From Candidatus Woesearchaeota archaeon (GTDB lineage Archaea; Nanobdellota; Nanobdellia; Woesearchaeales; UBA9642), in the NCBI GenBank assembly GCA_003599145.1, contig QZIT01000001.1:62001-126000 (forward strand): 64,000 nt of DNA, given 5' to 3'. The notes under the pieces were generated by a model that searched no databases, was not told the DNA's origin, and saw nothing but the letters and a program-made list of their open reading frames with translations. Position 1 is the first letter of the stretch; each line of letters opens with the position of its first letter. The translations under genes and the position numbers were made by a program. This document shows, one piece after another, positions 1 to 64,000 of the stretch.

Positions 1-18
1 TCTTCACTTTCCTTTAGT

Positions 19-312
19 ATGGCATTCAGCAAATCATATCCAAAGACTATTGAAGGCTTTAATTACCCAAAATGGGAAGAAGTGTATTTAGATGAAGAAG
101 AAGAACTGCTTACGGAGAAGCAAGCAAGAAATGATAATATTGCTTTGATGAAAGAATGCATTGACGATGCAAAAAAAATAGTGCAGGATAAACAATTAAA
201 GGACTTTCAATCAGATGTCATTCATATTGCGATTGCATTATTTGAAAAACGCTCAAGCCATGCAATTTATTACAAAGAAAATAAAACAAAAGAAAAATTT
301 CACAAATCATGA
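19..312 (+). CDS. Hypothetical protein, possibly the tail of a longer gene
   Basis: The frame from the ATG at 19 encodes 97 residues, rich in Glu and Lys and probably helical, with no motif I recognise. The six codons before this ATG, back to the window edge, are also open, so the true start may lie outside and the visible part may be a C-terminal fragment. It ends in TGA, overlapping by six bases the stop end of the convergent HerA-like gene, so the two genes share their 3' boundary. The gene call rests on length and the tight junction; function is unknown. Confidence 0.5.
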   Translation: MAFSKSYPKTIEGFNYPKWEEVYLDEEEELLTEKQARNDNIALMKECIDDAKKIVQDKQLKDFQSDVIHIAIALFEKRSSHAIYYKENKTKEKFHKS

Positions 313-1611
313 TTGCTTCTTCTGCAATGCTCTTGGCTCATCACCGCCATGCCACGTAAATCGCGGCCTTACTTTTAAAGGATACATTCGCTCATTAGTA
401 TCATCAAAAATAATCCCTGCTCCTTTCACCTTAGGCAGATGATCTAGCTGTTCAACTAATCCTTCTCGCATATAGCTTTGCATTAAAGTGCCTAAAGCAT
501 CAACGTCCATTTTAGCAGTAATTCTATGAGCAAGAACAATATCACTTTGCGTCATGACATCTGTATGGATTTTCCCCGGTTGCTGGGTTGCTAAAATTAA
601 AGATAAACCAGGCTGCCTTCCTTCTCTTAAGATGGTAACTAAAGGGTCTGTTGCAAGCGTTTTCCCGCTTACAGGCAAAAATTCGTGTGCTTCATCAATA
701 ACCAACCAGACTAAGGGAAATTCCTGTTTCACTTCATTATCTCCAAAGTAATTGATAGATTTGTTTATTTCCTTGCTCTCTTCATTTTTTCTTGCAATCA
801 TCCGTTCAATAAACAATTTTTCCGCTATCAAGCCAATAACCAGGTTCTTAATATTCCATGAATTTTCCATGGTTGCATAGCAGGAAACATCCAAAACAGT
901 TACTTGTCCGGGCATGGCCAATTCCTTTAAAGATGTTCCCTCTTTATCAAACAATCCCCAGTCTTGAGCATTTAAAAACCTGTTTTTAGCCGCATGCAAG
1001 GTTACCTTCTCGCTTTCCTTGTCTTTTAATATTTGGGCAATAATGTCCTGTATGCCATATTCTGCTTTTTTTTCTTTTAATAATCCAATAGTCCTCTCTA
1101 TCAAAACACCAACAGGGTCGTTTAGGGGAATGTCAAAGGTCATGCACCAGTCTCTTGCATCCAATTCAGAAGGCTTAATGGAAAAAGGAAAATCTGTTGG
1201 AATTTTTTTCTTTTTATAATCGAGGTGGTATTGCTTAGGGGTAAATATTTTAACATCAAGACCTTTTTCAGTCATGCTCCATTCATTCAATAATTTTTTT
1301 TCCCTTCTATTGGGATATTTCATGGTCCAGTAAATGCCCATAGTATCAAGTAAAATAACCGAAATGTTCTGCTTTACGTTCAAGGGCAAATCAGAAATTC
1401 CCTCTGCTATGACTCCCATAGACCAGCTTTTTCCAGAGCCTCTTTTTCCGCAGATAAAAACAACATGAGACCTATTGACATCAAGATAAATATTGTTGCT
1501 CAAGCTTGTTGTTCTTCCCATTTGAATATAGTGCTTTCCTAAAAGAATAGCTCCTTCTGAACCGTATTTTTCCTTATCCTCTTCATTTCTTCCTATGACA
1601 ATATCAAACAT
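307..1611 (-). CDS. HerA-like DUF87 ATPase
   Basis: A 434-residue P-loop ATPase of the HerA/FtsK superfamily. Walker A GKRGSGKS lies at about residues 55-62 and a Walker B of the form VWLVIDEAHEF near 315, followed by a conserved TILREGRQPGLSLILATQQP stretch typical of these hexameric DNA-translocating ATPases. HerA proteins work with NurA in DNA end resection; a NurA-like gene lies 24 kb away at 25548, not adjacent. I chose the ATG at 1611 rather than 1632, because the TATA box (about 1635-1645) ends only a few bases before 1632 but lies about 29 bases before 1611, the spacing of other leaderless genes here. A role as a general DNA translocase other than classical HerA cannot be excluded. 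Confidence 0.85.
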   Translation of the reverse strand: MFDIVIGRNEEDKEKYGSEGAILLGKHYIQMGRTTSLSNNIYLDVNRSHVVFICGKRGSGKSWSMGVIAEGISDLPLNVKQNISVILLDTMGIYWTMKYPNRREKKLLNEWSMTEKGLDVKIFTPKQYHLDYKKKKIPTDFPFSIKPSELDARDWCMTFDIPLNDPVGVLIERTIGLLKEKKAEYGIQDIIAQILKDKESEKVTLHAAKNRFLNAQDWGLFDKEGTSLKELAMPGQVTVLDVSCYATMENSWNIKNLVIGLIAEKLFIERMIARKNEESKEINKSINYFGDNEVKQEFPLVWLVIDEAHEFLPVSGKTLATDPLVTILREGRQPGLSLILATQQPGKIHTDVMTQSDIVLAHRITAKMDVDALGTLMQSYMREGLVEQLDHLPKVKGAGIIFDDTNERMYPLKVRPRFTWHGGDEPRALQKKQS

Positions 1612-1682
1612 ACTGTATCCTAGCAAAGTCATTATATAAATGTTTTGTTAAACTTTATAAACAAGGTTTGCTTAGTGCATCC

Positions 1683-2819
1683 ATGGATGTTTTTGACCAA
1701 TATAGTGCAAAAGAAGCGCATAAACTCTTAGAACAGTTTGTCAGCTTTATCAAAAAAGGCTACCATAAAGAAAAAATCAAGCAGGTTTTAGATTTAAGAA
1801 TTGGCAATACTGCACTTGCAGAACTGTACAGCATGGCAAGGGCAAGAATCAATGCCAAAAACAAGCAATTGCCCCATCTTTTTTTTAACCTTGATGACTT
1901 GCGTTTTTGCACTCACCAGTTAGTTGCAGAGTACAGGGCAAAACAGGTTAAAGGAAATGTTGTTGATTTATGCTCAGGAGTAGGCATACAGGCATTAGCA
2001 TTTGCGAAACAGGCAAAACACGTTTTAGCCATTGAAGTTGATCCAAGAAAAGTAAGCTATGCAAAAAAAAATGCTGAATTATTGAACATAAAAAACATTA
2101 CTTTTCTAGAGGGAAATGTTTTAGCTGCAGAAATTATTCAACAGGTAAAGGAATTTCATCCTGATGTTGTTTTTTGCGACCCTGAACGGCTTCCTGAGGA
2201 AAAAGAAAGAGCTGTTGAAAACATCCAGCCAGATTTGCACGCGCTGGTAAAAAAATATGGTTTTTGCAAAAATATCATGATAGAACTTCCTCCTCAAATA
2301 AAGAAAATTCCGTTTGAAGGAGAAAAAGAATATATCAGCATCAGTCATGAGTTAAACCGATTGACTGTTTATTTGAATAGGGAAAATAAAAATAGCGTTG
2401 TATTATTGCCAACAGAAGAAAAGATTTCAGGACTGCCAGAAAAAAAGCAGTTTGAAAAAGCTGAAACACCCTTGCAGTATCTCTATGAAATAGACCCTGC
2501 TGTTATCAAAGCAGAACTTGACCTTTTAAAGAACGAAAAATGCATCTTTTTCTATGAACATCTCATAACTTCCAACGAGTTCATCAAAAATAACTTTTTA
2601 ACAGCGTACTCGGTCATCTTTTTTTCAAAAAGCAAAAGTGAAATTATTGAAAAGCTCAAGGAATTAAACGCAGGAAGTGTTATCATCAAAGGAAAGGTTG
2701 ATGAAAAAGAATACTGGACTATCAGAAATAATTTTGAAAAGGAACTGACAGGTAATAAAACGTTTTATCTTTTCTTGCAGGAGTATTACTGCGTTGCTGA
2801 AAAATTACTTCTGCCCTGA
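1683..2819 (+). CDS. Class I SAM-dependent methyltransferase
   Basis: A 378-residue protein with a Rossmann methyltransferase core in the middle: the SAM-binding motif I VVDLCSGVGIQALAF at about residues 93-107, an acidic IEVDPRK motif II, and a substrate-side FCDPERL motif near 160. The helical N-terminus and the long C-terminal domain recall the PG_1098/THUMP-like methyltransferase family, whose substrate is probably RNA; this assignment is an inference from layout. The start is the ATG at 1683, 26 bases after the TATA box TTTATAA at 1654-1660, so the mRNA should be leaderless; a TTG at 1668 is too close to the TATA. The 3' end overlaps the convergent aldolase gene by 15 bases. Confidence 0.8.
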   Translation: MDVFDQYSAKEAHKLLEQFVSFIKKGYHKEKIKQVLDLRIGNTALAELYSMARARINAKNKQLPHLFFNLDDLRFCTHQLVAEYRAKQVKGNVVDLCSGVGIQALAFAKQAKHVLAIEVDPRKVSYAKKNAELLNIKNITFLEGNVLAAEIIQQVKEFHPDVVFCDPERLPEEKERAVENIQPDLHALVKKYGFCKNIMIELPPQIKKIPFEGEKEYISISHELNRLTVYLNRENKNSVVLLPTEEKISGLPEKKQFEKAETPLQYLYEIDPAVIKAELDLLKNEKCIFFYEHLITSNEFIKNNFLTAYSVIFFSKSKSEIIEKLKELNAGSVIIKGKVDEKEYWTIRNNFEKELTGNKTFYLFLQEYYCVAEKLLLP

Positions 2820-3599
2820 ATCCAATAAATCAAAGACTTCTTCTGGTTTTTTGCCTTCAACAACAACTCTTCGTAACGCTCTGGATAAAGCAAATGGCTT
2901 GTCGCTTTGCCAGATGTTTCTTCCAACAGCAACACCACTGCCACCGCAATCAAGCACTTCCTGAACCACTTTTAAAAATTCCTTGCCAGAAAGTTTATCA
3001 CCGCCTGACAAAACAATTTTTGCCCTGCCTGCATTCTTGACAACCCATTTAAAGCCTTCCATGTCTCTATTATATTTTATTTTAATAACATCTGCGCCTA
3101 ATTCCAAGCCAATTCTTGCGCTGTAAGCGAGCAAATCTGTTGCCATATCGTCTTTAATGTCATCTCCCCTAGGATACATCCATGCAATAACAGGCAACCC
3201 GTAATCATGTGCTGTTTCCACTATTTTTCCAAATTCTGAAAAAATTTCAGGTTCTTTTGGAGAGCCATCATAGACGGTATAACCAACTGCAGAAGCGCCT
3301 AATTTAATGGCTCTTTCAACACTGCATAATTGTCTGCTGATAGGCTGAATTTTAGGCAAGCTGGTTTTCCCGTTTAATTTAATTATTAAAGGAATGTCTT
3401 TATAAAAATCCTGATAGTATTTTTCTGCAAGCCCATGACCTAAAATAACTCCAGTATACCTGCTTTCAAGCGCAATATCCAAAATATAGTTGGGATCATA
3501 GTTCTTTAAATTAAAATCCCTTGGGCCGTGCTCTAAGCCCTGGTCATATGCTAAAAACAGAAACTTGCCATTTTGCCTTATCTTATTGAGATTAATCAT
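2805..3599 (-). CDS. fba: Archaeal class I fructose-bisphosphate aldolase
   Basis: A 264-residue TIM-barrel aldolase of the DhnA/archaeal class IA family, which interconverts fructose 1,6-bisphosphate with dihydroxyacetone phosphate and glyceraldehyde 3-phosphate in the cytoplasm. It starts with the AYDQGLEHGP motif, has the Schiff-base lysine segment ADVIKIKYN, and ends with the phosphate-binding LSGGDK and GVAVGRNIWQ motifs. Two starts compete: an ATG at 3620 and one at 3599. The second is preferred because GAGGTG lies five bases upstream of it and the TATA box (TTTAAA, about 3637-3642) would place the transcript start near 3615. It is monocistronic and convergent with the methyltransferase gene. 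It suggests a functional lower glycolytic or gluconeogenic route. Confidence 0.93.
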   Translation of the reverse strand: MINLNKIRQNGKFLFLAYDQGLEHGPRDFNLKNYDPNYILDIALESRYTGVILGHGLAEKYYQDFYKDIPLIIKLNGKTSLPKIQPISRQLCSVERAIKLGASAVGYTVYDGSPKEPEIFSEFGKIVETAHDYGLPVIAWMYPRGDDIKDDMATDLLAYSARIGLELGADVIKIKYNRDMEGFKWVVKNAGRAKIVLSGGDKLSGKEFLKVVQEVLDCGGSGVAVGRNIWQSDKPFALSRALRRVVVEGKKPEEVFDLLDSGQK

Positions 3600-3690
3600 A
3601 CGTACACCTCTTTTTTTCATTTAGCAAAAAGAGGTATTTAAATGTTGCTGTTTTGATAAAATATTTAAAGAGTATCAACAAAAAGAGAGT

Positions 3691-6102
3691 GTGAAAAGCG
3701 TTGCATTGTTCATCATCATATTCTGCTTATGCATGTTTTCAGTCTCTGCTTTAACCAAGCAAAATGTAATAGACATTCACAACAATGCAGTTTTACAAAT
3801 GCTTTCTCATCCAGAAAACGCACCCTTAACCAGTCAAGAAATAAATGATCTTGATCTGTATATTAAAGCACTTGATCCCTCAGCTGAAATTGATTTAACA
3901 TGGGTAGGTCCTAACTCAGGATTAACTTTAGAAGAGATTATTGAAAAAACGACTGAAGATGATACTCAAGAAAAAAATCAACAGAAAGAAACTGCATCGC
4001 TGAATTGCAAGGCATCCGGAGGAACATGCACGTGGCTTGCGTGTAATAATAATCAAGTACGAGTCCAAAGAAGTTGCGGCATGATGGGTTCTTTCGGAGC
4101 AAAATGTTGCATAACCAATAATCAAGAAAGAAACATCTGCACTCATGGAGAAATACGACAATGCGGTCCATCGACAGAACAAGGCATATGCACTAAAGGA
4201 ATACAGCAATGCAGCAATAATGCATGGAACAATTGTGTTGGTGCAATCTATCCAGAAGAGGAAAGCTGCAACGACCAAATAGACAACAACTGCAATGGAC
4301 AAGTAGATGAAGCATGCAACGCTGAACAATTTTCTGAAGAACTTCATGAAAACGACTGGATAAGACTGAAAGAATTTACTGCTGTCAGAGTTAACGCAGG
4401 ATTTTCAAGCCCAATAGGGTTTTATGCTCAAGAAGGCCAAAAATGCCAAGTAGGAACTTTAACAATCATTGACTATCAACGATGGTGGAGAGTTACTTGC
4501 ATAACCGTAGTGCCTAGAATACCTCCTGGAAGAATGTCTTATCACGGAGGATTTATGCTAGAGGGAAGCTGGATGGAAAAAACAACAGGAGGCAGTTTAA
4601 ACAAACCGGCTGAACAACTGTCTATTTCAAATTCTAATACTGTAGAGCAACTTTCTATTACGCCTTATACCATTCAAGCTAGAGATCCTGATGGCAAACG
4701 ATTAAGAGCCAATATAGATTGGGGGGATAATGGAGATACTAGCCAAGACTTTATTCAAAATTATGTATATATGAACGGTATTCTTAATGATACTGCTTGG
4801 CATTTTTATGCTGCTACAGGAACCTACACCATAACCTTATACGTTTGGGACGATGAAGGATTGCTCAGCACAACTTCAAAAGAAATAACGGTTACTCCTT
4901 CAACAGTATATGTTCCTGATACTATCATCCGTGGAAGTTCAAGACGCTTTCAAGGACAATTACTAACAGGACCTCAGCAAGTAGAATTAAATCAAGAGAA
5001 TTCTTGGAGAATAACGATACAGGAAGCAAATTTCAAAGAGTTTATTGTTCATTGGGGAGATGGTACTTCCGATACCTACGATGCAAATAACACACCCGGG
5101 CAACCAGGATCTGCTAACGCAGTTGCAAAGCATACCTATACAACTCCTGGAATATACAACATCACGATGATTGCAGTGGAGCATACAGGAGTTCATGGTT
5201 CTCTCACTAAAGATATTGGTGTTTTAGGACCTGCACTCAAAACACGTTTTACCGATGACGACGTTATCAGGTCAACAACAAACATCCCCATAGTGTACAT
5301 TCCGTCAAGATGGGATTGGTATGAATTTTATAGAGAAGATACTGGCACTCAGGAAAAATATGCAATAGGAAAAATTGCTAAGGGAAGATTTGGAAATGAG
5401 TATTACACTACAGGACCTTTATACTACAATTTTGCATGGTGGTGGAAAGTTGATTTTGGATCTGGAGCAGATGGTTGGGTAAATAATGAATTCATAGATG
5501 AAGTTTGTCCTCCTTTAACTGCAGAACAGCTTTCCAGTAAAGAAAGATTTGCAGAAGGAGAATGTATCTGGATTGTACAGGGCGTAAGCAGCCTGGGTGT
5601 AGCAAGTGCTCCTACAGATATTCGTGACTACGGCCTTAATTTTCCTCCTGCGGGAATTCAAAGAATACAATGGACAGATCCCTATAGCACAAGCAACCTC
5701 GGAATTATCACAGGTAGTTCTTTTACGCACTTGCAGTATGTTTGGTGGCCTATTTCATGGGATGCAGGAGTAAGAGGCTGGTCAGCAGGAAACTGGCTAG
5801 CTAGTGAAAGAAGCAAACCGCAAATTGGGAAAGCGTGGCCTCGCAGAGTAACTACGGTTGAAAAAACAAAAGTCTATTTTAATCCTATGCAAACTCAAGG
5901 AACTCCCTTAGGAGAATGGAATAGAAGCACCAATGGAACTGTTCATTATCCTCCGCAATTTGTTGATGGTTTCTGGTGGTTCGAAATAACCTATGATATT
6001 CCTGAAGAATTGCTTAGCGATTTTGAAATTAAAATGTGGAAAGAGCAGAATCCTCAGTGGGTTGGTTGGTCTAAAGAAAGCAGTTTTTACTTTACTAACT
6101 AA
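3691..6102 (+). CDS. Secreted multidomain protein with MopE-like, PKD and SH3-like repeats
   Basis: An 803-residue exported protein. Residues 1-20 form a signal peptide. A Cys-rich segment (about 106-140) is followed at 150-209 by a Cys/Asp/Asn-rich module ending CNDQIDNNCNGQVDEAC, which resembles the MopE-type metal-binding motif. Two PKD-like beta-sandwich domains follow (about 315-405 and 420-510; WGDNGDT, WGDGTSDTY, HTYTTPGIYNITM). At least four Trp-rich SH3b-like units surround them (about 222-300 and 520-800), each carrying a WWxVxx or WVGW-type motif. No C-terminal anchor is visible, so it may be released or bound to the cell surface by the SH3-like units. The GTG start follows a TATA box (ATATTTAAA, about 3661-3669) by some 25 bases. 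Confidence 0.8.
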   Translation: MKSVALFIIIFCLCMFSVSALTKQNVIDIHNNAVLQMLSHPENAPLTSQEINDLDLYIKALDPSAEIDLTWVGPNSGLTLEEIIEKTTEDDTQEKNQQKETASLNCKASGGTCTWLACNNNQVRVQRSCGMMGSFGAKCCITNNQERNICTHGEIRQCGPSTEQGICTKGIQQCSNNAWNNCVGAIYPEEESCNDQIDNNCNGQVDEACNAEQFSEELHENDWIRLKEFTAVRVNAGFSSPIGFYAQEGQKCQVGTLTIIDYQRWWRVTCITVVPRIPPGRMSYHGGFMLEGSWMEKTTGGSLNKPAEQLSISNSNTVEQLSITPYTIQARDPDGKRLRANIDWGDNGDTSQDFIQNYVYMNGILNDTAWHFYAATGTYTITLYVWDDEGLLSTTSKEITVTPSTVYVPDTIIRGSSRRFQGQLLTGPQQVELNQENSWRITIQEANFKEFIVHWGDGTSDTYDANNTPGQPGSANAVAKHTYTTPGIYNITMIAVEHTGVHGSLTKDIGVLGPALKTRFTDDDVIRSTTNIPIVYIPSRWDWYEFYREDTGTQEKYAIGKIAKGRFGNEYYTTGPLYYNFAWWWKVDFGSGADGWVNNEFIDEVCPPLTAEQLSSKERFAEGECIWIVQGVSSLGVASAPTDIRDYGLNFPPAGIQRIQWTDPYSTSNLGIITGSSFTHLQYVWWPISWDAGVRGWSAGNWLASERSKPQIGKAWPRRVTTVEKTKVYFNPMQTQGTPLGEWNRSTNGTVHYPPQFVDGFWWFEITYDIPEELLSDFEIKMWKEQNPQWVGWSKESSFYFTN

Positions 6103-6123
6103 TTTCTCTGTTACTCTATAGAA

Positions 6124-6160
6124 AACTTTATATACCCACGTCATACCTATACTTTATAAA
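6124..6160 (+). promoter_or_regulatory. Hydrogenase operon promoter with two TATA-like boxes
   Basis: Two archaeal TATA-like boxes precede hydB: CTTTATATAC at about 6125-6134 and CTTTATAAAG at about 6152-6161. The second lies only about 20 bases before the TTG start; the first, with a transcript start near 6153, would give a short leader carrying the SD GGTGAGGAG just before the start codon. Two overlapping promoters or one promoter with a decoy box are both possible. Confidence 0.55.
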
Positions 6161-6176
6161 GAAAAAGGGTGAGGAG

Positions 6177-7145
6177 TTGCAGACATTTAAACTTGATAAA
6201 AAATCAGCTTGGGCATTCTTAGGCAAACTCAAGGATGACTTTGAGCTTATAGCCCCTGTAAAGAAGGATTTGGTAAGATTTGAAACAATCGAAGATACAA
6301 AGGACATTTATCTTGAAAAAAATACCTATTTTTCTGTTAAAGAGTACTTTTTTAAAAAGCATGAAACCATTTTTCAATTTGACGGCAATAAAATTACGGT
6401 TCCTGTAGCGCAAACGCCAAAAAGAGTTTTTTTTGGCATAAGAAAATGCGATTTGAACGGCATCAAGCATCAGGACATGGTGTTTACTGAACAAATTAGT
6501 GACCCTTATTACACGGCTGCAAGGGAAAACAGTTTTTTATTGGGCTATCACTGCAATGAAGCGCCCTCTGTTTACTGTTTTTGCGGTTCATTGAATTTAG
6601 TTGACTATTACGATTTAATGTTTTATGACCGAAAAGATTTTTTTCTTATAGAAATAGGAAGCGAAAAAGGCTCTTTTTTAGTGAATAAGTACAAACAATT
6701 TTTTAAAGAAACTGCTCCTGAAATAAAAGCAGATGAAAAAATAATTTATGGCGCAGACAGATTGGAAAAAAAAGATATTTCAAAATTGTATGACCATCCT
6801 GACTGGAAAAAAGGCGTTGATTTATGCTTGTCATGCAGTGCATGTACGGCAGTTTGTCCTACATGCTATTGCTTTGAATTGCATGATACGGTAAAAACAG
6901 AAAATCCTGCTCAAGGAGAGCGAGTAAGAGAATGGAGTTCCTGTCAAGTGCAGGAATTTTCAAAAGTAGCAGGCAATCATGTATTCAGGGAAAAAAGAGA
7001 AGAACGGTTTAAGCATAGAATTTATCATCAATTAGAGTATTTTAAAGAAAAAAACGGCATAAATTTATGCGTTGGTTGTGGACGGTGTATTGAAGGCTGC
7101 CCAACCAGAATTGACTTCGTACAAATCATCAACGAGATGAAATAA
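6177..7145 (+). CDS. hydB: NADP-linked [NiFe] hydrogenase beta subunit, 4Fe-4S protein
   Basis: A 322-residue electron-transfer subunit of the sulfhydrogenase (group 3b [NiFe] hydrogenase) family, related to anaerobic sulfite reductase subunit A. Two ferredoxin-like cysteine clusters are visible: C217, C220, C223, C227, C230 and C232, then C298, C301, C304 and C308 (CVGCGRCIEGCP). In characterised homologues such subunits pass electrons between the flavin subunit and the hydrogenase core. The TTG start at 6177 is chosen because the SD GGTGAGGAG sits immediately before it and no ATG is suitably placed. Its stop codon overlaps the ATG of hydG by one base (TAATG), so the two are translationally coupled. 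First gene of the hydBGDA operon. Confidence 0.92.
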   Translation: MQTFKLDKKSAWAFLGKLKDDFELIAPVKKDLVRFETIEDTKDIYLEKNTYFSVKEYFFKKHETIFQFDGNKITVPVAQTPKRVFFGIRKCDLNGIKHQDMVFTEQISDPYYTAARENSFLLGYHCNEAPSVYCFCGSLNLVDYYDLMFYDRKDFFLIEIGSEKGSFLVNKYKQFFKETAPEIKADEKIIYGADRLEKKDISKLYDHPDWKKGVDLCLSCSACTAVCPTCYCFELHDTVKTENPAQGERVREWSSCQVQEFSKVAGNHVFREKREERFKHRIYHQLEYFKEKNGINLCVGCGRCIEGCPTRIDFVQIINEMK

Positions 7146-7969
7146 TGAAACAAAAAGCAGTCGCAAAAACAGAAAATCCTTTTGTTCCAAAACCCTATAA
7201 AATATTGGAATTTTACAGGGAAACCCCGGACACATTCACCATAACCATCAACATGGCCGTGCAACATGCTCCTGGGCAGTTTGTTCAGGTTTCCTTGCCT
7301 GGAATAGGAGAATCTCCCATCTCTATTTGTTCAGATTCACGAGAGCATATCAAGTTAAACATAAGGGAAGTTGGCAACGTAACAAGAGCGTTGGCAAATT
7401 TAAAGAAAGGAGACACTGTTCTTGTCAGAGGTCCTTACGGAAAGGGATATCCTATGGAATCATTAAAAGGAAACAGCTTGCTTATTATAGGAGGGGGTTG
7501 CGGTGTTGCACCATTAAAAGGGATTATTGATTATGTTGAGAATCATAGAAGCGAATATAAAGACGTACAGTTGTATTTAGGATACAGAACTCCTGATGAT
7601 ATTATTTTTAAAAGAGAGCTGGATGAATGGGTTAAAAAATACCATTTGAATGTCACTGTTGACAAGGAGGCTCATGGACAGTTTTGCTATGATGTTAAAG
7701 AAGGATTTATCACTGACGCTTTAAAAAAATCAGATATAACCAATGAAAACAAAGTTGTCTTTGTCTGCGGACCTCCTGTTATGATGAAGTATGTCATTCA
7801 AATTTTAAAAGACAAAGGCTTCAATGATGACCAGATATTCATCAGTGCAGAACGATTGATGTACTGCGCAGTAGGCGTTTGCTGCCATTGCATGATTCGG
7901 GGAAAATTTTGCTGCATGGATGGCCCTGTCTTCAGATATGATGAAGTAAAAGACTTCAAGAATGATTAA
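7145..7969 (+). CDS. hydG: NADP-linked [NiFe] hydrogenase gamma subunit, FAD/NAD(P)-binding
   Basis: A 274-residue ferredoxin-NADP reductase-like subunit. The N-terminal half is an FAD-binding beta-barrel, followed by an NAD(P)-binding fold with the glycine motif IIGGGCGVAPLKG and the late VFVCGPPVMMK motif. A C-terminal [2Fe-2S] site has cysteines at about 241, 246, 249 and 257 in the family spacing C-x4-C-x2-C-x7-C, before the conserved DGPVF. The subunit exchanges electrons with NADP(H), so the enzyme can make H2 from NADPH or reduce NADP+ with H2. It overlaps hydB by one base and precedes hydD by eight bases. Confidence 0.93.
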   Translation: MKQKAVAKTENPFVPKPYKILEFYRETPDTFTITINMAVQHAPGQFVQVSLPGIGESPISICSDSREHIKLNIREVGNVTRALANLKKGDTVLVRGPYGKGYPMESLKGNSLLIIGGGCGVAPLKGIIDYVENHRSEYKDVQLYLGYRTPDDIIFKRELDEWVKKYHLNVTVDKEAHGQFCYDVKEGFITDALKKSDITNENKVVFVCGPPVMMKYVIQILKDKGFNDDQIFISAERLMYCAVGVCCHCMIRGKFCCMDGPVFRYDEVKDFKND

Positions 7970-7977
7970 AGGATACC

Positions 7978-8796
7978 ATGACAAAACTCTTTCAAATAAC
8001 TGAAAAAAAGGAAAAATTGAAAATAGGCGTGTATGGCATTACTGGCTGTGCAGGCTGCCAATTATCTGTTATTTTCAATGAAGATGAAATACTCGACGTT
8101 GTTTCCTTGGTTGATTTTAAGGCATTCCCATTTATCAAAGAAGTCAATTTAGACCAAGAATTTGATTATGTTTTTATTGAAGGATTGGTTGCAGACCAAG
8201 AAGATTTAGAAGTACTTGAAAAAATAAGAAAGAACACGAAATTTTTAGTTTCTCTTGGAGCCTGTGCATGCACTGGCTGTGTTCCTGCATACAGGCAATT
8301 TTCATTAAAAGAAAACTATGAGCATTTGCTGTACAAAAAAGTTCAGGATTTAGAGGATATAAAGCCAACGCCTGTTGACGCTCATGTAAAAGTTGATTAT
8401 TATATTCCCGGCTGTCCTCCAGATAAAAGAGAAATTATCACGTTCATCAAAAATGTAGTCATGGGAAAACAGCCAAAACCTTATGAAAGCCCTGTCTGCG
8501 TTGAATGCAGAAGGAATGGAAATCAATGCTTATTGGATTTGGGAAAGCCATGTTTAGGGCCAATTACTGCAGGAGGGTGCAATTCAGTATGCACCAATGG
8601 CGGTTTTGAATGCTGGGGCTGCAGAGGCCCAACAAAAGACATGAATCTGGATTTGATGATTAACATTTTAAAAGAAAAGGGATTTGATGAAAAATTTATT
8701 CAGGACAGATTAAGAACATTTGTAGGGCTTAAGCTGCCTATGCTAGAAAAGGTGCTCCATGGAAAAGATAACGCTGAATCACATAACAAAAATTGA
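7978..8796 (+). CDS. hydD: [NiFe] hydrogenase small (delta) subunit
   Basis: A 272-residue [NiFe] hydrogenase small subunit. The proximal-cluster cysteines start with C24-A-G-C27 in GITGCAGCQ, followed by GACACTGCVPA near 95 and YIPGCPPDK near 145. The C-terminal third holds more cysteines (CVECRRNGNQC, CNSVCTNGGFECWGCRGP), consistent with the three Fe-S clusters of group 3 small subunits. It forms the catalytic dimer with HydA and has no Tat signal, as expected for a cytoplasmic enzyme. Its last 38 bases overlap the start of hydA in another frame, an unusually long overlap that ties the two products together. Confidence 0.94.
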   Translation: MTKLFQITEKKEKLKIGVYGITGCAGCQLSVIFNEDEILDVVSLVDFKAFPFIKEVNLDQEFDYVFIEGLVADQEDLEVLEKIRKNTKFLVSLGACACTGCVPAYRQFSLKENYEHLLYKKVQDLEDIKPTPVDAHVKVDYYIPGCPPDKREIITFIKNVVMGKQPKPYESPVCVECRRNGNQCLLDLGKPCLGPITAGGCNSVCTNGGFECWGCRGPTKDMNLDLMINILKEKGFDEKFIQDRLRTFVGLKLPMLEKVLHGKDNAESHNKN

Positions 8797-10030
8797 AGGC
8801 CATGCCAAGTTAGATTTGGCAGTCGACAAAGGGCAGGTAACCAAATGTGAACTTTCAGCTGTAGAAGGCAGCCGTTATTTTGAAGGATTGGTTTTGGGAA
8901 GAAAATATTTTGAAGCGCATGAAATGACTTCCAGAATCTGCGGCATCTGCAGCTGCGCCCATGTCATTGCGGCTATTTCTGCAATAGAAGACGCTCTTGA
9001 TTACAAACCCACAAAACAGACGCATGAATTGAGAGTCTTACTGACGTTGGGAGAAAGAATCAGAAGCCATGCAACCCATTTATACTTTTTAGCATTGCCT
9101 GACTATTTAGGGTATGAATCAGCATTGGCCATGGCTCCAAAGTTTAAAAAAGAATTAAAAAACGCCCTGCAGTTGATGAAAGTGGGCAATAACATAGTAA
9201 AAGTCATAGGCGGAAGGGATTTGCACCCTGTTTCTGCAACCATAGGTGGTTGGTTGAAGGTTCCAGAGCAAAAGCAAATGCAGGAATTGCAAAAAGAGCT
9301 TGAATCCAGTAAAGAAGCAGCAGAAAAAACGTGCAATCTATTTTCTTCATTGCAATATCCAAAATTTGAAAGCGATACAGAGTGGTGTGCACTGGTAAAC
9401 AAAAATGAATATGCCGTTTTAAAAGGCACCTTTACCTCTCCAAAAGGAGTTTTTGAAAAATCACTCTACAGGCAGTACATTAAAGAGTATCACGAGCCTA
9501 GGTCAACGGCAAACTTTGTCATCAGAGCAGGCCATCGCTATGCTGTCGGAGCACTATCGCGATTAAATTACAGCTCTCAATTTCTAAGTCCGGATGCAAA
9601 AAAAATGCTGAAAAAATCAAAATTAAAATTGCCCTCCCAGAATCCCTACATGAACACGATTGCACAGGCTATTGAATTGGTGCATTGCATTGATCATGCA
9701 ATACAAATTTGCAAAACCTTAAAAGTACAAAAAGAACCTGTTGCTGAAATAAAAGTAAAGGCAGGCACAGGCATAGGTGTCATTGAAGTTCCCAGAGGAA
9801 CGTTATGGCATGAATATACGCTGGATGAAAACGGAACCATAACAGGAGCTAATATCATTACGCCCACTGCGCAAAACTTATTGAACATACAGGAAGACAT
9901 CAGAGCATTTGTTCCCTCTATGGTAAACAAAAAGAAAGAGCAGATTGTTGTTGAAATTGAAAAATTGATTAGAAGCTATGATCCCTGCTTTTCCTGTTCA
10001 GCGCACTTTTTGGAAGTCAACTGGCAATGA
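8759..10030 (+). CDS. hydA: [NiFe] hydrogenase large (alpha, catalytic) subunit
   Basis: A 423-residue catalytic subunit. Both nickel-binding motifs are intact: RICGICSCAH with C61, C64 and H68, and DPCFSCSAH with C410, C413 and H416. After H416 there is only a seven-residue tail (FLEVNWQ), the kind of C-terminal peptide that a hydrogenase maturation endopeptidase removes after nickel insertion; the likely protease is the next gene, joined by an ATGA overlap. The N-terminus KITLNHITKIEGHAKLDL is typical of group 3 enzymes. Together with HydB, HydG and HydD it should form a soluble NADP-linked hydrogenase able to dispose of electrons from fermentation as H2. Confidence 0.95.
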   Translation: MEKITLNHITKIEGHAKLDLAVDKGQVTKCELSAVEGSRYFEGLVLGRKYFEAHEMTSRICGICSCAHVIAAISAIEDALDYKPTKQTHELRVLLTLGERIRSHATHLYFLALPDYLGYESALAMAPKFKKELKNALQLMKVGNNIVKVIGGRDLHPVSATIGGWLKVPEQKQMQELQKELESSKEAAEKTCNLFSSLQYPKFESDTEWCALVNKNEYAVLKGTFTSPKGVFEKSLYRQYIKEYHEPRSTANFVIRAGHRYAVGALSRLNYSSQFLSPDAKKMLKKSKLKLPSQNPYMNTIAQAIELVHCIDHAIQICKTLKVQKEPVAEIKVKAGTGIGVIEVPRGTLWHEYTLDENGTITGANIITPTAQNLLNIQEDIRAFVPSMVNKKKEQIVVEIEKLIRSYDPCFSCSAHFLEVNWQ

Positions 10031-10380
10031 AAACAGTGTATGTCTTTGGAAACGAATATTTAACAGAAGACAACTTTGCCAAAGAAATTGCAAAAGACCT
10101 GCAGGACGTAAAGCTTGTCTATTGCACAGGTCCAGAAGAGTTGCTAGATAAAAAAAAGGTCATCATCCTTGATGTCGTCAAAAACATTCAGGAACCGATG
10201 ATCATCACGGATATTGATCAGTTAAAATCAAGAAGCATCGTCAGCATGCATGACTTTGACGTTGCCTTCTTCCTCAAATTGCTTAAGGAAATGGGCATAA
10301 CGCAAACTATAAAAATCATAGGCATACCTCAAAGTGGAGATAAGGAAAAAATTATTGCAAAGGTGAAATCATGGATATGA
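10027..10380 (+). CDS. Hydrogenase maturation endopeptidase (HyaD/HycI-like)
   Basis: A 117-residue protein of the M52 hydrogenase-processing protease family. It opens with VFGNEYLTEDNFAKEIAKDL, matching the GN-x3-x-DD start of the family with an acidic nickel-probing residue; an Asp (IILDVVK) near 50 and a His in SMHDFDV near 78 fit the other expected ligands. It is shorter than bacterial members (about 150-165 residues), like several archaeal ones. It starts inside the hydA stop codon (ATGA), so it is coupled to its presumed substrate, the HydA C-terminal tail. Assignment rests on the motif plus position. Confidence 0.83.
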   Translation: MKTVYVFGNEYLTEDNFAKEIAKDLQDVKLVYCTGPEELLDKKKVIILDVVKNIQEPMIITDIDQLKSRSIVSMHDFDVAFFLKLLKEMGITQTIKIIGIPQSGDKEKIIAKVKSWI

Positions 10381-11270
10381 AAAAAGGTTTATGGCTTGTT
10401 TTGTTTACGGCAATCATTTCAGGATTTTCAATATTCTTAAACAGCTATGTGGTTAAAAGCTTTGACAGCTCTGTTTTCACGTTTGCAAAAAATGTTGTTG
10501 TTGCACTTCTGTTGTTTACCATCATTCTTGCGATAGGACAATGGAAAAAAATTAAGGAGTTAACCAAAAAACAGTGGTTGCAGTTAAGTGCCATTGGATT
10601 GATAGGAGGAAGCATTCCGTTTCTGCTGTTTTTCAAAGGATTACAGATGACCACAGGAACAACAGGAGCTTTTATTCATAAAACCCTGTTTATTTTCATT
10701 GCAGTGCTTGCGTTATTGTTCTTAAAAGAAAAATTGAGCAAAGGATTTTTGATAGGAGCAGTCTTATTATTGATAGGAAATTACCTGTTTATCAGACCTC
10801 AGTTTACTTTTTCCACAGGACATATTTTGATAGGCATTGCTGTAGTTTTCTGGGCAGTTGAAAATGTACTTGCAAAACATGTTGTTAAGGAAGTATCGGG
10901 AAGCATTGTAGGATTTGGAAGAATGTTTTTCGGTTCACTGTTTATTTTGATATTTTTATTTGCAACAAGCAAAGCAGGAATTATTTTGAGCATGACAGGA
11001 ATACAGTATCTCTGGATTTTGATAACAGGAGTTTTGCTCTTGCTTTACGTGATAACGTATTACAACGGATTGCAATATGTTAAAGTCAGCACAGCAGCAG
11101 CTGTTTTAACCATAGGCTCGCCTATAACGACGCTGTTAACTTTTTTCTTTCAGGGAAAAGGATTTACTGTTTATGAGATTGCAGGAAGCTTTTGCATTGT
11201 TTTAGGAGTTGTTGCAATAATCTGGTGGGCAAAGCTTGCTTCCTTACTAACGCAAAACGTGAAAGAATGA
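10377..11270 (+). CDS. EamA/DMT-superfamily membrane transporter
   Basis: A roughly 297-residue integral membrane protein with ten predicted transmembrane helices arranged as two EamA repeats (five each), as in the drug/metabolite transporter superfamily. Conserved features include the GGSIPFLLFFKGLQ segment at the end of the first repeat and YYNGLQYVKVSTAAAVLTIG in the second. Two close ATGs exist (10371 and 10377); the second forms an ATGA overlap with the stop of the protease gene, the coupling style used before and after it in this operon. The substrate is unknown; export of a metabolite linked to fermentative metabolism is only a guess. Confidence 0.85.
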   Translation: MKKGLWLVLFTAIISGFSIFLNSYVVKSFDSSVFTFAKNVVVALLLFTIILAIGQWKKIKELTKKQWLQLSAIGLIGGSIPFLLFFKGLQMTTGTTGAFIHKTLFIFIAVLALLFLKEKLSKGFLIGAVLLLIGNYLFIRPQFTFSTGHILIGIAVVFWAVENVLAKHVVKEVSGSIVGFGRMFFGSLFILIFLFATSKAGIILSMTGIQYLWILITGVLLLLYVITYYNGLQYVKVSTAAAVLTIGSPITTLLTFFFQGKGFTVYEIAGSFCIVLGVVAIIWWAKLASLLTQNVKE

Positions 11271-11983
11271 ACGGCATAGAACTAGCCATCAGATTTTCAT
11301 TCATCACCAATTCTTTGCAGTTCTGCGGCCCTCACTGCGCTTCTGACCAGTTCATGGAATATGTTGATAAAAAAAACAATGAAAAAGACGTTGAAGATTC
11401 TCTAAAAAAATTTGAAGGTTTATATCCTTATTTGTCAACCATTGCAGAAAAAACAGGGAAAAAATTTACTGATTATGAAGTTATTGAGGCTTACTGGATA
11501 GGCAATAAACTGTTGGAGCAGTTTGACAAAGAGGATTTGAAAAAAATCATAGAAAAATTGATGCAGAGAGGCTTGCCAAAATCAATGGGAGAAAAACTGA
11601 TAAAAAACATGCCTTCTGGCTTTATGCCTCATCATAATTTCAATGTTTTTTATGTTGGCGTTGGCAATACCACGGGTTCGGTGCCAACAAACTTGCAAAA
11701 CATGGACAACTGCAGAATTTCCTGGGGAAAAGTTTCTGAAGTGCTAACAGAAAAAGTATTGGTGCAGACTCCTGTTTTGAAAAAGCAGGGCAACCAATAC
11801 TATTTAGGCAAGGAAGAAACAAAAACCATCGTCTTTAAGCCGTCATTATTTCCCTCCATAAAAAAAGGAGATGTTATTGCCCTTCACTGGGGATTTGCAT
11901 GCCTTGTTTTAACAGAAGAGCAGTTGAGCAATTTAAAAAAATACACGAGAAAGATTATTGATGTGATGAACAAAATAGGATAA
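11267..11983 (+). CDS. Unknown protein, paralogue A of a hydrogenase-linked pair
   Basis: A 238-residue soluble protein starting in an ATGA overlap with the transporter gene. It shares a set of conserved motifs with the next gene: EAYWIGNKLLE, a PHHN motif followed by a beta strand (MPHHNFNVFYVG), an MDNC motif, and GDVIALHWGFAC near the end. The two are clearly paralogues though they differ in length and diverge between motifs. The repeated His, Cys and Asn in conserved positions suggest a metal- or ligand-binding role, and its place as the third gene after hydA suggests a hydrogenase accessory function; both are inference. I do not recognise the family with certainty. Confidence 0.75.
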   Translation: MNGIELAIRFSFITNSLQFCGPHCASDQFMEYVDKKNNEKDVEDSLKKFEGLYPYLSTIAEKTGKKFTDYEVIEAYWIGNKLLEQFDKEDLKKIIEKLMQRGLPKSMGEKLIKNMPSGFMPHHNFNVFYVGVGNTTGSVPTNLQNMDNCRISWGKVSEVLTEKVLVQTPVLKKQGNQYYLGKEETKTIVFKPSLFPSIKKGDVIALHWGFACLVLTEEQLSNLKKYTRKIIDVMNKIG

Positions 11984-12015
11984 AAATTTATAAAGCGAAA
12001 AAACATTCTTACCCT

Positions 12016-12651
12016 ATGACCCTTGACAGAGTATTGAGCGCTGCATTTTCCTATCCGACGCTTAAAGAAAAAGATGATTCTTTAGGAAGAACCTTATTGG
12101 CCGCTGCGCAAGGAAAAACGCCTGCAAAAAAGGCTTATCAGATTCTTTGCAGAACATATTTATTCCCTGTTGTCGTTCCTTATTTCAGGCTTATTGCAGA
12201 ACAGCACGATCTTGAGCTGTTTGATCCAAAAGTCGCAGAAGCGTATTGGATAGGCAATGAACTCTTAGAGGGAGATTGGGATTACACAAGAGTGCATCAA
12301 GACATATCCTTCAAAATGCACCAGCACGATTTGAAAAGAAAAATTCCGGATATGCCGACAGCAGCTCCGCATCATAACACCCACGTAAAGGTATATGGGT
12401 CAATTTCGCATGAACCAACAGCAGAAGAAAGAGACCACTGCATGGTTAAAGCTGTGGAAATTGCAGACGTTAACAAGCAAGGAATTTTTGTTACAGAGAA
12501 AACTCCTCCTTTTTCACACGCAACTGTTCAAAATCCCTATAACTTCAGGCTGAACGGAAGAATATTTGCTGTGCACAGAGGAGCATTGTGCTGGCCATTG
12601 GATGAAAAAGGCTTCAGAAACCTGATGAAATGGGGTTATGGCGTCAAGTAA
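12016..12651 (+). CDS. Unknown protein, paralogue B of a hydrogenase-linked pair
   Basis: A 211-residue soluble protein, paralogue of the previous gene. Matching motifs are EAYWIGNELLE, APHHNTHVKVYG, ERDHC, and GRIFAVHRGALCWPL. It has its own TATA box (TTTATAAA, 11987-11994) 26 bases before the ATG, so although it follows the hydrogenase operon by only 32 bases it can be transcribed separately from a leaderless mRNA. That arrangement means dosage of the pair could be set independently of the hydrogenase. The 3' end overlaps the convergent double-Lrp gene by 16 bases. Function unknown. Confidence 0.75.
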   Translation: MTLDRVLSAAFSYPTLKEKDDSLGRTLLAAAQGKTPAKKAYQILCRTYLFPVVVPYFRLIAEQHDLELFDPKVAEAYWIGNELLEGDWDYTRVHQDISFKMHQHDLKRKIPDMPTAAPHHNTHVKVYGSISHEPTAEERDHCMVKAVEIADVNKQGIFVTEKTPPFSHATVQNPYNFRLNGRIFAVHRGALCWPLDEKGFRNLMKWGYGVK

Positions 12652-13625
12652 GGCTTTATCATTTCTTTGTATGCAGGCATCCACGTTTCATCAATCATAA
12701 TAAGATGTTCATAGTTTCGTATCACCGAAGAATATTTTTTTCTCAGCTCATTAATGATGGCGTTGAACTGCTGATAATTTTCAACGGCAAATTCAAACTC
12801 AACCTCCCAGGGAGCTAAACTTCTAATGTAATAAAGCGCGTTTGGATGCACCCTCATCCATTCAAAAAGCGATTTTTCATCCTGCGCAGAAAGCTTTTTA
12901 AAATAAATAATTGCCTTGAAAAACTCATAGCCCAGCTTATTAAAGTCAACGGCAATTCGATAATTGAGAATAATCTGCTTTTCTTCTAGTTTCTTTATCC
13001 TGCTTCTTACCGTATCTATGCTCGCATGCACTCTTCTTGAGAGCTCCATAAGAGAAATTCTCGCGTCGTTTGCCAGAATGTTTAACAGCTTTGCATCAAT
13101 TTCGTCAATCTCATTATGCACAACGTCCCCGCCAAAAAGAACATAAGTTCCATTTTTGTCGTTAAGAAAAAACTTCTTATTGTACTGTCTCGTATCGACC
13201 ATAGTGCCTAAAACTTTGCTTACAATAAGATGCTCCCATTTGGATAACAAACTATTGATTTTTTGAAAATAATCTGTTGTACTTTTTGACAGCATGGCAA
13301 AGACGCAGTCAAAAACGCCGTCAGAAATACCCATCCAGTAAACATCCTTATTTTGCTTAAGCTCTTCAAAAAACTTTTCTCTCTGCTCAGGGATATTTGC
13401 CAATTTCAGATAGACTTTAAACATAGAGTATCCTAATTTATTGGGATTAATAGAGGTAATGAACTGTTGGATAACGCCGTTTTTTTGCAGCTGCTGTATT
13501 CTATATTTTACTGCCTCTCTAGATTTATGTACTTTTTTTGCCAATACCGCGTTAGCAATCCTGCAGTTCTTGTCAAGCTCTGCAAGAATCTTTTTATCGG
13601 TTAAGTCAAGCTTTATTTTGTCCAT
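12636..13625 (-). CDS. Double Lrp/AsnC-type transcription regulator
   Basis: A 329-residue regulator made of two Lrp/AsnC units in tandem. Each has a winged helix-turn-helix (first LDLTDKKILAELDKNCRI with VHKSREAVKYRIQQLQKNG; second IDEIDAKLLNILANDARIS with VHASIDTVRSRIKKLEEK) followed by a RAM-like alpha/beta segment. Two relatives of the same layout lie at 31035 and 57023. An Lrp normally dimerises to pair its HTH domains, so a tandem protein carries a built-in dimer. It sits next to the hydrogenase operon and divergent from the FG-GAP gene; hydrogenase or FG-GAP control is inferred from position. An inverted repeat in its promoter suggests autoregulation. Confidence 0.85.
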   Translation of the reverse strand: MDKIKLDLTDKKILAELDKNCRIANAVLAKKVHKSREAVKYRIQQLQKNGVIQQFITSINPNKLGYSMFKVYLKLANIPEQREKFFEELKQNKDVYWMGISDGVFDCVFAMLSKSTTDYFQKINSLLSKWEHLIVSKVLGTMVDTRQYNKKFFLNDKNGTYVLFGGDVVHNEIDEIDAKLLNILANDARISLMELSRRVHASIDTVRSRIKKLEEKQIILNYRIAVDFNKLGYEFFKAIIYFKKLSAQDEKSLFEWMRVHPNALYYIRSLAPWEVEFEFAVENYQQFNAIINELRKKYSSVIRNYEHLIMIDETWMPAYKEMIKPYLTP

Positions 13626-13679
13626 TTTTAACCATTTCGTACTATTAATATATAAATTTTACCATAAAACGGTTAAAAA
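13625..13679. promoter_or_regulatory. Inverted repeat flanking the TATA box of the double-Lrp gene
   Basis: TTTTTAACCATTT at 13625-13637 and AAACGGTTAAAAA at 13667-13679 are inverted copies with 12 of 13 bases matching. They flank the TATA box of the double-Lrp gene (TATATAAATTT, about 13649-13659), and the proximal arm touches its start codon. Two arms spaced about 42 bases apart fit binding by a regulator with two DNA-binding units and would block transcription. The region also lies upstream of the divergent FG-GAP gene at 13747. Confidence 0.6.
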
Positions 13680-13746
13680 TAAGTAAAAAGTTTAATATAC
13701 TTAGGAATATATTTACTATTAAAAAGTAATAAAAAAGGTGAGAACA

Positions 13747-14502
13747 ATGAATGAAGATGCAAATGAGGGAATATTAAAAACAATCAAGAAAAAAATTAGC
13801 GAAGCAATTGACAGTCATGAAAAAACAGTCAATCAAACGTTAGTAACACAGGACAAAAGAACAGAGGATGCACTAAACATATACGCCACGGAAGTTGGTG
13901 AAGCCATCGATACCCATGCAAAAGCAGTCGAAAAAACATTAGCAACACAAAATGCGGGAATTGCCGAGACATTTGAAACCTATACAAAATCAGTTACGAG
14001 AACGTATAGAAACACTATGATAAAAATAGCAGCTATATGGATAGCGGTCGGTGCACTCAACATCGGCTCAAATGTTTACTTGAGGCATCTCAAGGACCAT
14101 AGAACTGCAGAAGCAAAACAAGAAATAGTCAGCTATAAACCAAAGGAAATAATTGAAGGAACTGAATTCACCTTCCAGCAAAAACCTATAGCCCATATTG
14201 AAGGAAAATGGGGAGCGCATGGTTTAGTGGGAGCAGTAGACTGGGATCATGATAAGGATATGGACTTATTGGTTGCCAATAAAGATGGAAGCGTCAATGT
14301 TTATGAGAATATTGACGGCAAATTCTGCATCATGCAATCGGTCGCTAAAATCCCCAGCACAGGTCATTATTATAATGGAAGCTCTTTTGCAGCAGCTGAC
14401 TGGGATAATGACGGAAAAAATGATCTTTTAACCATGAACAAAAGCGGTTATGTATATTGGTACAAGAATATGGCAAAAGACACACTTGAACAGAAACTTT
14501 AA
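13747..14502 (+). CDS. Membrane-anchored coiled-coil protein with C-terminal FG-GAP/VCBS-like repeats
   Basis: A 251-residue protein. The N-terminal third is helical and contains a 33-residue tandem duplication (units starting SEAIDSHEK and GEAIDTHAK). One transmembrane helix follows near residues 92-112, then a C-terminal part with two FG-GAP/VCBS-like Asp-rich calcium-loop repeats (DWDHDKDMDLLVANKDGSV and DWDNDGKNDLLTMNKSG). The order suggests an intracellular stalk and an extracellular beta-propeller fragment of only two blades, so it probably oligomerises or binds a partner. The ATG at 13747 is chosen over a GTG at 13738, since GGTG within that GTG is the SD. It is divergent from the double-Lrp gene and has a long leader. 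Confidence 0.72.
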   Translation: MNEDANEGILKTIKKKISEAIDSHEKTVNQTLVTQDKRTEDALNIYATEVGEAIDTHAKAVEKTLATQNAGIAETFETYTKSVTRTYRNTMIKIAAIWIAVGALNIGSNVYLRHLKDHRTAEAKQEIVSYKPKEIIEGTEFTFQQKPIAHIEGKWGAHGLVGAVDWDHDKDMDLLVANKDGSVNVYENIDGKFCIMQSVAKIPSTGHYYNGSSFAAADWDNDGKNDLLTMNKSGYVYWYKNMAKDTLEQKL

Positions 14503-14509
14503 TTTTTTT

Positions 14510-14719
14510 TTAAGCAACAGCCTTCTTATACAATTCTAAACTCTCCTTTGCTTCAACATCAGAAACTTTTTGGATAACAAAACCTCCCTGGACAAGAACA
14601 TAATCGCCTATTTTAAATTTTTTTTCAACCAACGTTGCAGTTCTTTTTTCTACATCATAATCAACAGTCGCCTTATCTCCCTTAATGGCAATAATTTTTC
14701 CAGGAACCATTAAACACAT
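14510..14719 (-). CDS. hypC: Hydrogenase maturation chaperone HypC
   Basis: A 69-residue HypC/HupF-family protein. It begins MCLMVPGKI, with the essential cysteine directly after the initiator methionine, and has the beta-barrel pattern VDYDVEKRT and KIGDYVLVQGGFVIQKV. HypC works with HypD in building the Fe(CN)2CO group and carries it to the large hydrogenase subunit. The ATG overlaps the hypA stop codon by one base (TGATG). HypB, HypD, HypE and HypF are not encoded in this window and must lie elsewhere if the hydrogenase is matured normally. Serves the hydBGDA enzyme 4 kb away. Confidence 0.95.
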   Translation of the reverse strand: MCLMVPGKIIAIKGDKATVDYDVEKRTATLVEKKFKIGDYVLVQGGFVIQKVSDVEAKESLELYKKAVA

Positions 14720-15054
14720 CAGACAGTCACCTCTTTTAGGATAATATCATGGCCGTCTAAAATTTTAGGCATAGGCAGACTGCACTTTGGACACTCAAAT
14801 AGCGTGCTGTCATGGCCTTTATGAATGATCTTTGGCTCTCCGACAAAACCGCAGCCACATTGTACTTTTGCTTTTTTGGCAAGCATGATCACCTTATACT
14901 TCACCATAGCTTTCAAGGTAGCCTCCATTTCTTCCAGAGGGAGGTGTGCAACATCGCCTACTTCAACAGTAATGGATTTCACTTTTTTCTTTTTTTCTTT
15001 TTCAACGATTTCCACTTGCTTCAATATTTGCTGGGCAATAATCTGTTCATGCAT
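14719..15054 (-). CDS. hypA: Hydrogenase nickel-incorporation protein HypA
   Basis: A 111-residue HypA. The N-terminal MHE, with the nickel-binding His2, is present, and the zinc-ribbon cysteines appear as CGCG near residue 70 and CPKC near 93 (two Cys pairs). HypA delivers nickel to the hydrogenase large subunit, normally with the GTPase HypB, which is not found here. The SD AGGTGAT lies just before the start, and the gene follows the MCM-like ATPase gene by eight bases, so the two are likely co-transcribed. Confidence 0.94.
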   Translation of the reverse strand: MHEQIIAQQILKQVEIVEKEKKKKVKSITVEVGDVAHLPLEEMEATLKAMVKYKVIMLAKKAKVQCGCGFVGEPKIIHKGHDSTLFECPKCSLPMPKILDGHDIILKEVTV

Positions 15055-15062
15055 CGTATCAC

Positions 15063-16220
15063 CTAATATGTTTTATAGAGGCTGTTTTTGAAAATATCAA
15101 GAACGACCTGCAAGTCTTCTTTCAATACTTGATTTCGCAGGTGCATTCTGGCATGTGCTTTAGCCATGTTGATAATGCCTACAACAATTCTCGGTGTTAA
15201 AGGCAGCAAAAACTTTTTTTCGTCATCTTTAATTTTTTTTATGAATACCGTAATCGTCTGCTCGAGGTTTTTATCAAATAAGACTTCAATCTGGTCTGCA
15301 AATTTCACATAGTCCTTAACAAACAACACATCATCTTTTTTTAAGGGTTTATTCTCCCTTCTAATAATGGATTTAGTGATGTCCATGAATTTTTCTGTTG
15401 TTGGTTTCTTGACGAAGAAAACAAGATGAAACCTGCTTAGCAATGCAGGGTCAAAGGGAATTTGCTTTTTTACTTTTTTCTCGTCAAATTTATCTCCTCT
15501 AGGATTTGCTGTTGCTAAAACCCTAACATTTGCCTCAAAACGCCTATGGGTGTTGCCTTTGTCATAGGTTACAAATCCTTTTTCCATGGCATTGTATAAT
15601 GAGCCTAAATCTTCTTTTTTTAAGAGATTTAATTCATCCAAACAGCAAATGCCATTGTTTGCGCTAGGCAGTAAACCGGGCGTTATCTCTCTTCCTATGG
15701 TAACGGTTAAACCAGCTCCTGTTGTTCCGCTTCCTAAACCAAAGCTTGCTATTGGAGAAGCGTCATAAACAGAATGCAGTATTTCTGTTTTTCCTGTTCC
15801 AGGATCCCCTAAAAGCAACACATGGAACCGTTCTTTTGCAAATAACTGCAGCAAAACTGCATTTTTAATATCTTCAAATCCAACTAACTTAGGAGCTATA
15901 ACCTGCAAAAACTGCTCTGGAGTGCATCTTGCATAGAGGTCTTTTTTCAATTTAGGTTCATATGCAGTTTTAAGCCCTTCAACAACTCTTTTTACCTCTT
16001 TATCTTCTGTTGCCAAAACCATTCTCGGATAAGCATAACTAGGGAAAAACGTCGGATTGACAAGATCCAAAAATAAATCAACTTTTTTTAATTTAAGCAG
16101 GTATTTTACATCATTCAACTGCTTTTTGTTGAGATATTGCGAAAGAACGCTAAGTGCTTTTTTCTCCCTTTTATGCAAAGACCTAAACAATCTGAAAAAA
16201 TCACCTGCCTTTTTTTCCAT
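15063..16220 (-). CDS. MCM-like AAA+ ATPase linked to hydrogenase maturation genes
   Basis: A protein of about 385 residues with an AAA+ core most like the MCM family: Walker A GDPGTGKTE, a GAGLTVTIGRE stretch, Walker B GICCLDELNLL, sensor 1 VRVLATANPRGD, and the arginine-finger motif LLSRFHLVFF. The usual MCM N-terminal OB-fold and zinc domain is missing; a short helical N-terminus replaces it. It lies in a row with TrmB, hypA and hypC, eight bases before hypA. A replicative role seems unlikely for this truncated form; a chaperone-like role, as with MoxR-type ATPases, is possible. The ATG at 16220 is chosen because upstream in-frame starts fall inside the TrmB gene. Confidence 0.78.
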   Translation of the reverse strand: MEKKAGDFFRLFRSLHKREKKALSVLSQYLNKKQLNDVKYLLKLKKVDLFLDLVNPTFFPSYAYPRMVLATEDKEVKRVVEGLKTAYEPKLKKDLYARCTPEQFLQVIAPKLVGFEDIKNAVLLQLFAKERFHVLLLGDPGTGKTEILHSVYDASPIASFGLGSGTTGAGLTVTIGREITPGLLPSANNGICCLDELNLLKKEDLGSLYNAMEKGFVTYDKGNTHRRFEANVRVLATANPRGDKFDEKKVKKQIPFDPALLSRFHLVFFVKKPTTEKFMDITKSIIRRENKPLKKDDVLFVKDYVKFADQIEVLFDKNLEQTITVFIKKIKDDEKKFLLPLTPRIVVGIINMAKAHARMHLRNQVLKEDLQVVLDIFKNSLYKTY

Positions 16221-16245
16221 AGTAATAGCTAATAAAGGAGTATTC

Positions 16246-16974
16246 TTAAATCTTAGCTTTTTTCCACAGCAACTCAAAGTATTTTCTATAGCCTTCTGCA
16301 ACCTTTGCATCATGGATTAAAATACTATAGGCATTTTCGGTAAAGACATTGATGGCTACACTATCGCCTACAATAACGGTTTCCTGAAACTGGGCAAATT
16401 CTTTTGCAAGAAATTTTATTTTTGTTAATGGTTTGGAAAGAATATCCTTTCCAGGCTTTCTGACGCTTTCATCAAAAACTTGCCTTGAAGGAAGTTTATT
16501 CGCAACCCTTTTTGCGTGCAGGTTTAACCACCACGTTATTCCCATGTACTTTGCACATTCCTCTCCCCCTCCAAAAGTAAGATATTCTTTTGCCTTTATG
16601 GAAATCATCGTATGATAGGCTTCAGCAATGCCCCGTTTTCCTTTATAAATAGTTGCTACCTCTGGCTTTTTGGCAAAGTACTGTTTTTGCTTTAATTCAG
16701 GCAAAATTTCCTGAAACCTTCTCTTCTTTTCATCAATAAACTGAAAGAAATAGTCTGGGTCAGTTGCCTGGTAGATTTTTCTTTTTCCCTCGAGGATAAA
16801 ATTTACCAAGCCTTTTTCCATCAGCGTATTTAAGGCTCTATGAACGACAGAGTTTTGGAGACCTGATTTTTCCAATAAAGGACCTGCAGTGCTGCTTCCT
16901 AATTCTAATAAGGTCATATAGGTCTTTATTTCAGAGATGGTTAGTCCTAAATCCTGCAGGATTTCAATGTCCAT
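16246..16974 (-). CDS. TrmB-family transcription regulator
   Basis: A 242-residue TrmB-type regulator. The N-terminal winged HTH (LQDLGLTISEIKTYMTLLEL, then ALNTLMEKGLVNFIL) is followed by a helical linker and a C-terminal phospholipase D-like ligand-sensing fold. TrmB proteins sense sugars or other metabolites and repress or activate transport and metabolic genes. It is first in the operon with the MCM-like ATPase, hypA and hypC, and it is head to head with the unknown gene at 17092. A TATA box (TATAAAAA) lies about 29 bases before the ATG, so its mRNA should be leaderless. A second TrmB is at 53689. Confidence 0.88.
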   Translation of the reverse strand: MDIEILQDLGLTISEIKTYMTLLELGSSTAGPLLEKSGLQNSVVHRALNTLMEKGLVNFILEGKRKIYQATDPDYFFQFIDEKKRRFQEILPELKQKQYFAKKPEVATIYKGKRGIAEAYHTMISIKAKEYLTFGGGEECAKYMGITWWLNLHAKRVANKLPSRQVFDESVRKPGKDILSKPLTKIKFLAKEFAQFQETVIVGDSVAINVFTENAYSILIHDAKVAEGYRKYFELLWKKAKI

Positions 16975-17067
16975 ATCTGATTGTTTATTCAGCTCTTTTT
17001 ATAGTTTTTTATTATAGTTCTTTTTGGGAGGATAAATATTCTTATACTCTTTTTGACACCATTATAG

Positions 17068-17088
17068 AGTAATAAAAAAGAGGTGATA
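17068..17088 (+). promoter_or_regulatory. Leader element and SD of the 17092 gene
   Basis: The leader contains AGTAATAAAAAA at 17068-17079, identical to 13725-13736 in front of the FG-GAP gene, followed directly by the SD AGAGGTGAT. A GTG at 17083 lies in the SD itself, so translation should begin at the ATG at 17092. Confidence 0.5.
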
Positions 17089-17091
17089 TGC

Positions 17092-17781
17092 ATGTTAACG
17101 GAAATCATCAACAAATTGTTTGGAGAAGACAAGGAAGCACAAAAAACAAGAGAACAGGAAGCTTATTTACTGGAAAGACAATACAGAAAAAACCATGAAC
17201 AAGCAAGAATAGAGAACATCAAATATTGGAAAAATCGAAGAAACATTCCAGAGGACAATTCTTGGCTTTCCTCAAAAGTAAAATCAGATGCATACAGCGT
17301 AGAGCCTAAAAGCAATGACACGGTTATTGTTATAGGCGAGAGAACAACACTCTATGCGCAAGCAGTTGTCGCATGCGTTGACGCCATTAAGGAAAGATTG
17401 GGAAGACCAAAAACAAGAGTTGTCCATCTGAAACTCGAAGATATAGATGGATTTGAAGATAGCTACAACGCAAAAATTCCTTTTTTAGAAAACACAATTT
17501 ATGGACATACTACAGTCATCAAACCTACATGGGAAAGTAACAGCCACGTTGAATTAGAAGTGCATAAGCTTCAACAAGACCCTAGAGTAAAAGTAACCAC
17601 TATACTTTCAACGCCAAAACCAGAATTCAGAAATTATGGAGTGACATTATGTGAATATCAACCAATTGCTGGAAGAGCCGTGCATATTCCACAACATGCC
17701 TGGTTTGACGCACATCAAACAAAAGTAAATCAAATTGCACAGCAAGTTGCTGCAGATTATATAAAAGAGAGAGGTGAATAA
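17092..17781 (+). CDS. Unknown protein, first gene of a coupled pair
   Basis: A 229-residue protein with a charged helical N-terminus (about 1-55) and then an alternating alpha/beta region (TVIVIGERTTLYAQAVVACV, RVVHLKLEDIDGF) that looks Rossmann-like but lacks a glycine nucleotide-binding motif I can name. No transmembrane segment or signal. The start at 17092 follows the SD AGAGGTGAT. It is head to head with the TrmB gene at 16974, with 117 bases between, and its stop lies one base before the next ATG. I do not recognise the family; the DNA carries no sign of foreign composition. Confidence 0.7.
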   Translation: MLTEIINKLFGEDKEAQKTREQEAYLLERQYRKNHEQARIENIKYWKNRRNIPEDNSWLSSKVKSDAYSVEPKSNDTVIVIGERTTLYAQAVVACVDAIKERLGRPKTRVVHLKLEDIDGFEDSYNAKIPFLENTIYGHTTVIKPTWESNSHVELEVHKLQQDPRVKVTTILSTPKPEFRNYGVTLCEYQPIAGRAVHIPQHAWFDAHQTKVNQIAQQVAADYIKERGE

Positions 17782-17782
17782 A

Positions 17783-18220
17783 ATGAGCTACACAATCTAT
17801 GAAATTGGCTACGACATGAAAAAATGGAATCCTGAAACAGTGGATGTTGCAAAAATTTACAGCACCATCGAAAGAACCCTTACGCAAATACCGCGTGCGG
17901 AATATGCTAGGGCTAAAACTTCGTACGGAATAGGTAACGATACTACAATCACCTTTGACATCGTACAGGCAGAAGATAACGGTCTCGAGAGAAGCCCTAT
18001 GCCCCAGCAGACTATCGATATGCTTGCAGGAAGCATGGGTGTAAGAGTTAAACCAATCCAAAGAAGTAAGAATCCATACTCAGGCATAGAAAGTTTTGCA
18101 TGGATGGAAGTGACGAATTACAAAACAAGGCACGATGAAAGATCGATAAAAGGCAGACTATGGGAATGGAACCTAAAAAGAAAATTAAAAAAGGCAGGAC
18201 TCACCGTTACAGCATTATAA
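17783..18220 (+). CDS. Unknown protein, second gene of a coupled pair
   Basis: A 145-residue soluble protein with no recognised motif; the sequence is mixed alpha/beta with a basic C-terminus (RLWEWNLKRKLKKAGL). Its SD GAGAGGTGA lies inside the last codons of the previous gene, whose TAA stop is one base before this ATG, so the two should be made together and may form a complex. It ends overlapping the convergent KaiC-like gene by six bases. Function unknown; co-regulation with the TrmB at 16974 is inferred from position only. Confidence 0.68.
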   Translation: MSYTIYEIGYDMKKWNPETVDVAKIYSTIERTLTQIPRAEYARAKTSYGIGNDTTITFDIVQAEDNGLERSPMPQQTIDMLAGSMGVRVKPIQRSKNPYSGIESFAWMEVTNYKTRHDERSIKGRLWEWNLKRKLKKAGLTVTAL

Positions 18221-19018
18221 CAGAGGGTTCTGTCCTCCATACAACGCGTGGAACTGGCCTTTCTTGTATTCAAAGGAAAACACGTCGTTATTGCAGTTCG
18301 TCCCTCTCATTTTTACAATGGAGATTTCCCTGACTACATCTCTTCTGAAGCGCGTTAGTCTCAGATAGATGATGCCGTCAGCCAAATAATCTTCAACATC
18401 ATACTCTGCATACTTGCTGTTGTCCAAGGGCATTTCAGATATTAAGAAACTGGTAATACCCAAATCTCTCATGAATTCAAAGATGTAAAACAATTCTATT
18501 CTGGGATTTTCAAATTTTGACAGCACATACAATGCAGACATGGAATCCAAAACAAAATGGTCAAAGCCCACATCCATTTTTATTTTTCTGGCAACATTTT
18601 TAATGACATTCAGCCAGCCCGCGTTTGCACTCGTAACGTTAATATCTCGTATTTCCTTTCGTATGGCTCCAATATCTGTGATAATAATTGTCCCTTTTTT
18701 TGAGGCTTTAAGAGCGTCAATCTCTTTCTTTAAATTTCCCAAATCCTTGATGACCACGAGATTGATTTTATTGAAATCGTAGCCCATGTTTGCCATGTGT
18801 GCAAGCAACGATTTTGCGGACTGCTCAAGGGAAATGTACAATCCGATTTTTCCATTCACTGCCTCATTATAGAGCACATTAAAGCATAAAGAACTCTTCA
18901 TGGTTCCTGCAGAACCGCAGACTAACGTCACGTGGCCTTGAGGAATGCCTCCCTGCATGTTGTCATCCAATCCTTGAATATAGGTTTTTACCCGTGTAGT
19001 AATATTTGCAATTTCCAT
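18215..19018 (-). CDS. KaiC-like RecA-superfamily ATPase
   Basis: A 267-residue single-domain KaiC/RadA-superfamily ATPase. Walker A is GSAGTMKSS at residues 35-43, the GxMKS form common in archaeal KaiC-like proteins; Walker B is HFVLDSMSALYV, and a late SIVKMRGTNCNND segment matches the family C-terminus. Such proteins bind DNA or protein partners and often act in signalling; the substrate here is unknown. The ATG at 19018 follows the SD AGGGTGA, which overlaps the end of the propeller gene; the GTG at 19027 is part of that SD. The gene is the second of a two-gene operon with the propeller protein. Confidence 0.85.
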   Translation of the reverse strand: MEIANITTRVKTYIQGLDDNMQGGIPQGHVTLVCGSAGTMKSSLCFNVLYNEAVNGKIGLYISLEQSAKSLLAHMANMGYDFNKINLVVIKDLGNLKKEIDALKASKKGTIIITDIGAIRKEIRDINVTSANAGWLNVIKNVARKIKMDVGFDHFVLDSMSALYVLSKFENPRIELFYIFEFMRDLGITSFLISEMPLDNSKYAEYDVEDYLADGIIYLRLTRFRRDVVREISIVKMRGTNCNNDVFSFEYKKGQFHALYGGQNPLL

Positions 19019-19023
19019 AACGC

Positions 19024-20280
19024 TCACCCTTTTTCTTCAACAAAGGAGAGTGCTTCTACCTCTCCCTGTTTTTCATTGACAATAAAAACATTATTTTTTT
19101 GGCTATAGGCCATACCGACAATAATGCCGTCTGATTGGTAATCAAGTATTTTTGTTCCCACAACATTGCCAGGATCCTGAGTCATGATGTCTGTATAATG
19201 GCCTGCCTGCTGCACAACGCCACTCAAACCAGGAACATAATCAAGGTCATATTTGCCTTCACTATCTAAAACATACACCGCATTATCATAAGACCCTGCA
19301 ATAACTTCAAACCTGCCATCATTGTCAATATCGGCAACAATAACAGGAGCAACCACCCAAAAATTCGTTTCATATTCCCACAACTTATCTCCATTGCAAT
19401 TCAATGCATAAATAAGATTATTGCAGGAACCAAAAAAAATTTCCTGTTTATTGTCGCTATTAACATCACATAACGTTACTTTTTCTGCTATTGGACCGAA
19501 AGCATTGAACTTCCACTTAAGATTGCCGCTCATATCAAAAGCATAGAGATAACCGTCATAAGAGCCAACAACAACCGTATACTCGTCTGTTCCCTGCAAT
19601 TTTTCAACAACAGGCTGCGCTATAATTTTTCCTTTAGTTTTGTATCCCCATAACAGATTGCCTTTAAAATCCACACAATAGAGGGTTCCATCATCAGTGC
19701 CAAAAAGGATGTGGTCATGCATAACGCAGGGCGTTGATTCTATTACTGATTTTGCCTTTATTTTCCACACCATGTTTCCTGCACTGTTTAATACATACAG
19801 GTGTTGGTCAATGCTTCCGAATACTAAGAAAGATTTTCCATTCAGCGTAAAATCTGCAACTGCCCCTTTGATAGAACTCTCTGCCTTGTATTTCCATAAC
19901 AACTGCCCGAAGTGGTTTAAGCAGTAAACATTTCCTGTTTCGCTTCCGAAAATAACCTCTTTTTTGCCATCATTGTTAATATCGGTCACTAAAGGAGATG
20001 CGTTAATAGCATTCATAGATTCAGGGTCAAAAAAGAACATTTCCGTTTCTGTAAGGTTTTCATGCACATTAAACTTCCATTTCGGCATGCCCTGCATGGT
20101 TAAACAGGTGATTTCTCCTGTCTTTGTTCCAAATAAAATTTCATCCTGCTGATCATTATCTATATCTTCGACTACTGAAGAGCTAAAGAGGATAGTATGA
20201 GAACGAAACTTCCACGCTGATACTAAATGACCTCTTTTTTGATTAAATATCTTTTTTAAGGCTGAGCCAAACCCACCCAT
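19024..20280 (-). CDS. Cytoplasmic PQQ/FG-GAP-type beta-propeller protein
   Basis: A 418-residue protein of repeated PQQ-like beta-propeller blades, each with a Trp-Lys or Trp-x-Tyr strand (LLWKYKAE, MVWKIKAK, LLWGYKTK, LKWKFNAF, KLWEYETN) and a GSxDGxLYA-type loop. Four blades also carry Asp/Asn calcium-loop motifs (DIDNDQQDEI, DINNDGKKEV, DVNSDNKQEI, DIDNDGRFEV). There is no signal peptide or membrane helix, so it should be cytoplasmic, unlike most PQQ-repeat proteins. It precedes and nearly overlaps the KaiC-like gene, suggesting a sensor scaffold for that ATPase. TATA at about 20304-20313 places its start about 30 bases away. Confidence 0.82.
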   Translation of the reverse strand: MGGFGSALKKIFNQKRGHLVSAWKFRSHTILFSSSVVEDIDNDQQDEILFGTKTGEITCLTMQGMPKWKFNVHENLTETEMFFFDPESMNAINASPLVTDINNDGKKEVIFGSETGNVYCLNHFGQLLWKYKAESSIKGAVADFTLNGKSFLVFGSIDQHLYVLNSAGNMVWKIKAKSVIESTPCVMHDHILFGTDDGTLYCVDFKGNLLWGYKTKGKIIAQPVVEKLQGTDEYTVVVGSYDGYLYAFDMSGNLKWKFNAFGPIAEKVTLCDVNSDNKQEIFFGSCNNLIYALNCNGDKLWEYETNFWVVAPVIVADIDNDGRFEVIAGSYDNAVYVLDSEGKYDLDYVPGLSGVVQQAGHYTDIMTQDPGNVVGTKILDYQSDGIIVGMAYSQKNNVFIVNEKQGEVEALSFVEEKG

Positions 20281-20362
20281 AGAGCAGTATGAAGGATTAG
20301 GGTATTTAAATATTTGGGTTTCTCAGCGATAATATTATAAAGCTGAAAATAATTCCGAACGC
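20281..20362. promoter_or_regulatory. Divergent promoter between the propeller gene and the phosphatase-like gene
   Basis: The 82-base gap holds two archaeal TATA boxes on opposite strands: ATTTAAATA near 20304-20313 serving the propeller gene, and ATATTATAAAG near 20331-20341 serving the gene at 20363. Both lie some 25-30 bases before their start codons. No repeat or operator stands out. Confidence 0.6.
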
Positions 20363-20986
20363 ATGCAAAAAATCATTGCTATGAGACATATGTCTCGGGA
20401 GAGTGCGACTGATTTTAAGGATATCACAGCATTCCTGAAAGATGAGCTTGCAGGCGAGAAAGTTGAGGTGTATGCTTCCCTCGATAGTGCTGCGTATCAG
20501 ACAGCATCTCGGCTTATGCAGCATGAGCTTAGGGACAGTGTGCAAATAATAGCAGATAACCAGCTTGAGGGCATATCTCCCTATGGAAAGAGCTGTATTG
20601 CTTATCAGCCTTTCCCTCTTTTTGAACTTACCCACAGCAGACATGACCATGCTATTGAAGCAGTAAATCTCTTTAAAGGAGGAGGGCAGTATGTTCATAT
20701 AGAATCATCTGGCTTTGATTTCGAACATTTAGTTCAAGCAATCACCAAGCACTTTCAAAACAGGAACATCCTCCAACTGAACGCAATAGTATCAAGAACA
20801 AAGAGCCATGTCCTTATGGTCACAAATACAGGAGTCATAGAGCGGATTCCAGAAGCATGGGGCTTACAGAGGATTCGCGGAGAAATCCCTTATCTGAGTG
20901 GCGTAATAATAACTCCAGAAGAAAGAAACTACAGGAAATTTCAGCCTGTGACAAAGTATGCAATTACAGAAACAATAACTATTTAG
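20363..20986 (+). CDS. Histidine-phosphatase-like protein with degenerate active site
   Basis: A 207-residue protein that I read as a diverged histidine phosphatase (phosphoglycerate mutase-like) fold. The N-terminal MRHMSRES matches the RHG motif with Met for Gly; ASLDSAAYQTASRL resembles the SPLxRAxQTA motif but lacks its arginine; and VLMVTNTGVIERI sits where VVSHGG-like motif 2 would be, with Asn in place of the second catalytic His. If so, it keeps the fold but probably not full catalysis, and may bind a phosphorylated ligand. A TATA box is about 25 bases upstream. The 3' end overlaps the KH gene by four bases. Confidence 0.6.
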   Translation: MQKIIAMRHMSRESATDFKDITAFLKDELAGEKVEVYASLDSAAYQTASRLMQHELRDSVQIIADNQLEGISPYGKSCIAYQPFPLFELTHSRHDHAIEAVNLFKGGGQYVHIESSGFDFEHLVQAITKHFQNRNILQLNAIVSRTKSHVLMVTNTGVIERIPEAWGLQRIRGEIPYLSGVIITPEERNYRKFQPVTKYAITETITI

Positions 20987-21519
20987 CCCTCAAGCTCGCT
21001 TTTCATCAATTCTCTTCTCTGCCTTTCAAGCCATCGATACACTGTACTATGGGTACTGCCGCTTAGAAGCATCTGAATTGACTTTTTAGCCAGCCATATA
21101 TGGTCTGTTCTGCCTAGAATGCTTATGGTTTTTCCATACACAGAAATATGACACTCAGATAATTCTTCAATTCTTTCCCTTGATTTTCCATCAGCACCTA
21201 TAACTCTTCCTTTTATTCTCTGCATGTGAGTTTTTTGTTTTACATAGTCGCTTAAAGGAATGATTTCAAGGACAAAATCCTGTTTTAACAGCAAACGGGC
21301 AATTTCAGGACTAAAACCACGAGCTATGCCTTTGAGAATTTCCCTTAACGCATACAGCAAAATAGGGTCATCACCCTCAATGACAATATCTCCCTCTTTG
21401 GAATCTACCTGTATTTTTGCCTTTGTTAATTTTTCCAGTTCATTTTTGGTTGCCCCATTCTTGCCTATAACTACGGCAATCCTATCTCCAGGTATTTTCA
21501 AGTCAAAACTGTACTCCAT
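20983..21519 (-). CDS. KH-domain RNA-binding protein, archaeal Pno1/Dim2-like
   Basis: A 178-residue protein with two KH domains: the first with [14 protein letters not shown], the second with [18 protein letters not shown], in the order of the archaeal KRR1/Pno1 (Dim2) family, which binds the 3' region of 16S rRNA during small-subunit assembly. A basic C-terminus ([15 protein letters not shown]) fits that family. The ATG at 21519 is preferred to 21525, because the TATA box (ACTTTAAAAA, 21541-21550) lies about 26 bases from it. It is divergent from top6B. Confidence 0.88.
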
Positions 21520-21594
21520 ACGCATAGGAATTTGGGATGGTTTTTAAAGTTACTTATAGAAACCTTTATTAACCAGCAGTGGCGTTTGCAAGGC

Positions 21595-23238
21595 ATGGCT
21601 GAGGTTGCAGAAGAGCTCGCAAAAAAGCAGAGAGATATCAGTATTGCGGAGTTTTTTGAGAAAAACAGGCACTTATTGGGTTTTGACAACCCAAGAAAAG
21701 CATTGTTAACAACCATTAAAGAAGCAGTGGATAATTCTTTAGATGCATGTGAAGAAGCAAGAATACTGCCTGATATTTTAGTTGAAGTGCATGACATGGG
21801 CAATGACAGATTTAGAGTTATTGTTGAAGATAACGGCCCTGGAATAATAGAAGCGCAGATACCTAAAATATTTGCAAAGTTATTATACGGCAGCAAATTT
21901 CACACGTTAAAACAGCAAAGAGGCCAGCAAGGAATAGGAATCAGCGCTGCTGTTTTGTATTCTCAATTAACTACAGGAAGGCCATCAAAGATTTTATCCA
22001 AAATAGGAAAAGGCAAGCCTGCTCATTATTATGAATTAAAGATAAACACCAGCAAAAATGCTCCTGAGATAGTTAAAGATGAGGAAAAAACCTGGGAAAA
22101 AGACCACGGAACAAGAATAGAGCTGGATTTAGAAGCAAGTTATCTTAAAGGAAATCAGAGCGTTGATGAATACTTAAAGCAAACAGCCATCATCAATCCC
22201 CATGTGCAGTTAGTTTACTTGAATCCAAAATCAGAACAGCTGATATTTCCAAGGGCAGTTCATCAGCTTCCCATAGAACCAAAAGAAGTCATGCCCCACC
22301 CTTATGGATTAGAATTAGGCATTCTCATGAAAATGCTGGCTGCAAGCGAAAGCAGAACCTTACAAAGCTTCTTAACAGGAGAGCTTTCCAGAGTTGGAAG
22401 CGGAACTGCAAAGGAAATTTGCGATAATGCTTTGCTTGATCCAAAAACTAAACCTGCAAAAATGACCATGCAGGATGCTGAAAAGCTCATACAAGCTATC
22501 AAAAAAACAAAAATAATGAATCCTTCAACAGACTGCTTAAGCCCTTTAGGCGAGGATGCTATAGAAAAAGGGTTGAAAAAAGAAATCAACGCAGAATTTT
22601 ACTGCAGCATTACCAGACCAGTTGAAGTGTACCGAGGAAATCCTTTTGTCATTGAATGCGGCATTGCTTATGGAGGAAATCAGCCTGCTGATCAATCAGC
22701 ATCTGTAGTGAGGTTTGCCAACAGAGTTCCTTTATTATACCAGCAAGGAGCATGCGCAGTAACCAAATCAATCATGACAACCAATTGGAAAGCATATGGA
22801 TTAAACCAGAGCAATGGCTCATTGCCTGTAGGTCCAATAACTATTTTAATTCACATGGCAAGTGTCTGGGTTCCTTTCACTTCAGAATCCAAAGAAGCCA
22901 TAGCGCATTATCCAGAAATCATCAAAGAAATAAAGCTTGCATTACAGGAAGCAGGAAGAAAATTACAGACCTATGTTCATAAAAAGCAGCGAGTAGGAGA
23001 AGAACTCAAAAAAAGAGGGTATATTGAAAAATACATTCCTCATGTTGCCGAAGCTTTAAAGGAAATCATTGACTTAAAAGACAATGAAAAAGAAAAAGTT
23101 GAAAAGCTTTTAGAAGAATTATTGGAAAAGCACAGAGGAAAACTCGATGATGTGGAATTTGATGAAAACAAAAATGAAGAATACGATGAAGACCTTGCAA
23201 AAATAGGCTCAAAAAAGAATGAGGATGAAAATGAGTGA
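21595..23238 (+). CDS. top6B: DNA topoisomerase VI subunit B
   Basis: A 547-residue Top6B of the GHKL ATPase family: N box [13 protein letters not shown]1 VEDNGPGI, and G2 [12 protein letters not shown], then the H2TH and transducer domains (ARVTGT-like region, conserved STDCLSPLG and [20 protein letters not shown]). It drives ATP-dependent strand passage to relax and decatenate DNA. The acidic, Lys/Glu-rich C-terminal tail (about the last 60 residues) is unusually charged. The ATG at 21595 is chosen because TTTATT at 21565-21570 lies about 28 bases before it; an earlier in-frame ATG at 21532 overlaps the divergent KH promoter. It overlaps top6A by eight bases. Confidence 0.95.
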
Positions 23239-24313
23239 CGTTGAAAAAGGCATAAAGGACATTGCAAAATCCATTTACCAGCATATTTTGGCAAAAAAAC
23301 AGCCTCAATTAAAAAGCCCTCTGAGAGCATTGATCAATGTACGCTATGACCCTAAAGAAGGCTATTTTGCCTTGGAGAACAAATTCAAGTCAAGAACATT
23401 GACTGCAAGCACAGTAAAAACATTTGCACAGACCTTGAAAATGATGGCCTTGTCTCAGGAATTAATCAAATCAGAAGATATTGCAACCAAAAGAGAAGCC
23501 TATTATGTAAGCAAGAACTGGGGAGAAGCCAGATTCCATGAGCAAGTTGAATCAGACACAGTTATGGATGATGTTGAAGCCATGTTGATGGTCAACAGAG
23601 AGCAAATGGGATTTATTCCTGAAGAAAAAGGAGGAGATGTAGCAGGAAAATTGGTTGTTATTGATAAAGATCCAGATACTAAAAAGGAAATTAGAATTGA
23701 CTGCACTAAGTTTGGAAGCGGAGCATATTCTGTTCCCAGTAGCGTAGAAGAATTGAAGTTTGAAACAGACGCAAAATTTGTTCTGGCAATAGAAACAGCC
23801 GGTATGTTCCAGCGATTGGTAAAACACAATTACTGGAAAAAGGCCAACTGCATTTTAATTTCAATGGGAGGAGTGCCAACAAGAGCAACCAGAAGGTTTA
23901 TCAGAAGATTGAGCGATGAAAAGAAAATTCCTGTGTATGCCTTTACCGATAACGACCCTTACGGACACTTGAATATTTACAGAACTCTTAAAGTGGGAAG
24001 TGGAAACGCAGCGCATATCAACAAGTATTTTTGCGTTCCCCAAGCCAAATTTTTAGGAGTAACCCCTCAGGATGTTATTGACTATAAATTGCCAACCCAT
24101 CCTTTAAAGGACGTTGATATCAAAAGAGCAAAAGATGCCTTGAAAAACGATCCTTTTGTCAAGCATCACAAAGAATGGCAAAAAGCAATTAACCAGATGA
24201 TACAGATGAAAGTCAGAGCAGAGCAGCAGGCGTTGGCAAAATGGGGATTAAACTTTGTTATCGATACGTACTTGCCTGAAAAATTAGCAAAGATAGACAA
24301 ATTCTTACCTTAA
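23231..24313 (+). CDS. top6A: DNA topoisomerase VI subunit A
   Basis: A 360-residue Top6A/Spo11-type subunit. The catalytic tyrosine lies in [11 protein letters not shown] within the winged-helix CAP domain; the Toprim domain has [10 protein letters not shown] (Glu) and [10 protein letters not shown] (DxD). It makes the transient double-strand break in which Top6B passes DNA. The start at 23231 (MSDVEKG) follows a GAGG SD by six bases and overlaps the end of top6B; ATGs at 23219 and 23225 are alternatives. Top6A and Top6B encode a type IIB topoisomerase typical of Archaea. Confidence 0.95.
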
Positions 24314-24346
24314 ACAGAACATTTAAAAAGAATAAAAACAAGACAT

Positions 24347-24883
24347 ATGCTTATGGCTAAAGTGAAGAAGAAAACAAAGAAGCCAGAAGAAAAAACTGTT
24401 GCAGAACCAGAGTATCAAGCAGAAAAGAAAAAAATACCAACAGGATTCATCATCATTCTTATTTATTTTGGCGTTTCAGTCATTCTTGCACTGCTGAGCT
24501 TTAAGCCAACAACAGGCATTTTTCTAGGAGTAAAATACTCTGGCATAACCAGCATCATCCTCTTATGCATCAACCTGCTGATAGCGCTTATTTTAATGTA
24601 TGGTGTTGTTAAAAAAGTGGAATGGACAAGAGATTTAGCCATGATTTATTTTGGAATTTTGCTCCTCAATGCCCTGATAAGCTTTGTGTACTATTTTGCA
24701 GACAGAGAAGGACTCATCAACATTGCCCTTGAAAACATCCCTGCAGAGCAATTGCAGCAAATACCCCAGCAAACATTACAGACAACACTTTCCATAAGCT
24801 TTTTTATAGGAAACATTCTGCAGCTTTTGATTTCAGGAGTCATTTTCCTCTATTACAAAAGGCAACAGGACTATTTTAAGTAA
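24347..24883 (+). CDS. Small membrane protein, four helices
   Basis: A protein of 176-178 residues with a basic, Lys-rich N-terminus (about 1-30) and four predicted transmembrane helices, separated by short loops; an acidic/Gln-rich loop (NIPAEQLQQIPQQTLQT) lies before the last helix. No family recognised. It follows top6A by 33 bases but has its own TATA (ATTTAAAA, 24321-24328) 26 bases before the ATG at 24347, so it should be transcribed separately; an ATG at 24353 is a close alternative. Confidence 0.75.
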   Translation: MLMAKVKKKTKKPEEKTVAEPEYQAEKKKIPTGFIIILIYFGVSVILALLSFKPTTGIFLGVKYSGITSIILLCINLLIALILMYGVVKKVEWTRDLAMIYFGILLLNALISFVYYFADREGLINIALENIPAEQLQQIPQQTLQTTLSISFFIGNILQLLISGVIFLYYKRQQDYFK

Positions 24884-24914
24884 ACTTTATATACTTCTCT
24901 TTTTCAGATAGACC

Positions 24915-25517
24915 ATGGGAGAAATACCAGGATTAAGAGGAAGAGACAATCCTAAGGATATTCTTGTAGGCAAGCTTGAATTAGAGCATGAACAGGCCTT
25001 TCACTTAAAAGAACTGTACATTTTTATTTATCGGTATTTGCTTGAAGATGAAAACTTCAACAGTTACCAAAAAGATGAAAACCCCGAAATTCTCTACTAT
25101 GAGCGCACTGATGCCCAGCAGAACAACCATTATCACATCTGGTGGAGATTTTACAAGTATCCTTACAACAGCAAATACCTGAGATATTATCTGAAAATAG
25201 ACTTTCAGGGCATCAGAATAGGGCAGAAGGAAGTCATTAAAAACGGGCAGAAATTCAAAGTGCAGTCAGGAGACTTAATCATCAGAATAGAAGCATGGCT
25301 GCAATTAGACTATAAGGATGAATGGCAGAACCACTGGCTTTTAAAGAGTTTTGACGAGCTGTTCAGGTCAAAGATTTACCGACAGCAAATAGAAAGTCAT
25401 AAAATAGAGCTATACAAAATAATGTACAAGCTGCAAAACGAAATCAAGAATTTCTGGAAATTGAAAACCCTAAAGGAAATGCCCAACCCATGGCAGCCTG
25501 AGAAGGGCATGAGATAA
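24915..25517 (+). CDS. Conserved hypothetical protein, aromatic-rich
   Basis: A 200-residue soluble protein, rich in Tyr, Trp and His, with a basic helical C-terminus. I recognise no domain, though its compact beta-rich middle (YHIWWRFYKYPYNSKYLRYY) followed by long helices suggests a conserved fold. It has its own TATA (TTTATATA, 24887-24894) with the ATG 27 bases away and a likely leaderless mRNA. It stands between the membrane protein gene and the NurA-like gene; all three are read in one direction with separate promoters. Confidence 0.72.
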   Translation: MGEIPGLRGRDNPKDILVGKLELEHEQAFHLKELYIFIYRYLLEDENFNSYQKDENPEILYYERTDAQQNNHYHIWWRFYKYPYNSKYLRYYLKIDFQGIRIGQKEVIKNGQKFKVQSGDLIIRIEAWLQLDYKDEWQNHWLLKSFDELFRSKIYRQQIESHKIELYKIMYKLQNEIKNFWKLKTLKEMPNPWQPEKGMR

Positions 25518-25547
25518 ACATTTAAAGCTGAAAATACTTCTTTAAGC

Positions 25548-26405
25548 ATGAAGGAATTGCTTGAAAAGATTGCGGTATTTCTGGAAAAAAAAGAAAAAAC
25601 TGCAGATACACGCATGTTCAAGGAAATTCAGCCGCAAAAAGAAAAAGTTTGTTTTATTGACGGAGGTCATGCTGATTTGCTGCACAGCGCAGATTTTCTT
25701 TTCAGCTTTCTCAGAATTATTGCCATCACGTATGAAAACAACAAGAAGCAAAGCATAGAGAAAAAAGAGTGTTATCTGCTGGTTATCAGAGAAAATGAAC
25801 AGTATGAGACATGGTGCGCTCCTTCCTTGCTGGCTTCAGAAACATTTTCCCTGTACGATGATGAGCTTGCCGGAAAAAACCAGAAAGTCCCTATCAGAAC
25901 AATCTCTGGCATCATGAGGCGAATGCTTGAACTGCAGACGGCAAAAGAAAACAGCAGCTGTGTTGTTCTTGACGGCTCACTCGAAGGAAAAAATACGCGC
26001 GAAGAAAAAATGCTGAAAAGCTTGGGAAAAAACGTTTTTGGCCTAAGCAAAACGAGCGATGAAATTGCCTTTCACCATTCTGAAAAAAAAGCAGGATACT
26101 ACCTCTATAAAAAGAATGCCTTCATCACCTATTTTGTAAAACTGCATAAAGACGCTAAAAAGACATTCAGGTTTGATTCCTTTACAGAAAACGTCGATGC
26201 TGTTTTGGGAAGTTTAAAGGAGAACAGCACCGATCCAACGTTATTAGGATATCCTTTCGGATTGATTCTGGCAGATAAGTTTGCAAGAATAACCAACAAA
26301 GAAAAAGACATGCTTCTTACCAAGGCAAAAATGCAATTAGGAAAAAAATGGAAAGACCTTGTTCTTGAAGATACGCACGATATTTTGGATAAGCTGAGCT
26401 ATTAG
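25548..26405 (+). CDS. NurA-domain nuclease-like protein
   Basis: A 285-residue protein resembling the NurA 5'-3' nuclease domain: an N-terminal acidic CFIDGGHADLL strand (the VDGS-like motif with catalytic Asp), a central VVLDGSLEG motif, and a C-terminal PFGLILADKFARI helix matching the NurA end. NurA works with the HerA translocase in end resection of double-strand breaks; here the HerA-like gene lies 24 kb upstream on the other strand. TATA (TTTAAA, 25521-25526) is 27 bases before the ATG. The gene ends overlapping the DUF212 gene by four bases. Confidence 0.72.
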   Translation: MKELLEKIAVFLEKKEKTADTRMFKEIQPQKEKVCFIDGGHADLLHSADFLFSFLRIIAITYENNKKQSIEKKECYLLVIRENEQYETWCAPSLLASETFSLYDDELAGKNQKVPIRTISGIMRRMLELQTAKENSSCVVLDGSLEGKNTREEKMLKSLGKNVFGLSKTSDEIAFHHSEKKAGYYLYKKNAFITYFVKLHKDAKKTFRFDSFTENVDAVLGSLKENSTDPTLLGYPFGLILADKFARITNKEKDMLLTKAKMQLGKKWKDLVLEDTHDILDKLSY

Positions 26406-26800
26406 ATATAAAATAAAAGCGTTATCAAAAACCCCAGTATAATTCCTGCAAACGCCTGCGCTGGAGAATGGCCTTCATGCTCTGATAACTTTTTCCCAGC
26501 AATGTGCTCTTTTCTTACCAAAATGTTCAGTAATTTTGCCTCTTCTCCTGTTTCTCTTCGCACTTTTACAGAATCATTGACAACCAGCAAGCTAAAAACG
26601 AGGACGGCAAAAAACAAAACAGAAAGCCCTTGTTCAAAATAAACAATAAACGTTAGCGCAGTAACCAATGCACAATGAGTGCTGGGAAACCCTCCATCAC
26701 TGGTTAAAATCCTGATGTCAAAGCCGTGCTTAAATGCATGCACTGCTGTTTTTATCGTTTGACTCAAGACAACAACTAAAACTAAAATAACTGCTATCAT
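26402..26800 (-). CDS. DUF212 divergent PAP2-like membrane protein
   Basis: A 132-residue membrane protein of the DUF212 (divergent PAP2/acid phosphatase-like) family. The motifs GGFPSTHCALVTALT, KVRRETGEEAKLLN and GHSPAQAFAGIILG are all present in order, with three to four transmembrane helices. DUF212 proteins are thought to act on lipid or isoprenoid phosphates, but their substrate is unproven. Its ATG overlaps the BatA-like stop (ATGA), so it is the last gene of a three-gene operon DUF58 - BatA-like - DUF212. Confidence 0.88.
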   Translation of the reverse strand: MIAVILVLVVVLSQTIKTAVHAFKHGFDIRILTSDGGFPSTHCALVTALTFIVYFEQGLSVLFFAVLVFSLLVVNDSVKVRRETGEEAKLLNILVRKEHIAGKKLSEHEGHSPAQAFAGIILGFLITLLFYI

Positions 26801-27756
26801 GGTATGCTCCTGAATTTCGTATTAATCAATCCCCACTCAACAAAAATCAACAGCAGACTCAATAATAACAACCCGAAGGAAAGACGAACAGGAATTTTTG
26901 CCTTGGATGATTGGTCTGAAATCTGCTGATAGGCAGCCCTTATTTGGTCCTGCTGAAATGCCCTGAAATACTGCCCTCCTGTTTCGTTGCTTAATCTTAC
27001 CAAATTTGTTTCGTCATAGGTTGCGTTTAACCCGTACTGCTCAGGAAGGTATCCTAAAGGACCTGTAACAGAACCTACGCCTATCGCATGAATGACAATT
27101 CTATTTTCGTTTGCGTATTCTATAGCATTAGCAACAGCATCGCTCAAAAAGCTTCCTGCAGTATTGCTGCCATCGGTGAGCAAGATAATCGTTTTTCCTT
27201 TACCAGAATTTAAAAGCAGATTTGTTGAGGTAACAATAGCACCTGCAAGATCAGTGCCGCCTGCACGCTGAATTTCCAATTCAGAAATTTTTGTTTTGAC
27301 GGTTGATTTGCTATCGGTTAAAACGCTTTCTACAACAGAAACACCTCCAAAACTGACAAGACCTATTTTTCCTGATGAGCGCAGTTCATCTACAAACGCA
27401 AGCGCTTCCTGCTTTGCAGCATCCATCCTGGTAGGAACAATATCTTGCGCAGACATACTCGCACTGACATCGATGGCAAGCACAAAATCATTTTCGTTGC
27501 TATTGCCATCATACCAGAAAATTGCTCCTGATGCTGCAAAAATGATTAGCAAAACAATAAGCACACGCAAAAGAAGCACAGACCAGTTTTTGGCAATAGA
27601 CTTATAACCGGTAACTCTTTTTAATGCTTCAAAATTGGCAAATTTCATTGCCTTTTTTTTCGTATGTTTCAGCAAAAAAAAATGCGTAATAACCAGTAAG
27701 GGAATGCTGATGAGATACCATAAAAAAATCGGATGCTCGAAGCTTAGGCTTATCAT
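26797..27756 (-). CDS. BatA-like VWA-domain membrane protein
   Basis: A 319-residue protein with two N-terminal transmembrane helices (about 8-28 and 58-82), a von Willebrand factor A domain with an intact MIDAS motif DVSASMSAQD plus GGTDLAGAI and LTDGSNTAG, and one C-terminal helix near 295-315. This is the BatA layout, found with DUF58 proteins and MoxR ATPases. The domain should face outwards and bind protein partners through a metal ion. Its ATG overlaps the DUF58 stop (ATGA) and its stop overlaps the DUF212 start, so the three genes are coupled. Confidence 0.9.
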   Translation of the reverse strand: MISLSFEHPIFLWYLISIPLLVITHFFLLKHTKKKAMKFANFEALKRVTGYKSIAKNWSVLLLRVLIVLLIIFAASGAIFWYDGNSNENDFVLAIDVSASMSAQDIVPTRMDAAKQEALAFVDELRSSGKIGLVSFGGVSVVESVLTDSKSTVKTKISELEIQRAGGTDLAGAIVTSTNLLLNSGKGKTIILLTDGSNTAGSFLSDAVANAIEYANENRIVIHAIGVGSVTGPLGYLPEQYGLNATYDETNLVRLSNETGGQYFRAFQQDQIRAAYQQISDQSSKAKIPVRLSFGLLLLSLLLIFVEWGLINTKFRSIP

Positions 27757-28652
27757 AGTAACTGAATATTAGATCTTCGTTTAAAAAATCCCATGATAGG
27801 AAGGAAAAAATCCTGGTCAGTCTGCAGGGATAAAAATCCAGAACGTGTTTTAATAAATCTATCCTGAATTTCTGCCTCTTCTTTTTGAACGTAGTTTTTG
27901 TATAGTTCGCCGTATTTATTAACATCAACATATAATTTTTCGTTGCTGTAAGGGTCTTCCAAGACATATTGCCCTGCGTTTTTTGGCAGTTCCCTGTCTC
28001 TTGGATCCCTCACCATAATTCCTATGACTTCCCATCGCTGCGAGGCAACATCCAAGTACTTATACCAATTTTCCTCTAAGCCGATAAAATCGCTGATAAT
28101 GACAATAAGCGCTTTCTTCTTTAAGAAAGACAATAAAAACATGATGGCTTTTTTGAAGCTGAAATCTCCTCCATAATGCTGCTTGTTGATTAACTGCCTA
28201 ATAACTCTATACTGCATGCTTCTTCCAATATTAGGATCAACTCTGCAAACCAGCTTATCCGTAAACATGCCTAAGCCAACAGCATCTCCTGAGCGCAATA
28301 TTGCTGTTGTTAAGCTTGCAACCAACTCAATAACATACTCGCATTTAAGCTTGTCTGTTGAAGTGAACAGCATGCTGTTGCTTACGTCTATAAGAAAAAA
28401 AACGTTAAGGTTCTTTTCCTCTTCATATTCCTTGATTAAAATCTGCTTTGCCCTCAAAGAAGCCTTCCAGTCAATCATGCTTGCATCGTCACCGTAATTA
28501 TAGGCTCTGTACCCTGCAAATTCCATACCCCTGCCTTTAAAGATAGTCGTCCAATTACCTTCTAGCGTTCTGCTTAAGGTTGACTTTCTGGCAACAACAT
28601 CTAGTTTTCTTATTTTTTCAAGTAATTCAAAGTCTAGCTCTTTAATCTGCAT
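27753..28652 (-). CDS. DUF58 domain protein
   Basis: A 299-residue DUF58 protein, lacking transmembrane helices. The conserved block YNYGDDASMIDWKASLRAK and the following FFLIDVSNSM VWA-like strand identify the family. DUF58 proteins usually lie in a row with MoxR AAA+ ATPases and BatA-like VWA proteins. Here the BatA-like partner follows, but no MoxR gene lies upstream; tRNA-Thr is the next feature. The ATG start is supported by GCATGG context and a TATA-like box upstream. First gene of the operon. Confidence 0.9.
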   Translation of the reverse strand: MQIKELDFELLEKIRKLDVVARKSTLSRTLEGNWTTIFKGRGMEFAGYRAYNYGDDASMIDWKASLRAKQILIKEYEEEKNLNVFFLIDVSNSMLFTSTDKLKCEYVIELVASLTTAILRSGDAVGLGMFTDKLVCRVDPNIGRSMQYRVIRQLINKQHYGGDFSFKKAIMFLLSFLKKKALIVIISDFIGLEENWYKYLDVASQRWEVIGIMVRDPRDRELPKNAGQYVLEDPYSNEKLYVDVNKYGELYKNYVQKEEAEIQDRFIKTRSGFLSLQTDQDFFLPIMGFFKRRSNIQLL

Positions 28653-28702
28653 GGTCTATTTGAACGGTTTTCTCTTATAAATGTTGCGGTGGAACACAAA
28701 CT

Positions 28703-28720
28703 TTTTTAAATGCTATAAAA
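28703..28720 (+). promoter_or_regulatory. tRNA-Thr promoter
   Basis: TTTTTTAAATGC at about 28703-28713 followed by TATAAAA at 28714-28720 lies 14-31 bases before the tRNA 5' end, a normal archaeal TATA position. Confidence 0.6.
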
Positions 28721-28733
28721 GTTCTTATAGTAT

Positions 28734-28806
28734 GCCTCCGTAGCATAGTAGCTATTGCGGCAGACTTGTAATCTGCAGGTCGGGGGTGCAATTCCCCTCG
28801 GAGGCT
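28734..28806 (+). tRNA. tRNA-Thr(UGU)
   Basis: A 73-base cloverleaf. The acceptor stem is GCCTCCG/CGGAGGC, perfectly paired; the anticodon arm GCAGA-CTTGTAA-TCTGC gives anticodon TGT for ACA threonine codons; the variable loop is AGGTC and the T arm GGGGG-TGCAATT-CCCCT. The D arm has only three clear pairs. The discriminator base is T, normal for archaeal tRNA-Thr. CCA is not encoded. No intron is present. A run of four T follows the acceptor stem. The kinase-like gene begins 66 bases downstream on the same strand. Confidence 0.95.
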
Positions 28807-28871
28807 TTTCTAGTTCTCTGCATACACCTATTTTCGTTACCTTTTTAACTATAAGCCTATGTGAGCCTATC

Positions 28872-29864
28872 ATGGAAAAAGCCAAACAAACTATTACCCT
28901 AAAAGAAGCGAACGTTGTACTCAAAAAGATAGGGGAATCTTGCACCATGCTTGAACGAATAGAAAATGATACGGGAGTTATTAACCCGTTATATTTAGTT
29001 AAAACAAACAAGGGAAATGAGTACATTTTGAAACTAACCAATAAAAGGTACATATACTATAAAACGCTCAATGAAGCAACTGTTCTTGATTTCGTCAAAA
29101 AGCACACAAAAATTCCTGTTCCTGGAGTATTCTTATTTGATTGTATTGGCAAAGAAATAGGCTATGAATACATCCTTATGGAAAAAATGCAAGGAGATAA
29201 TCTTTCTAAAATATATAAAAAAATCACCAAAAAGAAAAAAGAAGTCTATCTCGATGAACTTGCAAACTATGTAAGCCAATTAAGAAAATTTTCTTTCAAA
29301 AAAATAGGAAGCTTTCAGAAAAATATGCGCATCGGACCGCATGCGGACATTTCTCAGGGGCCGTTCAAAACGTATGCAGAATATATGGCTGCTGTTTTAG
29401 ATGCAAGAATTCCGTTAATACAAAAAAATCATCGATTCAAAAAATATGTTTCTGGGATGAAAAAGTATAGAGACAGATACATTACAACGTACCGTGAACC
29501 GGTAAAGATACTCTTAACTCATGCAGATCTTGATTTGAAAAATATTCTTGTTCATAACGGACATATCTCGGCAATTTTAGATTGGGAATGGTCTATAGCA
29601 GGCCCAGAGGATGAAGAGTTTTACAGTTTATACTGGATTGCAGGCAAAGATAAACCCTATTTTAATGCGCGACTTAAAAAATATGGCGTTACCTACCCAG
29701 AAGGATTCAAAAAAAGATTTACTATCTTCAAAGTGGCATTCATTGCAATAGCATTAGATAAATATAAAGAATGGTTTGTTGGCAAGCAAAAAAAAGCAGA
29801 GAAATTTATCAAAGAGCAAGAAAGAACTATTACTAGAATTTTGAAAAAACACAATTGTTCGTAG
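28872..29864 (+). CDS. APH/choline-kinase-like phosphotransferase
   Basis: A 330-residue protein of the aminoglycoside phosphotransferase/protein-kinase-like fold. The nucleotide lobe is at the N-terminus with a lysine in YILKLTNK; the catalytic loop is LTHADLDLKNILV (HxDxxxxN form) followed by ILDWEWSIAGP, the magnesium-binding DWE motif. Substrates of such archaeal members are not known; small alcohols or amino sugars are possible, and antibiotic resistance is not implied. The ATG at 28872 follows a TATA-like box (TTTTTAACTATAA) by about 30 bases. Longer starts would run into the tRNA. Confidence 0.85.
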   Translation: MEKAKQTITLKEANVVLKKIGESCTMLERIENDTGVINPLYLVKTNKGNEYILKLTNKRYIYYKTLNEATVLDFVKKHTKIPVPGVFLFDCIGKEIGYEYILMEKMQGDNLSKIYKKITKKKKEVYLDELANYVSQLRKFSFKKIGSFQKNMRIGPHADISQGPFKTYAEYMAAVLDARIPLIQKNHRFKKYVSGMKKYRDRYITTYREPVKILLTHADLDLKNILVHNGHISAILDWEWSIAGPEDEEFYSLYWIAGKDKPYFNARLKKYGVTYPEGFKKRFTIFKVAFIAIALDKYKEWFVGKQKKAEKFIKEQERTITRILKKHNCS

Positions 29865-29882
29865 CAAACTCTGAAAAAATTC

Positions 29883-30938
29883 TTAAAGTGCTATACGCAA
29901 ATACTGCTCCAATATTTGACCACTCATGTCTTTATCTAAATCTAAAATTCCCTTCGTAGTTGCAGTGATTGCCTGATAGCATCCTAGAAGCATGAGCGCC
30001 TGAGTCAATTGAATTTTTTCTGGTTTAGCAGCATGAACTCCTCCATCAAACGTGATGGGAAACCCTGCGTTAAGAAGATGCAATCCATCAACATAAAAGT
30101 CGCGGTGAGGACTGCAATTTTGCGGATTTTTTATTCTCAAATGCACTGCATCAAATTCTCTATCTGAAGACGACACGCTTACAAGAACAGCACCTTTCTT
30201 AATAGTTGCATGTAATTCTTTAGGAACGCTTGTTGTTCCTGTACAGCCTATAATTAAATCGCTCTCGCTCAATAATTCAGGTAAACTTTTTGCACTACTC
30301 GCTATGTCATAAAGCAATTTCTTCTTCACAGGCAGCTGCTCATAGATATGCAATCCAATAGGTCCTGCGCCGATAACTAATGCAGATTGAGAATTATATT
30401 GCGTCAGATATTTTTGAAGTTTTTCAATGGCTAATCCCGCAATAAACGGAGATTCATGCACGAGTTTAACAGGAGACCTTGCAACATTGATTAACGGAAA
30501 AGGCATGTCAAGATTAGCCAATTGGTTATATCCTGATGATGTTTGTTCAACTCCGCAAACAACACTTCCATACTGCTGAACGTTCTCAAGCAATGCTGCT
30601 CCATCGTCAATAACCAGTATTTTTTCGCCTGTATGGACAATACGTTCAAGAAATTTTTTTGATGCTGATGCAAATTGCGTATCAAAAGACTGATAGCTAT
30701 CATATTGATAACTATGAACATGAACGTTTTTCTTTCTGAAGAGCTGTTCTATGTCTGTGTTCATAGAATATGATTTTCCAATAAGAAACGTATTTTCTGG
30801 CCTTAACCCTAAGGCGAACAATTTTTCAAACATCGCATAATTCGTATAGAGCAAATGTTGGCAAGCGATGACCGTAACGTGTTCAAAGGGTTTTCCATTA
30901 ATCAACTCTTTAACATATTCCAGCAAGGGAAGTTTCAT
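29883..30938 (-). CDS. SAH-hydrolase-like Rossmann protein
   Basis: A 351-residue protein whose layout resembles S-adenosylhomocysteine hydrolase: an N-terminal alpha/beta domain, a GVEQTSSGYNQL motif matching the V-E-Q-T-x-x-G region, INVARSPVKLVHESPFIAG (the N-x-x-x-x-K-x-x-x-D-like stretch with Glu/Ser changes), and an NAD-binding fold with VIGAGPIGLHIYEQL and SDLIIGCTGTTS. It is shorter and diverged, so the reaction could differ, for example a related hydrolase or dehydrogenase. It is head to head with the double-Lrp gene at 31035, which is a likely regulator. Confidence 0.65.
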   Translation of the reverse strand: MKLPLLEYVKELINGKPFEHVTVIACQHLLYTNYAMFEKLFALGLRPENTFLIGKSYSMNTDIEQLFRKKNVHVHSYQYDSYQSFDTQFASASKKFLERIVHTGEKILVIDDGAALLENVQQYGSVVCGVEQTSSGYNQLANLDMPFPLINVARSPVKLVHESPFIAGLAIEKLQKYLTQYNSQSALVIGAGPIGLHIYEQLPVKKKLLYDIASSAKSLPELLSESDLIIGCTGTTSVPKELHATIKKGAVLVSVSSSDREFDAVHLRIKNPQNCSPHRDFYVDGLHLLNAGFPITFDGGVHAAKPEKIQLTQALMLLGCYQAITATTKGILDLDKDMSGQILEQYLRIAL

Positions 30939-30991
30939 AATACTACTTATGAGTAATAATAATATATATAATTATTTGAGAAAATTTACAC

Positions 30992-31027
30992 ATAAACCGA
31001 TAGAATTATATAATTTAATAGGTTTAT
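30992..31027. promoter_or_regulatory. Inverted repeat flanking the TATA box of the 31035 double-Lrp gene
   Basis: ATAAACC at 30992-30998 and GGTTTAT at 31021-31027 are perfect inverted arms about 29 bases apart. They enclose the TATA box TTATATAATTTA and end eight bases before the start codon. The arrangement matches that at 13625-13679 in front of another double Lrp. The SAH-hydrolase-like gene lies on the other side. Confidence 0.55.
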
Positions 31028-31034
31028 TGATAAA

Positions 31035-32015
31035 ATGAACATGAAATTAGACCAAACAGATAAAAAGATACTCTTCAGCTTATTAAAAAATTCCCGCATG
31101 CCTGTGCAGCAGATAGCAAAAGAAACCCACCTATCAAGGGAGATAGCCCAGTACAGGATGAAAAAGCTCGAGGAAAGCGGAATCATCAAAGGATATGTTA
31201 CAAGAATAAACCAATCTTTTTTCTGCCAAGGCATAGCTTCCTTATTTTTAAAAGTATCAAACATGACTCCTCAGAAACACAAAGACATACTGCTGTTTTT
31301 GCAGAATCACGAGTCTATAAATTGGATCGGAGAATTGTGCGGAAATTATGATATCACCCTCAGTTTATTATATCACACTCCAAAAGACTTATCAGAGAAA
31401 GTGTCATCAATCGCTAATTTCATAGGAAAAAACCTCATTGAACAGCAACTGGCGATATATATTGCAGAGCTTAAATTTGACCGCTCAGGAATCATCAAAA
31501 AAGCAGCGCACCATCCAAACGCACCAACCGTGTTCAACAATCAAAAAAGAACATTTGATCACGACGATATAATCATACTCTCAATTTTATCTGAAAATGC
31601 AAGGGCAAAAACAGTAGATATAGCGCAAAAAACATCTGTAGATGAAGATGCAATAAGACTGCGGATAAAAAAATTACAGAAAACACAAGTCATAACAGGA
31701 TATACGATAATTCTAGATCCAACCGTGCTAGGGTATGAATCATATTATTTGCTCTTATCCATAGAAAACTTGAATAAGGAACTCATCAGCAAAATAAAGT
31801 ATTATGCGGCTAATGCTCCGAATGTCGTATTCTGCGTGCAAACAGCAGGAAAGCACAACGTCATCCTTAATATTCTAGCGCAAGATAGAAGAGAATTTGC
31901 AAAGCTACTTTCTGAACTCAGAACTGCATTTCCAGAGATAAGAAATTATGAAATAAACCTCGGCATGCAAGAACATAAAGAGGTGTTTGTTCCGTTTAGC
32001 AAACGCCATTCATAA
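31035..32015 (+). CDS. Double Lrp/AsnC-type transcription regulator
   Basis: A 326-residue tandem Lrp-type protein. HTH 1 is LDQTDKKILFSLLKNSRMP with THLSREIAQYRMKKLEESG; HTH 2 is FDHDDIIILSILSENARAK with TSVDEDAIRLRIKKLQKTQ. Both halves carry RAM-like segments. It shares length and order with the proteins at 12636 and 57023 but differs clearly in sequence, so the three are old paralogues. The TATA box (TTATATAA, about 31007-31014) lies about 25 bases before the ATG. It probably controls the divergent SAH-hydrolase-like gene and itself. Confidence 0.83.
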   Translation: MNMKLDQTDKKILFSLLKNSRMPVQQIAKETHLSREIAQYRMKKLEESGIIKGYVTRINQSFFCQGIASLFLKVSNMTPQKHKDILLFLQNHESINWIGELCGNYDITLSLLYHTPKDLSEKVSSIANFIGKNLIEQQLAIYIAELKFDRSGIIKKAAHHPNAPTVFNNQKRTFDHDDIIILSILSENARAKTVDIAQKTSVDEDAIRLRIKKLQKTQVITGYTIILDPTVLGYESYYLLLSIENLNKELISKIKYYAANAPNVVFCVQTAGKHNVILNILAQDRREFAKLLSELRTAFPEIRNYEINLGMQEHKEVFVPFSKRHS

Positions 32016-32065
32016 CGTAGTTCAGTTTCCAATACCTTTTTTAACCAACAAACTATTCTGCAGGC

Positions 32066-32680
32066 ATGCCATCAATACAAACGCTTATCGGAGAACGATT
32101 TGAACAGGTTCTGCAAGAGTTGTATCCTGATCTTCAACATACAGGAGATACCAATAACCGCACCCCTGACTTTGCACATGCTCTTTTTTATGCAGAAGCC
32201 AAAGTGTGCTTTCAGCAAAGGGATTTTGGCATTCATTTAAAGCAATATCAAATTGAAGCATTTGCATCCTGCAATAAACCTGTTATTTATATCGTAGGTT
32301 TTCATGACTTTGAAAGAAGTATGGAGCGTTTAACAGGATTGTCCTTGCAAGCACAAAAAAGAAAACTTGAAAGAGAGATGGACATTGGCCGCATAGTTAT
32401 CGTCGCCAATCAAACAATGAAACAGATTTGGAAAAGAAGAAATTATGTTTGCGAAAAAGGACATATTCAAGATTGTACGGTAAGAGGAACCCATTTGCAG
32501 CAAATTATCGACAACGCAGAAATTCGAGTGAATGGAGCCATGCATCGCGCAAGAGCCTATTATGGAATTCCCTCAAGAAGCTACACGTTTGCAACACCGC
32601 AATTTCAAGAGAGCAAGGGATTAGAAATAGGGCACATTCTGCCCAAGCAATGGGAAGCCATACTGCATTGTGTTTACTAA
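32066..32680 (+). CDS. PD-(D/E)XK nuclease-like protein
   Basis: A 204-residue protein with an N-terminal PD-(D/E)XK nuclease core: GERFEQVLQEL (conserved early Glu), then TPDFAHALFYAEAKV, where PD and the E-A-K triad have the normal spacing. The C-terminal half is helical and basic with no match. The family includes restriction enzymes, repair nucleases and Holliday junction resolvases. No methyltransferase or specificity gene is next to it, so a restriction-modification role is unlikely. A TATA-like TTTTTTAA near 32037 sits 26-30 bases before the ATG. The stop end overlaps the convergent lipoprotein gene by four bases. Confidence 0.7.
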   Translation: MPSIQTLIGERFEQVLQELYPDLQHTGDTNNRTPDFAHALFYAEAKVCFQQRDFGIHLKQYQIEAFASCNKPVIYIVGFHDFERSMERLTGLSLQAQKRKLEREMDIGRIVIVANQTMKQIWKRRNYVCEKGHIQDCTVRGTHLQQIIDNAEIRVNGAMHRARAYYGIPSRSYTFATPQFQESKGLEIGHILPKQWEAILHCVY

Positions 32681-33048
32681 CAAATAAACGTGCAATTCTG
32701 CTTTAAAATTTCCTTGCACACTTCATTCACCTGATAAGGCGTAACTTTAGGACAGCTTATAGACGTATTATCTTCTCTATAATACCGAGAAATGCCATTA
32801 GGCGCTGCGCTGTTAACTTTGATATACGAACCACAGACCTCTACACTGCCTTCTTTGCCGCAATAAGATTTTGCTGATTCCTCTCTTGCATTGCATGGTT
32901 CCTCGAATCTTCTGATGCAGGACTGCTTGTCTTCACACCAGCTATATCCTCCTGCAATCAAGCAGCCATGCTCGTCCTTATCACCGCCAATAGTTCTCGT
33001 ACAGCCAAAAAGAAAAAGAATACTGCAAAAGAGCAAAAATCCTTTCAT
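32677..33048 (-). CDS. Cys-rich small lipoprotein
   Basis: A 123-residue protein with a lipoprotein-type signal peptide (FLLFCSILFLFGC; lipobox Cys16). The mature part holds many cysteines, including GCLIAGGYSWCEDKQSC and a C-terminal CTFIC, likely in disulfides outside the cell. A GGYSWCE motif of this kind is known to me from other small DPANN exported proteins, but I cannot assign a function. DsbA at 41772 could help oxidise it. No clear TATA spacing was decisive; ATG at 33048 gives a good signal peptide. Confidence 0.72.
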   Translation of the reverse strand: MKGFLLFCSILFLFGCTRTIGGDKDEHGCLIAGGYSWCEDKQSCIRRFEEPCNAREESAKSYCGKEGSVEVCGSYIKVNSAAPNGISRYYREDNTSISCPKVTPYQVNEVCKEILKQNCTFIC

Positions 33049-33120
33049 GCTTTTTATACATACTTGCTTTATTTAAAGTTTTTCAATACCTTTAAAAACG
33101 AGCATAAGAACCTTCCTGCT

Positions 33121-33816
33121 ATGGCAGAAGCATACTGGTTTTTATGGCTGAAGAAAGCAAGAGAGCTGAAAACAAAGTATGACCATACAAAATCGTTTTT
33201 AGAAAGGCAGCTTATTGAAAGCAAACCTTCTTTTTTCGGAAGCTATGACGCACAAAAGGCAGCAGTATTGCTTTGTGCACTCTTTAAAGTTACTGAAGCT
33301 CAGAAGCAGCTTTACAGGCGGTTTGTCGAGGGCTCTGCGTGGTTTTTATCCAGTATCAATGATGATAGAAAAGCGCTTGAAGAAATGAGCGCATTAGGAA
33401 TAGAACTAGCAAGGATGGTTGAAAAAGAACAGGAAATGCTTTCACCCTTGCACGATATCTTTCAGCAGATAAGCATGCCACAGGATATTTTCTCTCTTAC
33501 CGTGCAGGACATTATAAGCATAAGCAGCTCCCTTCAGCTAACCGACAGCAAACTCGTTAAAAATGTGCACAATACCATTAACAGGCAGCTCGAAAGAGAA
33601 ATACTTCAAATAAGAAGAATAGTAGAACAAATAGACAAAATCAACGCCACCTGCAAAGTTATTGTTATGCGCGTTCAACAGGATAGGGACATAAACAAAG
33701 TGGCAAGAATAGCTTATTTTACTGCATTTGCAAGCTACTTTTTTGGATTGATCGATTATAGCATGTACTCCAATATCGCCAAAGTCTCCAAGCTCATCAT
33801 GGACCTCAAAGCCTAA
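33121..33816 (+). CDS. Hypothetical helical protein
   Basis: A 231-residue soluble protein, largely helical, with charged helices at both ends and hydrophobic stretches too short for membrane spans except perhaps one near 205-225 (FTAFASYFFGLIDY). No motif recognised. The start at 33121 is supported by the TATA TTTAAAAA (33091-33098) 26-30 bases upstream; a longer frame upstream overlaps the lipoprotein gene and lacks support. Followed 40 bases later by the MFS transporter gene with its own promoter. Confidence 0.65.
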   Translation: MAEAYWFLWLKKARELKTKYDHTKSFLERQLIESKPSFFGSYDAQKAAVLLCALFKVTEAQKQLYRRFVEGSAWFLSSINDDRKALEEMSALGIELARMVEKEQEMLSPLHDIFQQISMPQDIFSLTVQDIISISSSLQLTDSKLVKNVHNTINRQLEREILQIRRIVEQIDKINATCKVIVMRVQQDRDINKVARIAYFTAFASYFFGLIDYSMYSNIAKVSKLIMDLKA

Positions 33817-33856
33817 AACCATAAGATTTAAGAGAAACTTCTTTCTCCCTGATAGC

Positions 33857-35545
33857 ATGGTAAAGCTATCAGAGATTATAAAGCAGAGAGAACAGGCAAG
33901 AAAGAAGCCAGAAATTCCTGAGCATCTGAAGATTAAAAAAAGTCTAGACTACAGTATTTACGATGGTTTTTTTACATCCATAAAATCAGGCGTTACTTCA
34001 TCATTCATCATGCCTTTTGCAATAGCACTGCAGGCAGGAACAGGCATGCTTGCTGCATTTTCTGCATTGCCTGAGCTTGCAGGAAGTTTCTTTCAGCTGT
34101 TTTCTCAAAAGGCAGTTGAAATTTTTAAAACCAGAAAAGCAATTATGTTCTGGACTGCACTGCTGCAATCGCTCATCTGGCTTCCTATCTTATTATTCCC
34201 TTTCATAGCCAAAGAAAGTTTATGGTTGCTTCTTCTTTTAATAACTCTTGAAGCAGTCATTGGAGGATTTCAAGGGCCTATCTTTAACAGCGTTTTGGGA
34301 GATTTAATCCCTGAGCATAAAAGAGGGGAGTTTTTTGGAAAAAGAAACAGAATAGTAAATGTCATGAACTTCATCAGCACGTTTGGAGCAGGATTAATCC
34401 TTGCTTATTTTAAAAAGCTTGACGCTGCGCAATCGGCAGCCCACTATGTTTTCTTTGGCTTTGCCATCTTGTTTTTCCTTGCATTTATTTCCAGATTCAT
34501 TGCGTCTTTCTTTAAAGCTCGATATTATGATCCTCCCTTCACTCCCGCGCGACAAAGCCATTCTTTTTTCACATTTATCAAGAATATGCAGCAGGACAAT
34601 TACGGTATTTTTGTCACGTTTGTTTTCTTTTTCAGGGTAGCAAGCGCCATCACTGCCCCCTTTTTTGTCTTATATTTGCTCAGGGAGATGAAGTTTACCT
34701 ATTTTCAGTTCACGCTCATTGTTGCAGCAGCAATCATAGGCACCTTCTTGTCCATGGGATTCTGGGGAAAGATGATAGACAAAAAAGGAAGCAAAGCTGC
34801 TTTGCAGTTAAGCGCGTTTTTGCTGCCACTCAGTCCCTTTCTCATAGTCATCTCGGCACTTTTCGCTCCAACCGCTGCGTTCATTTTCCTTATCCTTGAA
34901 GAACTCTTTTCAGGGATAGCTTGGGCAGGATTCAACTTAAGCACCAACGGATTTTTATTTGATGCAACCTCAAAAGAACAACGAATCAATTACACAGCAT
35001 ATTATAATATCTTTATCAGCATAGCACTTGCAGGAGGAGCCTTTCTGGGAAGTGCACTCATATCCGTTGTTCCGGTATTTTTGCTTTCAGGCATTGTGAC
35101 TTTGTATTTGATTTCTGGCATCCTGCGGTTGTTGGTAACTGTCCTTTTCGTCAAGAAAGTAAGGGATGCAAGAATGGTCGAAATTGACTTTCCAGGCAGG
35201 GGTTTTTTCAGCAGGGTCATTTCCATAACACCCCATCAGGGTGCGACCATTGAAGTTTTAGGAACCTACCACAGAAAACCTGTTGCTGTTCTTGCTAAAC
35301 CAAAGCCTATTAAGAAAATAAGCCAGGATGAAAAAAGCCAGTATCAGAAAAAGTCCATGGATTACCTCAAAAAAAATGTAGAGCAAGAAAAGAGAATAAA
35401 GGCCAAGCCTTTCAAAACCAAACTGGAGGAAGTAGGCAACATCGTAGAGAAAATTAAAAAAGAGACCCAGGAAAAGGACTTGAAGGAGAAGTTGGCAGAG
35501 CCGGAAGAGCAGAACAGCGACAAAAACGATGGCCGACGCAATTGA
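33857..35545 (+). CDS. MFS-type transporter with charged C-terminal tail
   Basis: A 562-residue membrane protein with twelve predicted transmembrane helices in residues about 35-440, of the major facilitator superfamily (loop signs GDLIPEHKRGEFFGKRNR and GFWGKMIDKKGSK). The last 100 or so residues are highly charged (Lys/Glu) and probably cytoplasmic, longer than usual for MFS. The substrate is unknown. The TATA-like ATTTAAG (about 33825) lies 30 bases before the ATG. It ends 71 bases before the PadR gene. Confidence 0.85.
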   Translation: MVKLSEIIKQREQARKKPEIPEHLKIKKSLDYSIYDGFFTSIKSGVTSSFIMPFAIALQAGTGMLAAFSALPELAGSFFQLFSQKAVEIFKTRKAIMFWTALLQSLIWLPILLFPFIAKESLWLLLLLITLEAVIGGFQGPIFNSVLGDLIPEHKRGEFFGKRNRIVNVMNFISTFGAGLILAYFKKLDAAQSAAHYVFFGFAILFFLAFISRFIASFFKARYYDPPFTPARQSHSFFTFIKNMQQDNYGIFVTFVFFFRVASAITAPFFVLYLLREMKFTYFQFTLIVAAAIIGTFLSMGFWGKMIDKKGSKAALQLSAFLLPLSPFLIVISALFAPTAAFIFLILEELFSGIAWAGFNLSTNGFLFDATSKEQRINYTAYYNIFISIALAGGAFLGSALISVVPVFLLSGIVTLYLISGILRLLVTVLFVKKVRDARMVEIDFPGRGFFSRVISITPHQGATIEVLGTYHRKPVAVLAKPKPIKKISQDEKSQYQKKSMDYLKKNVEQEKRIKAKPFKTKLEEVGNIVEKIKKETQEKDLKEKLAEPEEQNSDKNDGRRN

Positions 35546-35557
35546 CCTAGCATAACA

Positions 35558-35614
35558 TTTATAAAGACTGTATCATTACCGATATATCGAATAAGATACT
35601 ATCGGATGTGATAC
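35558..35614 (+). promoter_or_regulatory. PadR operator and promoter
   Basis: The TATA TTTATAAA (35558-35565) is followed by a long imperfect inverted repeat: GTATCATTACCGATA (35570-35584) and TATCGGATGTGATAC (35600-35614), matching at 12 of 15 positions, with 15 bases between. The repeat ends one base before the TTG start of the PadR gene. Its position would block RNA polymerase, so it is a probable autoregulatory PadR operator. Confidence 0.75.
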
Positions 35615-35615
35615 G

Positions 35616-36122
35616 TTGCTCAAAGGCTACCTGCAAATCATTACGCTGAAAATTCTCTCGCAAAAGCCATGCTCTGGCTATGAGCTTATTAAGGAAATCA
35701 AGGCAGAAACTGGAGGGTGGAAGCCAAGCTACGGCTCCATGTATCCTCTTTTAGAGCATTTCTTAAAGGATGGCATTGTTAAAGTAAAACAGCTCCAACG
35801 AAAAAAAATCTATACGCTGACTGAAAAAGGAAAAAAACACCTCAAAATGCAGGAGCAGAAAAAAAACGAGATGATAGACCGAATGATAGAAGGCATGAAA
35901 ATGTATGAGTTATTTTCAAGCAAAACAAAAATGGAGCTCATCGTTGCCATGATGCAGCGTTTGAAAGAAGGAAAAGTTCCCTTTCAGCAAGTCAATCCTG
36001 AAGTTGAAGAGTTAAAATTTTTATTGGTAAAATTGCTGGTGCAGAACAAAATAGAAAAAAATAAAAATGCACTGAAAATTATATTACAAAAAACAAACAG
36101 GGAGTTGAAACAATTACTATGA
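35616..36122 (+). CDS. PadR-family transcription repressor
   Basis: A 168-residue PadR regulator. The winged HTH is clear: ILSQKPCSGYELIKEIK, KPSYGSMYPLLEHFLKDG, and KKIYTLTEKGKKHLK, followed by a helical dimerisation part. PadR proteins repress exporter genes and release DNA when bound to small molecules. The TTG start is used because the operator and TATA end just before it and no ATG is near. Its stop overlaps the ABC ATPase ATG (CTATGA), so it is co-transcribed with the export system it likely controls. Confidence 0.9.
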   Translation: MLKGYLQIITLKILSQKPCSGYELIKEIKAETGGWKPSYGSMYPLLEHFLKDGIVKVKQLQRKKIYTLTEKGKKHLKMQEQKKNEMIDRMIEGMKMYELFSSKTKMELIVAMMQRLKEGKVPFQQVNPEVEELKFLLVKLLVQNKIEKNKNALKIILQKTNRELKQLL

Positions 36123-36829
36123 AACCAGTTATTGAACTTAAAGACGTTTGGAAAACCTACACCATGGGAGAAAACAAAATTCATGCTCTGAGAGGAGTTT
36201 CCTTGACTATCCAAAAAGGAGAGTTTGTTGCCATTCAAGGCCCTTCAGGGAGCGGAAAAAGCACTGCCATGAACATGGTAGGCTGCTTGGATGTTCCCAG
36301 CAAGGGAGAAATTTATCTTGACGGCGTCAATATTGCAAAGTTATCAGAATCTTCTCTTGCTCAAATACGAGGAAGGAAAATAGGCTTTATTTTTCAAAAA
36401 TTCAATTTAATCAGCACCTTAAGCGCGTGGGAAAATGTCATGCTGCCTTTAACGTTTCAGGGCATGAACGAATCTGAAAGAAGAAAACGCGCAAAAGAAA
36501 GATTGGAAGCTGCAGGCTTGGGAGACAGAATGAACCACAAACCCAATGAATTAAGCGGAGGCCAGCAGCAGAGAGTAGCTATAGCAAGGGCACTGGTTAC
36601 TGATCCAGAAGTTATTCTTGCTGATGAACCAACAGGAAATTTAGACAGCAAAACAGGAGCAACCGTCATGCAATATTTACAAGAATTGCATCAAAAAGGA
36701 AAAACCATCATCATGGTTACCCACGACGATAAACTTGCGCATTACGCAGACAGAATAGCTTTCTTAAAAGACGGCATCATTATCAAGGCTACCAAAGCCG
36801 ATAAAACTAAAACACAGGTGATAGCATGA
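36119..36829 (+). CDS. ABC transporter ATPase, LolD/MacB type
   Basis: A 236-residue ABC ATPase: Walker A GPSGSGKST, Q-loop FQKFNLI, signature LSGGQQQRVAIARAL, Walker B VILADEPTGNLD and H-loop TIIMVTHDD. The sequence is of the MacB/LolD/FtsE type that works with FtsX-like mechanotransmission permeases, encoded here at 37994 and 39229. It overlaps both neighbours by four bases (ATGA), so stoichiometry is set by coupling. The system may move lipoprotein or peptide substrates, or export antibiotics; not determined here. Confidence 0.95.
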   Translation: MKPVIELKDVWKTYTMGENKIHALRGVSLTIQKGEFVAIQGPSGSGKSTAMNMVGCLDVPSKGEIYLDGVNIAKLSESSLAQIRGRKIGFIFQKFNLISTLSAWENVMLPLTFQGMNESERRKRAKERLEAAGLGDRMNHKPNELSGGQQQRVAIARALVTDPEVILADEPTGNLDSKTGATVMQYLQELHQKGKTIIMVTHDDKLAHYADRIAFLKDGIIIKATKADKTKTQVIA

Positions 36830-37986
36830 AAAAAATGATTGTAGCATTGTTGTTATTGGCAGTGATTATGCCATTAGTTTCGGCAAATCCCGTGCTGAAA
36901 GCATCGCTCAGCAAATACGAACCTTTGCCTGCGCAACCAGGCAACTTTGTTGATGTTTGGATTAAACTGGAAAATACGGGAAATGAAAATGCGAAAAACG
37001 CAGTACTTGAAATTGTTCCTTCATTTCCATTCAGCATCGATGAAAACAGCAAAACCATAGGCATTTTGGGAAGCCAAAAAGATTATGTTGCCGAATTTAA
37101 GCTTAGGGTTGATGACAACGCAGTGCAGGGAGACAACATTCTTAAAGTGCGATTTACCGACAATCCCTTAAGCAATACCTGGTATGAAACAGAGTTAACG
37201 CTGAGAGTAGAATCCGCAAGTTCAGATCTTGTTATTTCGTCCTATAACACTGTTCCTGAAGAACTGCAACCAGGAGAAACAGGACAATTGAAAATTCGAC
37301 TTCAGAATGTTGCAGGAAAAACACTAAGGGATATCAAAGTAAGTTTAAGCTTGACTGACGGCACAATAACCTATCCATTTATTCCTATAGGAACAACTGC
37401 GCAGCAGTGGATTGACAAATTAGACATCAACAGCGGAGCAGAAATAGTTTATGACATTAAACCATACCCTGATGCTGAATCAAAAGCATACAAATTGCCT
37501 ATCACCTTATCCTATAAGGATTCTGCAGGAGCTGAATTTAACAAAACAGACTTAGTGGGCATTATCGTCAACAGCAAACCAGAATTGATGGTCAACTTGG
37601 AAGAAGTTAGGGCAGATGGAACCCTCAGCATAAAGATTGTCAATAAAGGCTTAAGTACCTTGAAATTTTTAACAGTACATTTGGAAAAAGACAGCAGCTT
37701 CGACCTTCTCTCCCAGAAAAACAGCGAGTATATAGGAAAACTGGAGAGCGATGATTTTGAAACTGTCGATTTTCAAATAGCCTTCAAAGAGCAAACAGCA
37801 AAATTGCCTATTGCCGTTACCTTTATGGATGCAAACAACAATCCGTATGAACAGACATTCAGCCTTGAAGCCAAAATGATGAAGAAGGAAAATGGAAACG
37901 GTTCAGCAGGATTGTGGATTGTTATTGTCATTGCCATACTCATTGTAGGATTTATTGCTTACAGAGTCATGAGGAAAAAGAAATAG
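36826..37986 (+). CDS. Exported Ig-like (COG1361-type) protein with C-terminal anchor
   Basis: A 386-residue protein with an N-terminal signal peptide (cleavage near VSA-NP), three to four extracellular beta-sandwich domains of the CARDB/NEW3-like COG1361 type (VDVWIKLENTGNENA, KIRLQNVAGKTLRDI, LSIKIVNKGLSTLKF), and a C-terminal transmembrane helix with a basic tail (MRKKK). It overlaps the ABC ATPase gene (ATGA) and precedes the permease. In MacB-type systems an exported partner bridges the permease to the substrate; here it may be the archaeal partner. Confidence 0.85.
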   Translation: MKKMIVALLLLAVIMPLVSANPVLKASLSKYEPLPAQPGNFVDVWIKLENTGNENAKNAVLEIVPSFPFSIDENSKTIGILGSQKDYVAEFKLRVDDNAVQGDNILKVRFTDNPLSNTWYETELTLRVESASSDLVISSYNTVPEELQPGETGQLKIRLQNVAGKTLRDIKVSLSLTDGTITYPFIPIGTTAQQWIDKLDINSGAEIVYDIKPYPDAESKAYKLPITLSYKDSAGAEFNKTDLVGIIVNSKPELMVNLEEVRADGTLSIKIVNKGLSTLKFLTVHLEKDSSFDLLSQKNSEYIGKLESDDFETVDFQIAFKEQTAKLPIAVTFMDANNNPYEQTFSLEAKMMKKENGNGSAGLWIVIVIAILIVGFIAYRVMRKKK

Positions 37987-37993
37987 CTTTTTC

Positions 37994-39217
37994 ATGATAA
38001 AAGACTTTATCAAACTGGCCTGGGGAAACATCAGCCATCGAAAAATACGCTCATGGCTTACCATGATAGGCATTTTCATAGGCATAGCCGCTGTTGTTTC
38101 TCTCATCGCTTTAGGCCAAGGATTAGAAAAGGCAGTCATCACGCAATTTAACATTGCAGGAACAGACGTATTAACCATACAGGCGCAAGGCACAGGACAA
38201 GGACCTCCTGGAGCAGGAGTGGTGAATCACTTAACCCAAGACCAGCTTGATAAAATTGACGACGTTTTAGGCGTTGATGTTGCCATAGGAAGAATCATCC
38301 AGACAGGAAAACTTGAATATAACGACCAATTAGGGTTTGGATTTGCTGCGAGCATGCCTGATGGAGAAGCAAGAAAGGCTGTTCATGAAATTCTCAATCT
38401 TAAAGCTGAAAAAGGAAGGCTTTTAAGGGATGACGACCGATACAGCGTAGTTCTTGGGAATGATTTTCTTGATAAAACAGACTTCGGCAAAGAAATTACT
38501 GTAGGCTCAAAGGTGCTGATTAACGACAAGTCATTTACCGTCGTTGGATTTTTAGAAAAAAAAGGAAGCTTTACGGTTGATTCTGCTGTTTTAATGAATG
38601 AAGAGCCTTTGATAGAAATTTCAAACATTCCAGAAGGAGAATACGACATTATTGTTGCAAGAGTAAAAAATACTGATGACATCCCAAAAATAAAAGAAGA
38701 CATAGAAAGGGTTCTTCGAAAAGAAAGAAATGTAAAGCTTGGAGAGGAGGATTTTACTGTTGAAACTCCTGAAGGCGCCCTAAAAAATCTGAAAAAGACA
38801 CTGTTTGCAGTGCAGCTGTTTGTCTACATCATTGCAAGCATCTCCATTGTCGTTGGTGGTATAGGCATCATGAACACCATGTACACTGCTGTCTTGGAAA
38901 GAACAAAGGAAATAGGCATCATGAAGTCCATTGGAGCATCAAACCGCTCTATATTCACCATCTTTTTTATTGAGTCAGGAGTGTTAGGACTGGTTGGAGG
39001 AATTATCGGAGTATTGCTCGGTATGGGAATTGCAGAATTGCTTGCTGCACTTGGCAGTGCTGCCTTGGGAGATGGATTTATCACCACTCAGTTTTCACCG
39101 TTATTGCTCTTCGGAGCATTGGCATTTTCCTTTATCATAGGAACACTTGCAGGTTTATTGCCTGCTATGCAAGCATCAAAAATGAGTCCTGTAGATGCTT
39201 TAAACTACACTAAATAA
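37994..39217 (+). CDS. MacB/FtsX-like ABC permease 1
   Basis: A 407-residue permease with an N-terminal transmembrane helix (near 22-45), a large MacB-type periplasmic domain (about 50-280), and three C-terminal helices forming the FtsX domain (VVGGIGIMNTMYTAVLERTKEIGIMKSIGASNRSI is split by my reading; MKSIGA is the conserved part). It works with the ATPase at 36119. A paralogue follows at 39229, so the transporter is likely a heterodimer. Confidence 0.92.
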   Translation: MIKDFIKLAWGNISHRKIRSWLTMIGIFIGIAAVVSLIALGQGLEKAVITQFNIAGTDVLTIQAQGTGQGPPGAGVVNHLTQDQLDKIDDVLGVDVAIGRIIQTGKLEYNDQLGFGFAASMPDGEARKAVHEILNLKAEKGRLLRDDDRYSVVLGNDFLDKTDFGKEITVGSKVLINDKSFTVVGFLEKKGSFTVDSAVLMNEEPLIEISNIPEGEYDIIVARVKNTDDIPKIKEDIERVLRKERNVKLGEEDFTVETPEGALKNLKKTLFAVQLFVYIIASISIVVGGIGIMNTMYTAVLERTKEIGIMKSIGASNRSIFTIFFIESGVLGLVGGIIGVLLGMGIAELLAALGSAALGDGFITTQFSPLLLFGALAFSFIIGTLAGLLPAMQASKMSPVDALNYTK

Positions 39218-39228
39218 ACTGAACGAAT

Positions 39229-40449
39229 ATGAACAAAGACTTGATAAAATACGGATTGAACAATTTATGGCACAGAAAGAAGCGATCCTTGCTTACGGTT
39301 ATATCTATCTTTATAGGCATCATGGCTATCTTTGCACTGATTAGCTTTGGCCAAGGGCTTTCATCGTATGTTAAATCCATCTCAAGCGAAATGGGAACAG
39401 ACAAGATCGTCATGCAACCAAAAGGAGGCTTTGGAAACCCGACAGAATCTGCATTTCAGTTTAATGAGGAAGATGTTGAGTTTGTAAAAAAAGTTTCAGG
39501 CGTAAGCGAAGCAACAGGCATGATTGTTACCTCAGTCCAAGTACAGCAGGATACTGCAAAAAAATCAAGATACGTTTATGCTCAAGGAATTCCCACAGAG
39601 CAATCTGAACAACAGCTCATTAACGAACTGTTTGCAACTGATTTAGGATCTGGCAGAGAACTTAAAAAAGGGGATACAGACAAAGTTGCTGTTGGCTACG
39701 GATACAGCCAGCCTAATACTGTATTTGAAAAACCCATAGGCCTTGGAGATAAATTATACATCAACGGAAAGAAAGTAGAAGTCATAGGAATCTATGAACC
39801 CATAGGAAATCCCATAGATGATATGAATATTTACTTTACTTCAGAGGCCATGGTTGATTTTTTAGGAGCTGAAAAGGAATATGCAACTATTTTCATAAGG
39901 TCAAGTGCAAGTGAAGACCCAAGGGAAGTTGCAAAGACTGTTGAAGAAAAATTTAGAAAATATAAGGACCAAGATGAAGGCAAGGAAACGTTTTTTGTGC
40001 AGACCTTTGAAGACTTAATTGCGAGCTTCAGCACCATTTTAGGAATTCTCAACACTGTTTTGGTTTTAATTTCCCTTATCTCTGTTGTTGTAGCTGCAGT
40101 AAACATCATGAACACAACCTATACTTCCGTATTGGAAAGAACCCAAGAAATAGGCATCATGAAAGCCATAGGTGCTCAAAACAGGCACATTCTTTTTGTT
40201 TTTGTCTTTGAAGCAGGCGTTTTAGGCATTATTGGAAGTGCAGTAGGCATGTTTTTCGGATATTTGATTGCAAAAGCAGGAGGGTTCTTTGCAGCCAGCG
40301 CAGGCTACTCTATGCTGCAACCAGCTTTTCCGTTATGGCTTGTTTTAGGTTGTTTAGTTTTTGGCTTCTTCATGGGAGCACTGTCAGGATTGGCTCCAGC
40401 ATATCAGGCGTCAAAACAAAAGCCAGTAGAAGCTTTAAGGTATGAATAA
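39229..40449 (+). CDS. MacB/FtsX-like ABC permease 2
   Basis: A 406-residue paralogue of the preceding permease with the same layout: N-terminal helix, extracellular MacB_PCD domain, and three C-terminal helices with the FtsX motif TQEIGIMKAIGAQNR. The two share motifs LTxIxIFIGI and SFGQGL near the N-terminus. It begins 11 bases after the first. Different sequences in the extracellular part suggest a heterodimer with asymmetric partners. Last gene of the PadR operon. Confidence 0.92.
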   Translation: MNKDLIKYGLNNLWHRKKRSLLTVISIFIGIMAIFALISFGQGLSSYVKSISSEMGTDKIVMQPKGGFGNPTESAFQFNEEDVEFVKKVSGVSEATGMIVTSVQVQQDTAKKSRYVYAQGIPTEQSEQQLINELFATDLGSGRELKKGDTDKVAVGYGYSQPNTVFEKPIGLGDKLYINGKKVEVIGIYEPIGNPIDDMNIYFTSEAMVDFLGAEKEYATIFIRSSASEDPREVAKTVEEKFRKYKDQDEGKETFFVQTFEDLIASFSTILGILNTVLVLISLISVVVAAVNIMNTTYTSVLERTQEIGIMKAIGAQNRHILFVFVFEAGVLGIIGSAVGMFFGYLIAKAGGFFAASAGYSMLQPAFPLWLVLGCLVFGFFMGALSGLAPAYQASKQKPVEALRYE

Positions 40450-40483
40450 CAAACTATAAAAACTGCCGTTTTCTTAAATAGCC

Positions 40484-41701
40484 ATGCTTAAAATTGTCAG
40501 AGTCTATCATCACTTAAAGACAAAACAAAAAATAATAAGAGTTATCTGCGCAGCAACCTTGTTATGGGCAATGGCATATGCCTGTTTTGAGTATTTTGTT
40601 CCTTTATTTCTTGAAGGCAAAGGATACAGCATTTCAACTATAGGGTTACTGCTGGGAATACCTTCCTTCATAGCCATTGGTTTAGATGTCTTTATAGGAT
40701 ACCTGCAGACAAAAATAAAGGCAAAATGGCTGTTTCTTTTTTCTTTAACACTGTTGATTGCTGCTTCTCTGTTGATTTACCTTTACGGTGGAATGATTGG
40801 TATCATTATTTTTGCACTGGTATTATACGGCTTGGGATTTGATTTTTTTGACATTACCAATTATTCTTCTGTCTTTAGAAATTCAGATGAAACCAATAGT
40901 TCTTCAAACATCTCCTTAAGAGATACCTTTGAAGCCCTTGGTTTAGTGATAGGGGGCATCTTTGTAGGCTACGCATTTAGCGAAAACCCAGGACAGACAA
41001 TACTGATAACTGCGCTGTTCATGTTTTTATCGTTTCTTATCATTCTGTTCCTCTACAAAGAGCCATGGCGTAATTCCGAGATTAAAGTAAAGAACAAATG
41101 GCTTTCCGTAATCACTGATTTTAAAAAAATACGTTCAAAACAAATGTTGTTTGTCCTTTTTGTGATGGTCTGCATTACCTTCTGGGATGGCTTGTTTTGG
41201 GGTTTTGAATCTATCTTTGCCAATAAATTTGTCAATCCTTATATCAACGAAAGCGTTTTTGCAGGCATGCTTATGGCAATCTATCTATTGCCCATGGTTC
41301 TTTTTGAGCATTTATTCGGGATTGCAGAAGATAGAATAGGCAAAAAAAAGTTCATCTATGGCGGCTTCTTGGTTCTGGCCATAGGCATAACCTTGATAGC
41401 CATTTCCCAAAACATTTTCCTGCTAACGTTTGCTGTGTTTCTAACAAGCACAGGAATTTTTGCAATAACGTGGCCTGCAATATTGGGCTGGTATGAAGAT
41501 AAGACAGCCTTGCTTTTAGGAAGAAACAATGCAGGCAAGGCAGTGGGCATTATCGAGTTTTTTGAGAATATAGGCTATTTGCTAGGCCCTATTTTCGGAG
41601 GGCTTATTGTTTTAAAGCTTGGATTTCAAGGAACATTCTTTATTATGGGAGGCCTATTCTTAGTGCTTGCAATCACCAGCTTTTTTGTACTCAAAAAGTG
41701 A
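40484..41701 (+). CDS. MFS transporter
   Basis: A 405-residue membrane protein with twelve predicted helices, of the major facilitator superfamily. Features include an N-terminal FEYFVPLFLEGKGYSISTIG and the AEDRIGKKKFIYGG cytoplasmic loop between helices 8 and 9. It begins 34 bases after the PadR operon, but TATAAAAA (near 40454) about 30 bases before the ATG indicates its own promoter. Substrate unknown. Confidence 0.85.
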   Translation: MLKIVRVYHHLKTKQKIIRVICAATLLWAMAYACFEYFVPLFLEGKGYSISTIGLLLGIPSFIAIGLDVFIGYLQTKIKAKWLFLFSLTLLIAASLLIYLYGGMIGIIIFALVLYGLGFDFFDITNYSSVFRNSDETNSSSNISLRDTFEALGLVIGGIFVGYAFSENPGQTILITALFMFLSFLIILFLYKEPWRNSEIKVKNKWLSVITDFKKIRSKQMLFVLFVMVCITFWDGLFWGFESIFANKFVNPYINESVFAGMLMAIYLLPMVLFEHLFGIAEDRIGKKKFIYGGFLVLAIGITLIAISQNIFLLTFAVFLTSTGIFAITWPAILGWYEDKTALLLGRNNAGKAVGIIEFFENIGYLLGPIFGGLIVLKLGFQGTFFIMGGLFLVLAITSFFVLKK

Positions 41702-41771
41702 AGATTCATACATAAGCTTTATAAATGGTTTATTCTTCTAGTTTTTCACAAGTACTTAGGGAGGGATTTGT

Positions 41772-42479
41772 ATGGAAAAACATGATAAAACCAGAGTGAA
41801 CATGGTTGCAGTTCAGACAGCTATTTTTGGATTGCTGCTTGTTGTTATGCTCGTATTTTCTATATTGACCTATGCAAGGGTAAATACCATTGTAAAGGCG
41901 ATTAATGGCGATGTTCAGCCGCAGCAAGAAGAGCAACCTGCACCACAGCCACAGCAAGGATTAGCTACGGCAGACGATGATCCTGTTTTGGGAGATAAAA
42001 ATGCGCCTGTGGAAATCATTGAGTTTTCAGACTTTCAATGCCCATTCTGCGGAAGATTCTACAGCCAAAGCATGGGACAGATTAAAGAAAAATATGTTGA
42101 TACAGGAAAAGTCAAGATTGTTTTCAGGGACTTTCCTTTAGGATTCCACCAGTTTGCACAAAAGTCATCTGAAGCAGCAGAATGCGCAGATGAACAGGGC
42201 AAATTTTGGGAATACCATGACAAGTTATTCGAAAGCCAGGATGCACTAGACACTGCAAGCTTAAAGCAATATGCTTCAGAATTAGGATTAGATACTGCAA
42301 AGTTCAATTCCTGCTTGGATACTGGAAAATATGCTTCAGAAGTCAGCAAGGACTTAAGCGATGGAACCGCTGCAGGAGTTTCAGGAACGCCAAGCTTTTT
42401 CATTAACGGGCAGAAAATTGTAGGCGCCCAGCCTTACAGCGTTTTTGAAGCCGCAATTGAAGCTGCATTAAACGAATAA
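41772..42479 (+). CDS. Membrane-anchored DsbA-like thiol oxidoreductase
   Basis: A 235-residue protein: an N-terminal anchor helix (about 12-34), a Pro/Gln-rich linker (45-65), and a DsbA-type thioredoxin fold with the active-site CPFC (C90, C93) and cis-Pro loop GVSGTPSFFINGQ. It should catalyse disulfide formation outside the membrane and serve Cys-rich exported proteins such as the lipoprotein at 32677 or the protein at 3691. The SD GGGAGGG is strong and the leader about 48 bases after TATA (TTTATAAA, near 41718), unlike the leaderless genes nearby. Confidence 0.9.
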   Translation: MEKHDKTRVNMVAVQTAIFGLLLVVMLVFSILTYARVNTIVKAINGDVQPQQEEQPAPQPQQGLATADDDPVLGDKNAPVEIIEFSDFQCPFCGRFYSQSMGQIKEKYVDTGKVKIVFRDFPLGFHQFAQKSSEAAECADEQGKFWEYHDKLFESQDALDTASLKQYASELGLDTAKFNSCLDTGKYASEVSKDLSDGTAAGVSGTPSFFINGQKIVGAQPYSVFEAAIEAALNE

Positions 42480-42498
42480 TTTTTTTTATTTTTTTACC

Positions 42499-42990
42499 AT
42501 GAAATATACTCATTTGATAGCAGGATTAGCGCTGTTTGTTTTTATAGCCCTGCCTATGGTGCAAGGCCATCTTGAAGGAGGCACGGATATTCAAAAAGGA
42601 GATTACCTTATTGATATTGGCTATGATACACCTGAACTCACTGCGGACCGTGCAACGGTATTCTTGGTCAGTTTAGAAGCCAATGGATCTGAAATTGAAA
42701 CAAACTCTGCATGGGTGAGAATAAAGGAAAAAAATGGACCTGTTGTATTTACCGCAAAGCTGTTGCCTGAACCAACAGGCGCTTACAGTTTTACCGCAAT
42801 TCTGCCGAAAAAAGGGAACTATGACTTCACGGTTAGATTCGAAACACCAGAAGAAACTGTTGAAGAAACAACAGATTTGCAGGTGAAAGGTTCAGCAAAC
42901 TACAGAGAAACTGTACTTTGGATAACTATCGCGGTTTTGCTCTGTTTATTGTTCATTACGCTATTGAGAAAAAGGAGGGGAAAAAGATGA
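42499..42990 (+). CDS. Exported membrane-anchored protein, YtkA/FixH-like
   Basis: A 163-residue protein with a signal peptide (cleaved near VQG-HL), an extracellular beta-sandwich of about 100 residues (a YtkA/FixH-like immunoglobulin fold by pattern: GSYSFTAILPKKGNYDFTV), and a C-terminal helix (136-156) with a basic end. FixH/YtkA-like proteins often lie in copper or respiratory gene groups; here the next gene is a CuA-like cupredoxin, overlapping by ATGA. Function inferred from context. Confidence 0.68.
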   Translation: MKYTHLIAGLALFVFIALPMVQGHLEGGTDIQKGDYLIDIGYDTPELTADRATVFLVSLEANGSEIETNSAWVRIKEKNGPVVFTAKLLPEPTGAYSFTAILPKKGNYDFTVRFETPEETVEETTDLQVKGSANYRETVLWITIAVLLCLLFITLLRKRRGKR

Positions 42991-43376
42991 AATACGTTTT
43001 CATGGCTTTATTGATAATAATTGTTACAGTGACTGCATGCACTCAGGCGCCAGTAGATGTAACGCAAAATCAAGATGCTGAACAGCAGAATGCTGAAACA
43101 AAAGAAGTTCATATTGACATGTTTGACTGGGGCTTTAATCAGGACCCTGTAACCATAAAGAAAGGGGACCATGTTAAATTAAGAATAACCAGCAGTAATG
43201 GAACTCACGGCATCATGATTCCGGGTTTAGGATTATCAACAGGAAGAATTGCTTCAGGAGAAGAACAAGTTTTGGAATTTGATGCTACTGAAGCAGGAAC
43301 GTTTGAATACTTTTGCAATGTTCCCTGCGGAGAAGGCCATAAAAGCATGAGGTCGCAGATTATTGTTGAAGAATGA
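42987..43376 (+). CDS. CuA-type cupredoxin lipoprotein (Cox2-like)
   Basis: A 129-residue protein with a lipoprotein-like signal (lipobox ending at Cys18, VTAC) and a COX2-like cupredoxin fold. The CuA ligand set is visible: H74 in GTHGIM, then C110, C114, H118 and M121 in CNVPCGEGHKSM. A single CuA domain could accept or store electrons or deliver copper. No oxidase catalytic subunit is near. The SD AGGAGGGG lies just before the ATG, which overlaps the previous stop (ATGA). The following DoxX gene overlaps by ATGA. Confidence 0.85.
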   Translation: MKYVFMALLIIIVTVTACTQAPVDVTQNQDAEQQNAETKEVHIDMFDWGFNQDPVTIKKGDHVKLRITSSNGTHGIMIPGLGLSTGRIASGEEQVLEFDATEAGTFEYFCNVPCGEGHKSMRSQIIVEE

Positions 43377-43819
43377 ATCTTGACTCGTTAAAAAAATATG
43401 CACCTGTTGTTTTAAGGATAGCATTAGCGCTGGTTTTTTTATGGTTTGGCATAAACCAGCTTTTTTTTCCAAACGATTTTATAGGCTATCTGCCAAATTG
43501 GGCAGTGCAGGATCAAGCAGGAATAGGAAACGTGATGCACAGCGTGGTTAACGCACTGCCTGGCAAGGCCTACACGCTTTTAGCAATCAACGGACTGGTT
43601 GAAGTGCTTTTAGGGATAGCATTACTTATGGGCTTTTTTACCAGAATAAGTGCCATTATTCTTGGAGCACACTTGTTTATTATCATGATATCTTTAGGAT
43701 ATAATGAAATAGCTGTGAGAGATTTTGGATTAGTATTTGCAACCGTTGCTATATTTTTGAATGGACCTGATATCTGGTGTGTTGATAACTTACTTAAAAA
43801 GAGAAGACTTGCGAACTGA
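43373..43819 (+). CDS. DoxX-family membrane protein
   Basis: A 148-residue protein with four transmembrane helices, of the DoxX family (LVFLWFGINQLFFP, LLAINGLVEVLLGIALLMGF). DoxX proteins are quinone or thiol redox-related. It overlaps the cupredoxin gene (ATGA), so the three genes YtkA-like, CuA-like and DoxX form one unit. It overlaps the convergent PhoU/TrkA-C gene by 30 bases. Confidence 0.88.
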   Translation: MNLDSLKKYAPVVLRIALALVFLWFGINQLFFPNDFIGYLPNWAVQDQAGIGNVMHSVVNALPGKAYTLLAINGLVEVLLGIALLMGFFTRISAIILGAHLFIIMISLGYNEIAVRDFGLVFATVAIFLNGPDIWCVDNLLKKRRLAN

Positions 43820-44350
43820 TTCTTTTAATAATCGTTCAGACTGCGCAGTGCCAATGGCAATAATAGTATCTTTAGGCATTAATCGAGTATCTTTGGAAAT
43901 ATCGAAAAGCCATTTTTCATTTCTCTTTATGGCAATAATCCTTGCTTTGGTATAGGTTCTTATTTTTAGTTCTCCTATAGTTTTATTGGCAAAAAAAGAA
44001 CTATAATGAATCAACTCTTCAATAACGCGTTTATCTGCATTTTGCAAAGTGTGGGTTATAAATTCAGGAACTTGCTCTTCCAAGGTCAAATCTGCAATAA
44101 ACGCTGCGCTTGTTGCCAAATCTTTTATGTATAAAATGAACTTGTTAATGTAAGACTTTTCATCTTTTTTTATTTTTGCTTTCTCAATGGCCTTTTTAGA
44201 CTCTAGATACAACGCATTGATTTTTTTATACAGCAAGCTTACCTGATTAGCCATTTCCCGATCATGCAAAAAAACTGCCGAGTACGCTACATCGGTCATG
44301 AGCTCTGTCAAATCCTTCATCTCAACCAAAGACTCTTTAAGCGATTTCAC
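43790..44350 (-). CDS. PhoU-TrkA_C domain protein
   Basis: A 186-residue cytoplasmic protein. The N-terminal 100 or so residues form a PhoU-like helical bundle; the C-terminal 75 or so form a TrkA_C (RCK_C) domain (ELKIRTYTKARIIAIKR, PKDTIIAIGTAQS). This fusion is common in Archaea next to potassium channels or transporters and binds nucleotide ligands. The GTG at 44350 lies about 27 bases from the TATA TTTATAAA on its strand, so a leaderless GTG start is likely; an ATG at 44320 is an alternative. No channel gene adjoins. Confidence 0.85.
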   Translation of the reverse strand: MKSLKESLVEMKDLTELMTDVAYSAVFLHDREMANQVSLLYKKINALYLESKKAIEKAKIKKDEKSYINKFILYIKDLATSAAFIADLTLEEQVPEFITHTLQNADKRVIEELIHYSSFFANKTIGELKIRTYTKARIIAIKRNEKWLFDISKDTRLMPKDTIIAIGTAQSERLLKESVRKSSLFK

Positions 44351-44429
44351 AAAAGCATTTCAGGGTTTCAGGTTTATAAAGTTTGTTCAAAACGCAAAAC
44401 TATATAAAGAAAATAAACCAAAAGCCATT

Positions 44430-44897
44430 ATGAAAATTCCAGGCATTGCCTATTTAATCATAGGAGCGGTCATTGCAGGCTATGCTTTTTTTGTTAGAGC
44501 CAAAACAGAAAGTACTGCTATGCTGATATTCTTTTACATAGGACTCTTGTTTATTGCAATAGGCGGCATTAAACTACTCATGCAAAAGAAAGCGCCAAAA
44601 CATCATGCAACTCATCCTTCGCATTCTTATAATACCCAACAGCATATGCATCAGGCACCTCCAGCGCACACACAACATATACAGCATCAACAACAGAATA
44701 CTGCACATCATATTCAACCACACCATGCACAACACACGCACATACAACAAGCCCAGCAACAACAGAATATGCATGTTTATCCGCAACATTCTCAACAGCA
44801 GCATATGTTTCCCCAAGTAGTTGTTTGTCCTGTCTGTCAGGGAAGAAATCCTATCAGTGCAAACTTCTGTTCACGATGCGGAAAGAACTTAAAGTAA
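44430..44897 (+). CDS. Membrane protein with His/Gln-rich linker and zinc ribbon
   Basis: A 155-residue protein: two N-terminal transmembrane helices (about 3-20 and 27-48), a Lys/His junction, a linker of some 70 residues with 18 histidines and many glutamines (about 55-125), and a C-terminal zinc ribbon CPVCxxxNPxxxxFCSRCGKNL. The linker could bind metal ions such as nickel, zinc or copper. The start ATG at 44430 is supported by TATA (ACTATATAAAG, about 44399-44408). The repeated CA-rich DNA of the linker creates long false open frames on both strands. Confidence 0.75.
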   Translation: MKIPGIAYLIIGAVIAGYAFFVRAKTESTAMLIFFYIGLLFIAIGGIKLLMQKKAPKHHATHPSHSYNTQQHMHQAPPAHTQHIQHQQQNTAHHIQPHHAQHTHIQQAQQQQNMHVYPQHSQQQHMFPQVVVCPVCQGRNPISANFCSRCGKNLK

Positions 44898-44927
44898 AGA
44901 CGTACTTTGAATTTGCCGCCCGCGTCA

Positions 44928-45995
44928 TCAACTCAATCTTTCTTTAAAGGTTTCAAAATAGGTCATGAGCAAAGGCAATAATATTGGACCAATAAATATC
45001 CCGACAATCCCGAACAAGCAGGCACCACCTATAACTCCAATAATTACCACTATCTGATTCACCTTTGCTTTTTTATGCACTATTTTTGCAAGAAGAATAT
45101 TATCAATGGTGCCGATTATCAAAAGACCGTATAAAAACAAAGCTATCCCTTTTCCTAAAACCCAGTAATTATGAGAAAAGTAGCCGCTTAAAATTAAAAA
45201 AAGCGAAGCAGGCAGCCAGATAATCGCTGTTCCAATAGTCGGAATAAGCGCGAAGAAGGCCATTATCAATCCTAAAATTATTGGAAAAGGAACACCAAAC
45301 AGATAAAATCCTATAGTTCCAACAATTCCCTGCACTAATGCAACAAATAATTGTGCATAAATCACGGTATGAGTTATATTCCCAAATTCACGGGTAAGCC
45401 TCTTTTTTGTCTTTGTCCTCATAGGAAGCAAGTCGCTCATTTTTTTTAATATAATCTCTCTATCTTTAAGGATAAAATAAGCTATAATGAACGTAAGAAA
45501 AATTTGTGCGATTATGAGAGGTATACTCAAAATAAAGCTTGTTATTTTCTCCTCCAAAATCGGTTTAAGGCTTTGCAGTTTTTTATCAATACCTAATTTT
45601 GACAATTGGTCTGTGTTGAATTTTTCCGCCCTATTAAGCAATGAACATACTTTTGAGTCTTCACTCGTGCACGCTAAACCGAATAATTCTCCTTTCTCAA
45701 CTTTGCTTGATAAAGAATTATAGAGAGAATATCCCTGATGGGTAATTTCGAATGCCAAAAAAAAGAAAGGAATTAAGATTATGATTGCAACAATACATAA
45801 AGAAAAAATAATTGAAAGAGCATTATTCTTGATTTTCTTATGGATTCTCTTATACAACGGAAAAGAAAGGTATGCCAAAAGTATGCTGCTTAAAAGAACA
45901 GTAATCATCGGTTGGATAAGCTTAAAGAAGAGAAGTAATGCAAGTATAAATACTATGAATGGAACTATTTTTTGATATTGATTAAGGATTGCCAT
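44928..45995 (-). CDS. AI-2E/PerM family transporter
   Basis: A 355-residue membrane protein of the AI-2E (PerM/TqsA) transporter family with seven to eight helices, including the conserved late GxxIGP-type segment (FGIVGIFIGPILLPLLMTYF). Residues of the central domain (IHKKI, SLYNSLSSKVEKGEL) are soluble. Such proteins export small molecules or sodium. The ATG at 45995 follows two TATA-like boxes: one at about 46005, too close, and one at about 46054, giving a leader of roughly 30 bases. Confidence 0.87.
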   Translation of the reverse strand: MAILNQYQKIVPFIVFILALLLFFKLIQPMITVLLSSILLAYLSFPLYKRIHKKIKNNALSIIFSLCIVAIIILIPFFFLAFEITHQGYSLYNSLSSKVEKGELFGLACTSEDSKVCSLLNRAEKFNTDQLSKLGIDKKLQSLKPILEEKITSFILSIPLIIAQIFLTFIIAYFILKDREIILKKMSDLLPMRTKTKKRLTREFGNITHTVIYAQLFVALVQGIVGTIGFYLFGVPFPIILGLIMAFFALIPTIGTAIIWLPASLFLILSGYFSHNYWVLGKGIALFLYGLLIIGTIDNILLAKIVHKKAKVNQIVVIIGVIGGACLFGIVGIFIGPILLPLLMTYFETFKERLS

Positions 45996-46073
45996 GGTGT
46001 AAAAATATATGCTGCAGGTAAGGACAGGCATACCTGCATTTGCCTATCGCGTTTTTATATTAATGTCGTCAGT

Positions 46074-46328
46074 CTATTGCTTTCTCCTCATCATTGCTGC
46101 AACAAGCACTGCGCCGACGGCTGCACCTATTCCTGCGGCAATCAATACTGATTTTTCAGGATTTTTTTGAATGTAGCCATCAACATTTTCCTTCATCATT
46201 GCCGCTTTTTCTTTTAAATGAGCAAACTCTTCTTTGCCACTCTCACCCATGCTTTCAGCCTTGTCCATCATTTTATCAATATGCTCATGCATGCTCTGTC
46301 TTACACTAAAATTTTTTTCATTTACCAT
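46074..46328 (-). CDS. DUF883/YqjD-like small membrane protein
   Basis: An 84-residue protein: a helical, amphipathic N-terminal two-thirds (MHEHIDKMMDKAESMGES), then a C-terminal hydrophobic helix with GxGAxxGAVLVAA and a basic end (MMRRKQ), matching the YqjD/ElaB (DUF883) pattern, which in bacteria anchors ribosome-binding proteins to the membrane in stationary phase. It follows the YqjE-like gene by six bases with SD GGAGGTAGGTG. Its pairing with YqjE is as in bacteria. Confidence 0.75.
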   Translation of the reverse strand: MVNEKNFSVRQSMHEHIDKMMDKAESMGESGKEEFAHLKEKAAMMKENVDGYIQKNPEKSVLIAAGIGAAVGAVLVAAMMRRKQ

Positions 46329-46334
46329 TTTTTT

Positions 46335-46664
46335 TCACCTACCTCCCACTTTTAGCAGGAGACCTATTACAAAAATCGTTATGCCTATAGAAAAGAATGC
46401 TGCAGCGTTGCTCCAGCCTAGGTTTTCTATCAGGAAGAAAAAAAGCGCGAAAATCAGAAATACAGTTCCAAATACGATTATTAAAAGATACGCCATCTTC
46501 TTCAGCACTCTTTTTTCTATTTGCGTTATTCGCTCTTCAATATTTTTCATGACCATTTCTGCCCCTTCTGCTATCGGCGGAAATATGCTTGCAGCTAAGG
46601 TTTGAGAAATAAAACTCAATCCGTCTTTTATCATACCCATGAATCCGTGGTCTTTTTCAGTCAT
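46335..46664 (-). CDS. YqjE-like small membrane protein
   Basis: A 109-residue protein with two transmembrane helices (about 58-80 and 87-106) after a charged amphipathic N-terminal half, in the pattern of the YqjE/phage holin superfamily (DUF1469). It stands with the YqjD-like gene immediately downstream, overlapping its SD. SD AAGGTGAAG precedes its ATG. The pair is normally a bacterial stress-membrane module. Confidence 0.72.
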   Translation of the reverse strand: MTEKDHGFMGMIKDGLSFISQTLAASIFPPIAEGAEMVMKNIEERITQIEKRVLKKMAYLLIIVFGTVFLIFALFFFLIENLGWSNAAAFFSIGITIFVIGLLLKVGGR

Positions 46665-46822
46665 TGCTTCACCTTGTTACTATGCGTATAGCTTGCTCCT
46701 TTTTCGCTAGAAGGCGCTCAATCCGGATCATTCATCGCGTTCTGCATTCTTTTTTAACAATGAGTCGTGTTGCATTGCGCATATGACCCGCTATGCGCTC
46801 ATTTTTATTCAGATCAAACGTA

Positions 46823-46921
46823 TTAAAAAATTCTGAACAACATTATAACAATAAAGATTACTACGACTACTCCGCCAATAAGCGCGAGTATTCCTCCTTT
46901 TTTATTCATTGTGTGTTTCAT
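46823..46921 (-). CDS. Single-helix microprotein, 32 residues
   Basis: A 32-residue open frame (MKHTMNKKGGILALIGGVVV...) with one transmembrane helix from residue 10 to 31, begun by an ATG nine bases after the SD CGGAGG. It starts 13 bases after the stop of the PLDc_N-like gene, in the same direction, and is thus part of the same transcript. No family known. Too short for ordinary gene calling. Confidence 0.65.
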   Translation of the reverse strand: MKHTMNKKGGILALIGGVVVVIFIVIMLFRIF

Positions 46922-46934
46922 GGTTTCCTCCGTT

Positions 46935-47150
46935 TTAATGATAAGCATTTTTTCGCCCAAACAAATCATTTTTTGCATTTCTTCCTATGAAATAATATAC
47001 TATTGCGGTTAGTATGTTAAAAATTACGGCAAGTATTATCCATAACAATTTCATGCCGTCAGATAATTTTTTATTATGTACAATCACGTCATAGATTACC
47101 CACACTGCAGCAAGAACTGCAACAATGCCCAAGATCGTATTGAAAAACAT
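46935..47150 (-). CDS. PLDc_N-like small membrane protein
   Basis: A 71-residue protein with two predicted transmembrane helices (about 5-23 and 33-53) and a charged end. The pattern (VWVIYDVIVHNKKLSDGMK-W-I) matches the phospholipase D N-terminal (PLDc_N) family of small membrane proteins of unknown role. It has the SD CGGAGG and lies 20 bases after the 28-residue gene. The two lysines between helices and the terminal NAKNDLFG are typical. Confidence 0.75.
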   Translation of the reverse strand: MFFNTILGIVAVLAAVWVIYDVIVHNKKLSDGMKLLWIILAVIFNILTAIVYYFIGRNAKNDLFGRKNAYH

Positions 47151-47170
47151 GGTTCACATCCTCCGTTTTA

Positions 47171-47257
47171 TTAAAATAATTTTTCAGCCAAATAGATGCT
47201 GATGGCTGATATGACCAAGCTTATTGAAAACACCAGTAATAATGCTAAGACTGTCAT
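47171..47257 (-). CDS. Single-helix microprotein, 28 residues
   Basis: A 28-residue open frame (MTVLALLLVFSISLVISAIS...) that is nearly all one transmembrane helix with a short charged C-terminus (YLAEKLF). Its ATG at 47257 follows the SD CGGAGGTGG by eight bases. It lies 61 bases after the basic microprotein gene with a stem-loop (47286-47314) between, and 20 bases before the PLDc_N-like gene. Unknown function. Confidence 0.6.
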   Translation of the reverse strand: MTVLALLLVFSISLVISAISIYLAEKLF

Positions 47258-47285
47258 ACATAACCACCTCCGTTTCTTTAATCTA

Positions 47286-47314
47286 TAACAGTGAAGCAAT
47301 AAAGCTCCCTGTTA
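47286..47314 (-). terminator. Stem-loop between two microprotein genes
   Basis: TAACAG/CTGTTA arms (47286-47291 and 47309-47314) enclose GAAGC/GCTCC (47293-47297 and 47304-47308) that pair apart from one bulged base and one G-T pair, around a six-base loop. It lies five bases after the stop of the basic microprotein on the minus strand. It may be a partial terminator or an RNA-processing site; no U-run follows directly. Confidence 0.4.
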
Positions 47315-47318
47315 AAAC

Positions 47319-47438
47319 TTATGTCTTCATTATGTTTTTTCCAACAGTTCTATTTTTTATCATTCCTTTGCCGCCTGGACTATTTGCAGCTCTTATTTTT
47401 GCTGCGGTCATTCTGCCGCCTCTGCTTATTTTTGCCAT
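47319..47438 (-). CDS. Basic soluble microprotein, 39 residues
   Basis: A 39-residue open frame rich in Gly, Lys and Arg (MAKISRGGRMTAAKIRAANS, then PGGKG) with no membrane helix and no acidic residue, unlike its neighbours. Its SD is GGAGG seven bases before the ATG at 47438. It lies 29 bases after the DUF1328-like gene. It might bind nucleic acid or the membrane surface. No family known to me. Confidence 0.62.
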   Translation of the reverse strand: MAKISRGGRMTAAKIRAANSPGGKGMIKNRTVGKNIMKT

Positions 47439-47467
47439 TTTTTTACCTCCAAAGTGTTAATCATTGT

Positions 47468-47656
47468 TTACGCTTTTTTTATTGTGTGCGCAATTACTGA
47501 AATTATAAACAAGATGACGAAGATTATTGCTAACCATTTGGCAATTACAAATGAAACTCCCGAAATGAGTCCGAATCCAAATATCCCTGCGATGATAGCA
47601 ACTATTAAAAAAAGTATCGCCCAAATTAACCAGCCTGTTACTCCTTTTTTATTCAT
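47468..47656 (-). CDS. DUF1328 (YtjA-like) small membrane protein
   Basis: A 62-residue protein with two transmembrane helices, matching DUF1328: GWLIWAILFLIVAIIAGIFG followed by SGVSFVIAKWLAIIFVILFI. DUF1328 proteins are common in bacteria as stress-related envelope proteins with unknown activity. SD GAGGAGGT precedes the ATG. First gene of the small-protein run (47656 down to 46823). Confidence 0.85.
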   Translation of the reverse strand: MNKKGVTGWLIWAILFLIVAIIAGIFGFGLISGVSFVIAKWLAIIFVILFIISVIAHTIKKA

Positions 47657-47692
47657 GTGTACCTCCTCAGTATCTTGAATTAAAATTCCCGA

Positions 47693-47710
47693 TGGCCGCT
47701 ATTGCGGCCA
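47693..47710 (-). terminator. Hairpin after the Big5-TM-DUF4332 gene
   Basis: TGGCCGC (47693-47699) and GCGGCCA (47704-47710) pair perfectly as a seven-base stem with loop TATT. It lies seven bases after the stop of the 47717 gene, and on the minus strand is followed by a T-rich run within 15 bases. A terminator is the simplest reading. Confidence 0.5.
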
Positions 47711-47716
47711 CCCGAC

Positions 47717-48862
47717 TTAAACTATTTGCCCTTGGGAATCACTCATGGTATGATCACTCGCCTGCTCTATCCAATTCTCGACAGTAGCATATCCAGGGGA
47801 ATTTCCCTGAATATTCACATGAAGCGAGTCCTGTTTCTGACGTACAAGCTTAAGAAGTCTATCAGTATCATAATTCTTAAGCTGGTCTATCGTATGAATT
47901 CCTGATCGCTCAAGAAGCTCTGCATACTGCGGACCGATGTCTTTAACACTAACCAGTTCTGCCATACTCTGCCAACTTCTGACTGAGCTTACCGGAGCGC
48001 CAATTTTATTGGCTACTTTTATAGGGTCTGCTTCCCATAATTGCTGGGTATTCTTTATTCCCATTGCTTTAAGTCCCTTGTTATACTCTGGACCAATTCC
48101 TTCTAAGGCAAGCACAGGATGTACATCCCCGAATGGAGTAGCACGCGTTGTTTTTGTGCTATAGGTGGTCTGGGTATTTTTCGTTGTTTTTTGCTGAGTT
48201 GGTCTCATAGCAAGAGAGAGCACCACGATGAATGCTATCAATAAAAGCAGAATTGCACCGCCAATAACCCAAACCCACGGGAACGCTGTTGTACCCTGCA
48301 CACCTTGTGCGGTAATGGGCACTATTGCGGATTCGTTCGATTTGTTTGCTGATCCGTTCGCAAGATTCTGGTTTAGCTGCGAAGTCGTAAGGTCTGTATT
48401 AAACAAATCAGAGCCTGTAGTAAAGCTCCAGACGTAATTTCCAGAAAGCGAATTGCCTGCAAGATCTTTTGCTCCATTTATCTCCACAGTAAAAACATTA
48501 CCATATCTCTGGTTTGGAGAAAACTGTTCATTTGATGTAAACGTTGCTGTACGGCCAGTATAGGTTACTATTCCGTCAATTGCAAGCAACCTGTACACTC
48601 CAAATTCTGGAGTCGTCCTTTGCATCACCTTAAATGTATTTTCATTTATGGTCGAAGGATCCATAGCTTCACTAAACACTATGGTTATTTCTTCATTTCT
48701 TGACAACTCTTGCTCATTGTTCATTGGCGATACAGAAAGTATCGTCGGACGCGTTGTATCGGTTAATGCACTCACGGTTACAGCAGCAAGTGCTGTCAAC
48801 ATAACCATCATGAGCGCGACTATTACAAACGTCGAACTCTTTTCATACTGTTTCTTTACCAT
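47717..48862 (-). CDS. Big5-TM-DUF4332 transmembrane protein
   Basis: A 381-residue protein. A signal peptide or N-terminal helix (about 12-34) precedes a Big_5 (SbsA Ig-like) domain (DTTRPTILSVSPMNNEQELS, then EAMDPSTINENTF and SGNYVWSFTTG), a transmembrane helix near 198-222, and a cytoplasmic C-terminal DUF4332/helix-hairpin-helix region (LEGIGPEYNKGLKAMGI, VKDIGPQYAELLERSGI). This links an outside Ig-like domain to an inside nucleic-acid- or protein-binding unit. SD GGGGGTGG and TATA about 35 bases before the ATG. Central to the island of small genes. Confidence 0.8.
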   Translation of the reverse strand: MVKKQYEKSSTFVIVALMMVMLTALAAVTVSALTDTTRPTILSVSPMNNEQELSRNEEITIVFSEAMDPSTINENTFKVMQRTTPEFGVYRLLAIDGIVTYTGRTATFTSNEQFSPNQRYGNVFTVEINGAKDLAGNSLSGNYVWSFTTGSDLFNTDLTTSQLNQNLANGSANKSNESAIVPITAQGVQGTTAFPWVWVIGGAILLLLIAFIVVLSLAMRPTQQKTTKNTQTTYSTKTTRATPFGDVHPVLALEGIGPEYNKGLKAMGIKNTQQLWEADPIKVANKIGAPVSSVRSWQSMAELVSVKDIGPQYAELLERSGIHTIDQLKNYDTDRLLKLVRQKQDSLHVNIQGNSPGYATVENWIEQASDHTMSDSQGQIV

Positions 48863-48864
48863 AA

Positions 48865-48879
48865 AACCACCCCCTGGTT
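48865..48879 (-). promoter_or_regulatory. SD enclosed in a short hairpin
   Basis: On the minus strand AACCA-GGGGG-TGGTT forms a five-base stem with the SD GGGGG as the loop, just before the ATG at 48862. The loop presentation could aid or hinder ribosome binding depending on stability; a five-base stem is marginal. Confidence 0.35.
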
Positions 48880-48948
48880 TTTATTTTATAATTTACAATT
48901 GGTAATCATAATTTTTGAAAGTGCTATTGCGAAAAGGAAGAATGATGC

Positions 48949-49110
48949 TCAAGGATGATATTGACCATTGACAGGTTTTTTGCAATGCGGACACACTAAG
49001 GACATGCCGACTAATTCTGGACTTATTATTTGTTTGTGACAATGCTTACATAAAATCATATTCAAATCTTTTTTCGCTTTTTGCGCATTAGTTAGTTTTT
49101 TCATTTTCAT
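48949..49110 (-). CDS. Zinc-ribbon microprotein, 53 residues
   Basis: A 53-residue open frame with a basic N-terminus (MKMKKLTNAQKAKKD) and two Cys-x2-Cys pairs: CKHC at 21-24 and CPHC at 40-43, a complete zinc ribbon. It begins four bases after the stop of the 49115 gene, so it is the second of a coupled pair. Unknown function; a DNA- or protein-binding role is possible. Confidence 0.68.
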   Translation of the reverse strand: MKMKKLTNAQKAKKDLNMILCKHCHKQIISPELVGMSLVCPHCKKPVNGQYHP

Positions 49111-49114
49111 TGCG

Positions 49115-49327
49115 TTATTGCGCAGTCAACTGTCCAGTCAACTCTGTCTGCGTTTCTACTTGCTTTTGTAAAAGCTGCAAATGCACAAGCCTATGCTTCA
49201 TATCAACTCGTTCTGACTGCATCTTCAACATGTTTCTTTCAAGCTTTGACAGCATATGCTGCCAATAGGCAATCTTTCTTTCAACTTCAAAGACCATGCT
49301 TTTTTCCACATCAAAGAGTTTTTTCAT
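49115..49327 (-). CDS. Coiled-coil microprotein, 70 residues
   Basis: A 70-residue soluble protein, almost all helical with heptad-like spacing (MVFEVERKIAYWQHMLSKLE, LVHLQLLQKQVETQTE). The ATG at 49327 follows the SD GGGGGTG; an in-frame ATG at 49348 lies before that SD. It should dimerise, and it is the likely partner of the zinc-ribbon protein just downstream. Confidence 0.62.
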   Translation of the reverse strand: MKKLFDVEKSMVFEVERKIAYWQHMLSKLERNMLKMQSERVDMKHRLVHLQLLQKQVETQTELTGQLTAQ

Positions 49328-49372
49328 AGCAAAACACCCCCACAGCACATACTTGGAAGAATGAGCTCTTCT

Positions 49373-49492
49373 TCACTCTTCTGCATAAGCGCCTTCATAG
49401 ACGTGCAGTTTACGCTCCTCTATCTCCCAGACAGATAAACTGTCAACTTCCTCTGATGTTAATATTGCTCCACTATCGTCTTCAAATAGCAT
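49373..49492 (-). CDS. Acidic microprotein, 39 residues
   Basis: A 39-residue open frame, highly acidic (about thirteen Glu/Asp; MLFEDDSGAILTSEEVDSL). The SD GGGGGG precedes its ATG by eight bases, and a TATA (TTATATACTA) lies about 25 bases upstream. It is the first gene of the island. Being acidic and soluble, it may interact with the basic microprotein at 47319. Unknown. Confidence 0.58.
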   Translation of the reverse strand: MLFEDDSGAILTSEEVDSLSVWEIEERKLHVYEGAYAEE

Positions 49493-49784
49493 ATTTTCAG
49501 CCCCCCATTAGTATATAAAAAAGTAATAAAGCATTATGAAATCAATACATTCTATAAGGCATAGCTGCAATACCTTCACCCCCAAGAAAAGGCTGCAGCA
49601 TACCCTGATGATCATAATAATCAAAATTTGCGCAAGTTCTGCAGGAAGGAATAGTTTTTCATTCCACTACTTTATAATATCACTGAAGTTCTAATACTTA
49701 GTGTTGGAAACGTAAACAAATCGATAGGAATAAGTTTATACTCTCTCCGGTGTAAGAAGCATAGTGCACGCTCACTGAAAATAA
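49493..49784. other. 292-base gap without a confirmed gene
   Basis: This stretch between the acidic microprotein gene and the Lrp gene contains the TATA box for the 49492 gene, and on the minus strand (49542-49662) a possible frame-shifted microprotein with a Cys-x2-Cys motif. Nothing else is clear. Confidence 0.45.
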
Positions 49785-50360
49785 TTATTTTTCAGAATAA
49801 TGGTTTAAGAACAAGTCATCAGGAGAAAATTCTTTTTTATCAAGTATTTCATGCAAAAGTCCCAAGGGATTTCGTGAAATGATTTTATCCACTGAAAAGG
49901 TATATGCTGCCTTAATCTGCACTTCTTCTGCAAATTTAGTCTGTATTTGCGCAATATACTGCTCCTTTTGATGAGTATCTCTGAAACCAAGTAACAGCAC
50001 ATGCGAAGCTTGTTCGTCAGCAACCCTATAAGCATCAATAACGTAAGGAGTTCTCGATATTCTATCTGATATCTGATCATCTGAAAACTCTCGCCATATT
50101 TTAGAAGTAAGTCGTATGATGAGTATCATCATGACATTGATTCCTATTTTTTTGAAGTCTACAATAGGCATATAGCCTTGGATAATGCCATAATGCTCTA
50201 ATTTGTTTCGTATCTTAAATATTGCCTGAGGCGTAAGCTTCATCGTTTTAGCAATATCGCTATCAGGAATCCTTTTAGAGTCAAGGATTTTTTTGAGAAC
50301 AACTTTATCATTTTCCGTAAGCTTCGGAAAATCAGGATTCATTCTGTCTATATTCAACAC
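49785..50360 (-). CDS. Single Lrp/AsnC-type transcription regulator
   Basis: A protein of 185-191 residues with one winged HTH (LTENDKVVLKKILDSKRIPD, MKLTPQAIFKIRNKLEHYG) and one C-terminal effector domain. Two starts are possible: a TTG at 50360, three bases after the SD GGGGGTG, and an ATG at 50342. Unlike the three double-Lrp genes it has one unit. It reads towards the island of small proteins, 292 bases away, and is divergent from the nitroreductase gene with a palindromic TATA region between. Confidence 0.82.
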   Translation of the reverse strand: MLNIDRMNPDFPKLTENDKVVLKKILDSKRIPDSDIAKTMKLTPQAIFKIRNKLEHYGIIQGYMPIVDFKKIGINVMMILIIRLTSKIWREFSDDQISDRISRTPYVIDAYRVADEQASHVLLLGFRDTHQKEQYIAQIQTKFAEEVQIKAAYTFSVDKIISRNPLGLLHEILDKKEFSPDDLFLNHYSEK

Positions 50361-50428
50361 CCCCTGTATAGGTAAGCAAGCAAACTTTAAGTAAATTTCG
50401 GTTTTTTGGCCTTATTTTGCCATAGGTT

Positions 50429-50447
50429 ACTATATAAACTATATAGT
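50429..50447. promoter_or_regulatory. Palindromic TATA region between Lrp and nitroreductase genes
   Basis: ACTATATA-AAC-TATATAGT, a perfect eight-base inverted repeat with a three-base centre. It lies in the 163-base divergent gap. It includes a TATA-like core, so it may act as the operator or dual promoter of the divergent pair. A chance palindrome is possible in such AT-rich DNA. Confidence 0.5.
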
Positions 50448-50523
50448 ACGCCGGAGTACACCATAAAAAGATACCTAATGGAAAAAGCAAAAAGTTTATT
50501 AATAAAGTTTGCCTGATTCTACT

Positions 50524-51174
50524 ATGGATGTTATTCAGGCAATCAAGCAGAGAAGAAGCTGCAGAAAGTACATGGAAAAACCTGTGGAGTTTGAAAAGGT
50601 GAGTATGGTCATAGAAGCAGGCCATCATGCTCCTTCTGCTGGAAATTTGCAAAGCTGGAAGTTTATTATCATCACTGAAAAAGAGATTATCAAACACATA
50701 GCAAATTATGCTTTTCAGCAGTTCTGGATAGAAACAGCGCCTGTAGTTATAGCAGTATGCAGCTATGATGAAAAGCAGGAAAGGCATTATGGAGAGGTAG
50801 GAAAAACACTTTATGCTACACAAGGATGCGCTGCTGCAATTCAAAATATGCTGCTAACAGCAACTGCCCTCGATTTAGGTTGCTGCTGGGTAGGAGGTTT
50901 TGAAAGAGACAAAGTTCATGATTTATTAAAAATACCTACTAACGTAAATTTACAGGCGTTGATAACCTTAGGCTATGCCGATGAAAAGCCGGCTGAAAAA
51001 ACTATGGCTGATTTATACACTTGCGTCTATTTTAACAGCTATGGCGCAAGCATTGCTAAAATGCATATGGTTTTAGGCAATTACAGCATCGAATGGGAAA
51101 AGAAAATAGAGGAAAACAAGTCAAAATTGCACAAGATTTTCGGAAAAATCAAGGAAAAGGTTAAGAAAAAATAG
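50524..51174 (+). CDS. Nitroreductase-family flavoprotein
   Basis: A 216-residue FMN-dependent nitroreductase: QAIKQRRSCRKYMEKPVE (FMN-phosphate-binding arginines), HHAPSAGNLQSWKFII, and a late DLGCCWVGGFERD plus ITLGYADEKP. It uses NAD(P)H to reduce nitro groups, quinones or similar compounds. A charged helical C-terminus (last 35 residues) is longer than usual. The ATG at 50524 follows a TATA (TTTATTAATAAAG, about 50490-50502) by 25-30 bases; an upstream ATG at 50509 overlaps the TATA region. Confidence 0.9.
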   Translation: MDVIQAIKQRRSCRKYMEKPVEFEKVSMVIEAGHHAPSAGNLQSWKFIIITEKEIIKHIANYAFQQFWIETAPVVIAVCSYDEKQERHYGEVGKTLYATQGCAAAIQNMLLTATALDLGCCWVGGFERDKVHDLLKIPTNVNLQALITLGYADEKPAEKTMADLYTCVYFNSYGASIAKMHMVLGNYSIEWEKKIEENKSKLHKIFGKIKEKVKKK

Positions 51175-51205
51175 GATTTAAATAGCACTGCTTATTCTTT
51201 GCACC

Positions 51206-53071
51206 ATGCTTTTCCCCCATGAACACATCAGGACAGTGCAGAATGATGTATTGGAAACTATTGATAAAGGCATACGAAGCAAAAAGAATCTCGTTCTTCA
51301 TGCTCCAACAGGATTAGGAAAAACAGTAAGTGCATTAGCGCCTGCATTGACGTATGCACTGGAAAAAGACCTCACTATTTTCTTCCTGACATCAAAACAT
51401 ACGCAGCATCAGATTGCTTTGGAAACATTGAAAAAAATGCAGGAAAAATTCAACTTAAAGTTTTCAGCAGTTTCCTTATTAGGAAAAAAATGGCTTTGTC
51501 TGCAGCCAGGAACACAAACACTCACTACAGGCATGTTTCATGAATACTGCAGGGCTGTTGTAAAAGATGAAAAATGCGAATTTTATAATAATTTTAAAAT
51601 AAAAGGAAAAGTAAGCGTACAGGCAAAAGCCCTGATCGATGGAATGAAGCATAAAGTTGTTGACAGCAAAGATGCAATTCAGGAAAGCATGCTGGCAAAA
51701 GTCTGCCCTTATGAAATTTCTTTATTGCTTGCAAAACAGGCAAAAGTCATTATCACCGATTACTATTATCTTTTTCACGACGGCATACGCAACAGCTTTT
51801 TTAAAAAAATAGACAAAGATTTAGGACAGTGCATAGTTATTGTTGATGAAGCGCATAATTTACCCAAAAGAGTCAAAGATCTTGCATCTGCAACCTTAAG
51901 CAGTATAAACTTACAAAGAGCAGTAAAAGAGGCACGGCAATTTGCCTCCGAAGAAACTGTTGAAATAGTCAAGGAAATGCTTAATATCATGAATACGTAT
52001 GCAAAAACATTTCACGAAAAAAAATTGAATCAAGAAAAAAACGACGTTCTTTTTAATGAAAAATATGTTTCAAAAACAGAGTTTAAAGAAAAAATAAACG
52101 CGATTAAAGATTATGATGAAATTATTGCAGAGTTTACGCTAATTGCAGACGGTGTAAGAGAAGTAGAAAAGCAATCGTATCTTGGAAGCATTGCACAATT
52201 TTTAGAACAGTGGAATGGCAATGACGAAGGATTTGCACGAATTCTTTCATTAAAGGAAAAAAATATTATTTTGAGCTATCGATGCTTAGATCCAAGCATT
52301 GTTACTGCAAACACCATCAATGGAGCGTATGCAACCATTATGATGAGCGGTACTTTGACGCCTACAGCAATGTACACTGCACTTTTAGGTGTTGAACGAT
52401 GCGAGGAAAAAAGTTTTGACAATCCCTTTCCTGCAAAAAACAGGATGAATATCATCATACCGCAGACAACAACAAAGTTTTCCTCTCGCACTGACGACCA
52501 ATATCAGCAAATTGCTCAGGTTATTGATAAAGTCATTAAGCACATTCCAGGAAATGCTGCAGTATTTTTTCCAAGTTATTTTTTAAAAGACGCCATCGGA
52601 AAACGTTTACATAATACAAAAACTATTTTTAGCGAATCATCTGGGTTAAGCAAGGAAGAACGGAATGAGATTCTTGAGAAATTTAAATCATATAAAGATT
52701 CAGGCGCTTTATTGCTTGCCGTTGTGAGCGGAAGTTTTGGAGAAGGCATTGATTTGCCTGGAGATTATTTGAAGGGTGTGGTGATTGTAGGATTGCCCTT
52801 GCAAAAACCAGATTTAGAAACACAGTCGCTGATTGACTATTATGAAAAAAAGTTTGGCAAGGGCTGGGACTATGGCTATGTATTTCCTGCATTTACGAAA
52901 ACCATACAGTCAGCAGGACGATGCATACGAAGCGAAACAGACAAGGGCGTCATTGTTTTTTTAGATGAGCGCTATGCATGGCCAAATTACTCACGCTGTT
53001 TTCCTCCTGACTGGGACATGAAAATTACGTTATTGTATGAAAAAATGATTGAAGGATTCTTCAAAAAGTAA
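51206..53071 (+). CDS. XPD/Rad3-like superfamily 2 DNA helicase
   Basis: A 621-residue XPD-type helicase: motif I APTGLGKTVSA, motif II IVDEAHNLPKR, and late motifs GSFGEGIDLPGDYLKG and QSAGRCIRSETDKG. Four cysteines (WLCLQPG, EYCRAV, KCEFYN, KVCPYE) match the iron-sulfur domain of the family. It unwinds DNA 5'-3' and may act in repair. The ATG at 51206 follows an AT-rich ATTTAAATAG box (51176-51185) by 26-30 bases. It is convergent with the 53078 gene, six bases away. Confidence 0.92.
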   Translation: MLFPHEHIRTVQNDVLETIDKGIRSKKNLVLHAPTGLGKTVSALAPALTYALEKDLTIFFLTSKHTQHQIALETLKKMQEKFNLKFSAVSLLGKKWLCLQPGTQTLTTGMFHEYCRAVVKDEKCEFYNNFKIKGKVSVQAKALIDGMKHKVVDSKDAIQESMLAKVCPYEISLLLAKQAKVIITDYYYLFHDGIRNSFFKKIDKDLGQCIVIVDEAHNLPKRVKDLASATLSSINLQRAVKEARQFASEETVEIVKEMLNIMNTYAKTFHEKKLNQEKNDVLFNEKYVSKTEFKEKINAIKDYDEIIAEFTLIADGVREVEKQSYLGSIAQFLEQWNGNDEGFARILSLKEKNIILSYRCLDPSIVTANTINGAYATIMMSGTLTPTAMYTALLGVERCEEKSFDNPFPAKNRMNIIIPQTTTKFSSRTDDQYQQIAQVIDKVIKHIPGNAAVFFPSYFLKDAIGKRLHNTKTIFSESSGLSKEERNEILEKFKSYKDSGALLLAVVSGSFGEGIDLPGDYLKGVVIVGLPLQKPDLETQSLIDYYEKKFGKGWDYGYVFPAFTKTIQSAGRCIRSETDKGVIVFLDERYAWPNYSRCFPPDWDMKITLLYEKMIEGFFKK

Positions 53072-53077
53072 AAAAAA

Positions 53078-53581
53078 TTATAATGTGGTAAGGTCGTGAG
53101 TAAAAGTGTGCTCTCCATTTTTTTCCACGCGCCTGTATTTTAAGACGTTGTTTTCGATGCTATCAAGGCAGTAATCGTATTCTGTGTTCTGTTCTTCGTA
53201 CTGAAGTCTTGTTCCTCGCACTGCATTACCTTCACGCTTGAAAGCATAGACCGTACTGAGATAACGCGCTGACCTTTGACCTCTTGAATCAATTCCACCG
53301 TTAGTCTGATGAGTGCTGAAGGCGCCAATGCCTGCGTGCTCATCAACCAAACTTGTAACATACGGCACGTTTATATATACGTCTTTTGTCACTCTTCTGT
53401 TTAATTTATCTCTCAGTTCAGAAGGGACTTTATACTCAATGGCAGACACTATTGCGTTTACTAAATCAGCTATTGTTTCCGTCCCTTCTATTTGGGCACT
53501 AAATTCCGTTGGAGGATAGATCATCAAACCTCCAAAAGTATTGCACCAAGGCGTTTTCGCTTCAAAGTTTTTTATGGTCAT
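53078..53581 (-). CDS. Unknown orphan protein with SD-bearing leader
   Basis: A 167-residue soluble protein with no recognised motif; its composition is mixed with a beta-rich middle (VYINVPYVTSLVDEH, TVYAFKREGNAVRG). The SD AGAGGTGA lies five bases before the ATG, and a TATA (ACTATATAAAC) is near 53621-53631 with a leader of about 15-20 bases. It is head to head with the TrmB gene at 53689, with a palindrome between them. It is one of four such genes; see the findings. Confidence 0.66.
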   Translation of the reverse strand: MTIKNFEAKTPWCNTFGGLMIYPPTEFSAQIEGTETIADLVNAIVSAIEYKVPSELRDKLNRRVTKDVYINVPYVTSLVDEHAGIGAFSTHQTNGGIDSRGQRSARYLSTVYAFKREGNAVRGTRLQYEEQNTEYDYCLDSIENNVLKYRRVEKNGEHTFTHDLTTL

Positions 53582-53637
53582 TTTTTCACCTCTTTTATGT
53601 TACTACTATTTAGTAATATAACTATATAAACATTTGT

Positions 53638-53653
53638 GGTGTTGTACAATACC
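53638..53653. promoter_or_regulatory. Palindrome between an orphan gene and TrmB
   Basis: GGTGTTGTACAATACC is a 16-base near-perfect palindrome (one mismatched base pair). It lies just before the TATA box ATATTTAAATA (53657-53667) of the TrmB gene and after that of the divergent orphan gene at 53581, so a dimer bound here could affect both promoters. A probable TrmB operator. Confidence 0.65.
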
Positions 53654-53688
53654 ATAATATTTAAATAGAGAAAAGCGTAAAAAAAAGC

Positions 53689-54468
53689 ATGGACCTCGAA
53701 TCTCTGCAGGAATTAGGATTGAGCAAAGGACAGATAGCTGTGTATGGAGCTCTGCTCGAGCTTGGGCATGGAACGCTAAACAGTATACAGGAAAAAACAG
53801 GAATTGAGCGCAGGAATATTTATGACATTCTCAACAAACTTATTGAAAAAGGATTTGTAACCTTCATCATGGAAAAAGGAGTAAAAACGTTTCAGTGCAC
53901 GCATCCTGCAAAAATCAGAGAGGAGATTGAAAAGAAAAAGAAAACACTTAACCAGTTAACAGGACAATTGCCTGATATTACTGCAATATACAACGAGTCA
54001 AAGCAAAAAGTACAGGCAGAAGTCTTTAGAGGAAATGAAGCCATTAAAGCGTTGTTTGAGGATATGCTGACCTATAAGGAATCGTATTGGATAGGGGGAA
54101 ACAGCGGCGTGCAGAAAAAATCATTGAAGATTTGGTTTAAGCACTGGATGGAGCGAAGGGTTGAAAAAAAGCATTTGCTGCATGACCTTGTTGATTATGG
54201 AAGCTGGCTTGAAGGTTTAGAGCCTGGACAGATAAAGAAGCACAAAGCAAACTACTATAAATACTGCACTCTGCCAAAAACATTAAAGTCTCCGATGGTA
54301 GTTGGCATTTTTGGCAATAAAGTTGCGCAAATCCTCTGGCACGACCAGCCATTTGCGTTTGTCCTTGAATCAGAAGAGATTAAAGACAGTTTCATGCGCT
54401 ATTTTCATTATTTTTGGAAAGAGCCTTGGCAGCAAACCACAACATTTAAAAAACACCCAAAGAAATAA
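53689..54468 (+). CDS. TrmB-family transcription regulator
   Basis: A 259-residue TrmB-type protein, similar in layout to the one at 16246: LQELGLSKGQIAVYGALLEL, then YDILNKLIEKGFVTFIMEKG, a coiled linker (KKKKTLNQLTGQLPD), and the C-terminal ligand-binding fold (SYWIGGNSGVQKK, AQILWHDQPFAFVLES). A TATA with a palindrome upstream suggests autoregulation. Its end overlaps the promoter of the NDH-2-like gene. Likely ligand unknown. Confidence 0.87.
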   Translation: MDLESLQELGLSKGQIAVYGALLELGHGTLNSIQEKTGIERRNIYDILNKLIEKGFVTFIMEKGVKTFQCTHPAKIREEIEKKKKTLNQLTGQLPDITAIYNESKQKVQAEVFRGNEAIKALFEDMLTYKESYWIGGNSGVQKKSLKIWFKHWMERRVEKKHLLHDLVDYGSWLEGLEPGQIKKHKANYYKYCTLPKTLKSPMVVGIFGNKVAQILWHDQPFAFVLESEEIKDSFMRYFHYFWKEPWQQTTTFKKHPKK

Positions 54469-54475
54469 AGTCAGA

Positions 54476-55642
54476 ATGAAAAAAGTGGTGATTTTAGGCG
54501 GTGGTTTTGCAGGCATAGAAACAGCATTGCGGTTAAAGCAATATAAAGATAAAATTGAAATCATCGTCGTTAACAAAGATGACTGCTTTACGTTTATTCC
54601 TTCCTTGTATGAAACTGCCGCGGGAGAATTAAGCGAAGGAGATGTGTGCGTTTTATTGTCAAAATTATTAGGAGATAAAAAGATTCATTTCTATCACGAT
54701 GAAGTTGAAGGAGTTAATTTAGAAAAAAAATTCGTGAAAACAAAAAAGGCAGAGATTGACTTTGATTTTCTTGTAGTTACCGTCGGAGCAGAAACCAATT
54801 ATTTTGGCATACCTGGCGCTGAATTTCTCGCAAATTTGAAAACAAAGGATGATGCAGAAAGCATTTACGAATTTATTGACATCAACATTGGAAAAAAGCC
54901 TTTGCAGTTCGTAGTTTGCGGCGGCGGTTTAACAGGCGTTGAGTTTGCAGGAACCCTGCAGGATCATATCAATACGGTTTCAAAAGAAAAAAACCTTGAC
55001 AAAAACCAGTACAAAGTAACGCTTGTTGAGCGTGCAGGTTCTTTGCTCCCTGGGCTACCAAAAAAGGCAATTGATTATGCAGAGAGCTATTTAAAGAATA
55101 AAGGCATTGTCGTCAACACCAATATGCCCATAACCAAAATTGAGCGAAATCTTATATATTCCAATGAGACGGTATTTCCCTTTGACCTTGCTGTCTGGTG
55201 TGGCGGTTTAAAAACGCATTCTGTTATCAGCAAAAGCAGTTTTCCCCTCTCTGAAGCAGCAGGAGGAAGAGGATTGCCCGGAGGAGGCATGATTGTCAAT
55301 GAGTATTTGCAGGTAAAGGACTATTTATTTGTTTTTGGCGCTGGCGATGCTGTTTGTTTGCCAGAACAAAAAGTTTCTGTGATTAAAACAGCGCAGAACG
55401 CCGTTGATCAGGCAAAATATGTTGCTTATAATATCCACGCGCTATTGGGCAATAAAAAAATGAAAAAATATGTTCAGAAAAAAAATACCTTTTACGTTGC
55501 TTTAGGAAAAGACATGGGTATGCATTTGAACGGAGAAACATTAAAAACAGGAAAAGCCATAAAGCAGAAAAAAGACAAACTTGAATTAAATTATGTGAAG
55601 ATTCTCACCAAAGGAAAGATTCCGAAGACTATTTACGGATGA
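54476..55642 (+). CDS. NDH-2-like FAD pyridine-nucleotide oxidoreductase
   Basis: A 388-residue flavoprotein with two nucleotide-binding folds: VVILGGGFAGIETALRLK at the N-terminus for FAD and FVVCGGGLTGVEFAGTLQ in the middle for NAD(P)H, with the family motif FGAGDAVC near 285. It resembles single-subunit type II NADH dehydrogenases or sulfide-quinone oxidoreductases; the lack of the SQR cysteines I know favours NDH-2. The C-terminus has no obvious membrane helix, so binding to the membrane is uncertain. TATA (ATTTAAAAAA, near 54444) precedes the ATG by about 28 bases. Confidence 0.87.
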   Translation: MKKVVILGGGFAGIETALRLKQYKDKIEIIVVNKDDCFTFIPSLYETAAGELSEGDVCVLLSKLLGDKKIHFYHDEVEGVNLEKKFVKTKKAEIDFDFLVVTVGAETNYFGIPGAEFLANLKTKDDAESIYEFIDINIGKKPLQFVVCGGGLTGVEFAGTLQDHINTVSKEKNLDKNQYKVTLVERAGSLLPGLPKKAIDYAESYLKNKGIVVNTNMPITKIERNLIYSNETVFPFDLAVWCGGLKTHSVISKSSFPLSEAAGGRGLPGGGMIVNEYLQVKDYLFVFGAGDAVCLPEQKVSVIKTAQNAVDQAKYVAYNIHALLGNKKMKKYVQKKNTFYVALGKDMGMHLNGETLKTGKAIKQKKDKLELNYVKILTKGKIPKTIYG

Positions 55643-55813
55643 TTTTTTCTCTTATTTTTGAATAAAACGCCTATAAACCTGCTTTTTCTTAAATATTTTC
55701 TATATAGAAAATAATACAAAGTGCACCCTACCAGTATACAAAATCGATACATTTATATAGTAGTTAGTATATTGATATATGATTATAGTCAAAAAAAACA
55801 AAAACTGAAAAAA

Positions 55814-56227
55814 ATGGTAATACTTTACGACCAATATAACTTGCCTGAAAATATCTACGATATCATTTTCGCAACAAAACAGCAGGTTTTAGTAGCCAAA
55901 ATGCTGATGGAAGAAATGAAGCAAAATAAAGGACAACTGGGAAAAACAGAAATGTCTGTTTTTGCAACAGCGCTTCATGAAGGAAAACTGTTTGACACCG
56001 ATCAAGCAACCTTTGGAAAGAAAAAAGCCCCAATAAGCTACAACAAAAGGCAATTTTATGATAGAATTTTAACGCCTATGAAGACCATGGGACTCATCGA
56101 CTACGACCTTTACCAAAAAACATACAAAATCAGTGAAAAATTCAACAAAAACATGATGCGCATAGGTCTTATGTGGCTCCAGGAGGTAAGAAAGCCTGCT
56201 GTTTCATTAAAACTCAAAAAACCATGA
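55814..56227 (+). CDS. Hypothetical winged-helix-like protein
   Basis: A 137-residue basic protein with a helical pattern (KQQVLVAKMLMEEMKQNKG, SYNKRQFYDRILTPMKTMGL) that looks like a winged helix, without a recognised family. The ATG at 55814 is chosen because the TATA (ATTTATATAG, near 55750-55760) would start the RNA about 30 bases before it; an upstream in-frame GTG at 55721 is possible. Stands alone between the NDH-2-like gene and the microprotein gene. Confidence 0.6.
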   Translation: MVILYDQYNLPENIYDIIFATKQQVLVAKMLMEEMKQNKGQLGKTEMSVFATALHEGKLFDTDQATFGKKKAPISYNKRQFYDRILTPMKTMGLIDYDLYQKTYKISEKFNKNMMRIGLMWLQEVRKPAVSLKLKKP

Positions 56228-56244
56228 CGTTACACGGAGCTCCC

Positions 56245-56263
56245 TGAGAGAATTTTTCTCTCA
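56245..56263 (+). terminator. Perfect stem-loop before the 56330 microprotein
   Basis: TGAGAGAA and TTCTCTCA (56245-56252 and 56256-56263) form an eight-base perfect stem with loop TTT. It lies 18 bases after the 55814 gene stop. A following C-rich tract and CCCCT/AGGGG pair may extend the structure. It could end the upstream RNA or be a leader element for the 56330 gene. Confidence 0.45.
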
Positions 56264-56329
56264 AACCACCCCTCCTCTTCCCAAAAGACTCTTAGGGGGC
56301 CTTCCTAATCACCACTACTAGAGGTTCCT

Positions 56330-56518
56330 ATGTTAGAAGAACAAAGCCAAATAGTCATTGGAAACAACACATTCGTTTTGGAAAACAAACAAATACTATT
56401 TGAAGTCCACGACCCAGATACTGATTTCTACAAGTGCCTGGTTAAGGTTACTGTAGCTGCTAAGTCATTTGACGGCATTATTGCTGAGAAAGAAGAATTC
56501 TTTTTGATGATAGAGTAA
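56330..56518 (+). CDS. Small hypothetical protein, 62 residues
   Basis: A 62-residue soluble, acidic protein with a beta-rich sequence (QIVIGNNTFVLENKQILFEV, CLVKVTVAAKSF) and no known motif. An AGAGGT SD precedes the ATG. A hairpin and a C/G-rich tract lie in the 100 bases upstream. Function unknown. Confidence 0.55.
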   Translation: MLEEQSQIVIGNNTFVLENKQILFEVHDPDTDFYKCLVKVTVAAKSFDGIIAEKEEFFLMIE

Positions 56519-56545
56519 ATTCTTAAGATTATTGAAACCACTCAT

Positions 56546-56983
56546 TCAAGCTATCTTAATTTTTATACTATTAATATCCTCAACCGCAATCCAAGCGGCC
56601 ATATTGCCAAAGCCTGTTTTGTCAATATTAAAAGGAGTTATTTTAAAGGGGTTTCTTAAAAAAACCAGAATGCAGTATTTTTTCTTCTTGAGCTTTTCAT
56701 AAGACTTTTGAATGTCCTGTATTGCTATGCCATCAGCATGGCCATATTGCATTAAAATCTCTTTTACTTTATCTCTGTTTAAAGAAAACTGAAGTACTTT
56801 TTCAACTTCTGCCCTTATGGTAACTGGATCTCCCGAATCCTTAAAATAAACAACGTCTCCTGCATGAATGTTATCCCAGGGAGCAATTTTTGAGCTGTAC
56901 CAGCGAGATTCAATTTTCTTTTTTCCAGAAAGAATCTTTTCTGTTAATTTCCATGACTTTTTCATGATGGCTACATGCTGCAT
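56546..56983 (-). CDS. ASCH-domain protein
   Basis: A 145-residue ASCH-domain protein. The core motifs HVAIMKKSWKLTEKILSGKK and ESRWYSS are conserved, with the VVYFKDSGDPVTIRAEVEKV barrel and a C-terminal helix. ASCH proteins bind RNA or act on modified nucleosides. The ATG at 56983 is chosen because the TATA (CTTTATATATT, about 57003-57012) lies about 25 bases before it; the ATG at 56998 is too close to the TATA. Confidence 0.83.
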   Translation of the reverse strand: MQHVAIMKKSWKLTEKILSGKKKIESRWYSSKIAPWDNIHAGDVVYFKDSGDPVTIRAEVEKVLQFSLNRDKVKEILMQYGHADGIAIQDIQKSYEKLKKKKYCILVFLRNPFKITPFNIDKTGFGNMAAWIAVEDINSIKIKIA

Positions 56984-57022
56984 GATTTTTCTGGGCATTG
57001 AGAATATATAAAGCAATCGATA

Positions 57023-57994
57023 TCATTTAAAGAACGGAAAATAGTTTAGTGCTTCGTGAAATTTCTGATAGGTTATGAACTCTATATCCTTAATCTGATC
57101 TGAAAACTGCGTTCTCAACCGTTTCATCAGTTCATAATATTCATCCAGATTTTTCACTATTGCCCTAAACTCCAGATCGCCATAACCAATGGTTTTGGTT
57201 ACCGAAACAACTTCTTTCTGCAATTTTAGAAACTGTATAATTTGTTTTTCCAGCTCTTCGCTTGAATTTTCCAAATGCAAAAAAACCCTATAATGCATGA
57301 ATCCCAATGCCTGATAGTTAATCATGACTCTATAACCCAAGATTATTTTTTCTTTTTCCAGCTTTTTTATCCGCTCCTTAACGCCATTTGCAGATGCATG
57401 TATCTTTTTTGCAATATCAATAAAGGGCATTCTTGCGTTGTTTGCTAAAGCTATCAGGATATCCTTATTTTTTTCATCAAGATAGGCTTCTTGAATATCT
57501 CCTATCATGGAAATCTGCTCATCGTTTCCCTGCAGTATCTGCTTTGGCTTAAAGTAATAAAAATCTGTCTCTATGGTTATAACCTTGCTTTGCACATATT
57601 GTTCATATTTTCCAATTACGGAAAGATACCTTTTGCGGAACTGCATCACTGTTTTTGCCCAGATTCCCAAACAATGATCCCACTTGCCGTAAATAGTTGC
57701 ATTAACACCTACGCCTTCCTTTTTCGAAACATGCTGAAGAAACTCTTCATAGACTGATTGGGACATATGGGAAAATTTCAGATAGACCAGATAAATAGCG
57801 TATCCTAATTTAGAGCTATTGATATCTGCATAAAAACCCTGAATGATATCTTCTTTTTCAAGCCTTTCAAGATTGTATTTTGCAACTTGCTTTGATACTC
57901 CTATGCGCTTTGCTATCTTAGTTAAGGACATTCTAGCTTGAAAATCAAGCTCATAGATGAGCTTTTTATCTTTTAGTTTAAGCTCTGTTGGCAT
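57023..57994 (-). CDS. Double Lrp/AsnC-type transcription regulator
   Basis: A 323-residue tandem Lrp-type protein, similar in plan to those at 12636 and 31035. HTH 1 has LTKIAKRIGVSKQVAKYNLE; HTH 2 has FIDIAKKIHASANGVKERIK. Both units carry RAM-like halves. The C-terminal SDQIKDIEFITYQKFHEA is like the 12636 protein. The promoter has a TATTTTTAAG box about 26 bases before the ATG. It is head to head with the orphan gene at 58131 and is likely its regulator. Confidence 0.83.
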   Translation of the reverse strand: MPTELKLKDKKLIYELDFQARMSLTKIAKRIGVSKQVAKYNLERLEKEDIIQGFYADINSSKLGYAIYLVYLKFSHMSQSVYEEFLQHVSKKEGVGVNATIYGKWDHCLGIWAKTVMQFRKRYLSVIGKYEQYVQSKVITIETDFYYFKPKQILQGNDEQISMIGDIQEAYLDEKNKDILIALANNARMPFIDIAKKIHASANGVKERIKKLEKEKIILGYRVMINYQALGFMHYRVFLHLENSSEELEKQIIQFLKLQKEVVSVTKTIGYGDLEFRAIVKNLDEYYELMKRLRTQFSDQIKDIEFITYQKFHEALNYFPFFK

Positions 57995-58012
57995 ATTTAA
58001 CTAAATATTAGC

Positions 58013-58053
58013 TTTACTTAAAAATATTGCGTTTTGTAAAAAAAATAAGTAAA
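58013..58053. promoter_or_regulatory. Inverted repeat near the promoter of the 57023 double Lrp
   Basis: TTTACTTA (58013-58020) and TAAGTAAA (58046-58053) are perfect inverted eight-base arms with 25 bases between. The proximal arm overlaps the TATA-like box of the double-Lrp gene. AT-rich sequence makes chance more likely here than at 13625. Confidence 0.4.
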
Positions 58054-58130
58054 AAGATTTAATTATATGCAAAACTATACCACTAGTAAGTAAATAAAGC
58101 TACAGAAGAAAGCGAAAAAGGAGGGAAAAC

Positions 58131-58880
58131 ATGAAAAACAACTCACTTGAAAATAAAAGCTCACACAATGTACTAGAGCTTATCAAGGCTCCAGATGATG
58201 CATATGGCTGGCTGCGGCTCTTCGAAGGCCAACCAGAGACTAAAAAAGTTGGCTTCTTTAAGAAAAAAACAATAAAACCATCAGGACTAGTCTATCTTAG
58301 ACAAGTCATACAACCGCACGAGCAAGGAAAACAATATAGCATAAGCAAAAGGGTTTTCACATTGGAAGAAGAGAAAGATGACAGGTTTCAAGAACTCGAA
58401 TCATATGAAACATCTGATTTCTATTATGGATATGAAGCAGATATTCTTGATGTGAGAAGTCAGAAAGGCAAGCCATATCTCCATGGCGTTGTTGATACCC
58501 GTACTTATATTAGATTATGGCGGGCAATCAAGTTTGCCGAAGCTGTAGAAAAGCTTCCCTCAGAAAGAGTGTCCAGCCACTACGATCCCCAAGCCAGACA
58601 AGAGCGTTTCAGGAAATCCCAAGTTAGATCGTTCACAAAGCTGTCGCGATTTTATGGGTGTGGCATGTATAAGGAAGAGATGCAAAACTATTGCAGAGCA
58701 ACAGGTACATCAGAAGAAACAGTATATGCTATTTTTGGATCAGTTCCTAATGATATATTCGGGCAACCACTTGGAGAACAGGCACACCTAGTGTATGTTC
58801 CACAAAAGAACACCTGGAAACCTGAAGAAGTAACGAACATTTTATATAACTGTAGAGAAGGAGCATTTCAAAATACGTGA
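58131..58880 (+). CDS. Unknown orphan protein with SD-bearing leader
   Basis: A 249-residue soluble protein with no recognised domain; mixed alpha/beta, basic middle (QARQERFRKSQVRSFTKLSR) and Tyr-rich part (SDFYYGYEADILDV). The SD GGAGGG lies five bases before the ATG, and the leader after the TATA (ATTTAATTATAT) is about 65 bases. It is head to head with the double Lrp at 57994. It follows the same plan as the genes at 13747, 17092 and 53581. Function unknown. Confidence 0.66.
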   Translation: MKNNSLENKSSHNVLELIKAPDDAYGWLRLFEGQPETKKVGFFKKKTIKPSGLVYLRQVIQPHEQGKQYSISKRVFTLEEEKDDRFQELESYETSDFYYGYEADILDVRSQKGKPYLHGVVDTRTYIRLWRAIKFAEAVEKLPSERVSSHYDPQARQERFRKSQVRSFTKLSRFYGCGMYKEEMQNYCRATGTSEETVYAIFGSVPNDIFGQPLGEQAHLVYVPQKNTWKPEEVTNILYNCREGAFQNT

Positions 58881-58926
58881 GTTCAAAAAAACAACCTATT
58901 TAAACCCGTTGTTGCTCTTTCCATGG

Positions 58927-61407
58927 ATGAATGTCAAACAGGTTAAAGAGGAATTCCGTTTAAAGGCGGCGAAAGAGCCAGAAAAGTACTTTGCTACAGA
59001 TATTTTAAAGCAAGAGGGCTTTCAAAGGAAGCAATGCCATTGCGGAAAGTATTTTTGGTCTATAGATAGTAATACCTGTGGAAATCCTGAATGCTCAGGA
59101 GGCTTTAGGTTTATTCACAACAGCCCTGCAAAGAACAAACTGGATTATGTAGGCGTATGGAAGGAATTCTCAAAAATCTTTAAAAAATTAGGCTATACGC
59201 CTATTGATAGGTATCCGGTAGCTGCACGATGGAGAGATGACACTGATTTTGTGCAGGCAAGCATTTATGACTTTCAGCCTTATGTAGTTTCAGGAGCCAT
59301 TGAACCGCCTGCAAACCCTTTGGTAGTTCCGCAATTCTGCTTGAGATTCAACGATATAGACAATGTTGGTATTACAGGAGCTCATAATACAGGCTTTGTC
59401 ATGATAGGGCAGCACGCTTTTGTACAGCAAAAGCAATGGGACCAGAACAGTTACTTTTCTCATATCTTGCAATGGCTTACGCATGGATTAAAACTGCCTA
59501 AAGATGAAATAGTCTTTCACGAAGATGGATGGGCAGGAGGAGGAAATGCAGGAGTCTGCATGGAATTTTTCAGCAGAGGTGTTGAATTAGGAAATCAGGT
59601 ATACATGCAGTATGAACAAACAGATTCTGGATTTAAAGAATTGCCTTTAAGGGTTTTGGATATGGGTATGGGGCAGGAAAGAAACGCCTGGTTTTCCCAA
59701 GGAACAGAAACCATCTATGATGCAACCTTTCCAGAAGTCATTACCAAATTAATGAAGATTACAGGCTATAAAAAAGATGCAGACTTATTGAAAAAGTTCA
59801 CTCCTTTAGCATCCTTGTTAAATGTTGATGAAGCTGAAAATATTGAAAAAGCGTGGAAGGACATTGCAAAAGAAATTGGATTATCAACAGAGGAATTAAA
59901 GAAAAAAATCATTCCCTTATCTCAACTATACAGCATAGCAGAACACTCACGCTCGTTATTAGTTACCTTGAATGATGGCGTATTACCCAGCAATGTCAAA
60001 GGCGGCTATAATTTAAGGGTTTTATTAAGAAGATCTTTGGGATTTATTGAAAAAAACAAGTGGGATATTTCCTTGCCAGATATTGCAGAACAGCATGCAA
60101 AAGTCGTAAAGGCATTATTTCCTGAACTAAAGGAAAATATTGACAATGTTGCTGAAATTTTGGAGTTTGAAAAAAGAAAGTATCTGGAAACAAGCAAAAG
60201 AAACAGGGAAATCATCAAGAAAATAGTCCAGAAAAATATCGATACGAAAAAAATGCTCGAGCTGTATGACAGTCAAGGCATAACTCCAGACGAATTAAAA
60301 AATGAAGCAGAAGAAATTAACGTTGAGCTGAAAATTCCTGAAAACTTCTACGCATTAGTCAGCGAGCTGCATGAAAAAAGCGAGCAGAAAACACAAACAA
60401 AAAAAGAAGAAAAGTTAGATATCCGTATTGAACCGACAAAAATTCTCTACTATGACCATTATGACTACGTACAGTTTGACGCCATTGTGTTGAAAATCAT
60501 AGGAAATAAAGTCATCCTTGATAGAAGTGCCTTTTATCCAACATCAGGAGGACAAATGAATGATGAAGGAACCATCAACAGCTGCAAGGTTATTGATGTT
60601 TTTAAGCAAGGCGCTGTCGTTATTCATGTTCTGGAAAAAGTAACCTTTAAGGAAAATGAAAAAGTCAATGGAAAAATCAATATTGAAAGAAGAACCCAGT
60701 TAGCGCAGCACCACACTGCAACGCACATTATCAACGGAGTATCAAAGCAAATTTTAGGAAAGCATGTCTGGCAGGCTGGAGCAGCTAAAACATTAGAAAA
60801 AGGAAGATTGGATATAACCCATTATGATTCTCTTTCCAATGAGCAGGTAAAGCAGATTGAAGCAAAGGCAAATGAATATGTCAAGAAAAATTTGCCTGTG
60901 TATAAAACCATGATGGCCAGAAATATAGCTGAGCAAAAGTACGGCTTTACGATTTATCAGGGAGGAGCAGTTCCTGGAAAGCAATTAAGAATCGTTGAAG
61001 TTGCAGGTTTAGATGTAGAAGCCTGCGGCGGCACCCATCTTGATTTAACAGGAGATGTAGGGGAAATCAAGATTTTAAAAACAACGAAATTACAAGATGG
61101 CGTTGTCAGAATAGAGTTTACTGCAGGAAAGGCAACCGATAGTATAAAAAATCTTGAGCAGAATATTATAGGGAATGCAAAGAAATTGCTTTACTGCTCT
61201 GCAGAGGAAATTCCCGGAAGAGCAAAGGAACTGTTTGAAAAATGGAAATTGATAGTGAAAAAAGGAAAAGATACTGATGCTTTATTGACTTCTACAGAAA
61301 AATTCTCTGGAGACATTATAGAAGAGACTGCAAAAATCTTGCAGACACAACCAGAGCACATTATAAAAACCCTTGAACGGTTTGATAGGGAGATAAAGGA
61401 AAAGTGA
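58927..61407 (+). CDS. alaS: Alanyl-tRNA synthetase
   Basis: An 826-residue archaeal-type AlaRS. It has an N-terminal zinc-binding part (CHCGKYF, CGNPEC), the class II catalytic core, and an editing domain with QHHTATHI near residue 595 and CGGTH near 699, both intact. A shorter-than-usual C-Ala end follows. It charges tRNA-Ala and clears mischarged Ser or Gly. The ATG at 58927 is about 30 bases after the TATA (CTATTTAAAC, about 58893); an upstream TTG is too near it. It is translationally coupled by GTGA overlap to the next gene. Confidence 0.96.
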   Translation: MNVKQVKEEFRLKAAKEPEKYFATDILKQEGFQRKQCHCGKYFWSIDSNTCGNPECSGGFRFIHNSPAKNKLDYVGVWKEFSKIFKKLGYTPIDRYPVAARWRDDTDFVQASIYDFQPYVVSGAIEPPANPLVVPQFCLRFNDIDNVGITGAHNTGFVMIGQHAFVQQKQWDQNSYFSHILQWLTHGLKLPKDEIVFHEDGWAGGGNAGVCMEFFSRGVELGNQVYMQYEQTDSGFKELPLRVLDMGMGQERNAWFSQGTETIYDATFPEVITKLMKITGYKKDADLLKKFTPLASLLNVDEAENIEKAWKDIAKEIGLSTEELKKKIIPLSQLYSIAEHSRSLLVTLNDGVLPSNVKGGYNLRVLLRRSLGFIEKNKWDISLPDIAEQHAKVVKALFPELKENIDNVAEILEFEKRKYLETSKRNREIIKKIVQKNIDTKKMLELYDSQGITPDELKNEAEEINVELKIPENFYALVSELHEKSEQKTQTKKEEKLDIRIEPTKILYYDHYDYVQFDAIVLKIIGNKVILDRSAFYPTSGGQMNDEGTINSCKVIDVFKQGAVVIHVLEKVTFKENEKVNGKINIERRTQLAQHHTATHIINGVSKQILGKHVWQAGAAKTLEKGRLDITHYDSLSNEQVKQIEAKANEYVKKNLPVYKTMMARNIAEQKYGFTIYQGGAVPGKQLRIVEVAGLDVEACGGTHLDLTGDVGEIKILKTTKLQDGVVRIEFTAGKATDSIKNLEQNIIGNAKKLLYCSAEEIPGRAKELFEKWKLIVKKGKDTDALLTSTEKFSGDIIEETAKILQTQPEHIIKTLERFDREIKEK

Positions 61408-62117
61408 AGTTAACCAAAAAACAACAGGAACAGATAAAAAAGCAATTATTGCAGCATCAGAGACCTACGCTTGAAGCAAAAATGGTTCTGGATGCAAAAA
61501 CAACCTTAACCTTAACTATTCAAAAAGGCGTTGTCGGCTCTGACATCATGAGCTCTGGAATATATCTTGCAAAATTTCTCTATAAACATAAGAACATATA
61601 TCAGAAAAAAATCTGCCTTGATATGGGATGCGGTCCTGGAACGCAGGGATTGATTATGGCAAAATACGGGGCTACGGGAGTGCTCTGCACCGATATCAGC
61701 CCTCTTGCGATAAAAAACACGCAGGAAAACGCAAAAAAGATGAAACTTCATGTTCACGCTTCTGTTAGCGACTTGTTCAAAAACATTCCAAAGCAGAAAT
61801 TTGATGTTATTGTCTTCAATCACCCTTTCTTTCCAGAAGAAGCAGAAAATTTTGGAGATGAAATTACCAAAGACGTCATGTTAAGGAAAAGCATGCTTGG
61901 AGGAACAACACTCATTCATGACTTTTTGAAAGATGTTTCAAGTTATCTGAAAAAAAACGGAGTTCTCATCATGCCTTTTTTTAGGTTTGCAGGCAAGGAG
62001 AACGACCCTGGAAGATATGCAAAAAAATACAAGTTAAAGATTGTCAAAAAAGAAAAAGTGCTTTCAAAACAAGGCCTTCAAAAAGGCGATTTTTCCATAT
62101 ATGTCTTCAGTTGGTAA
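61404..62117 (+). CDS. Class I SAM-dependent methyltransferase
   Basis: A 237-residue methyltransferase of the N6-adenine/HemK-like type: motif I CLDMGCGPGTQGLIMA, acidic LCTDISP, and motif IV VIVFNHPFF (NPPF-like with His). The target could be a protein, RNA or DNA. It starts at a GTG within the alaS stop (GTGA), so it is co-translated with it. Its end abuts the Rpp21 gene from the other strand. Confidence 0.82.
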   Translation: MKLTKKQQEQIKKQLLQHQRPTLEAKMVLDAKTTLTLTIQKGVVGSDIMSSGIYLAKFLYKHKNIYQKKICLDMGCGPGTQGLIMAKYGATGVLCTDISPLAIKNTQENAKKMKLHVHASVSDLFKNIPKQKFDVIVFNHPFFPEEAENFGDEITKDVMLRKSMLGGTTLIHDFLKDVSSYLKKNGVLIMPFFRFAGKENDPGRYAKKYKLKIVKKEKVLSKQGLQKGDFSIYVFSW

Positions 62118-62432
62118 TTACTTCAAAGGAAATCTCATGAATTTCTTGCAGTGAAAGCAGGAATAAATAACCTTACTATCACGTATTCTTACACGGCAGT
62201 TTTCATTCGGTTTCAGATAACTATAGCAATGCTTACAGAATTTCCTTTTATAGGCAGGAGGCACTCTTAGTTTTACCTTCATGGCGATTTTTCTTGCCTT
62301 TGCAACGAATTTATCTGCCATTTTTTTGTCAGGAAACGCCTTTTCTGCCTCTTCAAAATAGGCAACCATTTTTTGCCTTGCCTCAGCAACAACTTTTTCA
62401 GGTTTTTTTGGATACGCTCTGGACATAGTCAT
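62118..62432 (-). CDS. rnp4: RNase P protein component 4 (Rpp21)
   Basis: A 104-residue Rpp21/Rnp4 protein: a helical basic N-terminal half and a C-terminal zinc ribbon with FCKHCYSYLKPNENC and YSCFHCKKF. It binds the RNase P RNA specificity domain in tRNA 5' processing, together with Rpp29. A TATA (ACTTTATTAAC) lies about 27 bases before the ATG at 62432; an ATG at 62426 is an alternative. Confidence 0.92.
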   Translation of the reverse strand: MTMSRAYPKKPEKVVAEARQKMVAYFEEAEKAFPDKKMADKFVAKARKIAMKVKLRVPPAYKRKFCKHCYSYLKPNENCRVRIRDSKVIYSCFHCKKFMRFPLK

Positions 62433-62516
62433 AAAAAAGAAGGACAGTTAATAAAGTTTATGATGCACTGGACAAAAATACCAAAAATATATAAAACACA
62501 CTAAAATAACCAAATC

Positions 62517-63083
62517 ATGAAACGCTGCGCATGGCCAAAAAATGAACTTGCAATACAGTATCATGACCATGAATGGGGTTTGCCTGTCCATGACGATAGA
62601 AAACTATTTGAAGCCATCATCTTAGATGCATTTCAGGCAGGGTTAAGCTGGGACACTATTTTAAAAAAGAGGGAAAATTTTAGAAAGGCATTTGACAATT
62701 TTGATGCAAAAAAGATTGCAAAATACGATGAAAAAAAAGTAAAGCAGCTCATGAACAACGAGGGCATTATCAGAAACAACTTAAAAATTAAGGCTGCTAT
62801 TACCAACGCAAAAGCGTTTTTGCACGTGCAGAAAGAATTTGGAAGTTTCGATAAATACATCTGGCAGTTTGTAAGCCATAAACCCATCATCAACAAGCGG
62901 AAATCCATAAAGGAAATTCCTGCAAAAACAGAAATTTCTGATGCCATGAGCAAGGACATGAAAAAAAGAGGATTTGCTTTTTGCGGAAGTACAATCTGCT
63001 ATGCATTCATGCAGGCAGTAGGCATGGTGAATGACCACACCGTCGATTGTTTCTGCTACAGAAAAACCACAAAAACTATATAA
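62517..63083 (+). CDS. tag: DNA-3-methyladenine glycosylase I
   Basis: A 188-residue Tag protein. The family N-terminus MKRCAWP and YHDHEWGLP are present, as are the zinc ligands C4, H17 and the C-terminal H and C in VNDHTVDCFCY. It removes 3-methyladenine from DNA in repair. The TATA (AATATATAAA, 62486-62495) lies about 27 bases before the ATG. Its presence in archaea is patchy; bacterial origin is possible. Confidence 0.92.
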   Translation: MKRCAWPKNELAIQYHDHEWGLPVHDDRKLFEAIILDAFQAGLSWDTILKKRENFRKAFDNFDAKKIAKYDEKKVKQLMNNEGIIRNNLKIKAAITNAKAFLHVQKEFGSFDKYIWQFVSHKPIINKRKSIKEIPAKTEISDAMSKDMKKRGFAFCGSTICYAFMQAVGMVNDHTVDCFCYRKTTKTI

Positions 63084-63104
63084 ACAAACCTGCATTTATC
63101 CCAC

Positions 63105-64000
63105 CATGGGGTTGTTTGATTTTCTCAAAAAAAAAGAAGAAGCTGTATTTGAACTTACTACTGCCCAGATCAAGCCGTATTTTGAAGCAGCCGTCAGAGA
63201 AAGATTTGCGAACATCAACAAGACTGTTGAAGATATCGGCGTGCAGATCAAATATGAAATAAAGAAAATACGGGAACTCATCAAGGATTTGCAGGAAGCG
63301 CAGCTGATGAATCCTGACATCTCCCAGAGGGAAATGAACGTCATGCAGGGTAACAGAGACAACTACTGCAGGCGCATAAAAGTGTTTCTGGACAACATCG
63401 CCCTTGCAGAAACGTTTATCGAGTTAGGCGAAAGCTGCGAGGAATTCTTCCACCACTGGGAAATCACCGTCAATGATACGCAAAAGAACCACTTTGTTTT
63501 GAAAAATTATTTTGGAGACGACATTGCAAAAATCAGCAGGAAATTGCAGGAATTGGAAAAATTGTTTATCAGGCTGAAAGAGCTTTTGGAAAAGGAAAAC
63601 TTGCAATTAGTCAACACCATAAAGCAGCAATTTCAAGACGCTGAAGAGAGCAGGAAGAAAAGGGAGGAGTATGCTATTAAAGCCACCGATGCAAAAGCAG
63701 AACTGGCCATGCTCCGAGGGGAACAAAACAAAATAGAACAACGCATAGCATCACTAAAGGAAAGCAATGACTACCGCTTCTACAGCAACTTTCTCGAGCA
63801 GATGAAAAGCGTCGACGAACGTGTTGAAGCAGAGAAAAAAGAAATCCAGATTTTTTTTGTAGAATTGGAAAGGGCCATGAAGAAATTTGCAAAAGGCAGC
63901 GATGATGCGCTCTTAAGCAGATACCTTGAAGACCATGTTGCCGCATTATTGCACGACGATGAATTAAAAATCTTGGAAGTTTTTGACAAGCTGAAAAAAG
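63105..64000 (+). CDS. Coiled-coil protein, partial (runs off the window)
   Basis: An open frame with no stop codon to the window end, giving at least 298 residues. It starts with MGLFDFLKKKEEAVFE and is then almost wholly helical and charged, with long coiled-coil stretches (ISRKLQELEKLFIRLKELLE; EAEKKEIQIFF). The TATA (TATATAAA, 63077-63084) is about 25 bases before the ATG. It follows tag by 21 bases but has its own promoter. The C-terminal part is outside the window, so a full assignment is not possible. Confidence 0.82.

Follow-up and report, generated by a model that had tools for sequence, protein, structure and literature searches.

The analysed window is a stretch of 64,000 bp (positions 62,001 to 126,000 of contig QZIT01000001.1, assembly GCA_003599145.1) from a woesearchaeal genome of the DPANN archaea. 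This genome (here G000) is 1.31 Mb in size, consists of six contigs and is 97% complete. The part of interest contains a group 3b [NiFe] hydrogenase operon, followed by a maturation protease, a transporter and two proteins of unknown function, and then, on the other strand, a possible regulator and two hydrogenase maturation genes. The features are as follows.

6177..7145 (+): HydB, iron-sulfur subunit, sulfhydrogenase beta type (PF17179)
7145..7969 (+): HydG, FAD/NAD(P) subunit, sulfhydrogenase gamma type (PF00175, PF10418)
7978..8796 (+): HydD, small subunit, sulfhydrogenase delta type (PF01058)
8759..10030 (+): HydA, [NiFe] large subunit, with all four active-site Cys (PF00374, E 4.6e-30)
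10027..10380 (+): HycI-type hydrogenase maturation protease (PF01750, 24.2 bits, cut-off 23)
10371..11270 (+): EamA (DMT) transporter of a hydrogenase-associated subfamily (PF00892, 120 bits)
11267..11983 (+): DUF6390 protein 1 (238 aa), with a helical domain at about 1-149, a HypC-like beta domain at about 150-214 and a C-terminal helix at 217-234
11324..11326 (+): codon of Cys20 (CGP) of protein 1
11711..11713 (+): codon of Cys149 of protein 1, aligned to HypC Cys2
11885..11887 (+): codon of His207 (HWG) of protein 1, aligned to the HypC His51 turn
11987..11995 (+): TATA-like TTTATAAAG upstream of protein 2
12016..12651 (+): DUF6390 protein 2 (211 aa), a divergent paralogue of the same architecture, without the N-terminal CGP Cys
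12439..12441 (+): codon of Cys142 of protein 2, in register with Cys149 of protein 1
12574..12576 (+): codon of His187 (HRG) of protein 2, in register with His207 of protein 1
12636..13625 (-): protein with two Lrp/AsnC-type DNA-binding domains, convergent with protein 2 and overlapping its end by 16 bases; possible regulator
14510..14719 (-): HypC (69 aa; PF01455, 60.5 bits), which keeps Cys2 (MCLMVPGK) but has lost His51 (VQGGF)
14719..15054 (-): HypA, nickel metallochaperone (PF01155, 45.2 bits)
15063..16974 (-): AAA+ ATPase-like gene and TrmB-like regulator, directly upstream of HypA on the same strand; the AAA+ gene was found in only one other locus examined

The four-subunit operon, with both CxxC motifs in the large subunit, identifies a group 3b hydrogenase. 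However, the NCBIfam sulfhydrogenase alpha model, although the best match (E 4.6e-87), gives 292.9 bits against an equivalog cut-off of 880, so that the enzyme is a distant relative of that type.

A predicted HypC-like domain in the DUF6390 pair

A sequence-only reading had described the two proteins as a paralogous pair sharing EAYWIGN, PHHN, a conserved Cys (MDNC/RDHC) and an H(W/R)G motif, and this observation is confirmed. The proteins align over 182 residues at 29% identity (E 3e-14) with all four motifs in register, so the resemblance is not due to chance. That reading also named, without confirming the match, a family called DUF6390; the profile search it had called for shows that the family is right, with PF19927 scores of 153.7 bits (E 7.7e-45) for protein 1 and 28.5 bits (E 1.3e-6) for protein 2 against a curated cut-off of 25. 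The ATGA overlap at 11267-11270, which had been read as coupling to the hydrogenase operon, is real, but its upstream partner is the EamA gene, which lies between the protease gene and protein 1. The leaderless promoter proposed for protein 2 fits the TATA-like element 21-29 bases before its ATG, although promoter activity was not examined. No NCBIfam model matched the pair, and a sequence search against solved structures gave nothing relevant.

The first hint of the nature of DUF6390 was a sub-threshold HypC match in the C-terminal part of protein 1 (PF01455, 11.9 bits, E 0.25, cut-off 28.5); protein 2 has no such match. Profile-profile comparison of DUF6390 with HypC gave 93.8% probability and E 1.8e-7, with Cys149 on HypC Cys2 and His207 in the HypC His51 turn. 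Cys20 and Cys149 are at least 90% conserved in DUF6390, and His207 is invariant in 67 sequences. The AlphaFold2 model of protein 1 is confident (pLDDT 97.7, pTM 0.93) and consists of about 150 residues of helices, then the beta domain and a C-terminal helix. Its top Foldseek match in the PDB is HypC of Thermococcus kodakarensis (2z1c; probability 1.00, TM 0.71 by target length), and HypC chains of the HypCD and HypCDE complexes (3vyr, 3vyt and 3vys) occupy ranks 3, 5 and 6. The Foldseek E-values are weak (best 9e-3) because only one third of the chain matches, and other small beta-barrels (ribosomal proteins) lie in between. The helical domain has no known relative in the PDB, and nothing resembling the iron-sulfur domain of HypD was found. 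Protein 2 shows the same architecture at lower confidence (pLDDT 87.4), with HypC entries among its top Foldseek matches at weaker E-values.

In related genomes without DUF6390, a protein of about 160 residues, here called HypC160, occupies the corresponding place near EamA and HypC. It is related to both DUF6390 (E 6e-11) and HypC (E 3e-12). Its N-terminal Cys14, His83 and the HypC-like His148 are invariant, whereas the HypC-like Cys is present in 19 of 25 proteins and is Ser in the other six; this Cys therefore cannot be essential in every relative.

HypD, HypE and HypF in hydrogenase-bearing genomes

We searched 279 genomes of the phylum for DUF6390, PF00374, HypD and HypC, and the hydrogenase-bearing ones also for HypE and HypF. 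Sixty genomes have a [NiFe] large subunit over cut-off, and only 10 of these have HypD. The same 10, and no others, have HypE over cut-off and HypF (nine over cut-off, plus a contig-end fragment in genome G267). The remaining 50, including G000, lack HypD, and lack HypE and HypF over cut-off. Of these 50, 12 carry DUF6390 and 34 carry full-length HypC160, whereas four show neither protein and are unexplained. The two forms exclude each other except in genome G108, one of the 34, whose hydrogenase locus uses HypC160 but which also has a protein-2-type DUF6390 (locus L111, 8952-9569), suggesting that the protein-2 type is a separate lineage with its own role. None of the 10 HypDEF-positive genomes carries an intact DUF6390 or HypC160, and full-length HypC160 was found in none of the hydrogenase-less genomes searched. 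The association gives a Fisher p of about 1e-8; it was not corrected for phylogeny, and counts by genome are not independent observations. HypB, the nickel-insertion GTPase, is also mostly absent, so that gene loss goes beyond HypDEF: it is over cut-off in 3 of 41 genomes tested (G006, G154 and G222) and missing in G000 and 37 others, even in several HypDEF-positive ones.

A scan of 84,980 species genomes matched 373 DUF6390 stretches. The closest relatives of the window proteins are woesearchaeal, and the best 80 loci come from Woesearchaeota, Thermoplasmata, Diapherotrites, Patescibacteria, Armatimonadetes, Bacillota and Chloroflexia, among others. In these 80 loci, EamA, of one subfamily, lies within 1 kb of DUF6390 in 73, HypC is present in 67 and HydA in 64 within the contig piece examined, several of the rest being on short contigs. 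The loci of the family nearly always hold a group 3b hydrogenase and HypC. Gene labels in the G+C-rich loci rest on profile matches to six-frame translations. Loci L158, L176 and L218, binned as Spirochaetales, Aminicenantes and Deltaproteobacteria, have hydrogenases that fall among woesearchaeal ones, those of L158 and L218 being near-identical, so these bins may hold misplaced archaeal contigs. HypD was found in 0 of 50 DUF6390 genomes of this wider scan, and HypF over cut-off in 0 of 36; HypE was not searched in this set. Homologues occurring mostly without hydrogenase genes had been named in advance as the result that would count against a hydrogenase role, and the opposite was found: besides the 64 of 80 wider loci, 14 of 15 DUF6390 genomes in the phylum sample carry PF00374.

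The hydrogenases of HypDEF-less genomes still look catalytic. The four metal-binding Cys and the PRG motif are kept in all 96 HypDEF-less HydA sequences, and the PT motif in 95 of 96 (one has Ser for Thr); these Arg and Thr motifs belong to the pocket around the diatomic ligands of [NiFe] hydrogenases. HypDEF-positive and HypDEF-less enzymes are interleaved in the HydA tree, in which the five positive rows need five changes, at least three of them forced by strongly supported branches. The large subunit of the window is 71.4%, 69.0% and 68.8% identical to those of the HypDEF-positive genomes G234, G112 and G016, respectively. The same kind of enzyme is thus paired with either gene set, which suggests the same cofactor.

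Complementary changes were found in HypC and in the HypDEF-positive loci. HypC His51 is kept in 9 of 9 HypC copies from HypDEF-positive loci (some loci overlap; six distinct genomes), but is lost in 83 of 91 copies from other loci, including that of the window, eight of the 91 keeping it; DUF6390 supplies an invariant His (His207) at the matching place. Where HypDEF is present, the DUF6390/EamA module has decayed in three of the five loci examined. DUF6390 of G234 has lost both Cys20 and Cys149; G016 has a truncated DUF6390 of 177 residues and no EamA; and genome G156 (locus L153, 12269-12490) retains, next to HycI, only about 50 N-terminal residues of EamA running head-on into 24 N-terminal residues of HypC on the other strand, as left by a deletion. 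Both Cys are also lost in the DUF6390 of genome G066 (locus L110, 9994-10692), in which no [NiFe] hydrogenase, HypC or EamA was detected. This pattern is what functional replacement predicts.

Proposed role in assembly of the iron unit

HypD, HypE and HypF are thought indispensable for building the iron-cyanide centre, and HypC Cys2, possibly HypC His51, and HypD Cys41 are reported to coordinate the iron (PMC12134894). The explanation that we consider more likely than not is that DUF6390 is a hydrogenase maturation factor and that, in organisms without HypDEF, DUF6390 or HypC160 works with the small HypC as the scaffold and carrier on which the iron unit of the [NiFe] cofactor is held and passed to the large subunit. 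In this view HypC would contribute Cys2, and DUF6390 would contribute Cys149, His207 and probably Cys20, in place of HypD Cys41 and HypC His51; HypA would then support nickel insertion and HycI would cleave the C-terminus. The linked EamA transporter probably moves a small molecule that makes HypDEF unnecessary. Protein 2 is probably a second, specialised copy. Our analysis establishes the HypC-like domain, the residue correspondence, the absence of HypDEF, the genomic substitution and the conserved active-site motifs, whereas the complex with HypC, iron binding, the identity of the ligands, transfer of the unit and the role of EamA are inferences; no biochemistry was done and no HypC-DUF6390 complex was modelled. 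The sequence-only reading, which had inferred a hydrogenase accessory function such as metal handling or assembly from the position after hydA and the protease, is supported, and strongly so for the accessory/assembly role. The metal site it placed at the HHN and HxG residues is only partly supported: the conserved Cys and the HxG His match HypC Cys2 and His51, but in the predicted structure PHHN lies in the separate helical domain, and distances between Cys20, His123, Cys149 and His207 were not measured. It did not see the main point, the absence of HypD, HypE and HypF.

No CN- or CO-forming enzyme was found at the loci, and we identified neither the source of these ligands nor the substrate of EamA. 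A HydG/HydE-type radical-SAM synthesis is rejected as a general source, because the BATS domain was found in only 4 of 43 genomes and not in G000. Clustering of the genes at the loci recovered only the hydrogenase subunits, HycI, HypA, HypC, EamA and DUF6390/HypC160 as widely shared; the other large clusters were shadow frames or restricted to Thermoplasmata. Nickel import by EamA is less likely, since HypDEF-positive relatives need nickel too but lack an intact EamA at the locus.

A tentative alternative, compatible with the above, is that the cells import a ready-made iron-cyanide/CO unit, or its cyanide or CO precursor, through EamA, which would then be the decisive part, DUF6390-HypC only receiving the unit. 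Transport of a precursor or an iron-ligand unit is the leading but weakly supported idea for EamA. The same EamA subfamily also accompanies HypC160, is absent or only a fragment in the five HypDEF-positive loci examined, and is strongly conserved, with Ser21, Glu124, Trp165, Glu168, Arg188 and Tyr235 (numbering of our alignment) invariant or nearly so in 100 copies. However, no such metabolite is known, EamA substrates are diverse, genome G007 has DUF6390 without EamA at the locus, and lineages with 2-4 Mb genomes carry DUF6390 as well.

It is also possible, though doubtful, that DUF6390 is a specificity chaperone for the large subunit, like HypC or HybG, which binds and delivers an iron unit made by some unknown enzyme and does not itself replace HypD. 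HypC-type proteins carry Fe(CN)2CO to the apo-large subunit (PMC8692609), and the shared domain is that of HypC. In contrast, the occurrence of DUF6390 is tied to the absence of HypDEF, and its Cys residues are lost in HypDEF-positive G234, whereas a pure specificity factor should be needed in both settings. A different cofactor, lacking CN and/or CO or containing another metal, for which HypDEF is not needed and DUF6390-HypC loads a simpler metal centre, would agree with the failure to find a CN/CO-forming enzyme at the loci and with the lack of HypB in most genomes, but is unlikely given the retained four Cys and ligand-pocket motifs and the interleaved HydA tree. That HypDEF are present but were missed, through incomplete assemblies or divergent sequences, is very unlikely: although most genomes are metagenome-assembled, all three are absent from the single-contig genome G004, HypD and HypF are absent from the complete AR10 chromosome (CP010424; L220/G315), and the models match strongly in the same 10 positive genomes each time.

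The widest reading, which we regard as about as likely as not, is that a second biological route to the Fe(CN)2CO centre, independent of HypD, HypE and HypF, exists across DPANN archaea, Thermoplasmata and several bacterial phyla. Its minimal kit would be HypC, DUF6390 (or HypC160), an EamA transporter, HypA and the protease, with the diatomic ligands or an iron-ligand unit coming from a source not yet known. Dozens of genomes with hydrogenases that keep their active-site motifs but have no HypDEF, and with a consistent substitute gene set, would make the question directly testable and could offer a smaller gene kit for producing hydrogenases. The finding also gives a function hypothesis to DUF6390 and warns against reading a hydrogenase without hypDEF as inactive or as an assembly gap.

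Comparison with known maturation systems

Both window proteins belong to Pfam DUF6390, a family with no assigned function. We found no paper on DUF6390, and none on HypDEF-less [NiFe] maturation, in the open-access literature searched, outside which such hydrogenases could have been noted; the HypC-like domain, the link with HypDEF absence and the EamA partner were likewise not found there. A survey of Woesearchaeota reports group 3b hydrogenases without discussing maturation (PMC8421398).

The HypC/HupF/HybG chaperones (PF01455; PDB 2z1c, 2ot2) share with DUF6390 the beta-barrel domain, a Cys preceding the first strand, a His in the GDxVxxHxGxA turn, the C-terminal helix and the hydrogenase locus. 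In DUF6390, however, the Cys is internal rather than the second residue of an MCxxxP start, an extra helical domain of about 150 residues precedes it, the Pfam HypC score is below cut-off, and the protein occurs beside a canonical HypC. We therefore claim a HypC-like domain and not membership of the HypC family; binding to HypD or the apo-large subunit and carriage of Fe(CN)2CO were not assayed. The HypC-HypD scaffold complex (PDB 3vyr) resembles the proposed role, in which two proteins share Cys/His ligands to hold the iron unit, but here there is no HypD fold, no iron-sulfur domain, and no HypE or HypF (over cut-off) in the genome, which thus does not have the canonical HypABCDEF system. HoxV/HupK and HoxL-type auxiliary maturation factors (PMC12134894) are also extra scaffolds or carriers in hydrogenase maturation; HoxV, however, is described as receiving the unit from HypCD and so acts downstream of HypDEF, and HoxV/HupK resemble large subunits.
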